From Chitinophagales bacterium (lineage in GTDB: Bacteria; Bacteroidota; Bacteroidia; Chitinophagales; Chitinophagaceae), in contig JAFLBN010000025.1 in assembly GCA_017303395.1 (NCBI GenBank), positions 1 through 41,585 of the forward strand: a stretch of DNA of 41,585 bases, written 5' to 3'. The position numbers and the translations under genes are program-made. Below the pieces are notes generated by a model that had not been told where the DNA came from, searched no databases, and worked only from the letters and a program-made list of their open reading frames with translations. Below, piece after piece: positions 1 to 41,585 of this stretch; within the stretch, counting starts at the first letter, position 1, and each line of letters begins with the position of its first letter.

Positions 1-517
1 CAGTATATGTACCTGCAGGGTATGTAAAGCCCGGAGTAGCTTCATACATTACGCTGAATGTTTGGTTGCCACCGTTCAAACCATTGCTTATCAGGTTGGC
101 TGCTGTAGCAGACAATGTGTTGTATGCAGTAGCGCTGAATGGAGTAGCAATAGTACCACCTGTACCGTTAGCGCTTACTTTCAAGCCCAGCACACCACTT
201 ACAGGCATTACAGGAGCAGGCGTTGTAGAACCAGTGTAAGAGAAGTTTGCCGCACTTGTTTTTACAGTTACACCGAATTTCTTGTTAGAACGTACTTTCA
301 GTTGTTGTGCTGCAGATTCTACACCGTTTGCATAGTCGTTAACTGTGTTGAAAGCAAGGTTTACTGCTGCACCTGTTGCAGAGTTGTTGCCTGTGAATGT
401 CAACTCGATAGCGTTGCTCAGATTCAGGTTAACTGTCTGTGTAGCTGTAGATGAAACTTGCGCTTTAGAAGCGAAACCTACGATTGAAAATGCTGCGATT
501 GCGATTACTTTTTTCAT
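1..517 (-). CDS. Secreted beta-rich paralog 1 (partial, 3' end outside window)
   Basis: This is the first of seven related minus-strand genes. The frame is open from the ATG at 517 to the window edge. Full-length siblings are 182 aa, so about ten C-terminal residues and the stop are missing. An N-terminal signal peptide ends near an AKAQ-like motif (here SKAQ). The mature part shares the family hallmarks: STATQTVNLNLSNAIELTF near the N-terminus, VNDYANGV, LKVRSNKKFGV, TPAPVMPV and GGNQTFSV. It is closest to paralog 4, differing mainly in the signal peptide. The alternating beta-strand pattern and export signal suggest a secreted or surface beta-sandwich protein. No T9SS sorting domain is seen and I do not recognise a named family. 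The leader is A-rich without a Shine-Dalgarno. Function is unknown. Confidence 0.85.
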   Translation of the reverse strand, partial: MKKVIAIAAFSIVGFASKAQVSSTATQTVNLNLSNAIELTFTGNNSATGAAVNLAFNTVNDYANGVESAAQQLKVRSNKKFGVTVKTSAANFSYTGSTTPAPVMPVSGVLGLKVSANGTGGTIATPFSATAYNTLSATAANLISNGLNGGNQTFSVMYEATPGFTYPAGTYT

Positions 518-637
518 TGTGTTGTTTTGTTTTTTGTTTTGTTAATTGATGAATTGTTTGTGTTTGTATATTTTTTGCTTTGCTTGGTTGCTGCCTTACG
601 GGGCTGCTGTGTGTTTTTTTTGTTTGTTTTGATAATG

Positions 638-720
638 CAAACATACACCCGCAAACACCCCTGTCACATCACTAACCTTAGTAGTTTTATCACTATTTAT
701 CTGCTTAACAATCAATTCAC
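638..720 (-). promoter_or_regulatory. Class A promoter of paralog 1 with phased TTAAC-type boxes
   Basis: On the minus strand a perfect TAnnTTTG element (TATGTTTG) lies at 645-638. An ACTAAnnTTAGT palindrome follows upstream at 671-682. Two 11-bp-phased boxes lie further upstream, TTAAC at 705-709 and TTCAC at 716-720 (plus-strand notation). The first box starts 59 bp beyond the -7 element, the same position as in paralog 4 and 1 bp from paralog 3. The predicted leader is about 115 nt. The motifs are seen directly; the promoter role is inferred. Confidence 0.6.
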
Positions 721-848
721 AATCAACACTTTAGCCAACTGTTTAACACCGCGCAACATAACTATCAAAATCATTCTACAGTATCAAACCCTGATTACCG
801 GCTAACTGATTCTAATCAAAAACCAACCAATAAATAACCATAAAAAAA

Positions 849-868
849 GAGCGCCTGAAAAGACGCCC
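849..868 (-). terminator. Hairpin with U-tract, minus strand
   Basis: In minus-strand RNA a 7-bp stem with two G-U pairs (GGGCGUC with GGCGCUC, loop UUUUCA) is followed by a run of U (A-tract 842-848). It lies about 150 bp beyond the terminator that already follows paralog 2. It is therefore either a backup terminator or a leftover from a lost gene. Confidence 0.5.
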
Positions 869-1045
869 TGTATACATATAGAGGATATAAAAAAACTTAC
901 AGCGTATCATGACGGCGTGTTGCATCACAAATACAATTCAAATATAGCGCACCCCTACACCTGTTACATCCCTACAATTAGGGATAGGCATGCAATAAAA
1001 AAGGCACCACTTGGGTGCCTTGTTACATATTCTGAAGGATAAGAA
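864..1045. other. Intergenic stretch between paralogs 1 and 2 with hairpins
   Basis: No gene is supported here. It holds a small perfect inverted repeat, ATCCCT/AGGGAT at 968-985, and the terminator at 997-1021. It may be the residue of a deleted array member, but no coding remnant is recognisable. Confidence 0.4.
997..1021 (-). terminator. Intrinsic terminator of paralog 2
   Basis: The 8-bp stem AAGGCACC (1001-1008) / GGTGCCTT (1014-1021) has an A-tract on its left, which gives a U-tract in minus-strand RNA. It lies 24 bp downstream of the stop of paralog 2. Confidence 0.8.
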
Positions 1046-1594
1046 TTAAAGTTGAGTAGCAGTATAAACTACATCTACAGTGTAAGTACCTGCAGGGTAT
1101 GCAAAACCCGGAGTTGCATTGTACTGGATGCTGAATGTTTGGTTGCCACCGTTGTTACAGTTTGTCAACAGGTTTTGTGCAGTTGCACCCAAGTCAGCAT
1201 ATGCTGTTGCGCTGAACGGAGAAGCTATAGTACCACCGGTTGCATTTGCAGGAACACGCAGATCAAGAACACCCGCTACAGGCATTACAGGAGCAGGCGT
1301 TGTAGTACCTGTGTATGAGAAGTTAGCGTTGTTAGTTTTTACTGTTACGCCGAATTTTTTGTTAGAGCGTACTTTCAATTCCTGGTTAGAAGAGCTAACA
1401 CCGTTTGCATAATCGTTAACAGTGTTGAAAGCTAAGTTGACAGCAGCACCTGTAGCTGTAGTAGATCCTGTGAAAGTCAATTCGATTGCATTGCTCAGGT
1501 TCAGGTTAACTGTTTGAGTAGCTGTAGAAGCAACTTGTGCTTTTGCTGCGAAACCTGTTACTGCCAGTGCGATGATTGCGATTACTTTTTTCAT
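1046..1594 (-). CDS. Secreted beta-rich paralog 2
   Basis: A 182-aa protein with a signal peptide of about 20 residues ending AKAQ. The mature chain shows the family motifs: TQTVNLNLSNAIELTF at about 26-41, VNDYANGV at about 59-66, LKVRSNKKFGV at about 73-83, TPAPVMPV at about 99-106, and a C-terminal strand PAGTYTVDVVYTATQL. A single cysteine sits at residue 146 (LLTNCNNGG), shared with paralog 6 but absent from paralogs 1, 3 and 4. The all-beta look with a GTYT...YTATQ ending is reminiscent of pilin-like or other secreted beta-sandwich proteins, but that is only a resemblance. The gene has its own promoter and terminator. Function is unknown. Confidence 0.9.
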   Translation of the reverse strand: MKKVIAIIALAVTGFAAKAQVASTATQTVNLNLSNAIELTFTGSTTATGAAVNLAFNTVNDYANGVSSSNQELKVRSNKKFGVTVKTNNANFSYTGTTTPAPVMPVAGVLDLRVPANATGGTIASPFSATAYADLGATAQNLLTNCNNGGNQTFSIQYNATPGFAYPAGTYTVDVVYTATQL

Positions 1595-1654
1595 TTTAAA
1601 TGTGTTTTGTTTGAATTATTTGATTAATGTTTGTGTTTGTTTGCTATTGTGATA

Positions 1655-1738
1655 CAAAGATGCAACGCGGAATACGATATTGACGAAAAACCGGGCCTCC
1701 TTAACCCTGTCTTAGCAAGCGGTTAACGGGCAATTAAC
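1655..1738 (-). promoter_or_regulatory. Class B promoter of paralog 2: four boxes at 11-bp period
   Basis: The minus-strand -7-like element is CATCTTTG (plus 1655-1662). After exactly 38 bp come four boxes in plus notation: TTAAC 1701, TTAGC 1712, TTAAC 1723 and TTAAC 1734, each starting 11 bp after the last. Coding-strand order is GTTAA, GTTAA, GCTAA, GTTAA, then the -7 element. The same spacing recurs in paralogs 6 and 7. An activator-binding array is inferred. Confidence 0.7.
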
Positions 1739-1797
1739 AACTCTTACTGCCGATAAAATGGCACCAAACCCAATACAGCATGGGCATACAGACAAAA

Positions 1798-1821
1798 AAA
1801 GCGCTCTTTTCAGAGCGCTTT
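1798..1821 (-). terminator. Intrinsic terminator of paralog 3
   Basis: A perfect 10-bp inverted repeat, AAAGCGCTCT/AGAGCGCTTT with loop TTTC, is flanked by A-rich sequence on the left. It lies 58 bp downstream of the paralog 3 stop on the minus strand. Confidence 0.8.
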
Positions 1822-1879
1822 ACCCACATTAACCATTTACAAAAACCACCCCCTATTATGAAAAACCATTATATTGATA

Positions 1880-2428
1880 TTAAAGCTGCGTAGCAGTGTA
1901 AACTACATCTGTAGTGTATGTACCTGCAGGGTATGCGAAACCTGGTTCAGCTTCGTACTTCACGCTGAATGTTTGGTTGCCACCGTTTACACCATTGCTT
2001 ATCAGGTTTGCTGCAGTATTGCTCATCGCTGTGTATGCAGTAGTGCTGAATGGAGAAGCGATAGTACCACCTGTACCGTTAGCTATCACTTTCAAGCCCA
2101 ATACGCTTACAGGCATTACAGGAGCAGGAGTAGTTGTACCTGTGTAAGTAAATGATGCACCACTTGTCTTTACTGTAACACCAAATTTTTTGTTAGAACG
2201 TACTTTCAGTTCCTGTGTAGCAGATTCTACACCGTTTGCATAGTCGTTAACTGTGTTGAAAGCCAGGTTAACTGTAGCACCTGTTGCAGAGTTGTTGCCT
2301 GTGAAAGTCAACTCGATTGCGTTGCTCAGGTTCAGGTTTACTGTTTGTGTAGCAGTAGATGATGCGTTCTGTGCTTTTGCAGAGAAACCTACGATTGCCA
2401 TTGCTGCGATTGCGATTACTTTTTTCAT
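1880..2428 (-). CDS. Secreted beta-rich paralog 3
   Basis: A 182-aa protein with a signal peptide ending SAKAQ and one extra residue in the N-terminal mature segment (NASSTATQ). It has the same core motifs as its neighbours: NLSNAIELTFTG, VNDYANGV, LKVRSNKKFGVTVK, GGNQTFSV and GTYTTDVVYTATQL. It groups with paralogs 1 and 4 by the NNSATGA segment and by its promoter type. It has no cysteine in the mature chain. Role unknown; probably exported through Sec and either periplasmic or surface located. Confidence 0.9.
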   Translation of the reverse strand: MKKVIAIAAMAIVGFSAKAQNASSTATQTVNLNLSNAIELTFTGNNSATGATVNLAFNTVNDYANGVESATQELKVRSNKKFGVTVKTSGASFTYTGTTTPAPVMPVSVLGLKVIANGTGGTIASPFSTTAYTAMSNTAANLISNGVNGGNQTFSVKYEAEPGFAYPAGTYTTDVVYTATQL

Positions 2429-2535
2429 TGTGTTGTTTTGTTTTTTGTTTTTGTTAATTGATGAATTGATTGTGTTTAGAAATTATTGTTTGCTGCCTTA
2501 CGGGGCTGCTGTGTTTTTTGTTTGTTTTGATAATG

Positions 2536-2619
2536 CAAACATACACCCGTAAATGCCCCTTTCACATCACTAACATTAGTAGTTATTATCACTATCTGCT
2601 TGGTTAACAAGCCGTTTAC
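2536..2619 (-). promoter_or_regulatory. Class A promoter of paralog 3
   Basis: A perfect minus-strand TATGTTTG lies at plus 2536-2543. The palindrome ACTAACATTAGT is at 2569-2580, with 25 bp between it and the -7 element. Phased boxes TTAAC (2604) and TTTAC (2615) are 11 bp apart, starting 60 bp beyond the -7 element. That is exactly the position of boxes 3 and 4 in class B. Confidence 0.65.
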
Positions 2620-2642
2620 AAATCATTACATAAACATAAAAA

Positions 2643-2661
2643 AGCGCCGCATTGCGACGCT
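2643..2661 (-). terminator. Intrinsic terminator of paralog 4
   Basis: On the minus strand an 8-bp stem AGCGUCGC/GCGGCGCU with one G-U pair and a 3-nt loop is followed by a T-run. It lies 28 bp after the paralog 4 stop. Confidence 0.8.
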
Positions 2662-2689
2662 CTTTATATCATTCTCACGCTTATCAATA

Positions 2690-3238
2690 TTAGAGTTGAG
2701 TAGCAGTGTAAACTACATCTACAGTATATGTACCTGCAGGGTATGTAAAGCCCGGAGTAGCTTCATACATTACGCTGAATGTTTGGTTGCCACCGTTCAA
2801 ACCATTGCTTATCAGGTTGGCTGCTGTAGCAGACAATGTATTGTATGCAGTAGCACTGAATGGAGTAGCAATAGTACCACCTGTACCGTTAGCGCTAACT
2901 TTCAGGCCCAGAACACCACTTACAGGCATTGTAGGTGCAGGAGTTGTAGAACCTGTGTAAGAGAAGTTTGCTGCACTTGTTTTTACTGATACACCGAATT
3001 TCTTGTTAGAACGTACTTTCAGTTGTTGTGCTGCAGATTCTACACCGTTTGCATAGTCGTTAACAGTGTTGAAAGCAAGGTTTACTGCTGCACCTGTTGC
3101 AGAGTTGTTGCCTGTGAATGTCAACTCGATAGCGTTGCTCAGATTCAGGTTAACTGTTTGAGTAGCTGTAGATGCAACTTGTGCTTTTGCTGCGATACCT
3201 ACGAATGACAGTGCTGCGATTGCGATTACTTTTTTCAT
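2690..3238 (-). CDS. Secreted beta-rich paralog 4
   Basis: A 182-aa protein with signal peptide MKKVIAIAALSFVGIAAKAQ. The mature portion is nearly the same as paralog 1 (NNSATGAAVNLAF, SAAQQLKVRSNKKFGV, NGLNGGNQTFSVMYEATPGF). The signal peptide is instead identical to that of paralog 6, whose mature part belongs to the other subgroup. This suggests recombination between array members. No cysteine in the mature chain. Same predicted secreted beta-sandwich type; function unknown. Confidence 0.9.
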   Translation of the reverse strand: MKKVIAIAALSFVGIAAKAQVASTATQTVNLNLSNAIELTFTGNNSATGAAVNLAFNTVNDYANGVESAAQQLKVRSNKKFGVSVKTSAANFSYTGSTTPAPTMPVSGVLGLKVSANGTGGTIATPFSATAYNTLSATAANLISNGLNGGNQTFSVMYEATPGFTYPAGTYTVDVVYTATQL

Positions 3239-3363
3239 TGTGTTGTTTTGTTTTTTGTTTTGTTAATTAATGAATTGTTTGTGTTTATTTATTTTTTGTT
3301 TGTTCTGTTTGGTTTGCGGCCTTACGGGGCTGCTGTGTGTTTTGTTTGTTTGTTTTGATAATG

Positions 3364-3446
3364 CAAACATACTACCACAAATACCCCTGTCACATCACTA
3401 ACCTTAGTAGTTTTCCTACTAATGTGACGGTTAACAAGGCGTTTAC
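3364..3446 (-). promoter_or_regulatory. Class A promoter of paralog 4
   Basis: Minus-strand TATGTTTG at plus 3364-3371; palindrome ACTAACCTTAGT at 3397-3408; boxes TTAAC (3431) and TTTAC (3442) at 11-bp spacing, starting 59 bp beyond the -7 element. The distal box ends only 5 bp from the stop of paralog 5, so no room is left for a separate terminator there. Confidence 0.65.
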
Positions 3447-3451
3447 AAATG

Positions 3452-3988
3452 CTATTGTTGTGTGGCGGTATAGATAATATCTACCGTATAAACACCAGGT
3501 GGGTAAGCAAAGCCCGGCGCAGCACGATACACGACGCTTATATTTTCAGCGCTGCAACTTTCACCGTTTATTATCAGGTTGTTATCACTGTCTTTAATTG
3601 TATGGTAATTGCGAACCGAGAATGGTGCGGCAACTGTACCACAGGTAGTATTTTGCAACACACGTATACTCAGCACACCATCTACAGGCATAGTGGGTTG
3701 TGGCATAGACACACCGTTGTATGTAAAATGCGGAGCCATAGCTCTGATGGTAATATCGAACTTCTGTTGCGAGCACACACGCAATTGTTGCGGGTCTGAT
3801 ACTACACCCTTTTCAAAATCGGTTGTGCTTTTAAAAGCAAGATGTACCGCGTTATTATTTACCCAGGCAAGCTCTATGGCATTGTGCAAATCTAGCTGCA
3901 CTTGCTGCACAGCATTAGCACCGGCAGTTTGCGCATCGGCAATGCGAAACTGGATAGTAAGAATAAATAACAAAACAAATCTGCGCAT
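3452..3988 (-). CDS. Divergent secreted paralog 5
   Basis: A 178-aa member of the same family but strongly diverged. It keeps a signal peptide (ends ADAQ), NAIELAW, a degraded form of the NDYANGV motif (TDFEKGV), QLRVCSQQKFDI in place of LKVRSNKKFGV, PTMPVDGVL, and the C-terminal PPGVYTVDIIYTATQQ. It has three cysteines in the mature chain (VCSQQ, NTTCGT, GESCSA), so a disulfide is possible. It lacks the phased promoter boxes of all other copies. A weak -7-like TAATTTTA (plus 4023-4030) is the only promoter candidate. No terminator is visible behind it. It may have a different partner or localisation; function unknown. Confidence 0.85.
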   Translation of the reverse strand: MRRFVLLFILTIQFRIADAQTAGANAVQQVQLDLHNAIELAWVNNNAVHLAFKSTTDFEKGVVSDPQQLRVCSQQKFDITIRAMAPHFTYNGVSMPQPTMPVDGVLSIRVLQNTTCGTVAAPFSVRNYHTIKDSDNNLIINGESCSAENISVVYRAAPGFAYPPGVYTVDIIYTATQQ

Positions 3989-4059
3989 AGGCTGTAGACA
4001 TTAATATTGTTTTGTTCATCAGTAAAATTAGTCATCTATCCGGCATATATGCAAACAAA

Positions 4060-4087
4060 AAAGAGCGCCCTTACGGGGACGCTCTTT
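4060..4087 (-). terminator. Intrinsic terminator of paralog 6
   Basis: The stem AAAGAGCG...CGCTCTTT is extended by CCC/GGG across a one-base bulge, with loop TTAC and an A-tract on the left (U-tract in minus RNA). It sits 27 bp beyond the paralog 6 stop and upstream of paralog 5. Confidence 0.8.
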
Positions 4088-4114
4088 ATATAATTCTATA
4101 ACTATTGTTTCAGA

Positions 4115-4663
4115 TTACAGTTGAGTAGCAGTGTAAACTACATCTGTAGTGTAAGTACCTGCAGGGTAAGCAAAACCAGGTGTTGCTTCATACATTACAC
4201 TGAATGTTTGGTTACCACCGTTATTACAGTTTGTCAAAAGGTTAGCTGCAGTTGCAGAAAGATCATTATAAGCTGATGCGCTGAATGGAGAAGCGATAGC
4301 ACCACCTGTTGCATTTGCGCTCACTTTCAGTGCCAGCACACCTGCTACAGGCATTACAGGAGCAGGAGTAGTAGAACCCGTATATGAGAAGTTAGCGTTG
4401 TTCGTTTTTACAGTTACACCGAATTTTTTGTTAGAACGTACTTTCAGTTCCTGTGCAGATGATGTAACACCATTTGCATAATCGTTAACTGTATTGAAAG
4501 CCAGATTAACAGCAGCACCGGTAGCAGTTCCTGATCCTGTGAATGTCAGTTCGATTGCGTTGCTCAGGTTCAGGTTTACTGTTTGTGTAGCTGTAGAAGC
4601 AACTTGTGCTTTTGCTGCGATACCTACGAATGACAGTGCTGCGATTGCGATTACTTTTTTCAT
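4115..4663 (-). CDS. Secreted beta-rich paralog 6
   Basis: A 182-aa protein. The signal peptide and first mature residues are identical to paralog 4, while the remainder (NNANFSYTG, LLTNCNNGGNQTFSV, PVAGVLALKV) follows paralog 2, including the lone cysteine. The leader is short, A-rich on the coding strand and without a Shine-Dalgarno. It has a class B promoter and its own terminator. Secreted beta-rich protein of unknown function. Confidence 0.9.
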   Translation of the reverse strand: MKKVIAIAALSFVGIAAKAQVASTATQTVNLNLSNAIELTFTGSGTATGAAVNLAFNTVNDYANGVTSSAQELKVRSNKKFGVTVKTNNANFSYTGSTTPAPVMPVAGVLALKVSANATGGAIASPFSASAYNDLSATAANLLTNCNNGGNQTFSVMYEATPGFAYPAGTYTTDVVYTATQL

Positions 4664-4727
4664 AATTGTTTGTTTTTGTTTGTTTGCGATTTGTTTTTGT
4701 TAGTTGTTTTTGTTGTTGATTGTGATG

Positions 4728-4811
4728 CAAATATGGGGGCAAGAACAGCCGATGTTCAAATTTTCATGCTTTGTTAACGCCCGTTTTGCAAGCGGTTAAC
4801 AAGCAGTTAAC
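4728..4811 (-). promoter_or_regulatory. Class B promoter of paralog 6
   Basis: The -7-like CATATTTG is on the minus strand at plus 4728-4735. After 38 bp come TTAAC 4774, TTTGC 4785, TTAAC 4796 and TTAAC 4807, an exact 11-bp period. As in paralogs 2 and 7, the second box from the promoter is the deviant one. Confidence 0.7.
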
Positions 4812-4840
4812 AACTGTAAATCAATGACTTATAAAACAAA

Positions 4841-4877
4841 ACCCCTGCAAACCGCACTGGTGGCGTGTTGCAGGGGT
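4841..4877 (-). terminator. Intrinsic terminator of paralog 7
   Basis: A perfect 10-bp stem ACCCCTGCAA (4841-4850) / TTGCAGGGGT (4868-4877) encloses a 17-nt loop. A-rich sequence on the left gives a T-rich tail on the minus strand. It lies 36 bp beyond the stop of paralog 7. Confidence 0.75.
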
Positions 4878-4913
4878 ATGTAACAAACAATTAGAAATCA
4901 ACAACTAATATTA

Positions 4914-5441
4914 CTATGCCTGGGTGGCAGTATAGATTATCTCCATTGCGTATGTACCTGCAGGATAGGTAAAGCCCGGTGTAGCCCTGTATTGCACACT
5001 GAAGGTATTGCTACCGCCCGGTGTGGCATTGCTAATCATGGGCTTGCCATTGGTACTTAATGATGTGAAATTGCTGTGGCCCGATGTGATGACGCCACCT
5101 GTGTTATTATTATACACCTTTAGACGCAGCACAGAAAGCGGCATTTTAGGATCTGCACCTGTGCCTGCAAAGCTGAAGCGTGAAGTCCTTGCCTTTACGC
5201 GTACATTAAATTTCTTGTTGGAACGCACCTGCAATTGTTGCTCTGCAGATACAATACCGTTTGCATAATCGTTAACGGTCACAAAATTCATCTGCGGATT
5301 TGCACCTGTAAGGATGGTAAGCTCAATAGCATTGCTCATATCAAGCTTTACGGCTTGTGTTGCAGCAGAGTTGGCGCTCTGGGCAACAGCCGCGGCCATC
5401 ATCACTGGCAGCATTACGGCGGTTAAAAGAATCTTTTTCAT
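4914..5441 (-). CDS. Secreted beta-rich paralog 7
   Basis: A 175-aa protein starting at MKKILLTAV. A longer in-frame extension to 5501 is rejected because it would place 20 non-signal residues before the signal peptide and overlap the promoter. The signal peptide ends VAQ. The core keeps AATQAVKLDMSNAIELTI, VNDYANGIVSAEQQLQVRSNKKFNV, the GGSNTFSVQYRATPGFTYPAG run and YTATQ. It lacks several loop insertions and is the second most divergent copy, yet it keeps the complete four-box promoter. This suggests the regulatory design is older than the recent duplications. Function unknown. Confidence 0.88.
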   Translation of the reverse strand: MKKILLTAVMLPVMMAAAVAQSANSAATQAVKLDMSNAIELTILTGANPQMNFVTVNDYANGIVSAEQQLQVRSNKKFNVRVKARTSRFSFAGTGADPKMPLSVLRLKVYNNNTGGVITSGHSNFTSLSTNGKPMISNATPGGSNTFSVQYRATPGFTYPAGTYAMEIIYTATQA

Positions 5442-5469
5442 ACTTGGCGGTTTGTTTGTGTTTGTAAGG

Positions 5470-5553
5470 CAAAGATGCAACCACCATGCCCCAACAGCCA
5501 AGAAAAAACAGTCGGTTAACCGTCCCTTAGCAACCGCTTAACGCACGCTTAAC
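5470..5553 (-). promoter_or_regulatory. Class B promoter of paralog 7
   Basis: The -7-like CATCTTTG (plus 5470-5477) is followed after 38 bp by TTAAC 5516, TTAGC 5527, TTAAC 5538 and TTAAC 5549, an exact 11-bp period. The geometry is identical to paralogs 2 and 6 although the surrounding bases have diverged, so the boxes are conserved as boxes. Confidence 0.72.
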
Positions 5554-5853
5554 ATATTAAAAACCGCTACAGTAGCGCATTTCAGCCACATTGCATTGAT
5601 TAACAGTCGGTTCAACATGCTGCATTTCTACGTATTAATTTCATTCGCCATGTAGTGTTCACCAATACCTATTTTTTGATATCAACCACTTATACATTAG
5701 CTATTTTTAAATAATTTTATTATCTTAGTCAACTAATACAACCTTCTGTTAAAAAAACAGCTGCACTACAACCGTATCTCCTGAATAACTAAATTTATTC
5801 ATTAGCCTCCTCTATAGTAACGTCAGTTGATCACACTTTAATTTTTTAAGGGA
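5554..5853. other. Intergenic, AT-rich
   Basis: This is a transition between the paralog array and the accessory patch. No ORF, hairpin with T-tract or clear -7 element was found. AT-rich runs at about 5700-5730 could hold a promoter for the next ORF. Confidence 0.4.
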
Positions 5854-6120
5854 ATGAGTGCAAAAGAACTTGTAATGGCGATACTGTGTAAGCCAATAAG
5901 CGGTAAAGAATTGTTGCAGACAGAGAAGGCAAACAATGTAATCATACACCGGAAGCTGGAATACGCTCCCAAAGGAGATACAAGCAGTGTGGAAGACTAC
6001 CTGAAGGGCCTGCGAAGGCTACCTTTGAAGCTGATGTTTATATTCTCCATCGGCGAGGCTATCGTTATCAATACACAAAAAGACTGGGACGAAGTAGGCC
6101 GCAGACTGCTGGCTATGTAG
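5854..6120 (+). CDS. Hypothetical 88-aa protein
   Basis: A small ORF preceded by a purine-rich AAGGGA immediately before the ATG, which could serve as a ribosome-binding site. The protein has no signal peptide or membrane segment. It is basic in the middle (EDYLKGLRRLPLKLMF) with a hydrophobic FIFSIGEAIVI stretch and a C-terminal DWDEVGRRLL helix. I do not recognise a family. It stands alone, convergent with the DUF559 gene 8 bp away. It may be real because coding extends almost to the neighbour with sensible amino-acid composition, but short spurious ORFs cannot be excluded. Confidence 0.5.
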   Translation: MSAKELVMAILCKPISGKELLQTEKANNVIIHRKLEYAPKGDTSSVEDYLKGLRRLPLKLMFIFSIGEAIVINTQKDWDEVGRRLLAM

Positions 6121-6128
6121 TGGCTGTT

Positions 6129-6494
6129 TTATGTAGAGACATGTTGCAGAATAGTATCGAGTACAAACTCAGTATGCTCAAATACAAGTTTGTTTTCGAA
6201 ACGCAATACTTTATAGCCAAGATATTTTAGTTGCTCATCACGCTCGTAGTCATTCTGATTAGCAATCGGATTATTATGCACTTCACCATCAAGTTCTATC
6301 ACCAGTTTGGCAGCAGGGCAGTAGAAGTCCACGATGTAATTCTCAATACTATGCTGCCTGCGAAACTTATGGCCATCTAGCTTACTGTTTTGTAAAATCT
6401 TCCACATGGCTGCCTCGGCAGGTGTAAGATTGCTGCGCAATTCCCTGCGTCGTTCTTTCAGGTAGCCTACGTTTTTTATCTGCCCTTTGCGCAT
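6129..6494 (-). CDS. DUF559 family endonuclease-like protein
   Basis: A 121-aa protein matching the DUF559 family, which belongs to the Vsr-like PD-(D/E)XK nuclease group. Visible hallmarks are LRSNLTPAEAAMWKIL near 19-34, KFRRQHSIENYIVDFYCPAAKLVIELDGEVH at about 43-73 (acidic D56 in VDF, E68 and D70 in IELDG), YERDEQLKYLGYKVLRFEN at about 82-100, and a C-terminal helix VLDTILQ. The length is typical. The substrate of these proteins is not established; DNA cleavage or nicking is inferred from the fold. It starts only 29 bp from the terminal hairpin of the repeat element at 6524-6669. Confidence 0.85.
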   Translation of the reverse strand: MRKGQIKNVGYLKERRRELRSNLTPAEAAMWKILQNSKLDGHKFRRQHSIENYIVDFYCPAAKLVIELDGEVHNNPIANQNDYERDEQLKYLGYKVLRFENKLVFEHTEFVLDTILQHVST

Positions 6495-6523
6495 GAAATG
6501 AAATTACATAAAACAAGGTAAAA

Positions 6524-6669
6524 AGCTCTCCTCCTGTTTTTAGGAGGAGTACCCGAGTGCAACGAGGGGGAGGTGGTAAATACTCTACGCGAGCCTACCA
6601 CCCCGATTGGCTTACGACATGCTGCGCACGTCTGCGCCAATATCCCCTCCTAAAAACAGGAGGGGAGCT
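6524..6669 (+). repeat. Palindromic-ended repeat element, copy A
   Basis: A 146-bp element bounded by AGCT. Its two ends are hairpins that are inverted copies of one another: CTCCTCCT/AGGAGGAG at 6528-6549 and CCCCTCCT/AGGAGGGG at 6644-6665, each with a 6-nt loop. The interior has further inverted repeats, GGTGGTA/TACCACC and ATTGGC/GCCAAT. It looks like a non-autonomous MITE- or REP-like element. No transposase is adjacent. Confidence 0.8.
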
Positions 6670-6700
6670 ATACTAATATTACTTTGTAAGACATTTACTA

Positions 6701-7483
6701 CTAAGCATGAAACTTATTATTAATCACATTAGTTTTTACTAATAATTCTTCATGGTTTTCAAGATGCAGAATCCATTCAACAGTAGTACCAATAAAATCA
6801 CGCAAATCTTTTAAATCAAGCTGTGCATGCTTCCTGTAGTAGTGTGCAAAATCATTACCTAACCAAGAAGCCCTTTCTGCAACATCAATAAGCTCTTGAT
6901 GGTTTAATTTTTTCACCATTAATCTTAACTGTGTATTGCTCTGGGCTTCCTCTTGTGTTATTTTTCCTTTAGCAATTAAATAATCTTTTACAAGAAACTC
7001 TAATGCTTTTCTATATCCCATTCCAGCTAATTCTGTAAGACCAAATTCTTCTGCTTTTTGTGCTTGTTTAAATATCCTATTGAAATCAACAAAATATTCC
7101 TCTACATACTCACTTTTAGGATTATCATCTACTTTGTTTAAACTTTGAATTTTTTCATTCAATATTTCTAAAGTATCTATTTCTTTCTTTAAAGCATCTA
7201 TCCACCACTTAAAATGTGATACTGCATTTCTCCATTCAAATCGATTAGTCAACAATTTACGACTCGAAGGATGTATGTAAGCCGCAGTGATTGCAGTTTT
7301 CACATTGCTGATATTTCTTGCAGTGACCGAGAATTCAAAATAAAATTCGGTTCCAGTTAATGTAATTTTTACTCTCTCAGAATTACATGGTCCAATCACA
7401 AAGTTTTTAAGTAAAAACTTAGAATCCTCAATCTGATGAATTATTTCAAGTTGTTTTTCACTATCAACTGTAATCATATGCAA
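6701..7483 (-). CDS. DUF4145-type protein
   Basis: A 260-aa soluble protein. The C-terminal half fits the DUF4145 pattern: EEFGLTELAGMGYRKALEFLVKDYL (about 139-163), the helix TQLRLMVKKLNHQELIDVAERASWLGNDFAHYY, then DLKDLRDFIGTTVEWIL. The N-terminal half (about 1-110) is a beta-rich region with no recognised family. DUF4145 domains often occur with restriction or defence nucleases; a function in this setting is only inferred. The gene is the only one lying between the two inverted repeat elements and uses a more AT-rich codon set than its neighbours, suggesting mobility or acquisition. Confidence 0.65.
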   Translation of the reverse strand: MHMITVDSEKQLEIIHQIEDSKFLLKNFVIGPCNSERVKITLTGTEFYFEFSVTARNISNVKTAITAAYIHPSSRKLLTNRFEWRNAVSHFKWWIDALKKEIDTLEILNEKIQSLNKVDDNPKSEYVEEYFVDFNRIFKQAQKAEEFGLTELAGMGYRKALEFLVKDYLIAKGKITQEEAQSNTQLRLMVKKLNHQELIDVAERASWLGNDFAHYYRKHAQLDLKDLRDFIGTTVEWILHLENHEELLVKTNVINNKFHA

Positions 7484-7527
7484 TAATTAATGCAAATATA
7501 CTTCAACTTTTAAATGGTAATCGCTGT

Positions 7528-7670
7528 AGCTCCCCTTCTGTTCTTAGGAGGGGATATTGACGAAAGCTGCGGAGCAGGCTTTTGTCAATCGGGGTGGTTA
7601 AACTCGCGTAGAGTGTTTACCACCTCCCCCTCGCTACACTCGGGTACTCCTCCTAAAAACAGTAAGAGAG
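7528..7670 (-). repeat. Palindromic-ended repeat element, copy B (inverted)
   Basis: A 143-bp element that is the reverse complement of copy A with scattered substitutions. The end hairpins are present but one is imperfect (CCCCTTCT/AGGAGGGG). The central segment GGGGGAGGTGGTAAA...ACTCTACGCGAG is strongly conserved between copies. Together with copy A it brackets 6701-7483 in inverted orientation, ending about 90 bp before uvrA. Confidence 0.8.
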
Positions 7671-7737
7671 TTTTTTATCATATACACTAATAAATAACAC
7701 CTATCCCCTCACCCAACATTACCACCCTCAAAATTGT

Positions 7738-7745
7738 TAGATTTG
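7738..7745 (+). promoter_or_regulatory. Possible -7 element of uvrA
   Basis: TAGATTTG matches the Bacteroidota TAnnTTTG consensus and ends 11 bp before the uvrA ATG, implying a very short leader. No convincing -33 element is seen. Confidence 0.35.
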
Positions 7746-7756
7746 CTATCTCCTTT

Positions 7757-10573
7757 ATGGCAAAGAAAGCAACAGCAATCAGCAACGATTTATATACCAC
7801 AGAAAACCTGCACCGCGATGATGACAGCATCTTCATCAAAGGGGCGCGTATGCACAACCTGAAGAATGTAGATGTAGCCATCCCGCGCAATAAACTGGTG
7901 GTGGTAACGGGTGTCAGCGGCAGCGGCAAAAGCAGTCTTACGATGGATACGCTATTTGCCGAAGGGCAACGCCGCTATGCGGAAAGCCTAAGCGCCTATG
8001 CTCGTCAGTTCCTGATGCGTATGGATAAGCCCGATGTGGATTATATACGCGGCATTTGCCCTGCTATAGCCATAGAGCAGAAAGTAACTACACGCACGCC
8101 ACGCAGCACCGTGGGCAGCATGACGGAGATATACGATTACCTGCGCCTGCTCTTTGCACGCATCGGCAAAACATATTCGCCAGTAACAGGCAATGAAGTG
8201 AAGAAAGACAGCGTGACCGATGTGGTAGATTATGTAAGCAAACTGGCACATGGCGCCAAGGTGCAAATCATCGTACCGCTTGTAACCCGCTACGGACGCA
8301 GCGTGAACGAGGAGCTGAACATCCTGTTGCAAAAAGGCTTTAGCCGTGTACATGCCAAAGGCGAAGACAAACCGATACGTATAGAAGAAGTACTGAGCGG
8401 CGATGTAACACTGCCAAAGAAAGATATCTTCCTGCTGATAGACCGTATCGTTACCAAAGATTTTGACGAGGACGATTTGCACCGCCTTGCCGATAGTATC
8501 CAGACAGCCTTTTACGAAAGCGAGGGCGAATGTACGCTGGAGATTGACGGCAAGAAGATGATGCACTTCAACAATCGTTTTGAGGCCGATGGCATTGTGT
8601 TTGAAGAACCATCGCCCAATATGTTTTCGTTCAACAATCCGTATGGTGCATGTCCGCAATGCGAGGGCTTCGGGCAGGTGCTGGGTTTGGATGAAGACCT
8701 TGTAATACCTGATAAAAGATTGAGTGTATATGAAGGTGCGGTAGCACCGTGGAAAGGCGAAAAGATGAGCGAATGGCAGGCATCCTTTATGCGCAGTGCC
8801 GTGAAGTACGACTTCCCCATCCACAAAGCTATTATGGACCTGAGCGAGAGCGAACTGCAATTGCTGTGGGAAGGCAATAGCAAAGTAAATGGCATCCGCG
8901 ATTTCTTTGGCATGGTAGAACAGAACCTGTACAAAGTGCAGTACCGCGTTATGCAGGCTCGCTATCGTGGGCGTACTACGTGCCCCAGTTGCCGTGGTAT
9001 GCGCCTGCGAAAAGAAGCGTTCTATGTAAAGATTGCCGACCATCATATAGGCAACCTGATGCTGATGCCGTCTGCAGACCTGGCACAATGGTTCGATAAA
9101 CTGAAGCTAAACGACAACGACACACAGATAGCCAAACGCATACTGTTAGAAATCAACCAACGCCTTAAGACCCTGCTGGATGTGGGCCTTGGCTACCTGA
9201 CGCTGAACCGCCTTGCCAATACACTGAGTGGTGGTGAGAGCCAGCGCATACAGCTTACCAAATTCCTTGGCAGCAATCTTACAGACTCGCTCTATATTCT
9301 GGATGAACCGAGTATAGGTTTGCACAGCCGCGATACCGAGCGATTGATAAAAGTATTGAAGAATCTGCGCGACCTCGGCAATACCGTAGTAGTGGTAGAG
9401 CACGATGAGATGATGATGCGCGAGGCAGACTATATTATAGATATGGGTCCGCTGGCAAGCCACTTGGGTGGCGAGGTAGTGGCTGCAGGCCCTTACAAAG
9501 AGCTCATCAAAAACAAGATGAGCCTTACGGGGCAATACCTGAGCGGTGCTATGACGATAGACCCGCCTGCATCTCACCGTCAACCCAAAGGCAGCATACG
9601 CCTGGAAGGTTGCCGACAACACAACCTGAAAGATGTAGATGCAGACTTTCCGCTGAATGTGATGTGTGTGGTAACGGGCGTGAGTGGTAGCGGTAAAACA
9701 ACACTAGTAAAATCGACCCTGTACCCTGCGCTGATGAAGCATTTTGGTGAAGGTGTAGAGCGGCCGGGTGTGCACAAGTTCCTTGGCGGAGACCTGAACC
9801 GCATAGCGCATGTAGAGATGATAGACCAGAACCCGATTGGTAAATCATCGCGCAGCAACCCTGTTACTTATATCAAAGCATGGGACGAAGTGCGTAAACT
9901 GTTTGCAAAACAACAGCTATCTAAAATGCGTGGCTTTGCAGAAAAGCATTTCTCTTTCAATACAGATGGCGGACGTTGCGATACCTGTAAAGGTGAGGGC
10001 GAAGTAGTTGTAGAAATGCAGTTCCTCGCAGATGTGCACCTGCTGTGCGAAAGCTGCAAGGGCAAACGCTTTAAAGACGAAGTACTGGAAGTAACCTACC
10101 GCACCAAGAGTGTGTTTGATATACTGGAGATGAGCGTGGATGAAGCCATAGAATTCTTCAAAGACGAGAAGAAAATAGCAGCTGCACTGCAACCACTTAG
10201 TGATGTAGGCCTCGGTTATGTGAAGCTGGGCCAAAGCAGCGATACCCTGAGTGGTGGCGAGGCGCAGCGTGTAAAGCTCGCATCATTCCTCGGCAAGGGT
10301 GCGGCAAAAGAAAAAGTACTTTTCATATTCGACGAGCCTACAACGGGTTTGCATTTTCACGATATCAAAAAACTGTTGGCATCTTTCAATGCCCTGCTAG
10401 ACCAGGGGCATAGCATCGTGGTGATAGAACACAATACTGATGTTATAAAATGTGCGGACTGGGTGCTGGATATGGGCCCTGAAGGCGGCGTAGGCGGTGG
10501 CAAGCTCCTATACGCAGGCCCACCCGAAGGCTTGAAGAAAGTGAAAGAAAGCTATACGGGGAGGTATATGTAA
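7757..10573 (+). CDS. uvrA: UvrABC excinuclease subunit A
   Basis: A 938-aa damage-recognition ATPase of nucleotide excision repair. It dimerises, loads UvrB on lesions and acts on the chromosome. Two ABC ATPase modules are visible: Walker A GVSGSGKSS at 52-60 and GVSGSGKTT at 641-649; signature LSGGES at 490-495 and LSGGEA at 831-836; D-loops LDEPSIGLH and FDEPTTGLH. Zinc-ligand pairs C299/C302 with C409/C412, and C741/C744 with C764/C767, are intact. The segment at about 130-245 corresponds to the UvrB-binding domain, which favours the canonical UvrA over the UvrA2 type. A lipoprotein gene starts 9 bp after the stop, so the downstream genes may be cotranscribed. Confidence 0.97.
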   Translation: MAKKATAISNDLYTTENLHRDDDSIFIKGARMHNLKNVDVAIPRNKLVVVTGVSGSGKSSLTMDTLFAEGQRRYAESLSAYARQFLMRMDKPDVDYIRGICPAIAIEQKVTTRTPRSTVGSMTEIYDYLRLLFARIGKTYSPVTGNEVKKDSVTDVVDYVSKLAHGAKVQIIVPLVTRYGRSVNEELNILLQKGFSRVHAKGEDKPIRIEEVLSGDVTLPKKDIFLLIDRIVTKDFDEDDLHRLADSIQTAFYESEGECTLEIDGKKMMHFNNRFEADGIVFEEPSPNMFSFNNPYGACPQCEGFGQVLGLDEDLVIPDKRLSVYEGAVAPWKGEKMSEWQASFMRSAVKYDFPIHKAIMDLSESELQLLWEGNSKVNGIRDFFGMVEQNLYKVQYRVMQARYRGRTTCPSCRGMRLRKEAFYVKIADHHIGNLMLMPSADLAQWFDKLKLNDNDTQIAKRILLEINQRLKTLLDVGLGYLTLNRLANTLSGGESQRIQLTKFLGSNLTDSLYILDEPSIGLHSRDTERLIKVLKNLRDLGNTVVVVEHDEMMMREADYIIDMGPLASHLGGEVVAAGPYKELIKNKMSLTGQYLSGAMTIDPPASHRQPKGSIRLEGCRQHNLKDVDADFPLNVMCVVTGVSGSGKTTLVKSTLYPALMKHFGEGVERPGVHKFLGGDLNRIAHVEMIDQNPIGKSSRSNPVTYIKAWDEVRKLFAKQQLSKMRGFAEKHFSFNTDGGRCDTCKGEGEVVVEMQFLADVHLLCESCKGKRFKDEVLEVTYRTKSVFDILEMSVDEAIEFFKDEKKIAAALQPLSDVGLGYVKLGQSSDTLSGGEAQRVKLASFLGKGAAKEKVLFIFDEPTTGLHFHDIKKLLASFNALLDQGHSIVVIEHNTDVIKCADWVLDMGPEGGVGGGKLLYAGPPEGLKKVKESYTGRYM

Positions 10574-10582
10574 CTTGTTCTT

Positions 10583-11344
10583 ATGCATAACAACATTCTA
10601 TTAATCCTTGCACTGTGCATTATTTTCTATACATCATGTAAAGAACATAATAACGATGTCAGCAGGCTAGTATATCATGATGGTAGAATTGAATTTACTT
10701 TTAAACTAAAGAATGATACTCTGGACTATAAGGTAATAATTGTAAGCCCACAAGGCGATACACAACGTATATTATACTTAAAGGATTCATGCAAACATGG
10801 CATAGACAGCACATTTCATAAAAATGGAAAAGTAGAATTTACCGGAAATTGGTATTACGGATTCAGAAAAGGGACATTTACTGAATATGACAGTTTTGGC
10901 AGAAGAATTGCAATCAGGAGATATATTATCATAGCAGATTCTTCCAAGTCTTACCTAAACGAGGTCATAAGGTTTAACCAGAATGGCGACACATTACACA
11001 ACACCAGCACTTATTACGACTTATACAGTTCATCAAAAACAGATACTATCACCAATGGGGAGAAGATTAGCTTTAAAATCGTATTAAGAGGTGCACTTTT
11101 TGATAGTGCTTATGTCAGTTTTTGCGATTTAGATAAATATTATCGAACAATTGACAGTTCTTCATGTGACACTTTCTTGATGCAAAAGATGTCAATCTCA
11201 TTACAGCATATCAAATATAATATCGGCGAAAATATTTATTCAGGTACAATCATCAACTATGGAAAACCATTCGACACAAGTCAATATAAACAATCACAAA
11301 TAAGGATTATCTATTTCAGACATAGCTACTACGTAAAGCCATAA
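10583..11344 (+). CDS. Putative lipoprotein with MORN-like segment
   Basis: A 253-aa protein with a hydrophobic N-terminus and lipobox FYTSC (Cys19), predicting a lipid-anchored envelope protein. The middle section HGIDSTFHKNGKVEFTGNWYYGFRKGTFTEYDSFGRR resembles the G-x-Y-x-x-x-G repeats of Bacteroidota MORN-variant proteins. The rest is unrecognised. It starts 9 bp after uvrA and ends 2 bp before the cupin gene, so translation is probably coupled along this run. Composition is more AT-rich than the flanking genes. Confidence 0.75.
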   Translation: MHNNILLILALCIIFYTSCKEHNNDVSRLVYHDGRIEFTFKLKNDTLDYKVIIVSPQGDTQRILYLKDSCKHGIDSTFHKNGKVEFTGNWYYGFRKGTFTEYDSFGRRIAIRRYIIIADSSKSYLNEVIRFNQNGDTLHNTSTYYDLYSSSKTDTITNGEKISFKIVLRGALFDSAYVSFCDLDKYYRTIDSSSCDTFLMQKMSISLQHIKYNIGENIYSGTIINYGKPFDTSQYKQSQIRIIYFRHSYYVKP

Positions 11345-11346
11345 TT

Positions 11347-11706
11347 ATGCACAAAGTAAACCTCTCTGAAAAGCTGGCATTGTTTGCCGAACACTGGAGC
11401 CCCAAGATTGTGGGCGAGCTGAATGGTCAGCATGTAAAGCTGGTCAAGTTCAAAGGGGAATTTGTATGGCACAAGCACGATGCGGAGGATGAAATGTTTC
11501 TGGTAATAAAAGGCAGCTTTCGTATGGAGTACCGAGATAAAACCATTGTGCTGAACGAGGGCGAATTCCTGATAGTGCCCCGCGGCACCGAACACCGCCC
11601 CGTAGCAGACGAAGAAGTAAGTGTACTGTTGTTTGAACCCGCCACCACCCTGAACACAGGCGATGCAGACAGCAACCTCACAAAGCATCAACTCGATTGG
11701 ATATAA
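11347..11706 (+). CDS. Cupin domain protein
   Basis: A 119-aa single-domain cupin. Motif 1 is complete: G37-x4-H42-x-H44-x4-E49-x6-G56. Motif 2 is G72-x5-P78-x-G80-x2-H83. The metal ligands H42, H44, E49 and H83 are therefore all present. Small cupins of this kind bind a divalent metal and may be isomerases, dioxygenases or sensors; the substrate cannot be deduced. The start is 2 bp behind the preceding lipoprotein stop. Confidence 0.88.
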   Translation: MHKVNLSEKLALFAEHWSPKIVGELNGQHVKLVKFKGEFVWHKHDAEDEMFLVIKGSFRMEYRDKTIVLNEGEFLIVPRGTEHRPVADEEVSVLLFEPATTLNTGDADSNLTKHQLDWI

Positions 11707-11742
11707 CCCAACCAAACTTCCACCTGCATTGTTATCCGTAGC

Positions 11743-12222
11743 ATGAAACCGATAAAAGGCAAGCAAATACTGGAACAGCTTGGCCAGCACAAAGGCAGCT
11801 ATTACTATATAGATGTAGCCGCCACTGTTGTAGCAAAAATGCCGAAGCAAAAAGCCACACGCCTTGTATGCGATATAGATGGCAAGCTATCCTATAGTTG
11901 CGGGCTGAACCACAAAGGTGATGGTAATTTCTTCATCATCATTTCGGGCAAAAACCTGAAAACACTGGGCAAGAAAACGGGCGATACCATTACCTATACA
12001 CTAACGGAAGACCCCAACCCGCTGGGCGTAGCCATGCCCGAAGTACTGGAAGCCCTGCTTGCACAAGACGATGATTGCAGAAAGATATTTGACAGCTATA
12101 CAGACGGCAGAAAACGCAGCCTCATCCATATAGTAAATGGCGTTAAAGACATCGACAAAAAAGTGCAAACTGCTCTCAACTTCTTATCGGGCAAGATAGT
12201 ACCGGGCAGAAGAAAAGCATAA
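11743..12222 (+). CDS. YdeI/OmpD-associated family protein (DUF1905)
   Basis: A 159-aa cytoplasmic protein. The N-terminal half fits DUF1905, a small beta-barrel with the pattern YYYIDVAATVVAKMP, CDIDGKLSYSCGLN and GNFFIIISGKNLKTLGKKTGDTITYTLTED. The C-terminal part MPEVLEALLAQDDDCRKIFDSYTDGRKRSLIHIV resembles the OmdA/YdeI helical tail. YdeI-type proteins have been linked to antimicrobial-peptide tolerance in enterobacteria; here the role is unknown. It lies 36 bp after the cupin and may belong to the same transcript. Confidence 0.75.
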   Translation: MKPIKGKQILEQLGQHKGSYYYIDVAATVVAKMPKQKATRLVCDIDGKLSYSCGLNHKGDGNFFIIISGKNLKTLGKKTGDTITYTLTEDPNPLGVAMPEVLEALLAQDDDCRKIFDSYTDGRKRSLIHIVNGVKDIDKKVQTALNFLSGKIVPGRRKA

Positions 12223-12251
12223 AACCACAAGCTTTAACATACATCTGTGTA

Positions 12252-12980
12252 TCAGAAAATATACTGTAGCGAAACCGAAGCACGCAAACCTAAGTCATAC
12301 TCATTTTGCTTTACAGTTATCTTGCTGGCAACACTGTTCGTCATCACGCCATTTACATAGTTTTCTGTCAATTGCTCCTGCTCTCCAGCGGTGCGTGTAT
12401 ATGCAACACCTGCACCAATCTCAGCACCCAGGTATATCTTTTTGAACACCTGCCTGTACAAAGACGCCTGCAAAAAAAGGCCTGACTTCAGTTGCTTTGG
12501 TAATGTCTGTGCTATCAGTTCTTTCTTCCGCTCTTTGGTTGTATTCTCGTAGGTGATGGTTTCGTAAACACCATCCTGTGGCTTTACAAACTCCAACGGC
12601 AGCAGCAAACCTATGTTTGTAACATATTTTTTCAGCTTAAAACTTTCATACACCGACAACCCTATGTAGTAAGACTTATAATCTCTTGCACCTTTCTTAG
12701 TAGTGGTACCTGTAGATGTTACAAGATTAACATCGCCTTTTGCAGTAGCATTGGTAAAGCCAAACTCTGCAGCTATACCGATGTTATTCTTGAATGTATG
12801 CGCATACCCGATTGAAGGCAAAATGCGAATATCTTTTTCTGTAGTTTTTGATGTGTAAATGCTGCGGGTAGTCTTATATCCAGAAAAGCTGTTGAGGCGC
12901 AACATCAGCCTGCTATCCTGTGCATCAGCCTGCAAACAAATACCAGCCAGAGCCAGTAACAGGATTATGGTCTTCTTCAT
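12252..12980 (-). CDS. Outer-membrane beta-barrel protein
   Basis: A 242-aa protein with a signal peptide ending ADAQ. Long amphipathic strands alternate through the chain: SIGYAHTFKNNIGIAAEFGFT, YKSYYIGLSVYESFKL, SGLFLQASLYRQVFKKIYLGAEIGAGVAYT and YDLGLRASVSLQYIF. It ends in phenylalanine, as expected for BAM-inserted barrels. Length and pattern fit the small 8-10 stranded Bacteroidota barrel families. No ligand can be inferred. It converges with the YdeI-like gene and has a long free upstream region. Confidence 0.8.
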   Translation of the reverse strand: MKKTIILLLALAGICLQADAQDSRLMLRLNSFSGYKTTRSIYTSKTTEKDIRILPSIGYAHTFKNNIGIAAEFGFTNATAKGDVNLVTSTGTTTKKGARDYKSYYIGLSVYESFKLKKYVTNIGLLLPLEFVKPQDGVYETITYENTTKERKKELIAQTLPKQLKSGLFLQASLYRQVFKKIYLGAEIGAGVAYTRTAGEQEQLTENYVNGVMTNSVASKITVKQNEYDLGLRASVSLQYIF

Positions 12981-13250
12981 ACAAAAAGGTTGAAAGGTTG
13001 TAATCTGACGCTAACTAACGAAAAAAATGGCAATTCTGCCAACGGGCTTGTTAAAGAGCAACGAAAACATCACGACAAATAATTTAATATATACCTATTT
13101 TATTGGTAAAAAGATATATAGTATATTGCAGCCACAAAGCGGGTATGCCCCACCTGCAGTTTTTTTTTTACGAAACCCTCCATGTTGCATGTTTTGGTCG
13201 AGAGAGATAAATGATCGAGACTATCATTTACAAAACAAACAACATCAATT
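12981..13250. other. Intergenic region with an inverted repeat
   Basis: It separates the divergent barrel and GNAT genes. It contains a T9 run near 13162-13170 and an exact 8-bp inverted repeat TAAATGAT/ATCATTTA (13208-13230, 7-nt spacer) about 20 bp before the GNAT start. That repeat could be an operator or a leader hairpin. The 75-residue ORF across this region looks spurious. Confidence 0.35.
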
Positions 13251-13550
13251 ATGACTGCTATATTAAACGACACTCCGATTGTGCACAATGAAGCTGCACA
13301 AAGATTTGAAATGCATATTGACGGTCATACTCCGTTTATGGAATACAGCCGTACGGGCGATATGCTTATCATTGCACACACAGAAGTACCACCTGCGCTG
13401 GAAGGCAGAGGCATTGGTAAGATGCTGGCCGAAAAAGTATTTGCTTATGTAGAAGAACAAGGCTGGAAGATTATTCCTCTTTGTCCGTTTGCAAGCTCGT
13501 ACATCAAGCGCCACCCAGAGTGGGACAGGATAGTACACCACGTGCTATAG
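13251..13550 (+). CDS. Small GNAT-fold acetyltransferase (YjdJ type)
   Basis: A 99-aa protein of the short GNAT family (Acetyltransf_CG/YjdJ-like). It keeps the acetyl-CoA binding core: IIAHTEVPPALEGRGIGKMLAEKVFAYVEEQGWKIIPLCPFASSYIKRHPEW. The pyrophosphate loop is EGRGIGKML (Q/RxxGxG/A form), and the C-terminal CPF...YIKRHPE motif is typical of the subfamily. Natural substrates of this subfamily are not established. The N-terminus (about 1-35) is a beta-hairpin that begins the fold, so the gene is full length. Confidence 0.9.
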   Translation: MTAILNDTPIVHNEAAQRFEMHIDGHTPFMEYSRTGDMLIIAHTEVPPALEGRGIGKMLAEKVFAYVEEQGWKIIPLCPFASSYIKRHPEWDRIVHHVL

Positions 13551-13570
13551 TCACTTGTACCGTTTATTGT

Positions 13571-14170
13571 TTAATCTAATCCAAGATCGTCTACGATTTT
13601 GTGGTGGAGTTGTATGCTCTCTACCCCAATACCGCACTTCTCACTTGTATAATATACAACCACCCGCTCTATCTCATATAGAGAGGCTATGTTACCAGCA
13701 TTAATAAACTTATCCTGATTCAATGATAGCAACCAGTCAATAAAATCCCTAACACTTCTCACTACGATATCTTCCTGTTCTCCTACACCTAGTAAGCCTG
13801 CTAATAAACTATTGTTATATTTAATATCAGGGTTTAAATCTCTTGGAGATAATGAAGGCATCTCAAGCCCCAAATCATTGCTCATTTTATCCCAAAGATT
13901 TTTTCGGTTTGCGAGAGGGATGACTTCACCAATTATTGTTGATGGAGTAAACTGTTCTCTTGGAAACTGCAACTCTTCAAAAGCATAATCACGCAACACA
14001 TAAAACAACATTTGCGATTTACACTTCTGTCCTTTGTTGATGGCAATATATTTTGCAGCACATTGTGCAAACTCACCTACGGTTCTTACAGCTTCAATCT
14101 CAACATTAGGGATACTAATTCCAAAATGCTTTTCTACATCTACTACAAGTTCTACAGTATCTAATCCCAT
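13571..14170 (-). CDS. Acyl-carrier-like protein with permuted halves
   Basis: A 199-aa protein. The N-terminus (MGLDTVELVVDVEKHFGISIP, then VEIEAVRTVGEFAQ) resembles helices II-IV of an acyl carrier protein beginning right at the DSL-type site. The C-terminus (YEIERVVVYYTSEKCGIGVESIQLHHKIVDDLGLD, then stop) resembles helix I up to the same site. The usual phosphopantetheine serine position is occupied by Thr5. The middle (about 45-160) is unrecognised and may bring the two parts together. It starts 13 bp after the ABC ATPase stop and is probably cotranscribed. I recall similar Bacteroidota proteins that start MGLD but cannot verify them here. Confidence 0.6.
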   Translation of the reverse strand: MGLDTVELVVDVEKHFGISIPNVEIEAVRTVGEFAQCAAKYIAINKGQKCKSQMLFYVLRDYAFEELQFPREQFTPSTIIGEVIPLANRKNLWDKMSNDLGLEMPSLSPRDLNPDIKYNNSLLAGLLGVGEQEDIVVRSVRDFIDWLLSLNQDKFINAGNIASLYEIERVVVYYTSEKCGIGVESIQLHHKIVDDLGLD

Positions 14171-14183
14171 ACAGAGTTATTTT

Positions 14184-15836
14184 CTACGGCATTGCTGCTA
14201 TCAGGCGTTTGGTATAATCATTATGTGGTTGTTGCAATACCTGCGTAGCATCGCCTGCTTCTACAATATGGCCTGCCTGCATTACCATTACGCGATGGCT
14301 TATGTAGTGCACCACGTTCAGGTCGTGAGAGATGAACAGGTAAGTAAGATTAAATTCTCTTTGCAGGTCTTTCAGTAGGTTCAGTATCTGCGCCTGCACG
14401 CTCACGTCCAGTGCCGATACGCTTTCATCACATATCATCAACTGCGGACGCAATGCCAATGCGCGAGCTATACCTATACGTTGCCGCTGCCCGCCGCTGA
14501 ACTGGTGTGCGTATCGCTTCATGCTATCGGCAGGTAGCTGCACCAGGTCCAGCAATCGTTGTGTTTCTTTCTGCAATTCGCTACGCGGTACTATGTTATG
14601 TGTACGCATAGGTTCTATGAGCATATCGCCTACCGTCATGCGTGGGTTCAGCGATGCATACGGGTCCTGAAACACCATTTGTATCTGCCTGCGGATGCGT
14701 GTCCAGTCTTTAGTGTGCAGCTTGGCAATGTCCTCTCCGTTAAAAAGTATCTGCCCTTCGTGTACAGGCAGCAAACCCATCAGGCTGCGGCTGATGGTAC
14801 TTTTACCGCAACCACTCTCGCCCACAAGCCCTAAGACTTCTCCACGCTTCAGTTCAAAACTCACATCATCTACCGCTTTGAAATAATCTACAGGTCTGCC
14901 CAGCCAGTCTTTGTTTTCGGTAAACCACACACGCAGCTTATTCACCTGCAATATAGTATCACCAATCGGCGCATCTGTTTGTTGTGTAGCCGCAGGCATT
15001 TCCCCATTCAGGAAATCTGACACTATCAGCAGGCGCTTGCCTTTGTTGGCAGCATTGGGTTTGCATGCCAGCAATGCTTTTGTATATGCATGTTGCGGAT
15101 TGCGCAATACATCTGCAGCCTTGCCATATTCCATCACCTCGCCCTGATACATCACCAGTACCTCATCTGCTATTTGCGATGCCAGTGCAAGATCGTGCGT
15201 AATGAATATCATAGCCGTTTGATGCTCCTGTTGCAGGTTGCGCATCAGTGCTATCACTTCCTGCTGCACGGTAACATCCAGTGCCGTTGTAGGCTCATCG
15301 GCTATCAGCAGCACAGGCTTGTTGCACATAGCCATGGCAATCATCACCCGTTGCTTTTGCCCGCCCGATAACTGATGCGGATAACGTTCGTATAGCTTTT
15401 CAGGATTGGGCAATTGCACTTTGCGCAGCCATTCTATAGCCTGCTGTTTGGCTGTGGCTTTATCTACCTGCTGATGCGTTAGTATTACCTCTGCCAGTTG
15501 CTTACCTATTTTCATCACAGGGTTCAGCGAGCTCATAGGCTCTTGGAAAACCATACCCATTTCCTTACCACGCAACTGCTGCCATTGTGTATTGTCAACA
15601 GCGTGCAGATTGTATGTCTGATTGTTGGTGTTCAATTGCAAGCTACCGCTTATAGCTGCACCCTTTGGCAGCAAGCCCATCAGCGATAGTGCCGTCAGCG
15701 ATTTACCACTGCCACTCTCGCCCACAATAGCCAGTGTCTTGCCCTCTGCTACTGCAAACGATATACCCTTTACAGCAACAAAATCGTCGAAAGAGATTTT
15801 GAGGTTGGTGGCTTGTATGATTGGAGTACTTGGCAT
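14184..15836 (-). CDS. Fused oligopeptide/dipeptide ABC transporter ATPase
   Basis: A 550-aa protein with two complete ABC ATPase domains in one chain, the YejF/GsiA-type arrangement equal to DppD plus DppF. Domain 1 has Walker A GESGSGKS at 39-46, FQEPMSSLNPVMKIG, signature LSGGQKQR and Walker B LLIADEPTTALDV. Domain 2 has GESGCGKS, FQDPYASLNPRMTVG, FSGGQRQR and MICDESVSALDVS. The SLNP motif is characteristic of the peptide/nickel subfamily. It energises import of short peptides through inner-membrane permeases, which are not encoded nearby. The acyl-carrier-like gene follows closely. Confidence 0.92.
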   Translation of the reverse strand: MPSTPIIQATNLKISFDDFVAVKGISFAVAEGKTLAIVGESGSGKSLTALSLMGLLPKGAAISGSLQLNTNNQTYNLHAVDNTQWQQLRGKEMGMVFQEPMSSLNPVMKIGKQLAEVILTHQQVDKATAKQQAIEWLRKVQLPNPEKLYERYPHQLSGGQKQRVMIAMAMCNKPVLLIADEPTTALDVTVQQEVIALMRNLQQEHQTAMIFITHDLALASQIADEVLVMYQGEVMEYGKAADVLRNPQHAYTKALLACKPNAANKGKRLLIVSDFLNGEMPAATQQTDAPIGDTILQVNKLRVWFTENKDWLGRPVDYFKAVDDVSFELKRGEVLGLVGESGCGKSTISRSLMGLLPVHEGQILFNGEDIAKLHTKDWTRIRRQIQMVFQDPYASLNPRMTVGDMLIEPMRTHNIVPRSELQKETQRLLDLVQLPADSMKRYAHQFSGGQRQRIGIARALALRPQLMICDESVSALDVSVQAQILNLLKDLQREFNLTYLFISHDLNVVHYISHRVMVMQAGHIVEAGDATQVLQQPHNDYTKRLIAAMP

Positions 15837-15921
15837 TGAAGCTAAGATACGAAGATGTATATCAGATGCCAGTATATTAATCGCTAAACTTTTAATTAAA
15901 TTGTGAAATATCCTGATAGCA

Positions 15922-16440
15922 ATGAGAACTATACTTTATATACTCTTCTTCATATTTATTGCAAGCTGCAACACTCACAACAATAAATATTTATTTGATT
16001 TTGACGAAGCAACACACTACTACTATGAAATAGAAGAAGATTCTCTAATGAATATGTGGACTAAAGAAAACAAAACAGACAAAGAAAAGAAAATCATAAA
16101 TCTGTTGATAGATGACATTCCTTATTCTATCAAAGACAGCTCATCTGTAAAAAATCTTGAACGCTATGGCTTTATAAAAAAGCAAATCTCTAACTCTGAT
16201 AAAAGTAAATTAAGGGAAGCAATTCGCAGAAAAAAAGTGGCCGACTTTGAAGAAACGACATGTATTGCAGAATATAGAGACATTATAATATTCAAGAAAA
16301 ACCACAAAATCGTTGGAGTCATAAAGATATGTTTCGGATGCGACCAATATTTGATAATAGACTCTAGAGGCCAGAAACAAGACTACGAAGAACATATCCA
16401 CATGGGAATACTATCACAAATATTACATCCTAATAATTAG
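15922..16440 (+). CDS. Putative lipoprotein, 172 aa
   Basis: The N-terminus MRTILYILFFIFIASC is a lipoprotein signal with lipobox IASC (Cys16). The remainder is charged and AT-rich, with a C-terminal half EYRDIIIFKKNHKIVGVIKICFGCDQYLIIDSRG. The hydrophobic VGVIKICFGCDQ segment with two cysteines recurs, as far as I recall, in small Bacteroidota lipoproteins of unknown role. It is convergent with AMP nucleosidase and has no operon partner. Confidence 0.7.
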   Translation: MRTILYILFFIFIASCNTHNNKYLFDFDEATHYYYEIEEDSLMNMWTKENKTDKEKKIINLLIDDIPYSIKDSSSVKNLERYGFIKKQISNSDKSKLREAIRRKKVADFEETTCIAEYRDIIIFKKNHKIVGVIKICFGCDQYLIIDSRGQKQDYEEHIHMGILSQILHPNN

Positions 16441-16464
16441 CACAAAATGGCACTACTCATTGCA

Positions 16465-17235
16465 CTAAAACTGCAAGTGCTTAACGGTATGCCCGTTATT
16501 AATGAGTTGCTTAAGCGATTCTATACCTATTACCAAGTGTTCATCTACATATTTCTTGGTAACGCGCGTATCGCTGGCAGCGGTCTTTACCCCCTCGGGT
16601 ATCATTGGCTGGTCTGATACCAGCAGCAATGCACCCGTAGGTATCTTGTTATAAAAGCCAACAGAAAATATGGTGGCGGTTTCCATATCTATCGCCATGG
16701 CGCGTACGCGGCGCAGGTATTCTTTAAACTCCTCATCGTGCTCCCATACACGTCGGTTGGTAGTATATACAGTACCCGTCCAATAGTCGCGGCTATGGTC
16801 GCGTATGGTGGTAGATATAGCTTTCTGCAAGGCAAACGCAGGCATGGCAGGCACTTCGGGCGGAAAGTAATCATTGCTTGTACCCTCTCCACGTATAGCG
16901 GCTATCGGCAGTATCAAATCGCCCACTTTGTTTTTCTTCTTCAGCCCGCCGCATTTGCCCAAAAACAAAACAGCTTTCGGTTTGATGGCACTTAATAAAT
17001 CCATCATGGTAGCGGCAGTAGCACTACCCATACCAAAGTTGATGATTGTAATACCATTGGCAGTGGCGCAAGGCATAGGTTTATCGGCACCTATCACTTT
17101 CACCTTATGCATCTCTGCAAAACGCTCTACATAGTTGGTAAAATTGCAAAGCAAGATGTACTCTCCGAAATCTTTCAGCGTCATGCCCGTGTAGCGGGGC
17201 AGCCAATTCTTTACAATCTCTTCTTTCGTCTTCAT
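16465..17235 (-). CDS. amn: AMP nucleosidase
   Basis: A 256-aa enzyme that splits AMP into adenine and ribose 5-phosphate in purine salvage; cytoplasmic. It belongs to the nucleoside phosphorylase (PNP/UDP) fold. Visible hallmarks are TIINFGMGSATAATMMDLL (phosphate or ribose binding), VLFLGKCGGLKK, DLILPIAAIRGEGTSNDYFPPEVPA, MAIDMETATIFSVGF and LLLVSDQPMIPEG. It is the short form without the regulatory N-terminal domain of the E. coli enzyme. The start MKTKEEIV at 17235 is preferred to the longer one at 17298, because the extra 21 residues are cysteine-rich, lack homology-like features and overlap the divergent promoter region. A -7-like TAACTTTA (plus 17242-17249) lies just upstream. Confidence 0.9.
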   Translation of the reverse strand: MKTKEEIVKNWLPRYTGMTLKDFGEYILLCNFTNYVERFAEMHKVKVIGADKPMPCATANGITIINFGMGSATAATMMDLLSAIKPKAVLFLGKCGGLKKKNKVGDLILPIAAIRGEGTSNDYFPPEVPAMPAFALQKAISTTIRDHSRDYWTGTVYTTNRRVWEHDEEFKEYLRRVRAMAIDMETATIFSVGFYNKIPTGALLLVSDQPMIPEGVKTAASDTRVTKKYVDEHLVIGIESLKQLINNGHTVKHLQF

Positions 17236-17272
17236 CTTACTTAAAGTTACGAAATGTCTGCCGCATTGGCAC

Positions 17273-17302
17273 TGCACGCATAAATCAATATCTTGCACGC
17301 AT
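17273..17302 (+). promoter_or_regulatory. Direct repeat TGCACGCAT, 21-bp period
   Basis: Two exact copies of TGCACGCAT (17273-17281 and 17294-17302) sit two helical turns apart in the 65-bp gap between amn and the Crp/Fnr gene. The second overlaps the regulator's start codon. They are candidate autoregulatory sites; the role is inferred from position only. Confidence 0.35.
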
Positions 17303-17873
17303 GGTTTCGCTCCGTGATTTCATACTTAGTGTATCTCCCATATCAGAATCTGCATGGCAGGATATCAATGCTTTATTCCAGCCAAAGCTACTCCGCAAGG
17401 GCGACTATTTCATTACCGAAGGAAAGACCGCTACACAGATAGGCTTCATCTGCAGTGGTATAGTACGTGCATTTGCAAAGAACCAAAACGGACAGGAGTA
17501 CAATAAACATTTATTTACCGCGCCATCATTTATTGGTGGCTATGCATCGTTAATCACAGGCAACATCAACAAGATAAATCAGGAAGCACTGACAGACTGC
17601 GAACTACTGGTAGCAGACTACAACAAACTGACTGCCCTATACGATAAGCACCCCGATTTTGAACGTGTGGCACGCAAGCTGGCAGAATTCTTCTTTGCAG
17701 CTAAAGAACAACGCGAAATAGAACTGGTAATGCTGAGTGCCGAAGAACGATACCTGCTATTCAGAGAGCGTATGCCGGGGCTGGAATTTGAGATACCACT
17801 CTACCATATCGCATCCTATCTGGGTGTATCGGCAGTGCAACTAAGCCGCATCAGAAAAAACCTTGCACGATAG
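17301..17873 (+). CDS. Crp/Fnr family transcriptional regulator
   Basis: A 190-aa regulator. An N-terminal cyclic-nucleotide-binding-type beta-roll is recognisable (LLRKGDYFITEGKTATQIGFICSGIVRAFAKNQNGQEYNKHLF), followed by the dimer helix and a C-terminal helix-turn-helix (IPLYHIASYLGVSAVQLSRIRKNLAR). No FNR-type cysteine cluster is present. This is the short Bacteroidota type whose effector is usually unknown. It is divergent from amn and is followed after 68 bp by the darcynin-like and DJ-1 genes, which it may control. Confidence 0.9.
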   Translation: MVSLRDFILSVSPISESAWQDINALFQPKLLRKGDYFITEGKTATQIGFICSGIVRAFAKNQNGQEYNKHLFTAPSFIGGYASLITGNINKINQEALTDCELLVADYNKLTALYDKHPDFERVARKLAEFFFAAKEQREIELVMLSAEERYLLFRERMPGLEFEIPLYHIASYLGVSAVQLSRIRKNLAR

Positions 17874-17941
17874 CTAATCTTTACATAGGTTAATTTTCTT
17901 CGCTGTCTCAAAAAATAGTTTTGCATTGTAAACAACAAACA

Positions 17942-18277
17942 ATGCAAGACAAGTTCACCTATTTTATACTGCTGAACGCAACCAAACACTGGCTGCGCCT
18001 TTCGCGCGATGAGCGTGGCAGCTATTTCGAAAAAATAATAACCCCTATTTCTCAGCGCTTTGCAGATACACTGTCGTTTCGCTTTTTTGATGCTGAATAT
18101 TTCAATGCCAATGTATCAGATGTATTGATGCTTGAAACAACCAGTACACAAGACTATATGCTTTTTATAGAATACCTGCGCGATACGGATATATATACAG
18201 TTCCATATTTCGAGATAATAAATATTATACCTGCAAAAGAAAATGCCTACAAAGAACTGGAAGGCATGATGAAATAA
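17942..18277 (+). CDS. Darcynin-like family protein
   Basis: A 111-aa protein starting MQDKFTYFILLNATKHWLRLSRDER. The start at 17942 is preferred to 17921 because the extra MHCKQQT is atypical. The pattern fits the darcynin family as I recall it: FxLLNATxxWLxLSRDER, then RFFDAEYFNANVSDVLMLETTSTQDYMLFIEYLRDTD, then PYFEIINIIPAKE. It is a ferredoxin-like alpha/beta barrel type related to ABM/EthD-like folds, with unknown function. The stop is separated from the DJ-1 start by one base, so the two are almost certainly cotranslated. Confidence 0.7.
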   Translation: MQDKFTYFILLNATKHWLRLSRDERGSYFEKIITPISQRFADTLSFRFFDAEYFNANVSDVLMLETTSTQDYMLFIEYLRDTDIYTVPYFEIINIIPAKENAYKELEGMMK

Positions 18278-18278
18278 T

Positions 18279-19064
18279 ATGAAACAACTACTGATAATAT
18301 TCATGATGACGATGAGCGCTGCCACCGCGCAAACAAAAAAAGTACTGTTTGTAATGAGTGCTGCAAAAGAGCTGCCATTAAAAAACGGCAAAACATACAC
18401 ACAAACAGGCGTATTCCTCAGCGAGTTTTACCTGGCGTACAAGGCCATTGCAGATGCGGGCTACAGCATAGAAATTGCCACACCACAGGGCATAGCATCA
18501 TCTATAGACAATGAGAGCTATAAGGCCAAATACTGGAAGGGACAGGAAGTACTTATCGGCGAGGCAAAAACCTTTGTTACAACAAACCCGAACTTTCTGC
18601 ATCCGCACACACCTGAATATGCGCTGCAACATAGCAATGAATATGCAGGCATGGTAATACCTGGCGGACAAGGACTGATGGTAGATTTGATTCACGACAA
18701 AACCATCTTACAAATAATCAGCAAAATGGCGGAAGACAAAAAAGCGGTGGGGTTGATATGCCATGCGCCCGCACTGCTGACATCTTACACAAAAGCAGAC
18801 AATCCTTTTAAGGGATACACGGTCAACTGCATTACCGGGTTTGAAGAATTCTACATAGAACGCTTTGTAATGAAAGGTAAGCCTTACAAACGCAAAATAG
18901 CACGCTCATTAAAAAAACTGGGATTCAGCTATAAAAAGGGAGGACCGGGCAGTAGCTTTGCCGTTAAAGACAGGCAACTTGTTACCAGTCAAAACCCATA
19001 CTCCAACAATAAATTCAACGCGCTGTACCTGCAGGCATTGGAAGAATATGCTAACAAACCCTAA
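18279..19064 (+). CDS. Exported DJ-1/PfpI family protein
   Basis: A 261-aa protein with a signal peptide (about 1-18, ending ATAQ), so probably periplasmic, unlike most DJ-1 relatives. The class I glutamine-amidotransferase-like core is present: TGVFLSEF with the conserved Glu49, MVIPGGQG at 125-132, and the nucleophile elbow GLICHAPALL with Cys161-His162. The closest subfamily is Hsp31/YDR533C-type, which covers glyoxalase III, deglycase or chaperone activities. Which activity applies cannot be told. It is cotranscribed with the darcynin-like gene and probably with the Crp/Fnr gene. Confidence 0.88.
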   Translation: MKQLLIIFMMTMSAATAQTKKVLFVMSAAKELPLKNGKTYTQTGVFLSEFYLAYKAIADAGYSIEIATPQGIASSIDNESYKAKYWKGQEVLIGEAKTFVTTNPNFLHPHTPEYALQHSNEYAGMVIPGGQGLMVDLIHDKTILQIISKMAEDKKAVGLICHAPALLTSYTKADNPFKGYTVNCITGFEEFYIERFVMKGKPYKRKIARSLKKLGFSYKKGGPGSSFAVKDRQLVTSQNPYSNNKFNALYLQALEEYANKP

Positions 19065-19238
19065 TCACTTCTTCATCCTGTATATCTGCTGCGCCACAAT
19101 CGATACCATCGCTATCACGTACACAATACCCAAGCTGCCCCTATGCACAAAATCGCAAATGGCATAACCCATGATAAATGCATTGATTAATGACCAGATA
19201 ACAATTGGCTTACGTAAGGGATTTTCTTCTGTTGCCAT
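19065..19238 (-). CDS. Small two-helix membrane protein
   Basis: A 57-aa protein when started at MATEENPLRKP. The longer start at 19292 would overlap the divergent gene and add a poorly matching extension. Two hydrophobic helices are visible (IVIWSLINAFIMGYAICDF and LGIVYVIAMVSIVAQQIY), followed by a basic tail RMKK. No family recognised. Its stop abuts that of the DJ-1 gene, so the pair converges without a spacer. Confidence 0.6.
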   Translation of the reverse strand: MATEENPLRKPIVIWSLINAFIMGYAICDFVHRGSLGIVYVIAMVSIVAQQIYRMKK

Positions 19239-19304
19239 AGCGGGGAGATTTGCTATAAAATTACCGAATGTTTGTTGTAATTTATGTATCAAACCGACTT
19301 ACCT

Positions 19305-20411
19305 ATGCGCTTATTACTTGTGCTACTAATACTATTTTGCAATACCAATTTGCAAGCGCAGGACTATTTTAAATACCACGAAGGCATCATCAAAGCCGAA
19401 GAGCAGATTTTTGTAAAGCAGCAGTATGACGAAGGGCTGAAAACCTATGCCGATATCTTTAAGAAATATGATTTTGTTTTTGCACACGATTGTGTAATGG
19501 CGATGCAGATAGCCCTCTTTCGCAACAACGAAAAGCTGTTTTTACAATTCACTACCAAAGCCATGCAAAACGGGCTTACTATTAAACATTTCGATAGCCG
19601 CATGATGGCCTATTTTCAAAAACACCCAATCTACAACCAATACAAAGACAGCATTGCAAGCATATATAGGCTCAACAGGCCATACTATCTGAAACGTATA
19701 GACACCATAGCATTGGGCAAAATGACACAATTATTCAGCAACGACCAGCTGGAGAAAAACGGACTTCCGACGCTGACGATGAAGAATAATGAAAGGCGGT
19801 ATCTGCCACAGATAACAGAAACCATGAATCAACTGCTGAAACTGATTGCAGAACGTGGCTATCCATCTGACAGGCTGATTGGCATAGATTGTCAAAACCT
19901 GCTACGCGAATTGAGCACTACACGCATGACACCTTTAGATTATTACAAAAAGTACAAGGGCGACCCATGTTGCAATATCAGCCAAAGCCAGTTTGAATTT
20001 GATGAATACGCCCTATCATCAGGCATGATAATGCCAGTTATCATACACTATGGGGGTGATGTAAAAGATAGATTCGACAAGAGAAAATACTTGTCTTATC
20101 CGGATAGTTTCTACATCAGGCAAATAAAGAATGGATACATGCACCCCAAAGACCTTGCATTTCTCTACGATTACGGCTTCAATAATGGAGGTACGTTTAC
20201 CGGCACAGTGAACACCAACAATGGCGAGAAGTTTTTTGATGTTGGCATCAAAGGCGGGGCCGTAAGAACGATTAATATTACCGATGCAGAAATAAACAAA
20301 ATTCGCAAAGCATTCTACATTGCACCAATAGAAAATGACCGCATTAAAATATCCTTCATGCAAAAACATGGTATGTTTATAGGTTGGGGATGGGCCGGTA
20401 CAAGGTCTTAA
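19305..20411 (+). CDS. Secreted hypothetical protein, 368 aa
   Basis: The start at MRLLLVLLILFCNTNLQAQ gives a clean signal peptide; the upstream ATG at 19284 adds seven residues. The N-terminal third, with helical repeats (EEQIFVKQQYDEGLKTYADIFKKYDFVFAHDCVMAMQIALF), looks TPR-like. The rest is unrecognised apart from QLLKLIAERGYPSDRLIGI, a pattern common in Bacteroidota secreted helical proteins of unknown role. The 3' end lies just before the second Crp/Fnr gene (17-bp gap). Confidence 0.7.
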   Translation: MRLLLVLLILFCNTNLQAQDYFKYHEGIIKAEEQIFVKQQYDEGLKTYADIFKKYDFVFAHDCVMAMQIALFRNNEKLFLQFTTKAMQNGLTIKHFDSRMMAYFQKHPIYNQYKDSIASIYRLNRPYYLKRIDTIALGKMTQLFSNDQLEKNGLPTLTMKNNERRYLPQITETMNQLLKLIAERGYPSDRLIGIDCQNLLRELSTTRMTPLDYYKKYKGDPCCNISQSQFEFDEYALSSGMIMPVIIHYGGDVKDRFDKRKYLSYPDSFYIRQIKNGYMHPKDLAFLYDYGFNNGGTFTGTVNTNNGEKFFDVGIKGGAVRTINITDAEINKIRKAFYIAPIENDRIKISFMQKHGMFIGWGWAGTRS

Positions 20412-20428
20412 CCTATCTTTACACCCGC

Positions 20429-21016
20429 ATGCAAAACAAAGCACAGATAGCACTACAGAAATTCATGGCGCAGTTTGGCGAGCTGACTGCAGAAGAGCAG
20501 CTACAGATTGCCGATAACCTGATTGTAGAAGCCTACCCCAAAGGCAAGCTATTGGTAAAAGCGGGCGATGTTTGCCGCTACTGCTATTTTGTACTGGAAG
20601 GTTGCCTGCGCCAATACAAGCTTGCAGATGACACTGAAGTAACCATACAGTTTTATACAGAGCGCGAAGCTGCGGTAGATTTCAACAGCTATGTAAATCA
20701 GGTAAAATCTGAAAGCTATCTGGTATGCATGGAAGATACCATTGTGATAGAAGGCAATCTGGAACAGGAGACGGATATGTACGAACGCTTCCCCAAGCTG
20801 CAACAGATAACACGCGCTATGATGGAACAGGACTTTGGCAAAATGCAGGAGCAGTTTTCTCGCTTCATAGCCAGCAATGCCGAGGAGCGCTATGTATATC
20901 TGCTCAACAATCGCCCCGACCTACTGCAACGTGTACCCTTGCAATACCTTGCCAGCTACATCGGCGTCACCCCCGAATCGCTGAGCCGCATACGCAAGCG
21001 CATACAAAGCAGGTAG
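20429..21016 (+). CDS. Crp/Fnr family transcriptional regulator
   Basis: A 195-aa regulator starting MQNKAQIALQ; the in-frame start at 20384 overlaps the preceding gene and is rejected. The cNMP-binding fold is recognisable in EAYPKGKLLVKAGDVCRYCYFVLEGCLRQYKLADDTEVTIQFYTE, and the C-terminal HTH in VPLQYLASYIGVTPESLSRIRKRIQSR. It ends 1 bp from the convergent DUF4386 gene; such regulators are, as I recall, often found beside DUF4386 genes. Effector unknown. Confidence 0.88.
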   Translation: MQNKAQIALQKFMAQFGELTAEEQLQIADNLIVEAYPKGKLLVKAGDVCRYCYFVLEGCLRQYKLADDTEVTIQFYTEREAAVDFNSYVNQVKSESYLVCMEDTIVIEGNLEQETDMYERFPKLQQITRAMMEQDFGKMQEQFSRFIASNAEERYVYLLNNRPDLLQRVPLQYLASYIGVTPESLSRIRKRIQSR

Positions 21017-21017
21017 T

Positions 21018-21701
21018 TTATTTACCTCCCTTCCATACCAGCCACACGGCAAGCACCAGTTCGCCCAATGCCATCGGCAAGCTCAGTATAGCCTCAACGG
21101 TTGCTTTATGCAGCATATAGTCTGCCCATGTTTGCTGCAATATATTAGTACCCAGATATGCTAAACCTGCAAAAAAGGCAAGCCCGCTTATCAGCTTAGG
21201 TATAGCGGCTGTTCGACAAGCCAATGTACCTATCAGCAACAGATGCACACCAAACACTATCAACCCCTGCGACCATACATCCAGAAAGCAATCTATATAG
21301 CTCATCACCGCATTGGCATCTGACCCCTGCATAGTTGCTATTTCCTGTGCGTAATATAATTGCAGTATAGCCACTGCCAGCCATACACAATACACCACAC
21401 GCAGCCATGCGGATAGCTGCGCAAGTACGGGGTTTGTTTGCAAAAAGAATTTGTACAATGCCCATGCCACCACCACATCCAGCAGCAGCATAATGCTGTA
21501 GGTAATCATCACCAAGGGCAGCATGCTACGTTGTTGCAGTATGTTGCTGAAAGTAGTGGTGCTATCACCTTTTACATAGATAGCACCAAAAGCATAGCCA
21601 TAGCCTATACCCGCCACAATGGCCATGAGTATCAGCGACCAGCCTGCCAGTTTAGCCATCTGCCTGCGGTTGGTAGTATATTCATTCATTTGCATCATCA
21701 T
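21018..21701 (-). CDS. DUF4386 family membrane protein
   Basis: A 227-aa polytopic protein with six predicted membrane helices: LAGWSLILMAIVAGIGYGYAF, LVMITYSIMLLLDVVVAWALY, LRVVYCVWLAVAILQLYYA, GLIVFGVHLLLIGTLAC, ISGLAFFAGLAYLGTNIL and LPMALGELVLAVWLVW. The arrangement and the GVHLLLIG motif fit DUF4386. The function of the family is unknown. It is encoded tail to tail with the Crp/Fnr regulator, which may control it. Start uncertain among several Met residues at the N-terminus. Confidence 0.85.
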   Translation of the reverse strand: MMMQMNEYTTNRRQMAKLAGWSLILMAIVAGIGYGYAFGAIYVKGDSTTTFSNILQQRSMLPLVMITYSIMLLLDVVVAWALYKFFLQTNPVLAQLSAWLRVVYCVWLAVAILQLYYAQEIATMQGSDANAVMSYIDCFLDVWSQGLIVFGVHLLLIGTLACRTAAIPKLISGLAFFAGLAYLGTNILQQTWADYMLHKATVEAILSLPMALGELVLAVWLVWKGGK

Positions 21702-21766
21702 TTTTTTGATGCTGCAAAGCTACCTACCTGAACAGGTTCAATTTTTTGACTTTGGGTAAGTAACGC

Positions 21767-22228
21767 TTAGTTCGAAACTCTTTTACCCTTGAAGTAATAA
21801 TTTGTCAAATATTGCTTGGGAGGATATTGATTATTACCACCTGTATGTTTCCTGATTGTAAACAGACTATCTGTAGAAGGATAGTACACAATGGTATACT
21901 CACTGTCATAATATCTGCCCCAATCATGGATGGTAGATTGCATATTATGCCCGGCATATTTTAATAATGTTCCCAAACCATACCCATCGCTTACAAATAT
22001 TTGATCATCATCTTTTTTCTCAATAGTTATCACAACTTCATTTACACTATTGTAAGCCGTATCTAAGAATACTTTCATGCTATCACCCCAGTGTGTTTGT
22101 TCATGATACGATTCCATCTGTCCGCGAAAAGTACCGGCTACCTGTTTTGTTTGTTTTTTTATCTGGTGCTTTTTGCAGGAAGCCATTGCAAAGAATAGCA
22201 ATAGCATAGGGATGAGTATTTTTTTCAA
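21767..22228 (-). CDS. Putative lipoprotein, 153 aa
   Basis: The signal sequence ends in lipobox AMASC (Cys18). The mature part begins GTFRGQMESYHEQTHWGDSMKVFLDTAYNSVNEVVITIEKKDD, which resembles small lipocalin/META-like beta-barrel lipoproteins of Bacteroidota, in which a GxYxG start is followed by alternating strands. No residues reveal a ligand. Single gene flanked by free spacers. Confidence 0.7.
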   Translation of the reverse strand: MKKILIPMLLLFFAMASCKKHQIKKQTKQVAGTFRGQMESYHEQTHWGDSMKVFLDTAYNSVNEVVITIEKKDDDQIFVSDGYGLGTLLKYAGHNMQSTIHDWGRYYDSEYTIVYYPSTDSLFTIRKHTGGNNQYPPKQYLTNYYFKGKRVSN

Positions 22229-22311
22229 CTTGGTTTATTTTAGGTCAATCAACTATTTAACAAAACACATGCCAAATATGCATTTGTATTTCTACTTTTG
22301 AAGCCATCAAG

Positions 22312-22755
22312 ATGATACCCGCAGATTTTTCAGGCATAGCACTACAGCTACGCAGGCACGAAGACAAAACACAGGTGTACGACCCCATCCGCCGCAAGTG
22401 GATAATACTGACACCCGAAGAGCATGTGCGCCAGTACCTGTTGCAATACCTGATGCAGCATCTGCACTACCCCCCATCGCTGATAGCTGTAGAAAAACAA
22501 CTGACACTCGGCACCCTCACCAAGCGCTTTGATATAGTAGTATATAACCGCGAACACAAACCGTGGCTATTGGCAGAGTGTAAAGCACCTGAGGTAATGA
22601 TAACCGAAGCCACACTCAATCAGCTATTGCAATACCACAACACCCTGCAATGCCGCTATTGGTTGCTGTGCAACGGGCATCAGGTGTACTGTGCAGATGC
22701 TGGCAATATTGCTGCTATAAAATGGTTAGAAACCCTGCCTGCCTATGATGGCTGA
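22312..22755 (+). CDS. Solo HsdR_N-type PD-(D/E)XK domain protein
   Basis: A 147-aa protein corresponding to the type I restriction HsdR N-terminal nuclease domain alone (HSDR_N_2 type). It shows EEHVRQYLLQYLMQHLHYP, then IAVEKQLTLGTLTKRFDIVVYNREHKPWLLAECKAP, where D74 and the E-x-K of AECK form the catalytic PD-(D/E)XK core. No helicase, HsdM or HsdS is encoded nearby. Stand-alone versions of this size are common in Bacteroidota as far as I recall, so this is a full gene and not a fragment. Its last 30 bp overlap the 3' end of ctpA on the other strand. Confidence 0.85.
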   Translation: MIPADFSGIALQLRRHEDKTQVYDPIRRKWIILTPEEHVRQYLLQYLMQHLHYPPSLIAVEKQLTLGTLTKRFDIVVYNREHKPWLLAECKAPEVMITEATLNQLLQYHNTLQCRYWLLCNGHQVYCADAGNIAAIKWLETLPAYDG

Positions 22756-24378
22756 GTAGCGGGTACTGTTCATTGTTTCCAACGCTTTGCGTATCACGGC
22801 ATCGTCCCATGTGGTAATGGAATAATAACCATTGCTGCGGAATAGTATGCGTGCCAGTTGTGCCTTCAGCTGCAGGCGGAAGTAAGAAAGATTTGTCTGG
22901 TTGCGCAGCACACGCTCTACCGCACGGCGGAAGGTAGGGTCCTGCATCTTCAGGAAGCCAGCCACCAGTTCATCGCCACCATACTTGGTACTGAAGTCTG
23001 TAATGGTTTTGTATTGCAGCAATTGCGCACGATGGTGCATATAGTAATTCCACACCGTGCGGCGTGCATCTTCGCTATACAGCATATTGGTAAGCCCCGG
23101 TGTAAGCCTTGCCGTATCAAAGGGCACAAACACATCGGGCTTTATGCCACCACCACCATACACCACACGTTTGTTGGCAGTGTAGTAGCGTGCAGTATCG
23201 TCTGTAATAATGCTGTCGTTACCTTTCAGCACATCGTTTTCAAAACGCCTCATAAAGTCTTCATCATACGCATCGCGCCCGTTTTTGTAAGAGCGTTGTA
23301 TGCAGCGTCCCGATGGTATGTAATATTTGGCAACCGTCAGGCGCAGTGCTGCCCCGTCATCCAGGTCGTACTGTTCCTGTACAAGGCCCTTGCCATAAGA
23401 ACGACGGCCTACTATGATGCCCCTGTCGTAGTCTTGCACAGCACCCGAAAGTATCTCGCTGGCCGATGCCGAGCCTTCATCTATCAGTATGGCAATCTTA
23501 CCTTTTTCAAAACCCTGCAAGCCTTCTGTTTTGTAGTCTATACGCTTGCTGTGTATGCCTTTGGTATATACTATCAGCTTGTCGCCTTCCAGCAGTTCAT
23601 CGGCTATGCGTTGTGCAGCTTCCAGGTATCCGCCGGGGTTCTGGCGCAGGTCTATCACCAATTGCTCCATACCGCTGGCTTTCAGCCCCTTCAATGCGCG
23701 TGCAAATTCATCGTAAGTAGTAGCACTGAAACGGTTGATTTTGATATAGCCTGTTTTGTTATCCAGCATTATGTTGGCATCTACACTTACCACAGGTATT
23801 TCGCCACGGGCAATGGTCAGTTGTTTCATGGCATTGCTCACAGGGTCTTTCAGCGTTACGCTTACTTTGCTGTTCAGCCTGCCCTTCAGCATTTTTATCA
23901 CATTGTCGCTTGGTATCTGCCTGCCTGCTATTACGCTGTCGCCTACTTTTATAATCTTATCGCCTGTTATCACACCTGCCTTGTCTGCCGGTCCGCCGGG
24001 TACAACAGCCGTTACGTTCATCGTATCGTCAAATATGTAGAACTCTACACCAATACCGTAAAAACTACCCTCCAGGTCTTCGTTCACTTCTTCCAGCTCG
24101 TCTGCGGGGATGTATGATGTGTGAGGGTCCAGATCGCTCAGTATGCCCTCGATGGCACCTTTATACAGCTCATCGGTCTTTACAGAATCAACATATTTTT
24201 CGTTGATGAGGTCTATTATCTGTTCCAGCCTGTCGTTTCGTTGCATCACGGCCTGTATATCGCGCTTGCCGCGCAGTGTATCGCGCAGATTGAAGCCCAG
24301 CGCCATACCGCCTACCATTACTACCGAAAAAAACAGGGGTGTCCAAACCTTAAAACCACCCGATTGCTTGCCGTCCAT
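22726..24378 (-). CDS. ctpA: S41 family C-terminal processing peptidase
   Basis: A 550-aa protease of the Ctp/Prc family, periplasmic and anchored by an N-terminal helix (about 10-30). The order is an N-terminal helical region, a PDZ domain at about 98-180 (GIGVEFY...GGPADKAGVITGDKIIKVG), then the S41 core. The catalytic Ser is most likely S305 in GSASASEI with Lys330 in SYGKGLVQ, spaced as in E. coli Prc (25 residues). The C-terminal extension of about 190 residues is typical of the Bacteroidota form. A perfect -7 element TAACTTTG (plus 24394-24401) lies 15 bp before the ATG. It cleaves C-terminal tails of envelope proteins. Confidence 0.92.
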   Translation of the reverse strand: MDGKQSGGFKVWTPLFFSVVMVGGMALGFNLRDTLRGKRDIQAVMQRNDRLEQIIDLINEKYVDSVKTDELYKGAIEGILSDLDPHTSYIPADELEEVNEDLEGSFYGIGVEFYIFDDTMNVTAVVPGGPADKAGVITGDKIIKVGDSVIAGRQIPSDNVIKMLKGRLNSKVSVTLKDPVSNAMKQLTIARGEIPVVSVDANIMLDNKTGYIKINRFSATTYDEFARALKGLKASGMEQLVIDLRQNPGGYLEAAQRIADELLEGDKLIVYTKGIHSKRIDYKTEGLQGFEKGKIAILIDEGSASASEILSGAVQDYDRGIIVGRRSYGKGLVQEQYDLDDGAALRLTVAKYYIPSGRCIQRSYKNGRDAYDEDFMRRFENDVLKGNDSIITDDTARYYTANKRVVYGGGGIKPDVFVPFDTARLTPGLTNMLYSEDARRTVWNYYMHHRAQLLQYKTITDFSTKYGGDELVAGFLKMQDPTFRRAVERVLRNQTNLSYFRLQLKAQLARILFRSNGYYSITTWDDAVIRKALETMNSTRYSAIIGRQGF

Positions 24379-24393
24379 TTATAAAAAGATGGG

Positions 24394-24401
24394 CAAAGTT
24401 A
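24394..24401 (-). promoter_or_regulatory. -7 element of ctpA
   Basis: Minus-strand TAACTTTG matches TAnnTTTG exactly, 15 bp upstream of the ctpA start. AT-rich sequence precedes it but there is no clear -33 TTG. Confidence 0.45.
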
Positions 24402-24512
24402 GGCGCATTTAACGATTAAATAATAAACTTATTTGATGGTTATATTCAATTAACAAAACACTATTAGGAAAATGCTGCCGCTTACTGCATTTTTGTACTC
24501 AAATATCCCGTT

Positions 24513-25364
24513 ATGGCATCTATACTACTGGTAGAAAGTGGCTCGACAAAGACAGACTGGTGCCTGCTGGCAAAAGGCAAGAAGCCTGTACACTTCAGCA
24601 CAGGTGGCATCAACCCCCATTTGCAAAGCAGGGATGCCATATTGCAACTGCTGGAAACGGAACTGGCATGGAACCCTAAAAAGCACCATGCAGATGCCAT
24701 AGCCTACTACGGTGCGGGTGCGGGCAGTGCTGCCAAGCAAAAAGAAATGGCGGCTATCCTCAAAAAACACTTCGGCATAAAGGATATAGAAGTAAACGGC
24801 GATATGATGGCCGCTGCGCGTGCCCTGTGCGGCGACAAAAAAGGTATGGTGAGCATACTGGGCACAGGCAGCAATTGCTGCTACTACAATGGTAAAAAGA
24901 TAGCCGAGCAGAAACCATCACTGGGCTTTATAGCGGGCGATGAAGGCAGCGGCAACTATATGGGCAAGCGTGTATTGCAATACTATGCCTACAATACGTT
25001 TGATGCAGAACTGAAACTGGCCTTCGAGCAATTGTTCGGCAACGATGTGCAGGGGCTGATAAACAGGCTGTACAGCGAACCGTTCCCCAACCGCTACCTG
25101 GCAGGTTTTGTGCAATTGCTGGTAAATACCCGCGGACACTACATGACAGAAAACATCATTGAAGACTGCATCAACGATTTCTTTCATCATCATATACTGA
25201 AGTATCGCAACAGTTGGAAACTGCCGCTGTATTTTACGGGCAGTGTATCACACCTTTTCAGCGATGTGATAGAAAACCTCTGCAACCAATACGAACTGGA
25301 ACTGGGCACAATTGCCAAAAGCCCGATGGATGGGCTGATTGCTTATCATAAAAAACACCTCTAG
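24513..25364 (+). CDS. BadF/BadG-type N-acetylglucosamine kinase
   Basis: A 283-aa sugar kinase of the ASKHA superfamily. Phosphate-1 motif LLVESGSTKTDWCLL at 5-19; adenosine/phosphate-2 motif SILGTGSNCCYYNG; GFIAGDEGSGNYMGKR, the GDEGSG typical of GlcNAc kinases; and LPLYFTGSVSHLF near the C-terminus. It phosphorylates N-acetylglucosamine or a related amino sugar in the cytoplasm for cell-wall recycling. A methyltransferase gene begins 11 bp downstream, suggesting one transcript. Substrate is inferred from family only. Confidence 0.88.
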   Translation: MASILLVESGSTKTDWCLLAKGKKPVHFSTGGINPHLQSRDAILQLLETELAWNPKKHHADAIAYYGAGAGSAAKQKEMAAILKKHFGIKDIEVNGDMMAAARALCGDKKGMVSILGTGSNCCYYNGKKIAEQKPSLGFIAGDEGSGNYMGKRVLQYYAYNTFDAELKLAFEQLFGNDVQGLINRLYSEPFPNRYLAGFVQLLVNTRGHYMTENIIEDCINDFFHHHILKYRNSWKLPLYFTGSVSHLFSDVIENLCNQYELELGTIAKSPMDGLIAYHKKHL

Positions 25365-25375
25365 GCTATTGCACT

Positions 25376-26113
25376 ATGCGTGCTAAAGAACACTACGACA
25401 ATCATCTGGCTTCTTTCTATGCATGGATGGCAGGAGATTTCGATACTGCTAAACTTGCATTTGAAAACTGGCTGAAGCAAAAACAGATTTCCCCTAAAAG
25501 TACCAGAGCAGCTATAGACCTTGGTTCCGGGCATGGCATACAAACAGCCGCACTTGCTACACTTGGCTTTCAAGTATCTGCAATCGATTTCAGTAAACAC
25601 CTGCTTGATGAGCTGTGCACTAACTGCACAAATCATAGGATTGCCATACACATAGATGATATCAGGAATGTAGCCAACTACAAACACCTGAAACCAGAGC
25701 TGATTATTTGCTGGGGCGACACACTTACGCATCTGGAAACAAAGCAGGATGCAGAACAATTACTGAAAGCAAGCTTCGAGGTATTAGAAGGTGGTGGACT
25801 CTTACTATTATCATTTCGCAACTATAGCGAGGCTTTAGCAGGAAATGAACGTTTCATTCCTGTAAAAAGTGATGAAAGCCGAATACTTACCTGCGTGCTC
25901 GAATATGAAGATGAGTATGTAACTGTTACAGACCTGCTGCATCAAAAGCAGGAAGGCAAATGGCAACAATACGTTAGTAGTTACAAAACGCTAAGGCTTG
26001 ATGTACAGAATATATTGCATTTGCTTACAAGTATGGGTATGCAAATAATAACGCATGAACAGTTCAACCGTATGGAAACTATCATTGCGTTAAAATCCAC
26101 CTCAGCTATTTGA
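25376..26113 (+). CDS. Class I SAM-dependent methyltransferase
   Basis: A 245-aa methyltransferase. Motif I AAIDLGSGHGIQTAALATLGFQVSAIDFSKHLLDEL (about 43-78) binds S-adenosylmethionine, with motif II VSAIDFS. ELIICWGDTLTHLETKQDAEQLLKASFEVLEGGGLLLLSFRNY covers motifs III-V. The substrate is unknown. It follows the sugar kinase by 11 bp. Confidence 0.85.
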   Translation: MRAKEHYDNHLASFYAWMAGDFDTAKLAFENWLKQKQISPKSTRAAIDLGSGHGIQTAALATLGFQVSAIDFSKHLLDELCTNCTNHRIAIHIDDIRNVANYKHLKPELIICWGDTLTHLETKQDAEQLLKASFEVLEGGGLLLLSFRNYSEALAGNERFIPVKSDESRILTCVLEYEDEYVTVTDLLHQKQEGKWQQYVSSYKTLRLDVQNILHLLTSMGMQIITHEQFNRMETIIALKSTSAI

Positions 26114-26217
26114 TATAATATAAATAGCTACTGCAATCTTTCAGTTTTACAATCTTATTACACAACCCACTAAGGGTGGCTATATGTTTTGTCGTCTTTC
26201 TTGTATAAAACCATTTT

Positions 26218-26979
26218 ATGAGAAAGACATTACTCCTCACTACCATTACTACAGCAATTGCAATCAGCGCATCTGCGCAAATCAAGTATCACGACATCAA
26301 TCCCGATACTACCATCAGCACATGGGATATGGTAACCATTGCCCCCATTGTAAAACTACCCGGCTATGGCACCAGCAATGCTATAGATATATGGTGGCAC
26401 CCCGTGCCTGAAGTAGTGGTAAACGGATGGAATGATTGTGAGGTACTGTACGACGCTGCGGGCACCTACCCTGCCATGCTGAAGGCAGGCGACAGTATAT
26501 CTGCCAGCGGCACATGGAAGAAGCCCAACTACGAGCCGCTGAACAAAGCAGGTGTGGGCAATTGGACAGCAAATGCTACCGATAAGTATCTGGGCATCCG
26601 CGCCAAAAACAATGGTGTATGGAACTATGCATGGCTGAAGATGACTGTAGCCAATGCAGCGGCATCATTTACTGTAAAGGAATATGCCGCAGAAACATCG
26701 GGCAAGAAGATAAATGCAGGTGTAAAGACAAGCACTACTATTGCATACACACCACGGGAATACAAACTGAATATAGTACCCACTGCAAGCGCTATTGATA
26801 TTGCAGGACTGGAAGGCACCAATAACATCACCCTTACAGACATTGGCGGGCGTGTTGTTTACAATACAGTTGCAACAGCAGGCAAGCACAGCATCAGCAC
26901 ACAACAGCTTACCAAAGCAGTGTACATATTACGCATCAGCAATGGCGAAAAGCACATCGCTACGAAGGTGCAACTTTGA
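26218..26979 (+). CDS. Small T9SS-sorted secreted protein
   Basis: A 253-aa protein with a signal peptide ending SASAQ. The central part (about 20-165) is a beta-rich domain: TTISTWDMVTIAP, DIWWHPVPEVVVNGWNDCEVLY, then GIRAKNNGVWNYAWLKMTV. It resembles small Bacteroidota adhesin-type domains that sit before a sorting signal. The last 75 residues form a type A sorting domain: LNIVPTASAIDIAGLEGTNNITLTDIGGRVVYNT...QLTKAVYILRISNGEKHIATKVQL. It is therefore probably exported by the type IX system and surface attached. A strong terminator follows. Confidence 0.82.
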   Translation: MRKTLLLTTITTAIAISASAQIKYHDINPDTTISTWDMVTIAPIVKLPGYGTSNAIDIWWHPVPEVVVNGWNDCEVLYDAAGTYPAMLKAGDSISASGTWKKPNYEPLNKAGVGNWTANATDKYLGIRAKNNGVWNYAWLKMTVANAAASFTVKEYAAETSGKKINAGVKTSTTIAYTPREYKLNIVPTASAIDIAGLEGTNNITLTDIGGRVVYNTVATAGKHSISTQQLTKAVYILRISNGEKHIATKVQL

Positions 26980-26997
26980 TTTCTTCTTAATACAATA

Positions 26998-27027
26998 AAA
27001 ACGGCATTGTGTCTACAATGCCGTTTT
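26998..27027 (+). terminator. Bidirectional intrinsic terminator
   Basis: A perfect 12-bp inverted repeat AAAACGGCATTG/CAATGCCGTTTT with a 6-nt loop carries A- and T-tracts on both sides. It lies between the convergent 26218-26979 gene and the lipocalin-like gene. Confidence 0.9.
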
Positions 27028-27093
27028 ACCCCTACCGTATCGTTCCCCGTTATTACGATACACTCATCCTCAAACTTTGCCCGTTTTAGGTAT

Positions 27094-27522
27094 TTATTTT
27101 ACAAAATGTAAAGTCTCTGTTCCGTTCTTGCTGTCGCCACTCAGTTTTATCTGGCTGTCCGTTTTGCTGTCTATCACCCAATCGTCTGCCAGCTCCAGCA
27201 CCTTCTCGTCTGTAGTATTAAAAGTCAGTACCATTTTCTGTTTACCATCGTCACTTATCTGGCTCCATGTACCGCTGATGGTTTGCCCGTTGCGGTTTAC
27301 GGTTATTGTATTATTGCTGTTAAACTCAAACGTATTGCCGCTGTAGTCGCTTGTTTCTTCTTTTGTTTTATCGTAGTAATAACTGATGCGCCATTTGCCG
27401 CTTGCCACACTTGTGCTAGATGATGGTGTTACATTATTGCTGTCATCATTCTTATCGCAACTGCTGCTTGTCAGTGTTGTAAACAGTATCAATGCTGCTA
27501 TGGGTGCTATCAATTTCTTCAT
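27094..27522 (-). CDS. Lipocalin-like lipoprotein
   Basis: A 142-aa protein with lipobox TSSSC (Cys22) and a Ser/Asp/Asn-rich linker. The beta-barrel part SGKWRISYYYDKTKEETSDYSGNTFEFNSNNTITVNRNGQTISGTWSQISDDGKQKMVLTF matches the pattern of Bacteroidota lipocalin-like or META-like lipoproteins (GxWxIxxx...FxFxxxGxxxxxxxGxxxxGTW). Outer-membrane or periplasmic anchoring is expected. Ligand unknown. It has a possible -7-like TAGTTTTA on the minus strand just upstream (plus 27542-27549). Confidence 0.78.
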   Translation of the reverse strand: MKKLIAPIAALILFTTLTSSSCDKNDDSNNVTPSSSTSVASGKWRISYYYDKTKEETSDYSGNTFEFNSNNTITVNRNGQTISGTWSQISDDGKQKMVLTFNTTDEKVLELADDWVIDSKTDSQIKLSGDSKNGTETLHFVK

Positions 27523-27662
27523 TGCTGTAGTATTTATGATGTAAAACTATCAAGCACACAGCAGCATGCAAAACGATTTACCACCATCTGGGAAATGAAA
27601 TAACTGAAGCGGGATAATAACAGATGAAGCGGAAATATAGCCGACGAAACAGCCATAAAAGA

Positions 27663-27692
27663 ATGTTGCCGAAACAGGAGCTTCGGCAACAT
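27663..27692 (-). terminator. Intrinsic terminator of the 27714-31478 gene
   Basis: A perfect 11-bp stem ATGTTGCCGAA/TTCGGCAACAT with an 8-nt loop and a T-rich tail on the minus strand begins 22 bp beyond the stop codon of the giant SBBP protein. Confidence 0.85.
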
Positions 27693-27713
27693 AGGTAAAC
27701 ACTCAATATGGGT

Positions 27714-30700
27714 TTACTGCACTACACTAAATCGCATATTGCCGACATTACCCTCTTCGTCATGTATGCGAAGCATGTAAACACCGCCAGGCATATTGGC
27801 TGTTTGTACCAGATGCTGTACCTGTCCGTTTGCAGGTTTCAACACTGTACGATACACCACTCTGCCTACTGCGTCTGTAATATCTATGTTCAATTCTTTA
27901 GCACTGCTATACCCTTTCAACGTAAAGATTCCATTGTTCGGATTCGGATACAATTTCCAATCGTTCATGTCAATAGTACCTACTTCCAGTTGCAGGTTTT
28001 TACCTATTGTAATGATGTTACTCACTGCAGTATCAGGTTCAGCACATGTCAGGTCGCTCAGCATCCACAGTTGTATCCTGTCACCTGATTTGATGTCCTG
28101 ATCGACTACTGCAATGTATTTAGGTGTTTTGCCCGAAAGCACTACCTGTCCGTTTTTAATCCATCTGTAGTCAGGGCTGTTACCCATATTGGTAGTCGTA
28201 GCACTGAATGTGATAGCAGTACCTGAAGGCACGCTGCTGCCCGGGCTTGCTTTTATCATGGCCGTAGGAGGCAGGTTGCCCGATGCATTGATGGTAAATA
28301 TGTTGCTGGTATCCCATGGCTTGGTCAGACAAGGCCAGTTGGCAGTGTATATACAGTATATAACATCGCCTGTAGCCAGCGTATTGCTTTGCCATTTGAA
28401 AGTATTTGCCCCCGGTATTGGCATACCATTTTTATACCATTGATATGTTGGCGAGTTGCCACCACCTGTTGCAGTAGCGGTAAAGTCAACCATATCACCT
28501 ATACATATATTAGCTCCCGGAGCGGCTATTACATTTATATCAGGTGTCAGTGTATTGTACACAGATACCAGTGTGCTGTCTTCAGACTTACAAGAGCCCA
28601 ATGTTGCCGTCACTTTGTAGTAACCGGACATACTAACAGTTGCCGATGGCCTGTTTACAATCTGGCCGGTAGTATTATAATTGCCCGGCCCTTTCCACAG
28701 ATAAGACACGCCCGATGTAAGGCTATATGTACTCATGGCAATGATGCTGCCCACACAGAAGTTGCCACCACCACTTATTACAGGCTTCACAGGTGTGCTA
28801 TCAACCACAGCCCTGAAACTGTCTTTTGCAAAACAACCATTAAGCTCTGCGGTTACCACATACATACCACTGGCAGTGGTTGGCGCATTTACAATCACAT
28901 CGTTAGGGCTGCTGCTTGTAAAACTCTGCGGGCCTGTCCATGTATATGATACACCCGGTGTGCTGCTGAATGCTGCAAACGCAAGTGTACTACCCGTACA
29001 CAACGGAGAGTTGTGTGTGATGGTAGGCGTATCCGGCAATATTTTAATTGTAATGTTATTCAGGTTTGCATACCCTACACCTGCAGGGGCTGTATATGCC
29101 ATACGTACGCGATAAAGTGTACCCGGAGGTGTTGTAACAGGTATTTTCACTTTCATGACACCCGGCAATGCAGTTGCAACACTACCCAATACGGTAAATG
29201 TACCAAAGCTGCCAAACGGGTCTGAAAGCTGAACGCTGAATACGTTTGTAGAAATAAAAGGATTGGTTACAGCGTAGGTAACAGTCATAGTATCGCCTGC
29301 GCAAAAAACCAATGGATTAACATCTGCTATGTATGCAGAAGTATCGGCTTTGAACTTGCACAAATAACCATCCTGCATACCTGCAAGGCCCAGTTGATAA
29401 CTTCCCGGAACTGCAATACCAGAAGTACTACTGGTGTTGCCGGCAATGAAGAGGTCGCCCGTACGGCTGTAGGCAATACCAAAACAGTTGTCGGCATCAG
29501 AACCACCCAAGTAAGACACCCATGTACGTGTACCACCAGGGCCAAAGATTGCAATAAAGGCATCGCTATTACCACCAAATGCCTGCTGATATGCACCAGG
29601 TGTACCCAGCCCTAAGCTACCTGTAGTACCACTGAAACATACGTTGTTGTTTGCATCAATATCTATATCTGCAGTATTATCCGGTGCAGAGCCACCAAAG
29701 TAAGTACCCCATATCAGTGTGCCTGCAGGCGTAAACTTGGCCAGATAAGCATCTGATGGGCCTATTGTAGCCAATGAAGGCTGGAAGGCCCCCGATGTAG
29801 CAATACCCGAAGCGCTGAATGTAGAACCTGCTATGTAGATATTATTCACATTATCGCAAGCTATACCAATGCTGCCTTCATCGTCGCTACCGCCATAATA
29901 AGTACCCCATTGCAGCACGCCCGATGCATTGAATTTTGTAATAAACACATCTTTACCACCTGCCAGCGCTGCCTGGTGTGTACCCGATGTTGCTATACCC
30001 GACGAGCTTTCTGTACGCCCGGTGGCATAAACATTACCATTGTTATCGGTACTTATTTTTACGATTTTATCTTCATCGGTACCACCATAGTAGGTAGCCC
30101 ATTGCAAAACACCTGCCGGAGAAAACTTTGCCAGATAGCCATCATTAGCACCTGCCAATACAGGCTGATGCGAACCGGTAGTGCTGATGTTGTTTGTACT
30201 GCTCGTCATACCGCACAGATACACCACATTGTTTGCTTTATCCCAAGACACACCTACCATGTAGTCGTCATACGAAACAGCTCCCGATTCATTGCTGCTG
30301 CCGCCAAAATAGGTAGCCCACAACCTTGTACCATCATTTTTAAACTTTACCAGATAAGCATCGCTGCCACCACCAAATGTAGTTTGGTGTGCGCCAGATG
30401 TTGCTATGCCGGTAGCAGTAGTAGTTACACCTGCAACATATGCATCGCCAAGTGTATCGGCACTTACATAAAAAAAGTTGTCGTTGCCGTTACCACCATA
30501 GTAGGTACACCACAGCAAAAGGCCATCAACATCGAACATGGCAAGAAAGCCATCGCGATTGCCCGAATATGTAGTTTTGAATGCGCCTGTAGTAGCCAAA
30601 CCCAAACTACTGACCGTATAACCAGCCAGATAAGTGTTGCCGGCAGTATCTGCAGATACACTGTATGCAGCCTCTACATCTACAGAGCCGAAATAAGTAC

Positions 30701-31478
30701 TCCATGCAATAGATGGGTCTATAACCAATGCATCTGTGCCATTATAATTTTCCAGTTCAAAACTCAATATGTTGCCATTGAGTGTGTACTTACTTTTTAC
30801 AGCTTCGTTTGTTGCAGCATAGTAGGTATATGGTGCATCCTCAGTTACAGTACCCATTGGGGTTTTCACCAGCAGCTTACCATTTTTCAGCTCGACACTT
30901 TCCTGGCCTTTGTATCTGATTTTGATATCTGCAGGATTACCGCCTGCGTTTACCACAAAATCATACTTTAAACGCTGGCTGCCTTCTTTGCCACTTACAT
31001 ACAGCACCCAGTCTATATTCGGATAAATATCTTTGTACACAATGCGCTTACAGCTTGTTGCTGTTGCGCCATCTGGGCCGTAAGCAGGCCCGTAGTATTT
31101 TTCAATGTATTTTTGCTGTTCGCTTTCTATTGGTTTTGCAGCCTTGTTTGCACCTTCCAGCACTACATCCAGCCTGTATGCATCTACGGGGAAGATTCCT
31201 TTCTCTTTCTGTTCTTCTGTTTGTGCCTGTGCCTTTATCCACTGATACTCTATTTTACCCGGCGCTATGTACATATTAGCGCCATTACCCGCCAGTTTAT
31301 AGTCAATATCTCCACGCATATTACCATGCTGATCATGTATCTGGCCTATGTTTTTTGTGAAAACGAGCTTGGTCTGGGTGAATGACTTCGAGTTATCGCG
31401 AGCTGTGCTGCTTGTATGCCACAAAAGCATACAACACAAAAACACGGCTATTTGCTGTGAGAGTATACGGTGTTTCAT
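27714..31478 (-). CDS. Giant T9SS-exported SBBP propeller/Ig-repeat protein
   Basis: A 1254-aa protein. It has a signal peptide (about 1-26), then a DUF7948-like N-terminal domain (FTKNIGQIHDQHGNMRGDIDYKLAGNGA, to about 250). Next comes a seven-repeat SBBP beta-propeller, each blade opening with W-x-TY-x-GG (about 260-730). The shared module FCAGDTMTVTYAVT...FSVQLSDPFGSF follows, then several Ig-like repeats (ITHNSPLCTGSTLAFAA...YTWTGPQSF). The C-terminal type A sorting domain begins LYPNPNNGIFTLKGY and ends MRFSVVQ. It is likely surface-attached after T9SS cleavage. It belongs to the adhesin-like gene series here; ligand unknown. Confidence 0.9.
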   Translation of the reverse strand: MKHRILSQQIAVFLCCMLLWHTSSTARDNSKSFTQTKLVFTKNIGQIHDQHGNMRGDIDYKLAGNGANMYIAPGKIEYQWIKAQAQTEEQKEKGIFPVDAYRLDVVLEGANKAAKPIESEQQKYIEKYYGPAYGPDGATATSCKRIVYKDIYPNIDWVLYVSGKEGSQRLKYDFVVNAGGNPADIKIRYKGQESVELKNGKLLVKTPMGTVTEDAPYTYYAATNEAVKSKYTLNGNILSFELENYNGTDALVIDPSIAWSTYFGSVDVEAAYSVSADTAGNTYLAGYTVSSLGLATTGAFKTTYSGNRDGFLAMFDVDGLLLWCTYYGGNGNDNFFYVSADTLGDAYVAGVTTTATGIATSGAHQTTFGGGSDAYLVKFKNDGTRLWATYFGGSSNESGAVSYDDYMVGVSWDKANNVVYLCGMTSSTNNISTTGSHQPVLAGANDGYLAKFSPAGVLQWATYYGGTDEDKIVKISTDNNGNVYATGRTESSSGIATSGTHQAALAGGKDVFITKFNASGVLQWGTYYGGSDDEGSIGIACDNVNNIYIAGSTFSASGIATSGAFQPSLATIGPSDAYLAKFTPAGTLIWGTYFGGSAPDNTADIDIDANNNVCFSGTTGSLGLGTPGAYQQAFGGNSDAFIAIFGPGGTRTWVSYLGGSDADNCFGIAYSRTGDLFIAGNTSSTSGIAVPGSYQLGLAGMQDGYLCKFKADTSAYIADVNPLVFCAGDTMTVTYAVTNPFISTNVFSVQLSDPFGSFGTFTVLGSVATALPGVMKVKIPVTTPPGTLYRVRMAYTAPAGVGYANLNNITIKILPDTPTITHNSPLCTGSTLAFAAFSSTPGVSYTWTGPQSFTSSSPNDVIVNAPTTASGMYVVTAELNGCFAKDSFRAVVDSTPVKPVISGGGNFCVGSIIAMSTYSLTSGVSYLWKGPGNYNTTGQIVNRPSATVSMSGYYKVTATLGSCKSEDSTLVSVYNTLTPDINVIAAPGANICIGDMVDFTATATGGGNSPTYQWYKNGMPIPGANTFKWQSNTLATGDVIYCIYTANWPCLTKPWDTSNIFTINASGNLPPTAMIKASPGSSVPSGTAITFSATTTNMGNSPDYRWIKNGQVVLSGKTPKYIAVVDQDIKSGDRIQLWMLSDLTCAEPDTAVSNIITIGKNLQLEVGTIDMNDWKLYPNPNNGIFTLKGYSSAKELNIDITDAVGRVVYRTVLKPANGQVQHLVQTANMPGGVYMLRIHDEEGNVGNMRFSVVQ

Positions 31479-31630
31479 TATATATGGATGCAGTAGTATT
31501 ATTGTATCGTATAAAAATACAATATTAGGTGCAGATTAAGAGCAGCCCTACTTATTTTAATGGGATATTAATGCCGACAGATAGAAAAATAACATATACT
31601 CAAGCAGGCTGAAAATCAATTAACTGTAGA

Positions 31631-33955
31631 TTAATCTCTTTTCACTACAAACTTAAAGGTCTTATTCTCACCATCGGCATACAAATTCAGCATATAAACC
31701 CCGCTGGCTAGTGCGCCCCTTAATGGCACTTTATGAAACAATGCATGATCTGTAACAGGTACAGCTATTCGATATACCATTTGCCCTACATCGTTCGTTA
31801 TATTAATCGCTACTTGCTGGTTATTGCGCAATAACCCTTTCAGAAAAAAGTCGCCGTTATTGGCATTAGGATATAGTACTATATTACCCGTATCAGCAGC
31901 ATCGCTGATGTTTACGGTTAATGATGCAGAATCTGCACACCCATCCAGCTCTGCTATCAGTTTGTATGTACCCCCCTGCCAGCTTTGTGCATTTTTTATC
32001 TCCGGTGCCAGTATAAAACTGGCAAAACTTGCAGGGCCACTCCAACTGTAGTTAATACCATTTTCTTTATTTTCTATCTTCAGCAGTAGTGTACCACCTT
32101 TCAACAACGGACTGTTGGATGATATTTGCGGTTTCAGCGGCGTCCTTTTTACCAATACATCTATTGTATCGGTTGCTATACAGCCATCCAACAATGCCGT
32201 AAGTACATATTTCCCAGATGCAGGCTGTCCTGCAGCAGCAATAAAAGTATCAGCAATATTGGATGCAAAACCCGATGGTCCTGTCCAACTATAGCTTGTA
32301 CCCGGTATTTTTTCTTTTCCGCCCAGCAACAAAGTACCACCACTGCAAAGTGTAGTATCTTTCAATGCCACCGGCGTTATTGGCAATGGCCTGATGTCGG
32401 CAGTTAATGTATCGGTTGTATTACATCCATTCAATATGGCGGTAAGCACATAGCTACCTTTTCTGGTAAAATATGCCGGGCTGATTATAGTATCTTTTAC
32501 ATTGGCAGTAAAGCCTGAAGGGCCCGTCCATGAATAAGAAATACCGGACACGGTATCTCTTCCGGCAAGGCGCAGCGCATCTCCGAAGCAAATACTGATA
32601 TCTTCCAATGCAGTAACGGGCTTGTGTTTCACCACAACATCTACTGTATCAAACCCTACACAACCGTCCAACCTTGTTATCAGCACATACTTACCTTCAT
32701 TGTTTTTTCCGGCATTGGCATATGCAATTTTCAACAGCGTATCTGTATTGCCATCAGGTTTCAGCCATACATTTACAGCGGTTGCAGTATCTATATTGCC
32801 TTGCAACTGCAGCGTATCGCCCTCGCACAGCGGGCTGTTATTAATTGCATTTACCACCAGCGGATTGGGTTTGATGCGCAGCCTTGTAGTATCGCTGATA
32901 ACGCAGCCATAGTCTTGCATCTCTGCCACATATAGCCCCGAATCGCTGAATTGTACATGCTGAAAAGGATGATGTTGCAGTTTTGAAAAAACAGGGCCTC
33001 CCCAACGTCGCCACCGCACTTCAGAAAAATGAGAGAAATTGCTATAGCCTATCTGTGCAAAATTGCCCACACAGGCAGGGCCTGTATTATAGATAGCCGC
33101 AACAGGCGTTTGCCCTATTGCGATGTTAATGCCAAAAGGCCGGGAGACATACACCGGGCTCGTTGATACAACCCTGATTTTATAGGCATCTGAAGATGGG
33201 ACAGACGGTATCACAGCCGTACAAACACCACTATACATGCCATTTACTGTAGCCAATACAGTAGGTGATGCGAAACTGCCATATTGGTCTGAGAGCTGGA
33301 AGATAAATTGGTTTGTTGGCGAAAAATCACCGGCTATGCGATACGGTATTTCCACAGTATCTCCTTCGCACAGTATCGTATCTGTATAGTTTACTACCTC
33401 TACCACAGTATCTGTTACAAAATCTACAGACATTACACTACCACCAACAGTATCAATATCTGTAATGGTAATGCTTTTGATACTATCCTGTATGCGTATT
33501 TGTGTATTGATATTGCTGCCTGCTGCAAAATAAAGTTGCCCGCTTGTATTGATTGCTGTGCTGCCTGTGTTGCCGCAAATGGCGCTGAATGAACTGATAT
33601 TGGAACCGGTAAGAATGTAATTGACGTTGTTCACTTTCACAGACATTACCTCTCCCGGTTCGCTGGCTGTGATACGAAAGCGCACTTCTTTTACCGCCCT
33701 GCTGAATGTGTATGTGAACCCGCTTGATGTAACTGGCGATACCGGGCCTGCACCTATATGGTATGGACCCACCCCACACGTACCACCACCGGGATACAAA
33801 GAGCTGCTGCCTATGGCAGTAACATTTACCAACAGGCTAGCTATTATCTGATTGCCGGGTGCATGACTGATATTATAGTACTGCTGCCCTGAAGCATAGC
33901 TACAGGCAAAACAAAACATCCATATCAACAACAGTTTTTTCAACAGGGTTGTCAC
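31631..33955 (-). CDS. T9SS-exported Ig-repeat protein, 774 aa
   Basis: It has a signal peptide ending ASGQ (about 1-24), a cysteine-containing N-terminal beta domain (about 25-185) unrelated to the DUF7948/SBBP head, then the shared module ILCEGDTVEIPYRIAG...FIFQLSDQYGSF. Five or so Ig-like repeats of the form NSPLCEGDTLQL...SYSWTGPSGF follow, and a type A sorting domain (LYPNANNGDFFLKGLLRNN through FKFVVKRD). It lies 43 bp behind the stop of the next upstream giant gene on the same strand, with no terminator between them, so the two may be cotranscribed. Surface protein, ligand unknown. Confidence 0.88.
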   Translation of the reverse strand: MTTLLKKLLLIWMFCFACSYASGQQYYNISHAPGNQIIASLLVNVTAIGSSSLYPGGGTCGVGPYHIGAGPVSPVTSSGFTYTFSRAVKEVRFRITASEPGEVMSVKVNNVNYILTGSNISSFSAICGNTGSTAINTSGQLYFAAGSNINTQIRIQDSIKSITITDIDTVGGSVMSVDFVTDTVVEVVNYTDTILCEGDTVEIPYRIAGDFSPTNQFIFQLSDQYGSFASPTVLATVNGMYSGVCTAVIPSVPSSDAYKIRVVSTSPVYVSRPFGINIAIGQTPVAAIYNTGPACVGNFAQIGYSNFSHFSEVRWRRWGGPVFSKLQHHPFQHVQFSDSGLYVAEMQDYGCVISDTTRLRIKPNPLVVNAINNSPLCEGDTLQLQGNIDTATAVNVWLKPDGNTDTLLKIAYANAGKNNEGKYVLITRLDGCVGFDTVDVVVKHKPVTALEDISICFGDALRLAGRDTVSGISYSWTGPSGFTANVKDTIISPAYFTRKGSYVLTAILNGCNTTDTLTADIRPLPITPVALKDTTLCSGGTLLLGGKEKIPGTSYSWTGPSGFASNIADTFIAAAGQPASGKYVLTALLDGCIATDTIDVLVKRTPLKPQISSNSPLLKGGTLLLKIENKENGINYSWSGPASFASFILAPEIKNAQSWQGGTYKLIAELDGCADSASLTVNISDAADTGNIVLYPNANNGDFFLKGLLRNNQQVAINITNDVGQMVYRIAVPVTDHALFHKVPLRGALASGVYMLNLYADGENKTFKFVVKRD

Positions 33956-33998
33956 GTTACAATTAATGTAAGTTAATCAATTAATATCATTCGTAATA

Positions 33999-36900
33999 TC
34001 ACTCCTTCACCACTTTCACACTCATCCTGTCGCCATTGTCTTTGCTCAGTATCAGCATGTAGCTGCCTGCTGCCAGATGGCTCATGTTTAACTCTGTAGT
34101 TTCGCTTGCGGCTGTCGCTTTTATCACCAGTCTGCCAAGTACATCACTTAACTGTATTTTTGTCCCTTTATCTATGCCTTCTATTGTGAGTTTATCATTC
34201 GTTGGGTTAGGATAGATGCTCGGTTCTTTGCCTGTCCATACACCAACTATACCTGTACTTTCAATGCTCACTTTTATGCAATTGCTCTTCGCTGTCTTCG
34301 GATTCGGGCACAGGTAACCGCTTGTCATATCCACGCATATCTGGTCGTTGTTGCTCAGTGTGCTTGCACCCCAAATGTTGCTGATAGCACCAGTAATATT
34401 CGTTCCGTTTCTTGTCCACTGGTATTTAGGGGTATTACCGCCGTTTGTTGGTGTAGCCGTGAAGTTGATCATCGTGCCGCTCGTCACTGTTGTATTCGGG
34501 TTCGCACTGATGCTGACACTTGGTGCTAAATATGGCAATACACGCATTTTGATAACATTACCCTTAGCAGTAAACGGGGTAGCACAAACACCATACACAG
34601 TAATGGTTGTATAAAACTCATCGCCATCTGACACAGCAGTTGCGGTATAGTTTGCATTAGCAGCACCACCTATCACTGTATTATTCTTGTACCAGTTTCT
34701 AACATATCCGGTACCCGTATTTGTTGCATTGGATACAAACATCACAGAACCACCTACACATATACTGTCTTTAGGGCTTGGATACATACTGATAGTTGGC
34801 CCGGCATTCACCGTTACCATCATAGAATCGGGTGCAGATATGCATCCGTTTAACACTGCCTGTACATAATACTTACCTGCATAAGATGTTAGAGATGCCG
34901 GCCTCAGCGGGTTTTGTGTAGTAGCACTATACCCACCTGGTCCTGTCCATACATATGTAGCACCGGGCACAGTTCCTGCTGTTAGCTGAAGATCCTGACC
35001 TGTGCAGACAGGAGAGTTGGAAGATGGCGCTGGTGCAGGGGTAGGCGGATAAACCGTTACATATATACTATCATAGTATGTAGATGGACATCCGTTGAGA
35101 GCAGTATATAATTTGTAAATCCCTGAATAAGAAGTCACCGCATTAACCCTTGACGGAGACTGTATATTGGATGTATAACCACCGGGACCTTTCCACAAGT
35201 AGCTGACACCAATTGTAGTGCTTGTACCATTCAGGTTTATTGTACCGTTTGTACATACAGGGCTGTTGCTACTTGCTATTGCAGTATCTGAAGGGCGCTG
35301 CCTTACTTGTATGGTAACAGTATCTTTCACCACACACCCCTGACGGCTTGCTGTAAGAATATAGTTGCCAGCAAATGCACTCACTACGTTTGCCCGTATC
35401 GTATCTTTTGCACCTGATGCAAAGCCACCAACGCCCGTCCATGAATAAGTAACATCTGTATGGGTACTGCTGCCATATAGCTTTATAGTATCATCTACAC
35501 ACACAGGAGAATTGGAAGATGCTAACACAGACGATGGTATAGATTTGATACGGATATTCAACCCATTGTTATCAGAAGTATCTGCGGGTGCAGATGCCAC
35601 AATGCGTATCCTGTAGCCATTGCCTGCAGTAGTTGTTAAAGGTATGACACAAGTAATACTGTCATTACCATTAGCTGTTTTAGTACCAATAACCGTAGGC
35701 GAAGCAAAGCTACCCGATGCATTACTCAACTGAACACTGAATACATTTGCACTTCGAAACGGATGATTCACACTGGTCTTTACTTTAAAAGTATCACCTG
35801 TACAAAAAACTGTATCTGTGAATGGTTGGCGTATCTCTACAAAAGTATCAAGGCTTATTTTTGCTACATATGCATCCCAATTGCCGGCATTGAAATTCTG
35901 ATAAATACCTGTACCATATGCCAGCAGATTTGAACTGAAAGTACTGCCACACAAATAAATATATTTTTTGGTAAGCGTCAACCCTCCATTACCATAACCA
36001 CTACCACCATAGCCTTCATGATGGTCTCCTCCAAAAAATGAACCCCATACCCTGTTGCAACCAGTATCTACAATACCCACATAAGCATCTACAATACTAT
36101 TTCGTACGGGCTGAAAGGCATTTGATGTAACTAAATCGTGAGGCTGTGTTAATATATTATTGATTGTACTACCAGAAACTACAATTCTGTTATTCAGATA
36201 GACTTCAATGTTTGTAATGCCATTATATCCGGTATTATAAGTCGTACTATCGCCAACATAAGTTCCCCACACACGCCTTCCCTGATTATTAAATCTCACC
36301 AGATAACCATCATGCCAATTGGAATTATACCTTGTTGTTCTGAATCCTGCAGAAGTTGCAATGCCGGTGTCACTAACTGTCCATCCGCCAATATACACAT
36401 CTCCGTTATCTGCAGCGGCTATCGCACTAACATAGTCTTGCCCCTGACCACCATAAAATGTTGCCCATGCAAGGCCACCCGAAGGCGTAAATTTTGCCAG
36501 CCAAACATCATTATTATTAACTGCTAATCCTATTGGGAATTGACTATGAGTACCGGCAGTACCTATTGCACAACTACTATATGCCTGTCCTGTTACATAC
36601 ACATTACCATTAATATCTGTAGCAAGATTTCCATTATTTTGCCACCCGCTACCATTAGCATTTAAACATAAATAGGTAGCCCACTGACGTACTCCAGAAC
36701 CATTGAATTTTGCGAGGAATTGCCCATGAGGACTAGAGTTAAACAATGGAATTGTTGAAATGTAGGCTCCCGTAGTTGCAATATTGGTGGCACTCTGTGT
36801 TTGACCAGTAAGGTACACATTACCAAAATGGTCTGTTTCTACACCAACATTATAATACTCATTACCACTACCACCATAATAAGTACCCCATATACGAAAT

Positions 36901-38021
36901 CCACTATAACTGAATTTCATCAGGTAGGCATCTACACCACCACCTATAGTAGTCTGGTGAGCTCCGGTAGTAGCCACATTTACCGTATCGGTAGTATGGC
37001 CTGCTATGTACAAAAACTTATTCTGCGTATCAATTGCTATTCCACCATTATTATAAGATGTATAGTTATTACCAACACCAATATAAGTTGCCCACTGCCT
37101 TACACAGCTTTCGTTTAATGATGCTACAAAACGATCCCAAGTACCTGTAATAGTAGATTTGTATGACCCTGTGGTAGCAATATTGCTGGTACTATTTGTA
37201 TATCCTGTAAAGTACACTTTGTTTGAATCGTCTGCTACAATATCGCTACCCCATTCCTGTCCCGAGCCACCGTAATAAGTTGCCCATACAAGATTTGGGT
37301 CTATAACAATAGCTGCATCTTGTTTCGCAACATCAAAACTCAATACATTATCTTTCAATCTGAAGGCAGATGCTACCGGCATTTTAGTAGTCGCTTCATA
37401 ACTATACGGTGCTTCTTCTGTAATGCTACCCATTGGTGTAGTGGCGGTAAATGCTCCGTCTTTCAGTTTTGCAGATACTGCACCATCGTATTGCAAACGT
37501 ATATCAGCAGGGTTGCCTCCTTTGTGCACTACAAAATCGTATTTCAACGCTTGCCCGTTAGTATATATAACCCAATCAATCTGGGGGTATATATTTTTAT
37601 ACACCAATCTGCTATACGCTTTTGCAGTAGCTACACCTTTATACTTTACACCGTAATAGTTTTCGTAATAGTTTTGTGGTTCTTCTTTTTGTAAAACTGC
37701 AGATGTATTTGCGCCAAGCAATTTTACATCCATACGATAGATGTTTGTAAACAGGATGCTATCTTCCGGTTTACTATCAGTCTGCGACCATTGATAGTGC
37801 AACTGAGCATCACCACCAAATATCGTAAGTCCTTTAACTTCCAGCTTGAAGTCTATATCATTTCGCGCTTTCTTATCTTGGTCAGTTATCTGCCCTTTGT
37901 TTTCAATAAACTGTAGTCGGGCATTCTTAGATGCTTCTATATTTTTAGAAGACATTTGCTCTTTTGCAAACAAAGCTGTGCTGCACAAAAGGCCATAGAG
38001 TATAAAGGTTAGCTTTCTCAT
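33999..38021 (-). CDS. Giant T9SS-exported SBBP propeller/Ig-repeat protein
   Basis: A 1340-aa protein of the same build as the 27714-31478 product: signal peptide (about 1-20); DUF7948-like head with IENKGQITDQDKKARNDIDFKLEVKG; and seven propeller blades starting WATYYGG, WATYIGV, WGTYYGG, WATYLCL, WATFYGG, WGTYVGD and WGSFFGG. The shared module FCTGDTFKVKTSV...FSVQLSNASGSF follows, then Ig-like repeats and a sorting domain starting IYPNPTNDKLTIEGIDKG. Its last 170 residues closely match the broken gene to its right. The Trp codon that is TAG in those copies is TGG here (34371-34373). A weak -7-like TATATTTA lies at plus 38053-38060. Confidence 0.9.
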   Translation of the reverse strand: MRKLTFILYGLLCSTALFAKEQMSSKNIEASKNARLQFIENKGQITDQDKKARNDIDFKLEVKGLTIFGGDAQLHYQWSQTDSKPEDSILFTNIYRMDVKLLGANTSAVLQKEEPQNYYENYYGVKYKGVATAKAYSRLVYKNIYPQIDWVIYTNGQALKYDFVVHKGGNPADIRLQYDGAVSAKLKDGAFTATTPMGSITEEAPYSYEATTKMPVASAFRLKDNVLSFDVAKQDAAIVIDPNLVWATYYGGSGQEWGSDIVADDSNKVYFTGYTNSTSNIATTGSYKSTITGTWDRFVASLNESCVRQWATYIGVGNNYTSYNNGGIAIDTQNKFLYIAGHTTDTVNVATTGAHQTTIGGGVDAYLMKFSYSGFRIWGTYYGGSGNEYYNVGVETDHFGNVYLTGQTQSATNIATTGAYISTIPLFNSSPHGQFLAKFNGSGVRQWATYLCLNANGSGWQNNGNLATDINGNVYVTGQAYSSCAIGTAGTHSQFPIGLAVNNNDVWLAKFTPSGGLAWATFYGGQGQDYVSAIAAADNGDVYIGGWTVSDTGIATSAGFRTTRYNSNWHDGYLVRFNNQGRRVWGTYVGDSTTYNTGYNGITNIEVYLNNRIVVSGSTINNILTQPHDLVTSNAFQPVRNSIVDAYVGIVDTGCNRVWGSFFGGDHHEGYGGSGYGNGGLTLTKKYIYLCGSTFSSNLLAYGTGIYQNFNAGNWDAYVAKISLDTFVEIRQPFTDTVFCTGDTFKVKTSVNHPFRSANVFSVQLSNASGSFASPTVIGTKTANGNDSITCVIPLTTTAGNGYRIRIVASAPADTSDNNGLNIRIKSIPSSVLASSNSPVCVDDTIKLYGSSTHTDVTYSWTGVGGFASGAKDTIRANVVSAFAGNYILTASRQGCVVKDTVTIQVRQRPSDTAIASSNSPVCTNGTINLNGTSTTIGVSYLWKGPGGYTSNIQSPSRVNAVTSYSGIYKLYTALNGCPSTYYDSIYVTVYPPTPAPAPSSNSPVCTGQDLQLTAGTVPGATYVWTGPGGYSATTQNPLRPASLTSYAGKYYVQAVLNGCISAPDSMMVTVNAGPTISMYPSPKDSICVGGSVMFVSNATNTGTGYVRNWYKNNTVIGGAANANYTATAVSDGDEFYTTITVYGVCATPFTAKGNVIKMRVLPYLAPSVSISANPNTTVTSGTMINFTATPTNGGNTPKYQWTRNGTNITGAISNIWGASTLSNNDQICVDMTSGYLCPNPKTAKSNCIKVSIESTGIVGVWTGKEPSIYPNPTNDKLTIEGIDKGTKIQLSDVLGRLVIKATAASETTELNMSHLAAGSYMLILSKDNGDRMSVKVVKE

Positions 38022-38090
38022 AAAGGAGGTATATATGTCAACTATAACACATTAAATATAGCGCTATTTAATTGTTGCACTTTACAATCA

Positions 38091-38668
38091 GTAATTAAAT
38101 ACCCATTAAAAAAGCGGCAACACTGCCGCTTTCTGTTGGGGTATATTGATAGCCAATTACTTACATTTTATTCCTTCACCACCTTCACACTCATCCTGTC
38201 GCCATTGTCTTTGCTCAGTATCAGCATGTAGCTGCCTGGTGCCAGATGGCTCATGTTCAACTCTGTAGTTTCGTTTGTTGCTGTCGCTTTTACCACTACT
38301 CTGCCAAGCACATCATTCAGTTGTATTTTTGTCCCTTTATCTATCCCTTCTATTATCAGCTTCTCTGTTGCGGGGTTCGGGTAGATGCTCGGTTCTTTGC
38401 CTGTCCACACACCAACTATACCTGTGCTCTCTATGCTCACTTTGATACAGTTACTCTTCGCTGTCTTCGGATTCGGGCACAGGTAATTGCTTGTCATATC
38501 CACACATATCTGGTCGTTGTTGCTCAGTGTACTTGCACCCTAGATATTGCTGATAGCACCCACTACAGGTGTACCGTTGCGTGTCCATTGGTAGCCTGGT
38601 TTATTGCCACCATTTGTTGGTGTGGCCGTGAAGTTAATCATCGTACCGCTCGTCACAGTTGTGTTAGG
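38091..38668. repeat. 578-bp direct repeat, copy 1
   Basis: It matches 41008-41585 at a constant offset of 2917 bp. By eye only five differences were found, all between 38213 and 38258, and none in the remaining roughly 530 bp. It covers the terminator, the sorting domain and part of the last Ig-like unit, and probably continues past the window edge in the other copy. Confidence 0.9.
38114..38129 (-). terminator. Intrinsic terminator after the broken gene
   Basis: Stem GCGGCA/TGCCGC with loop ACAC and a 6-nt A-tract on the left (U-run in minus RNA). It is repeated exactly at 41031-41046. Confidence 0.85.
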
Positions 38669-40943
38669 GTTGGCACTGATGCTGACACTTGGTGCTAAAT
38701 ATGGTAATACACGCATTTTAATAACGCTGCTTGTATCAGTATATGGTGTAGCGCATACACCGTATGCTGTCAGTGTTACATAATACTCATCGCCATCAGC
38801 GGCAGTTGTGGTACTGTAGTTGGCATTGGCTGCACCGCCTATTACGTTATTATTTTTAAACCAGCTGCGTGTGTAGCTGCTACCCGCATTGCTTGTGTTA
38901 GATACAAACGTTACATTCTGCCCAACACATATACTATCCTTAGGACTAGGATATACATTTATTATTGGGGCTGGATTTACTACCACCGTTACAGAATCAC
39001 TAAGCGATGTACAGCCATTTGCTGTAGCAGTTACATAATACTTACCAGCATAGGAAGTTGTAGCACTACTGCGTACCAGGTATTGCCCGGTCGATGAATA
39101 ACCTGTTGTACTCGTCCAATTGTAAGTAGCCCCCTGCTACTGTGCTTGCAGCCAATTGCAGATCCTGACCAACACATACAGGTGTATTGGCTGATGGCGT
39201 TGGTGCTGCCGGTATTGGATTTACTTGCGCATATACCGTATCAAGAACGCTGCAGCCATTTAATGTTGCAGTTAGGATATAATTACCAGTACGATTGGTT
39301 GTGGCTGGCGAAAAATTAGGGTTCTGCAATGTAGAACTAAAACTATTTGGACCTGTCCACGAAAAGCTTACTCCACTGGTAGACGTATTACCCGTAAGAA
39401 ACAATACATTACCTGCGCATATCGGCGCATTGGTGCCTGCATTAAAATTGGCAGGCAATGGCTTGACAAAGATAGACACTGTATCTTTTATCATACACCC
39501 TGTATAGTATGCTGTTAATATATAGTCTCCGCTAAAATTGGGAACGGTATTGGTTCTGATTGTATCTTTTGAAATTGAACTAAACCCACCAGGGCCGGAC
39601 CAGCTATAACTATTAGCATTGCTGCCAACCGTAGCCGTAAGGCGTAATGTATCTCTTTCGCATATTGGTGTGCTTCCACCTGCATCAACCAACGGAGCTA
39701 TTGTAGATGAAACATAAGCAGTAGTGGTATCTTTTGAAATGCAACCATACAATTTTGCAGCAACAACATAGTCGCCACTATTGACAACCGTGGCACTGCC
39801 AATTACAGGATTTTGCAGTACGCTGCTAAAACCTGATGGACCTGTCCATTTATAGCTTACTCCTGTTGTAGTACTGGTTGCATAGAGGTATAGCGCTTTA
39901 CCGGTACATACCGGACCATTATTGCTATTACTAATATTCGGGCGCACCACGCCAACACTTATATTACGCATATTTGGCTCCGAACTATCTACCCTGTTGC
40001 TTGAAACAACACGAAGCCGATAATTATTGCCGGGGGCTATACTCGTAGGCACTACACAACTTATATTACCTGCAGTAGTAGCAGTACGCGTACCGATAAT
40101 GGTTGTACCACTGCTGAATAAGCCACTTGCATTGCTAAGCTGCACACTGAATACATTACCTGTGCTATAAAGTGAATTATCAACAAGTGTATAAGGAACC
40201 TGAAATGTATCTCCTGCACAGATAAGACTATCTGCGTATTGGGTTATAATAAAATTGGTACGTCTTACAACCACAGAATCGAAATAGTAATAGGAATCCG
40301 TTCCTCCTCCAATACCTCCGGATGTTATCACAAGTCCTCCGGATGGAATATACTTACCAATTACAAGATTATCATATGCAGAATCCGCTATAAAATAGCC
40401 AACCACACGCACCCAGTTTTGCGTATCAGTAATAGGTCCATAGTTTGCATAAGATACTTGCGGCGTAACAGTCAACGTCGAAAACACACTTGTGAGTGTT
40501 GTTGTTGGGCCATTATCGTAAAAAAAGACACCTAATCCGTTATTAGCATAAGACGTAAGATTCGCTAAAGAGACAGACATGGACACCTCATATCTGGCAC
40601 CTATGGTAAGAGGCAGCATCTGCCCTGCAAGATATTCTCCATACAAATTTGGATCCATAATAGGATCGAAAGTATAGCTACCCATGTATGCATTTCCACT
40701 TGCTGGTTGTTGATATCCCATAAAAGGGCTCGGGACCTGTACTCCGCCACTACTGCTACCACATGAATGAAAAAAATCTGTAGTACCACTATGATATTGT
40801 CGCCAGCCTGTACACAAAGCACTTTGACTACCAGCCGTCGGGCAAGATGAATAATATTCAAAATCGCCATTTATCACCATATTCTGTGCTATCAGATGGC
40901 CGGTTGTAAAAAAAAGCAGAACAAGGGTTATAAGTTTTTTCAT
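38168..40943 (-). pseudogene. Broken T9SS Ig-repeat protein gene (frameshift plus TAG)
   Basis: It begins with signal peptide MKKLITLVLLFFTTGHLIAQ and a jelly-roll-like N-terminal domain (VINGDFEYYSSCP...CTGW, to about 225). The shared module LICAGDTFQVPYTL...FSVQLSNASGLF and Ig-like repeats follow. A run of five C at 39130-39134 (plus) shifts the frame; four would restore homology through ATYNWTSTTGYSS. The first frame ends at 39066 after 625 aa. The second frame then runs to a TAG at 38542-38540 that replaces a conserved Trp, and resumes as the 111-aa sorting-domain tail ending VKVVKE. With both defects the product would lack its sorting signal. Sequencing error could explain the frameshift but not easily the TAG. 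Confidence 0.8.
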
Positions 40944-40969
40944 AATTCGGAATAGTAGGTAATCCGTAA

Positions 40970-40977
40970 TAAATATA
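40970..40977 (-). promoter_or_regulatory. Weak -7-like element of the broken gene
   Basis: Minus-strand TATATTTA, one mismatch from TAnnTTTG, lies 26 bp upstream of the start. The same octamer lies 31 bp upstream of the 33999-38021 gene (plus 38053-38060). Confidence 0.3.
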
Positions 40978-41030
40978 ATACTATTTATCCTGGCTGTTAT
41001 ATAATATGTAATTAAATACCCATTAAAAAA

Positions 41031-41046
41031 GCGGCAACACTGCCGC
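41031..41046 (-). terminator. Intrinsic terminator of the right-edge gene
   Basis: Identical to the hairpin at 38114-38129 and part of the 578-bp repeat. Confidence 0.85.
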
Positions 41047-41084
41047 TTTCTGTTGGGGTATATTGATAGCCAATTACTTACATT

Positions 41085-41585
41085 TTATTCCTTCACCACC
41101 TTCACACTCATCCTGTCGCCATTGTCTTTACTCAGCGTCAGCATGTAGCTGCCTGCTGCCAGATGGCTCATGTTTAACTCTGTAGTTTCGTTTGTTGCTG
41201 TCGCTTTTACCACTACTCTGCCAAGCACATCATTCAGTTGTATTTTTGTCCCTTTATCTATCCCTTCTATTATCAGCTTCTCTGTTGCGGGGTTCGGGTA
41301 GATGCTCGGTTCTTTGCCTGTCCACACACCAACTATACCTGTGCTCTCTATGCTCACTTTGATACAGTTACTCTTCGCTGTCTTCGGATTCGGGCACAGG
41401 TAATTGCTTGTCATATCCACACATATCTGGTCGTTGTTGCTCAGTGTACTTGCACCCTAGATATTGCTGATAGCACCCACTACAGGTGTACCGTTGCGTG
41501 TCCATTGGTAGCCTGGTTTATTGCCACCATTTGTTGGTGTGGCCGTGAAGTTAATCATCGTACCGCTCGTCACAGTTGTGTTAGG
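41085..41585 (-). pseudogene. 3' end of another T9SS Ig-repeat gene, with in-frame TAG
   Basis: A frame open to the window edge encodes the last Ig-like unit (MINFTATPTNGGNKPGYQW type). It meets TAG at 41459-41457 in place of the conserved Trp, then continues as a sorting domain ending KVVKE (111 aa from an internal ATG at 41420). The protein level differs from the copy at 38168 by only two residues (P to A, I to T in LAxGSYMLxLS). Whether the rest of the gene is intact cannot be seen. It could also be a truncated donor cassette. Confidence 0.7.

Follow-up and report, generated by a model that had tools for sequence, protein, structure and literature searches.

Phased arrays of GTTAA boxes at a fixed distance from promoters as a very probable sign of a common genetic switch in a genus of Chitinophagaceae

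Upstream of three related genes in a contig of a Chitinophagales bacterium (Chitinophagaceae; JAFLBN010000025.1), those of paralogs 2, 6 and 7, there are arrays of short GTTAA boxes, which raises the question of what recognizes them. The stretch of DNA analysed (the window, 41,585 nucleotides) had earlier been described from its letters only, and this sequence-only reading proposed arrays of four boxes phased by 11 bp, a first box exactly 38 bp from a -7-like element, a protein bound to one face of the helix and, as a possible binder, a LytTR-type response regulator. The coordinates of the features considered here are collected in Table 1.

Table 1. Box arrays, promoter elements, genes and hairpins of the box-bearing paralogs in the window
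Gene	Feature	Coordinates	Strand	Description
Paralog 1	Leader hairpin	588..609	-	CCGUAA loop; 25.9 bits
Paralog 1	-7 element	638-645	-	
Paralog 1	Second element of two-box promoters	670..684	-	CTAACCTTAG inverted repeat
Paralog 1	Two-box site	705..720	-	GTGAA N6 GTTAA; boxes 705/716; 59 bp from -7
Paralog 2	Gene	1046..1594	-	Pilin-like secreted protein, 182 aa; structure model, that of paralog 6
Paralog 2	-7 element	1655..1662	-	CATCTTTG (plus strand CAAAGATG); 38 bp from array
Paralog 2	T-rich -33-like element	1684..1690	-	TTTTTCG, where the conserved TTTG sits
Paralog 2	Four-box array	1701..1738	-	GTTAA N6 GTTAA N6 GCTAA N6 GTTAA in gene direction; plus strand 1701 TTAAC, 1712 TTAGC, 1723 TTAAC, 1734 TTAAC
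Paralog 3	Leader hairpin	2490..2511	-	CCGUAA loop; 25.9 bits
Paralog 3	-7 element	2536-2543	-	
	Equivalents of the CTAACCTTAG element	2568-2582 and 3396-3410		
Paralog 3	Two-box site	2604..2619	-	GTAAA N6 GTTAA; boxes 2604/2615; 60 bp from -7
Paralog 4	Leader hairpin	3314..3335	-	CCGUAA loop; 27.0 bits
Paralog 4	-7 element	3364-3371	-	
Paralog 4	Two-box site	3431..3446	-	GTAAA N6 GTTAA; boxes 3431/3442; 59 bp from -7
Between paralogs 5 and 6	Terminator-like hairpin	4063..4084	-	CCGUAA loop; 18.2 bits
Paralog 6	Gene	4115..4663	-	Pilin-like secreted protein, 182 aa
Paralog 6	-7 element	4728..4735	-	CATATTTG (plus strand CAAATATG); 38 bp from array
Paralog 6	-33 element	4757..4764	-	AAAATTTG
Paralog 6	Four-box array	4774..4811	-	Plus strand 4774 TTAAC, 4785 TTTGC, 4796 TTAAC, 4807 TTAAC
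Paralog 7	Gene	4914..5444	-	Secreted protein, same family as paralogs 2 and 6
Paralog 7	-7 element	5470..5477	-	CATCTTTG (plus strand CAAAGATG); 38 bp from array
Paralog 7	Four-box array	5516..5553	-	Plus strand 5516 TTAAC, 5527 TTAGC, 5538 TTAAC, 5549 TTAAC

Read directly, all three arrays were present as described, every box-to-box step in each of them being 11 bp and the distance from the -7 element to the first box being exactly 38 bp (3/3). A pattern scan of the window, with up to 3 mismatches allowed, retrieved six matches, namely the three exact arrays and three shifted registers of two of them, while in 100 dinucleotide shuffles the mean was 0.01 match and the maximum 1. Two points of the earlier description had to be amended. 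The second box (in plus notation) is deviant, as had been noticed, but the deviant box is itself conserved and reads TTG[CT][AT]AA in gene direction. Likewise, paralogs 2, 6 and 7 do bear boxes, but the list was incomplete: paralogs 1, 3 and 4 have two boxes each, in the same phase.

The whole-genome scan called for by the sequence-only reading was carried out on the 3.76-Mb genome and yielded 29 forward and 29 reverse matches with up to 3 mismatches; the reversed-pattern control yielded 0 and 0. Thirty of the matches (loci L025-L054) have at most 2 mismatches, and 24 of these are within one mismatch of a refined pattern. When the best -7 element of the 24 close sites was sought over offsets 20 to 70, it was found at 38 in 22 cases, at 37 in one and at 39 in one. 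The sites lie at promoters and not at random positions. Members of one pilin-like family are located downstream of 16 of the 24 close sites, and genes or RNAs outside this family downstream of 7 of the 22 sites with offset 38. The array is retained at family genes with only 35 to 56% identity to the best window paralog.

Arrays were found in all 15 genomes of the genus that were searched, 1 to 21 in each and 163 altogether, with 0 in the reversed control, and many pilin-like and small surface-protein genes across the genus are preceded by them. Outside the genus, one of 148 other genomes of the order (G089) gave a single match, the strict array being absent from the remaining 147; this match lies inside a long reading frame (as called by a simple gene caller), has no -7 element at 38 and was rejected as a chance occurrence. 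In named relatives, 65 of 78 family loci were used, 13 being omitted because the match did not start from residue 1 or too little upstream sequence was available. An array with at most 2 mismatches was present in 53 of these 65 upstreams and with at most 3 in 61, and four had none within 3. Arrays are thus kept at related genes in relatives, and neither result named as refuting the sequence-only reading was obtained. Judged by eye, the array-to--7 distance in relatives was mostly 38, with 37 recurrent and one case of about 50. Among DUF4402 genes in other genera of the family, a match was seen in 6 of 60 genomes; of five clear homologs (L215-L219), only L215 has a partial site, which consists of boxes 2 and 4. 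No description of the arrays or of the genus paralogs was found in searches of one open-licence library of papers.

In the profile built from 139 distinct site sequences, which were selected by their boxes, the four boxes are followed by TTTG (columns 52-55) and, at columns 77-84, by the -7 element. The box columns are near invariant and the spacers variable, box 4 is 13 bp from TTTG and, in the common form, all boxes are upstream of the -33 element. The published sigma(ABfr) promoter has TAnnTTTG at -7 and TTTG near -33 (PMC7366714), and TTTG near -33 and [TC]AnnTTTG near -7 are both found in our sites, the first base of the -7 element being mostly C. Alignment of 148 distinct family upstreams by promoter columns alone, themselves derived from pattern-selected sites, gave a score above 8 in 100 of them, among which GTTAA occupied box 1 in 79, box 2 in 69 and box 4 in 81, and box 3 was GYWAA in at least 65. 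The number of boxes, counted partly by eye, ranges from two to about seven, with six or seven in a few promoters.

Among the targets are pilin-like paralogs, an exosortase locus, microproteins and a structured RNA. The structure model of paralog 6 (pLDDT 86.4) matched CfaB best among PDB entries (E 2.4e-5), followed by FimA and further entries, Csu being 15th in rank, but TM-scores were about 0.36 to 0.54 and rmsd values mostly 7 to 13 A. A Pfam search with five paralogs returned no family above cut-off.

In the two-box promoters of paralogs 1, 3 and 4, the nearer box ends 59, 60 and 59 bp from the -7 element; in the four-box form, box 2 does so at 60 bp. The 11-bp pair stands alone at the equivalent place in 12 of 14 two-box rows, the other two having a different promoter. 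Such a pair, a candidate working site, corresponds to the two half-sites that one dimer occupies in an OmpR/PhoB-type operator.

Phase, number and distance of the boxes are kept at unrelated genes and throughout 15 genomes while the spacers vary, which agrees with the earlier proposal of a binder on one helix face at a fixed distance from the promoter. The arrays are genus-wide, phased by one helical turn and placed at a fixed promoter distance, so it is very probable that they are the signature of a common genetic switch. On balance, we think it probable that they are the operator of one genus-wide regulator, likely an activator, which binds head to tail and is most likely of the OmpR/PhoB winged-helix type; we infer a single protein for all sites. 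One subunit would occupy each 11-bp half-site ([T/C]GTWAA[C/T]-like in gene direction), and four subunits would form two tandem dimers arranged head to tail on one helix face. The promoter that follows directly, of the housekeeping sigma(ABfr) type, is where the regulator would touch RNA polymerase; according to the proposal, this contact would fix the array-promoter distance to within roughly one base pair. Promoters with four boxes, or six or seven in a few cases, would form class A, and those of paralogs 1, 3 and 4, with only the two distal boxes and the second element, class B.

The arrays have the tandem direct repeats of 11-bp period that characterize OmpR/PhoB-type operators; the B. subtilis PhoP boxes and the E. 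coli pho box are likewise 11-bp direct-repeat operators. OmpR-type regulators (PF00486) are encoded in 15/15 genus genomes, and the genome under study has nine, among which L133, L135, L138 and L141 have best-hit orthologs in 7/7 genomes compared; these four are the candidates, with none of them standing out. Published operators of this type share with the arrays 11-bp direct repeats upstream of or over the promoter and TTAACA/TGTTAA-like half-sites (PMC5405149, PMC10936776): predicted YycF/WalR sites include 11-bp-spaced TTAACA pairs (PMC5405149), and for SARP proteins that carry an OmpR-type domain the bound direct repeats have a spacing of 11 or 22 bp (PMC10936776). The arrays differ from these operators in having four boxes that stay clear of -33 and keep a single fixed distance, a third box (in gene direction) whose deviation is conserved, and a strict form almost confined to one genus of the order, and an OmpR/PhoB-type protein is a candidate binder only. 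The near-absence of the strict array elsewhere in the order is odd for a widely conserved regulator and counts against an OmpR-type protein. None of the 114 OmpR-type genes is closer than 4.7 kb to the arrays listed (150 of 163). An operator near the regulator's own gene is frequent for this family, though not obligatory, and the arrays thus give no hint of autoregulation; likewise, no array-like score was obtained in the 3.2 kb around the nine OmpR genes of the genome under study. PhoU, which would have helped to gauge a PhoB reading on a Pho regulon, is absent from this genome. The array spacers are G+C-rich, whereas wings of the OmpR/PhoB family often prefer A+T, which counts against an OmpR/PhoB reading.

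It is unlikely that the arrays are bound by a LytTR-type response regulator, which would sit on boxes 2 and 4, while boxes 1 and 3 might be taken by a second dimer. The LytTR family consensus resembles the core GTTnA, the genome under study has 11 LytTR genes, and boxes 2 and 4, the ones present at L215 in another genus, are 22 bp apart. One LytTR gene, L149, is directly upstream of a weaker array, and another, with its kinase, is no more than about 8 kb away from the C40 array cluster in G000, G002, G012 and G004, genomes that have other flanking genes in common there as well. Known LytTR sites (AgrA, HdrR/BrsR) are also direct repeats that closely precede the promoter, in most cases with some 10 bp between them and the -35 element (PMC6193735), a placement similar to the 13-bp gap between box 4 and TTTG. 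However, they consist of two repeats with a gap of 12 bp (in some cases 11 or 13) and a period of about two turns (PMC6193735), whereas the arrays, pairs included, are contiguous 11-bp units with adjacent boxes 6 bp apart, and a period of 22 exists only between boxes 1/3 and 2/4. In addition, the degree of conservation is similar across the four boxes, and the lone pairs of the two-box rows are adjacent boxes. L149 was rejected as the common regulator since close orthologs (at least 67% identity) are present in 4 of the 15 array-bearing genomes, its own included. With a one-turn unit and so few close L149 orthologs, the LytTR suggestion of the sequence-only reading is not supported.

Another head-to-tail cooperative binder, either a BldC-like MerR protein or one of unknown fold, is quite unlikely: BldC binds head to tail to variable numbers of direct repeats (PMC5859096), and box number varies here too, but each BldC subunit covers 9 bp as against 11 in the arrays. 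We consider it improbable that the arrays bind a repressor and not an activator. The sign of the effect is not fixed by sequence alone, and at the C40 cluster extra boxes of the 186-aa paralog continue to the -33 region; the common form, however, has its boxes wholly upstream of -33, a usual activator position, and a distance so constant suggests that RNA polymerase is contacted. That the arrays are passengers of the duplications in the pilin-like family, without a common function, would suit the 16 family sites and some nearly identical promoter regions, but is very improbable given the seven sites before other genes or RNAs, the retention at distant family members and the near-invariant boxes beside varying spacers (in sites selected by their boxes). 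The TAACTGA repeats of Beggiatoaceae, Cyanobacteria and some Bacteroidetes are also short intergenic direct repeats and, in the best-studied genome, lie mostly just upstream of start codons, with a post-transcriptional role proposed; they differ from the arrays in their heptamer and are not linked to a promoter at fixed distance (PMC4679880).

One conserved array precedes an RNA of 5 to 10 tandem hairpins with the shared loop C[CUA]GUAA. A search in which GTAA was imposed by the pattern and the leading C was free gave 66 hairpins in 8 genomes with the loop C[CTA]GTAA (CCGUAA, CUGUAA or CAGUAA), whose stems contain 59 double changes vs 15.6 in shuffled ones, the units being preselected for pairing. 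A further hairpin search returned 10 matches in the RNA and 4 terminators. Hairpins of the C[CUA]GUAA type are present in the leaders of 14/14 two-box upstreams, compared with 3/100 of the four-box type. The folding energy of the whole RNA is unexceptional (z -1.58; 5 of 100 shuffles fold equally well), and the four sources scanned gave no Rfam match at gathering score. To read the hairpins simply as GNRA terminators is disfavoured, since the closing pair varies (C-G, U-A, A-U, G-C) while C[CUA]GUAA persists.

The CsrB/RsmZ decoys contain many tandem hairpins with one conserved loop, the same hairpin occurring in mRNA leaders, and CsrB-type loops carry GGA, which is bound by CsrA. The hairpin-array RNA resembles these decoys in its tandem hairpins with a conserved loop sequence and in the occurrence of the same hairpin in mRNA leaders, and differs from them in its C[CUA]GUAA loop, without GGA, and in the small open reading frame downstream. 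In Bacteroides thetaiotaomicron, the RNA-binding protein RbpB and the paralogous FopS RNAs control surface proteins post-transcriptionally; the FopS RNAs, as described, are about 65 to 70 nt long and comprise a terminator hairpin and, at the 5′ end, an unpaired seed (PMC11697453), in contrast to tandem hairpins with a shared loop. The distribution of the hairpins suggests a putative Csr-like decoy circuit. It is possible, though doubtful, that the array regulator uses this RNA in a switch of two layers that selects between sets of pilin-like surface proteins. The regulator would turn on the C[CU]GUAA tandem-hairpin RNA together with the class A genes, and the RNA would act as a decoy for a putative hairpin-binding protein that otherwise acts on class B paralogs via their single CCGUAA leader hairpin.

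The arrays define a genus-wide Bacteroidota regulon from sequence alone. Because their geometry is strict, new members can be found by scanning, including genes below routine annotation size and a structured RNA. The identity of the regulator becomes nearly a single-experiment question, and the promoters provide a natural system for the effects of spacing on transcription from an unusual sigma(ABfr) promoter. The findings also point to a possible decoy-RNA circuit. If true, Bacteroidota would have a decoy circuit of the Csr-like kind whose recognition motif is new, tied to a membrane microprotein family and to a conserved cluster of phage-like genes.

The three arrays that the sequence-only reading had described in front of paralogs 2, 6 and 7 of a pilin-like secreted protein family, with 11-bp steps, a deviant second box in plus-strand notation and 38 bp to a CATnTTTG element, were each found exactly where they had been placed. 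Six pattern matches with at most three mismatches were present in the window, all within these three places (0.01 expected). At the same threshold, the whole source genome contained 29 forward and 29 reverse matches, and the reversed control contained none. The 30 matches with no more than two mismatches were aligned together with their downstream sequence; 24 of them were within one mismatch of a refined pattern, GTTAA-N6-GTTAA-N6-GYWAA-N6-GTTAA. The proposed genome scan for arrays followed by a -7 element bore out the spacing: the best -7 element of these 24 sites lay at 38 bp in 22 cases, at 37 in one and at 39 in one. Family genes were located downstream of 16 of the 24. A profile scan of stretches of the same genome gave 75 hits (shifted registers counted), compared with 3 in first-order shuffles.

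With zero mismatches, the refined pattern was found in all 15 genomes of the genus (21 times in the source genome, 1 to 18 times in the others, 0 in the controls) and, across the order, in 2 of 149 genomes: the source genome and one other. The match in that other genome was rejected as a true array, since it lies inside a long reading frame and has no -7 element at 38 bp. The family is also present in named relatives: Chitinophagaceae bacteria LGM1 and IBVUCB1, Flavipsychrobacter sp. bins, and further bins mostly labelled Bacteroidetes. As the sequence-only reading implied, arrays accompany the family promoters of relatives: 53 of 65 usable upstream regions carry one with at most two mismatches and 61 with at most three, the remaining 4 having none. 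The array is firmly established both as a promoter-bound element and across the genus.

The profile of 139 distinct pooled sites reads, in gene direction, GTTAAtCGcTc GTTAACCGcTT GcaAAncCGGg GTTAAcaag, followed by TTTG (columns 52-55) and CATcTTTG (columns 77-84). These promoter elements agree with the σABfr consensus, TAnnTTTG and TTTG (PMC7366714), although the first base is more often C than T. Because the 139 sites were selected by pattern, 148 distinct family upstream regions were also aligned on promoter columns alone, an alignment that is not fully independent as the columns derive from the same profile. One hundred scored above 8, and among these GTTAA was present in box 1 of 79, box 2 of 69 and box 4 of 81, and at least 65 had GYWAA as box 3. 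Most deviations of boxes 1 and 4 were displacements of the array by 1-2 bases relative to the promoter; in box 2, true variants such as GCAAA occurred as well. By eye, the boxes of a 186-aa paralog in a cluster on contig C40 of the source genome run on in phase to six. In three microprotein promoters the number of GTTAA-like boxes, likewise counted by eye, is about six or seven; one step there measures 15 bp and the rest 11 or 12.

Paralogs 1, 3 and 4 have two boxes only, GTRAA-N6-GTTAA. Measured from the -7 element, the nearer box ends at 59 or 60 bp, as against 60 for box 2 of four-box promoters. Boxes 3 and 4 are replaced by an element with an inverted repeat, CTAANNTTAG, which is perhaps, together with TTAGTGATGTG, the site of a second regulator. 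Among 14 rows picked by this second element, the 11-bp pair was present in 12, and 2 had a different promoter. Two boxes one helical turn apart, taken as the smallest unit, would suit a tandem dimer of an OmpR-type domain.

The main controlled family consists of secreted proteins of about 180 residues, with 27 matches in the source genome. Five members gave no Pfam model above cut-off. The predicted structure of one (pLDDT 86.4) matched pilins best, CfaB (E 2.4e-5) and then FimA, with poor superposition. In two genomes, G161 (3 arrays) and G001 (2 arrays), one array each precedes a DUF4402-type gene followed by a PapD-like chaperone gene; the DUF4402 match, tested in G161, had an E value of 7e-27, and the PapD-like match one of 8e-4, below cut-off. 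The source genome has further targets. One encodes a 1024-aa protein that ends in a type IX secretion tail, another an 89-aa protein, and a third resembles, by eye, a lipoprotein gene. They also include an exosortase locus that encodes short CTERM-like proteins, a 94/95-aa gene pair close to a phage-like portal gene, and membrane microproteins of 20 to 32 aa with C-terminal AVN[FLI]; the arrays of this microprotein family are weak or extended, and its promoters are strong.

Phage-like genes are interleaved with array-driven genes at about 50-81 kb of C40 (L163, L153), with matches to portal phrog_7376 (E 2e-14) and Terminase_3 (E 2e-50) and a weak tape-measure match. G000, G002, G008 and G012 have a terminase-like gene directly after a pilin-like gene that an array drives, and G007 has one near such a gene, the relatives being judged by eye. 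The C40 cluster may be a domesticated phage or may resemble a gene-transfer agent. A dispersed sequence with a GGAGGGG...CCTCC repeat, of which two copies were seen by eye at 6527-6665 and 7531-7670 of the window, is possibly a small non-autonomous element. The C-terminal parts of large secreted proteins at 38168-38503 and 41085-41420 are near-identical by eye, which suggests a recent duplication at the window's end.

As to the protein that reads the arrays, the source genome encodes 9 OmpR-type and 11 LytTR proteins. OmpR-type genes were compared across seven genomes (38 stretches from six and two from G003): best-hit orthologs of L133, L135, L138 and L141 were present in all seven, and those of the other five were not. 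None of 114 OmpR genes lay within 4.7 kb of an array among the 150 arrays listed. The LytTR gene adjoining a weaker array (L149) was ruled out as common regulator by its distribution. Four genomes have a second LytTR gene, with its kinase, close to the C40-type cluster (a LytTR gene was also seen there in L194, L195 and L198), a proximity that may be simple synteny. The distance between LytTR repeats is given as 12 bp, in some cases 11 or 13, and their position is biased to 10 bp upstream of -35 (PMC6193735); SARP repeats are spaced 11 or 22 bp (PMC10936776), and each BldC repeat takes 9 bp (PMC5859096). An OmpR-type fold is most likely, with LytTR, suggested in the sequence-only reading, second; we infer that fold, as well as the reading of all arrays by one protein and the sign of its effect.

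No long gene stands behind the array at C40:77238 and its promoter; what follows is a run of tandem hairpins, a small reading frame (about 32 codons) and a terminator. The frame, translated by eye, recurs in variable form in 7 of 8 genomes, G009 being the exception. Hairpins stand behind arrays in all eight; 66 of them, between 5 and 10 in each genome, passed the pairing filter. Their loops were CCGTAA (58), CTGTAA (6) and CAGTAA (2). Since GTAA was imposed by the search, just the leading C and the base after it were unconstrained; 13 more NNGTAA occurrences failed the filter, and the RNA contains hairpins with different loops as well. The stems covary: double changes numbered 59 in 44 distinct units, compared with 15.6 after shuffling, and sliding the partners destroyed the signal. 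Stem cells in these units were paired in 92.4%, compared with 68.6% in shuffles, the former figure being inflated by preselection for pairing. No Rfam family matched the window, L153, L194 or L195 at gathering score, and the fold energy of the whole RNA was unremarkable.

A hairpin model (E up to 10, 150 of 1269 first-look candidates scored) found at least 21 places in the source genome. Of those listed, 10 lie in this RNA, 2 in the leader of the 95-aa gene, which follows a weaker array, and 5 in two-box paralog leaders; the other 4 are terminator-like and stand beside family genes. In 98 kb of the same genome scored in full the top hit reached 17.4 bits, compared with 20.7 to 34.5 listed in its own RNA. 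Three hits of 20 to 28 bits, at L195:776, L194:12193 and L196:883, argue against exclusiveness of the hairpin.

Coordinates of features associated with the arrays
Feature	Location	Remarks
Hairpin-array RNA	L153:7276-7990 (C40:77276-77990)	equivalents in L194, L195, L196, L197, L198, L199, L213
CCGUAA-type hairpin hits outside array RNA and family leaders	L195:776-797; L194:12193-12214; L196:883-904	27.8, 20.3 and 20.3 bits
Inverted repeat CTAANNTTAG with TTAGTGATGTG in two-box promoters	window 670-684, 2568-2582, 3396-3410	
LytTR response regulator and two-component propeller kinase	L153:10803-14595	beside three-array cluster
Exosortase gene and short proteins with CTERM-like tail (PLDGGL, PIDEGL)	L156:7860-11225	preceded by array sites of differing strength
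Membrane microproteins (AVNF, AVNL, AVNI ends)	L154:7418 and L154:9298 (-), L164:9850 (+), L214:9214 (+)	

The hairpin was present in 14 of 14 upstream regions with the second element, 3 of 100 of four-box type and 4 of 34 unclassed, the 14 being related by descent and a different set from the 14 rows picked by that element. A plain leader function of the hairpin RNA for its small reading frame would also fit, as would transcript stabilisation. A decoy circuit for a putative hairpin-binding protein is the boldest reading, tentative and rather improbable; it would account both for the tandem copies of the hairpin in the array-driven RNA and for its single copy in leaders behind two-box promoters.
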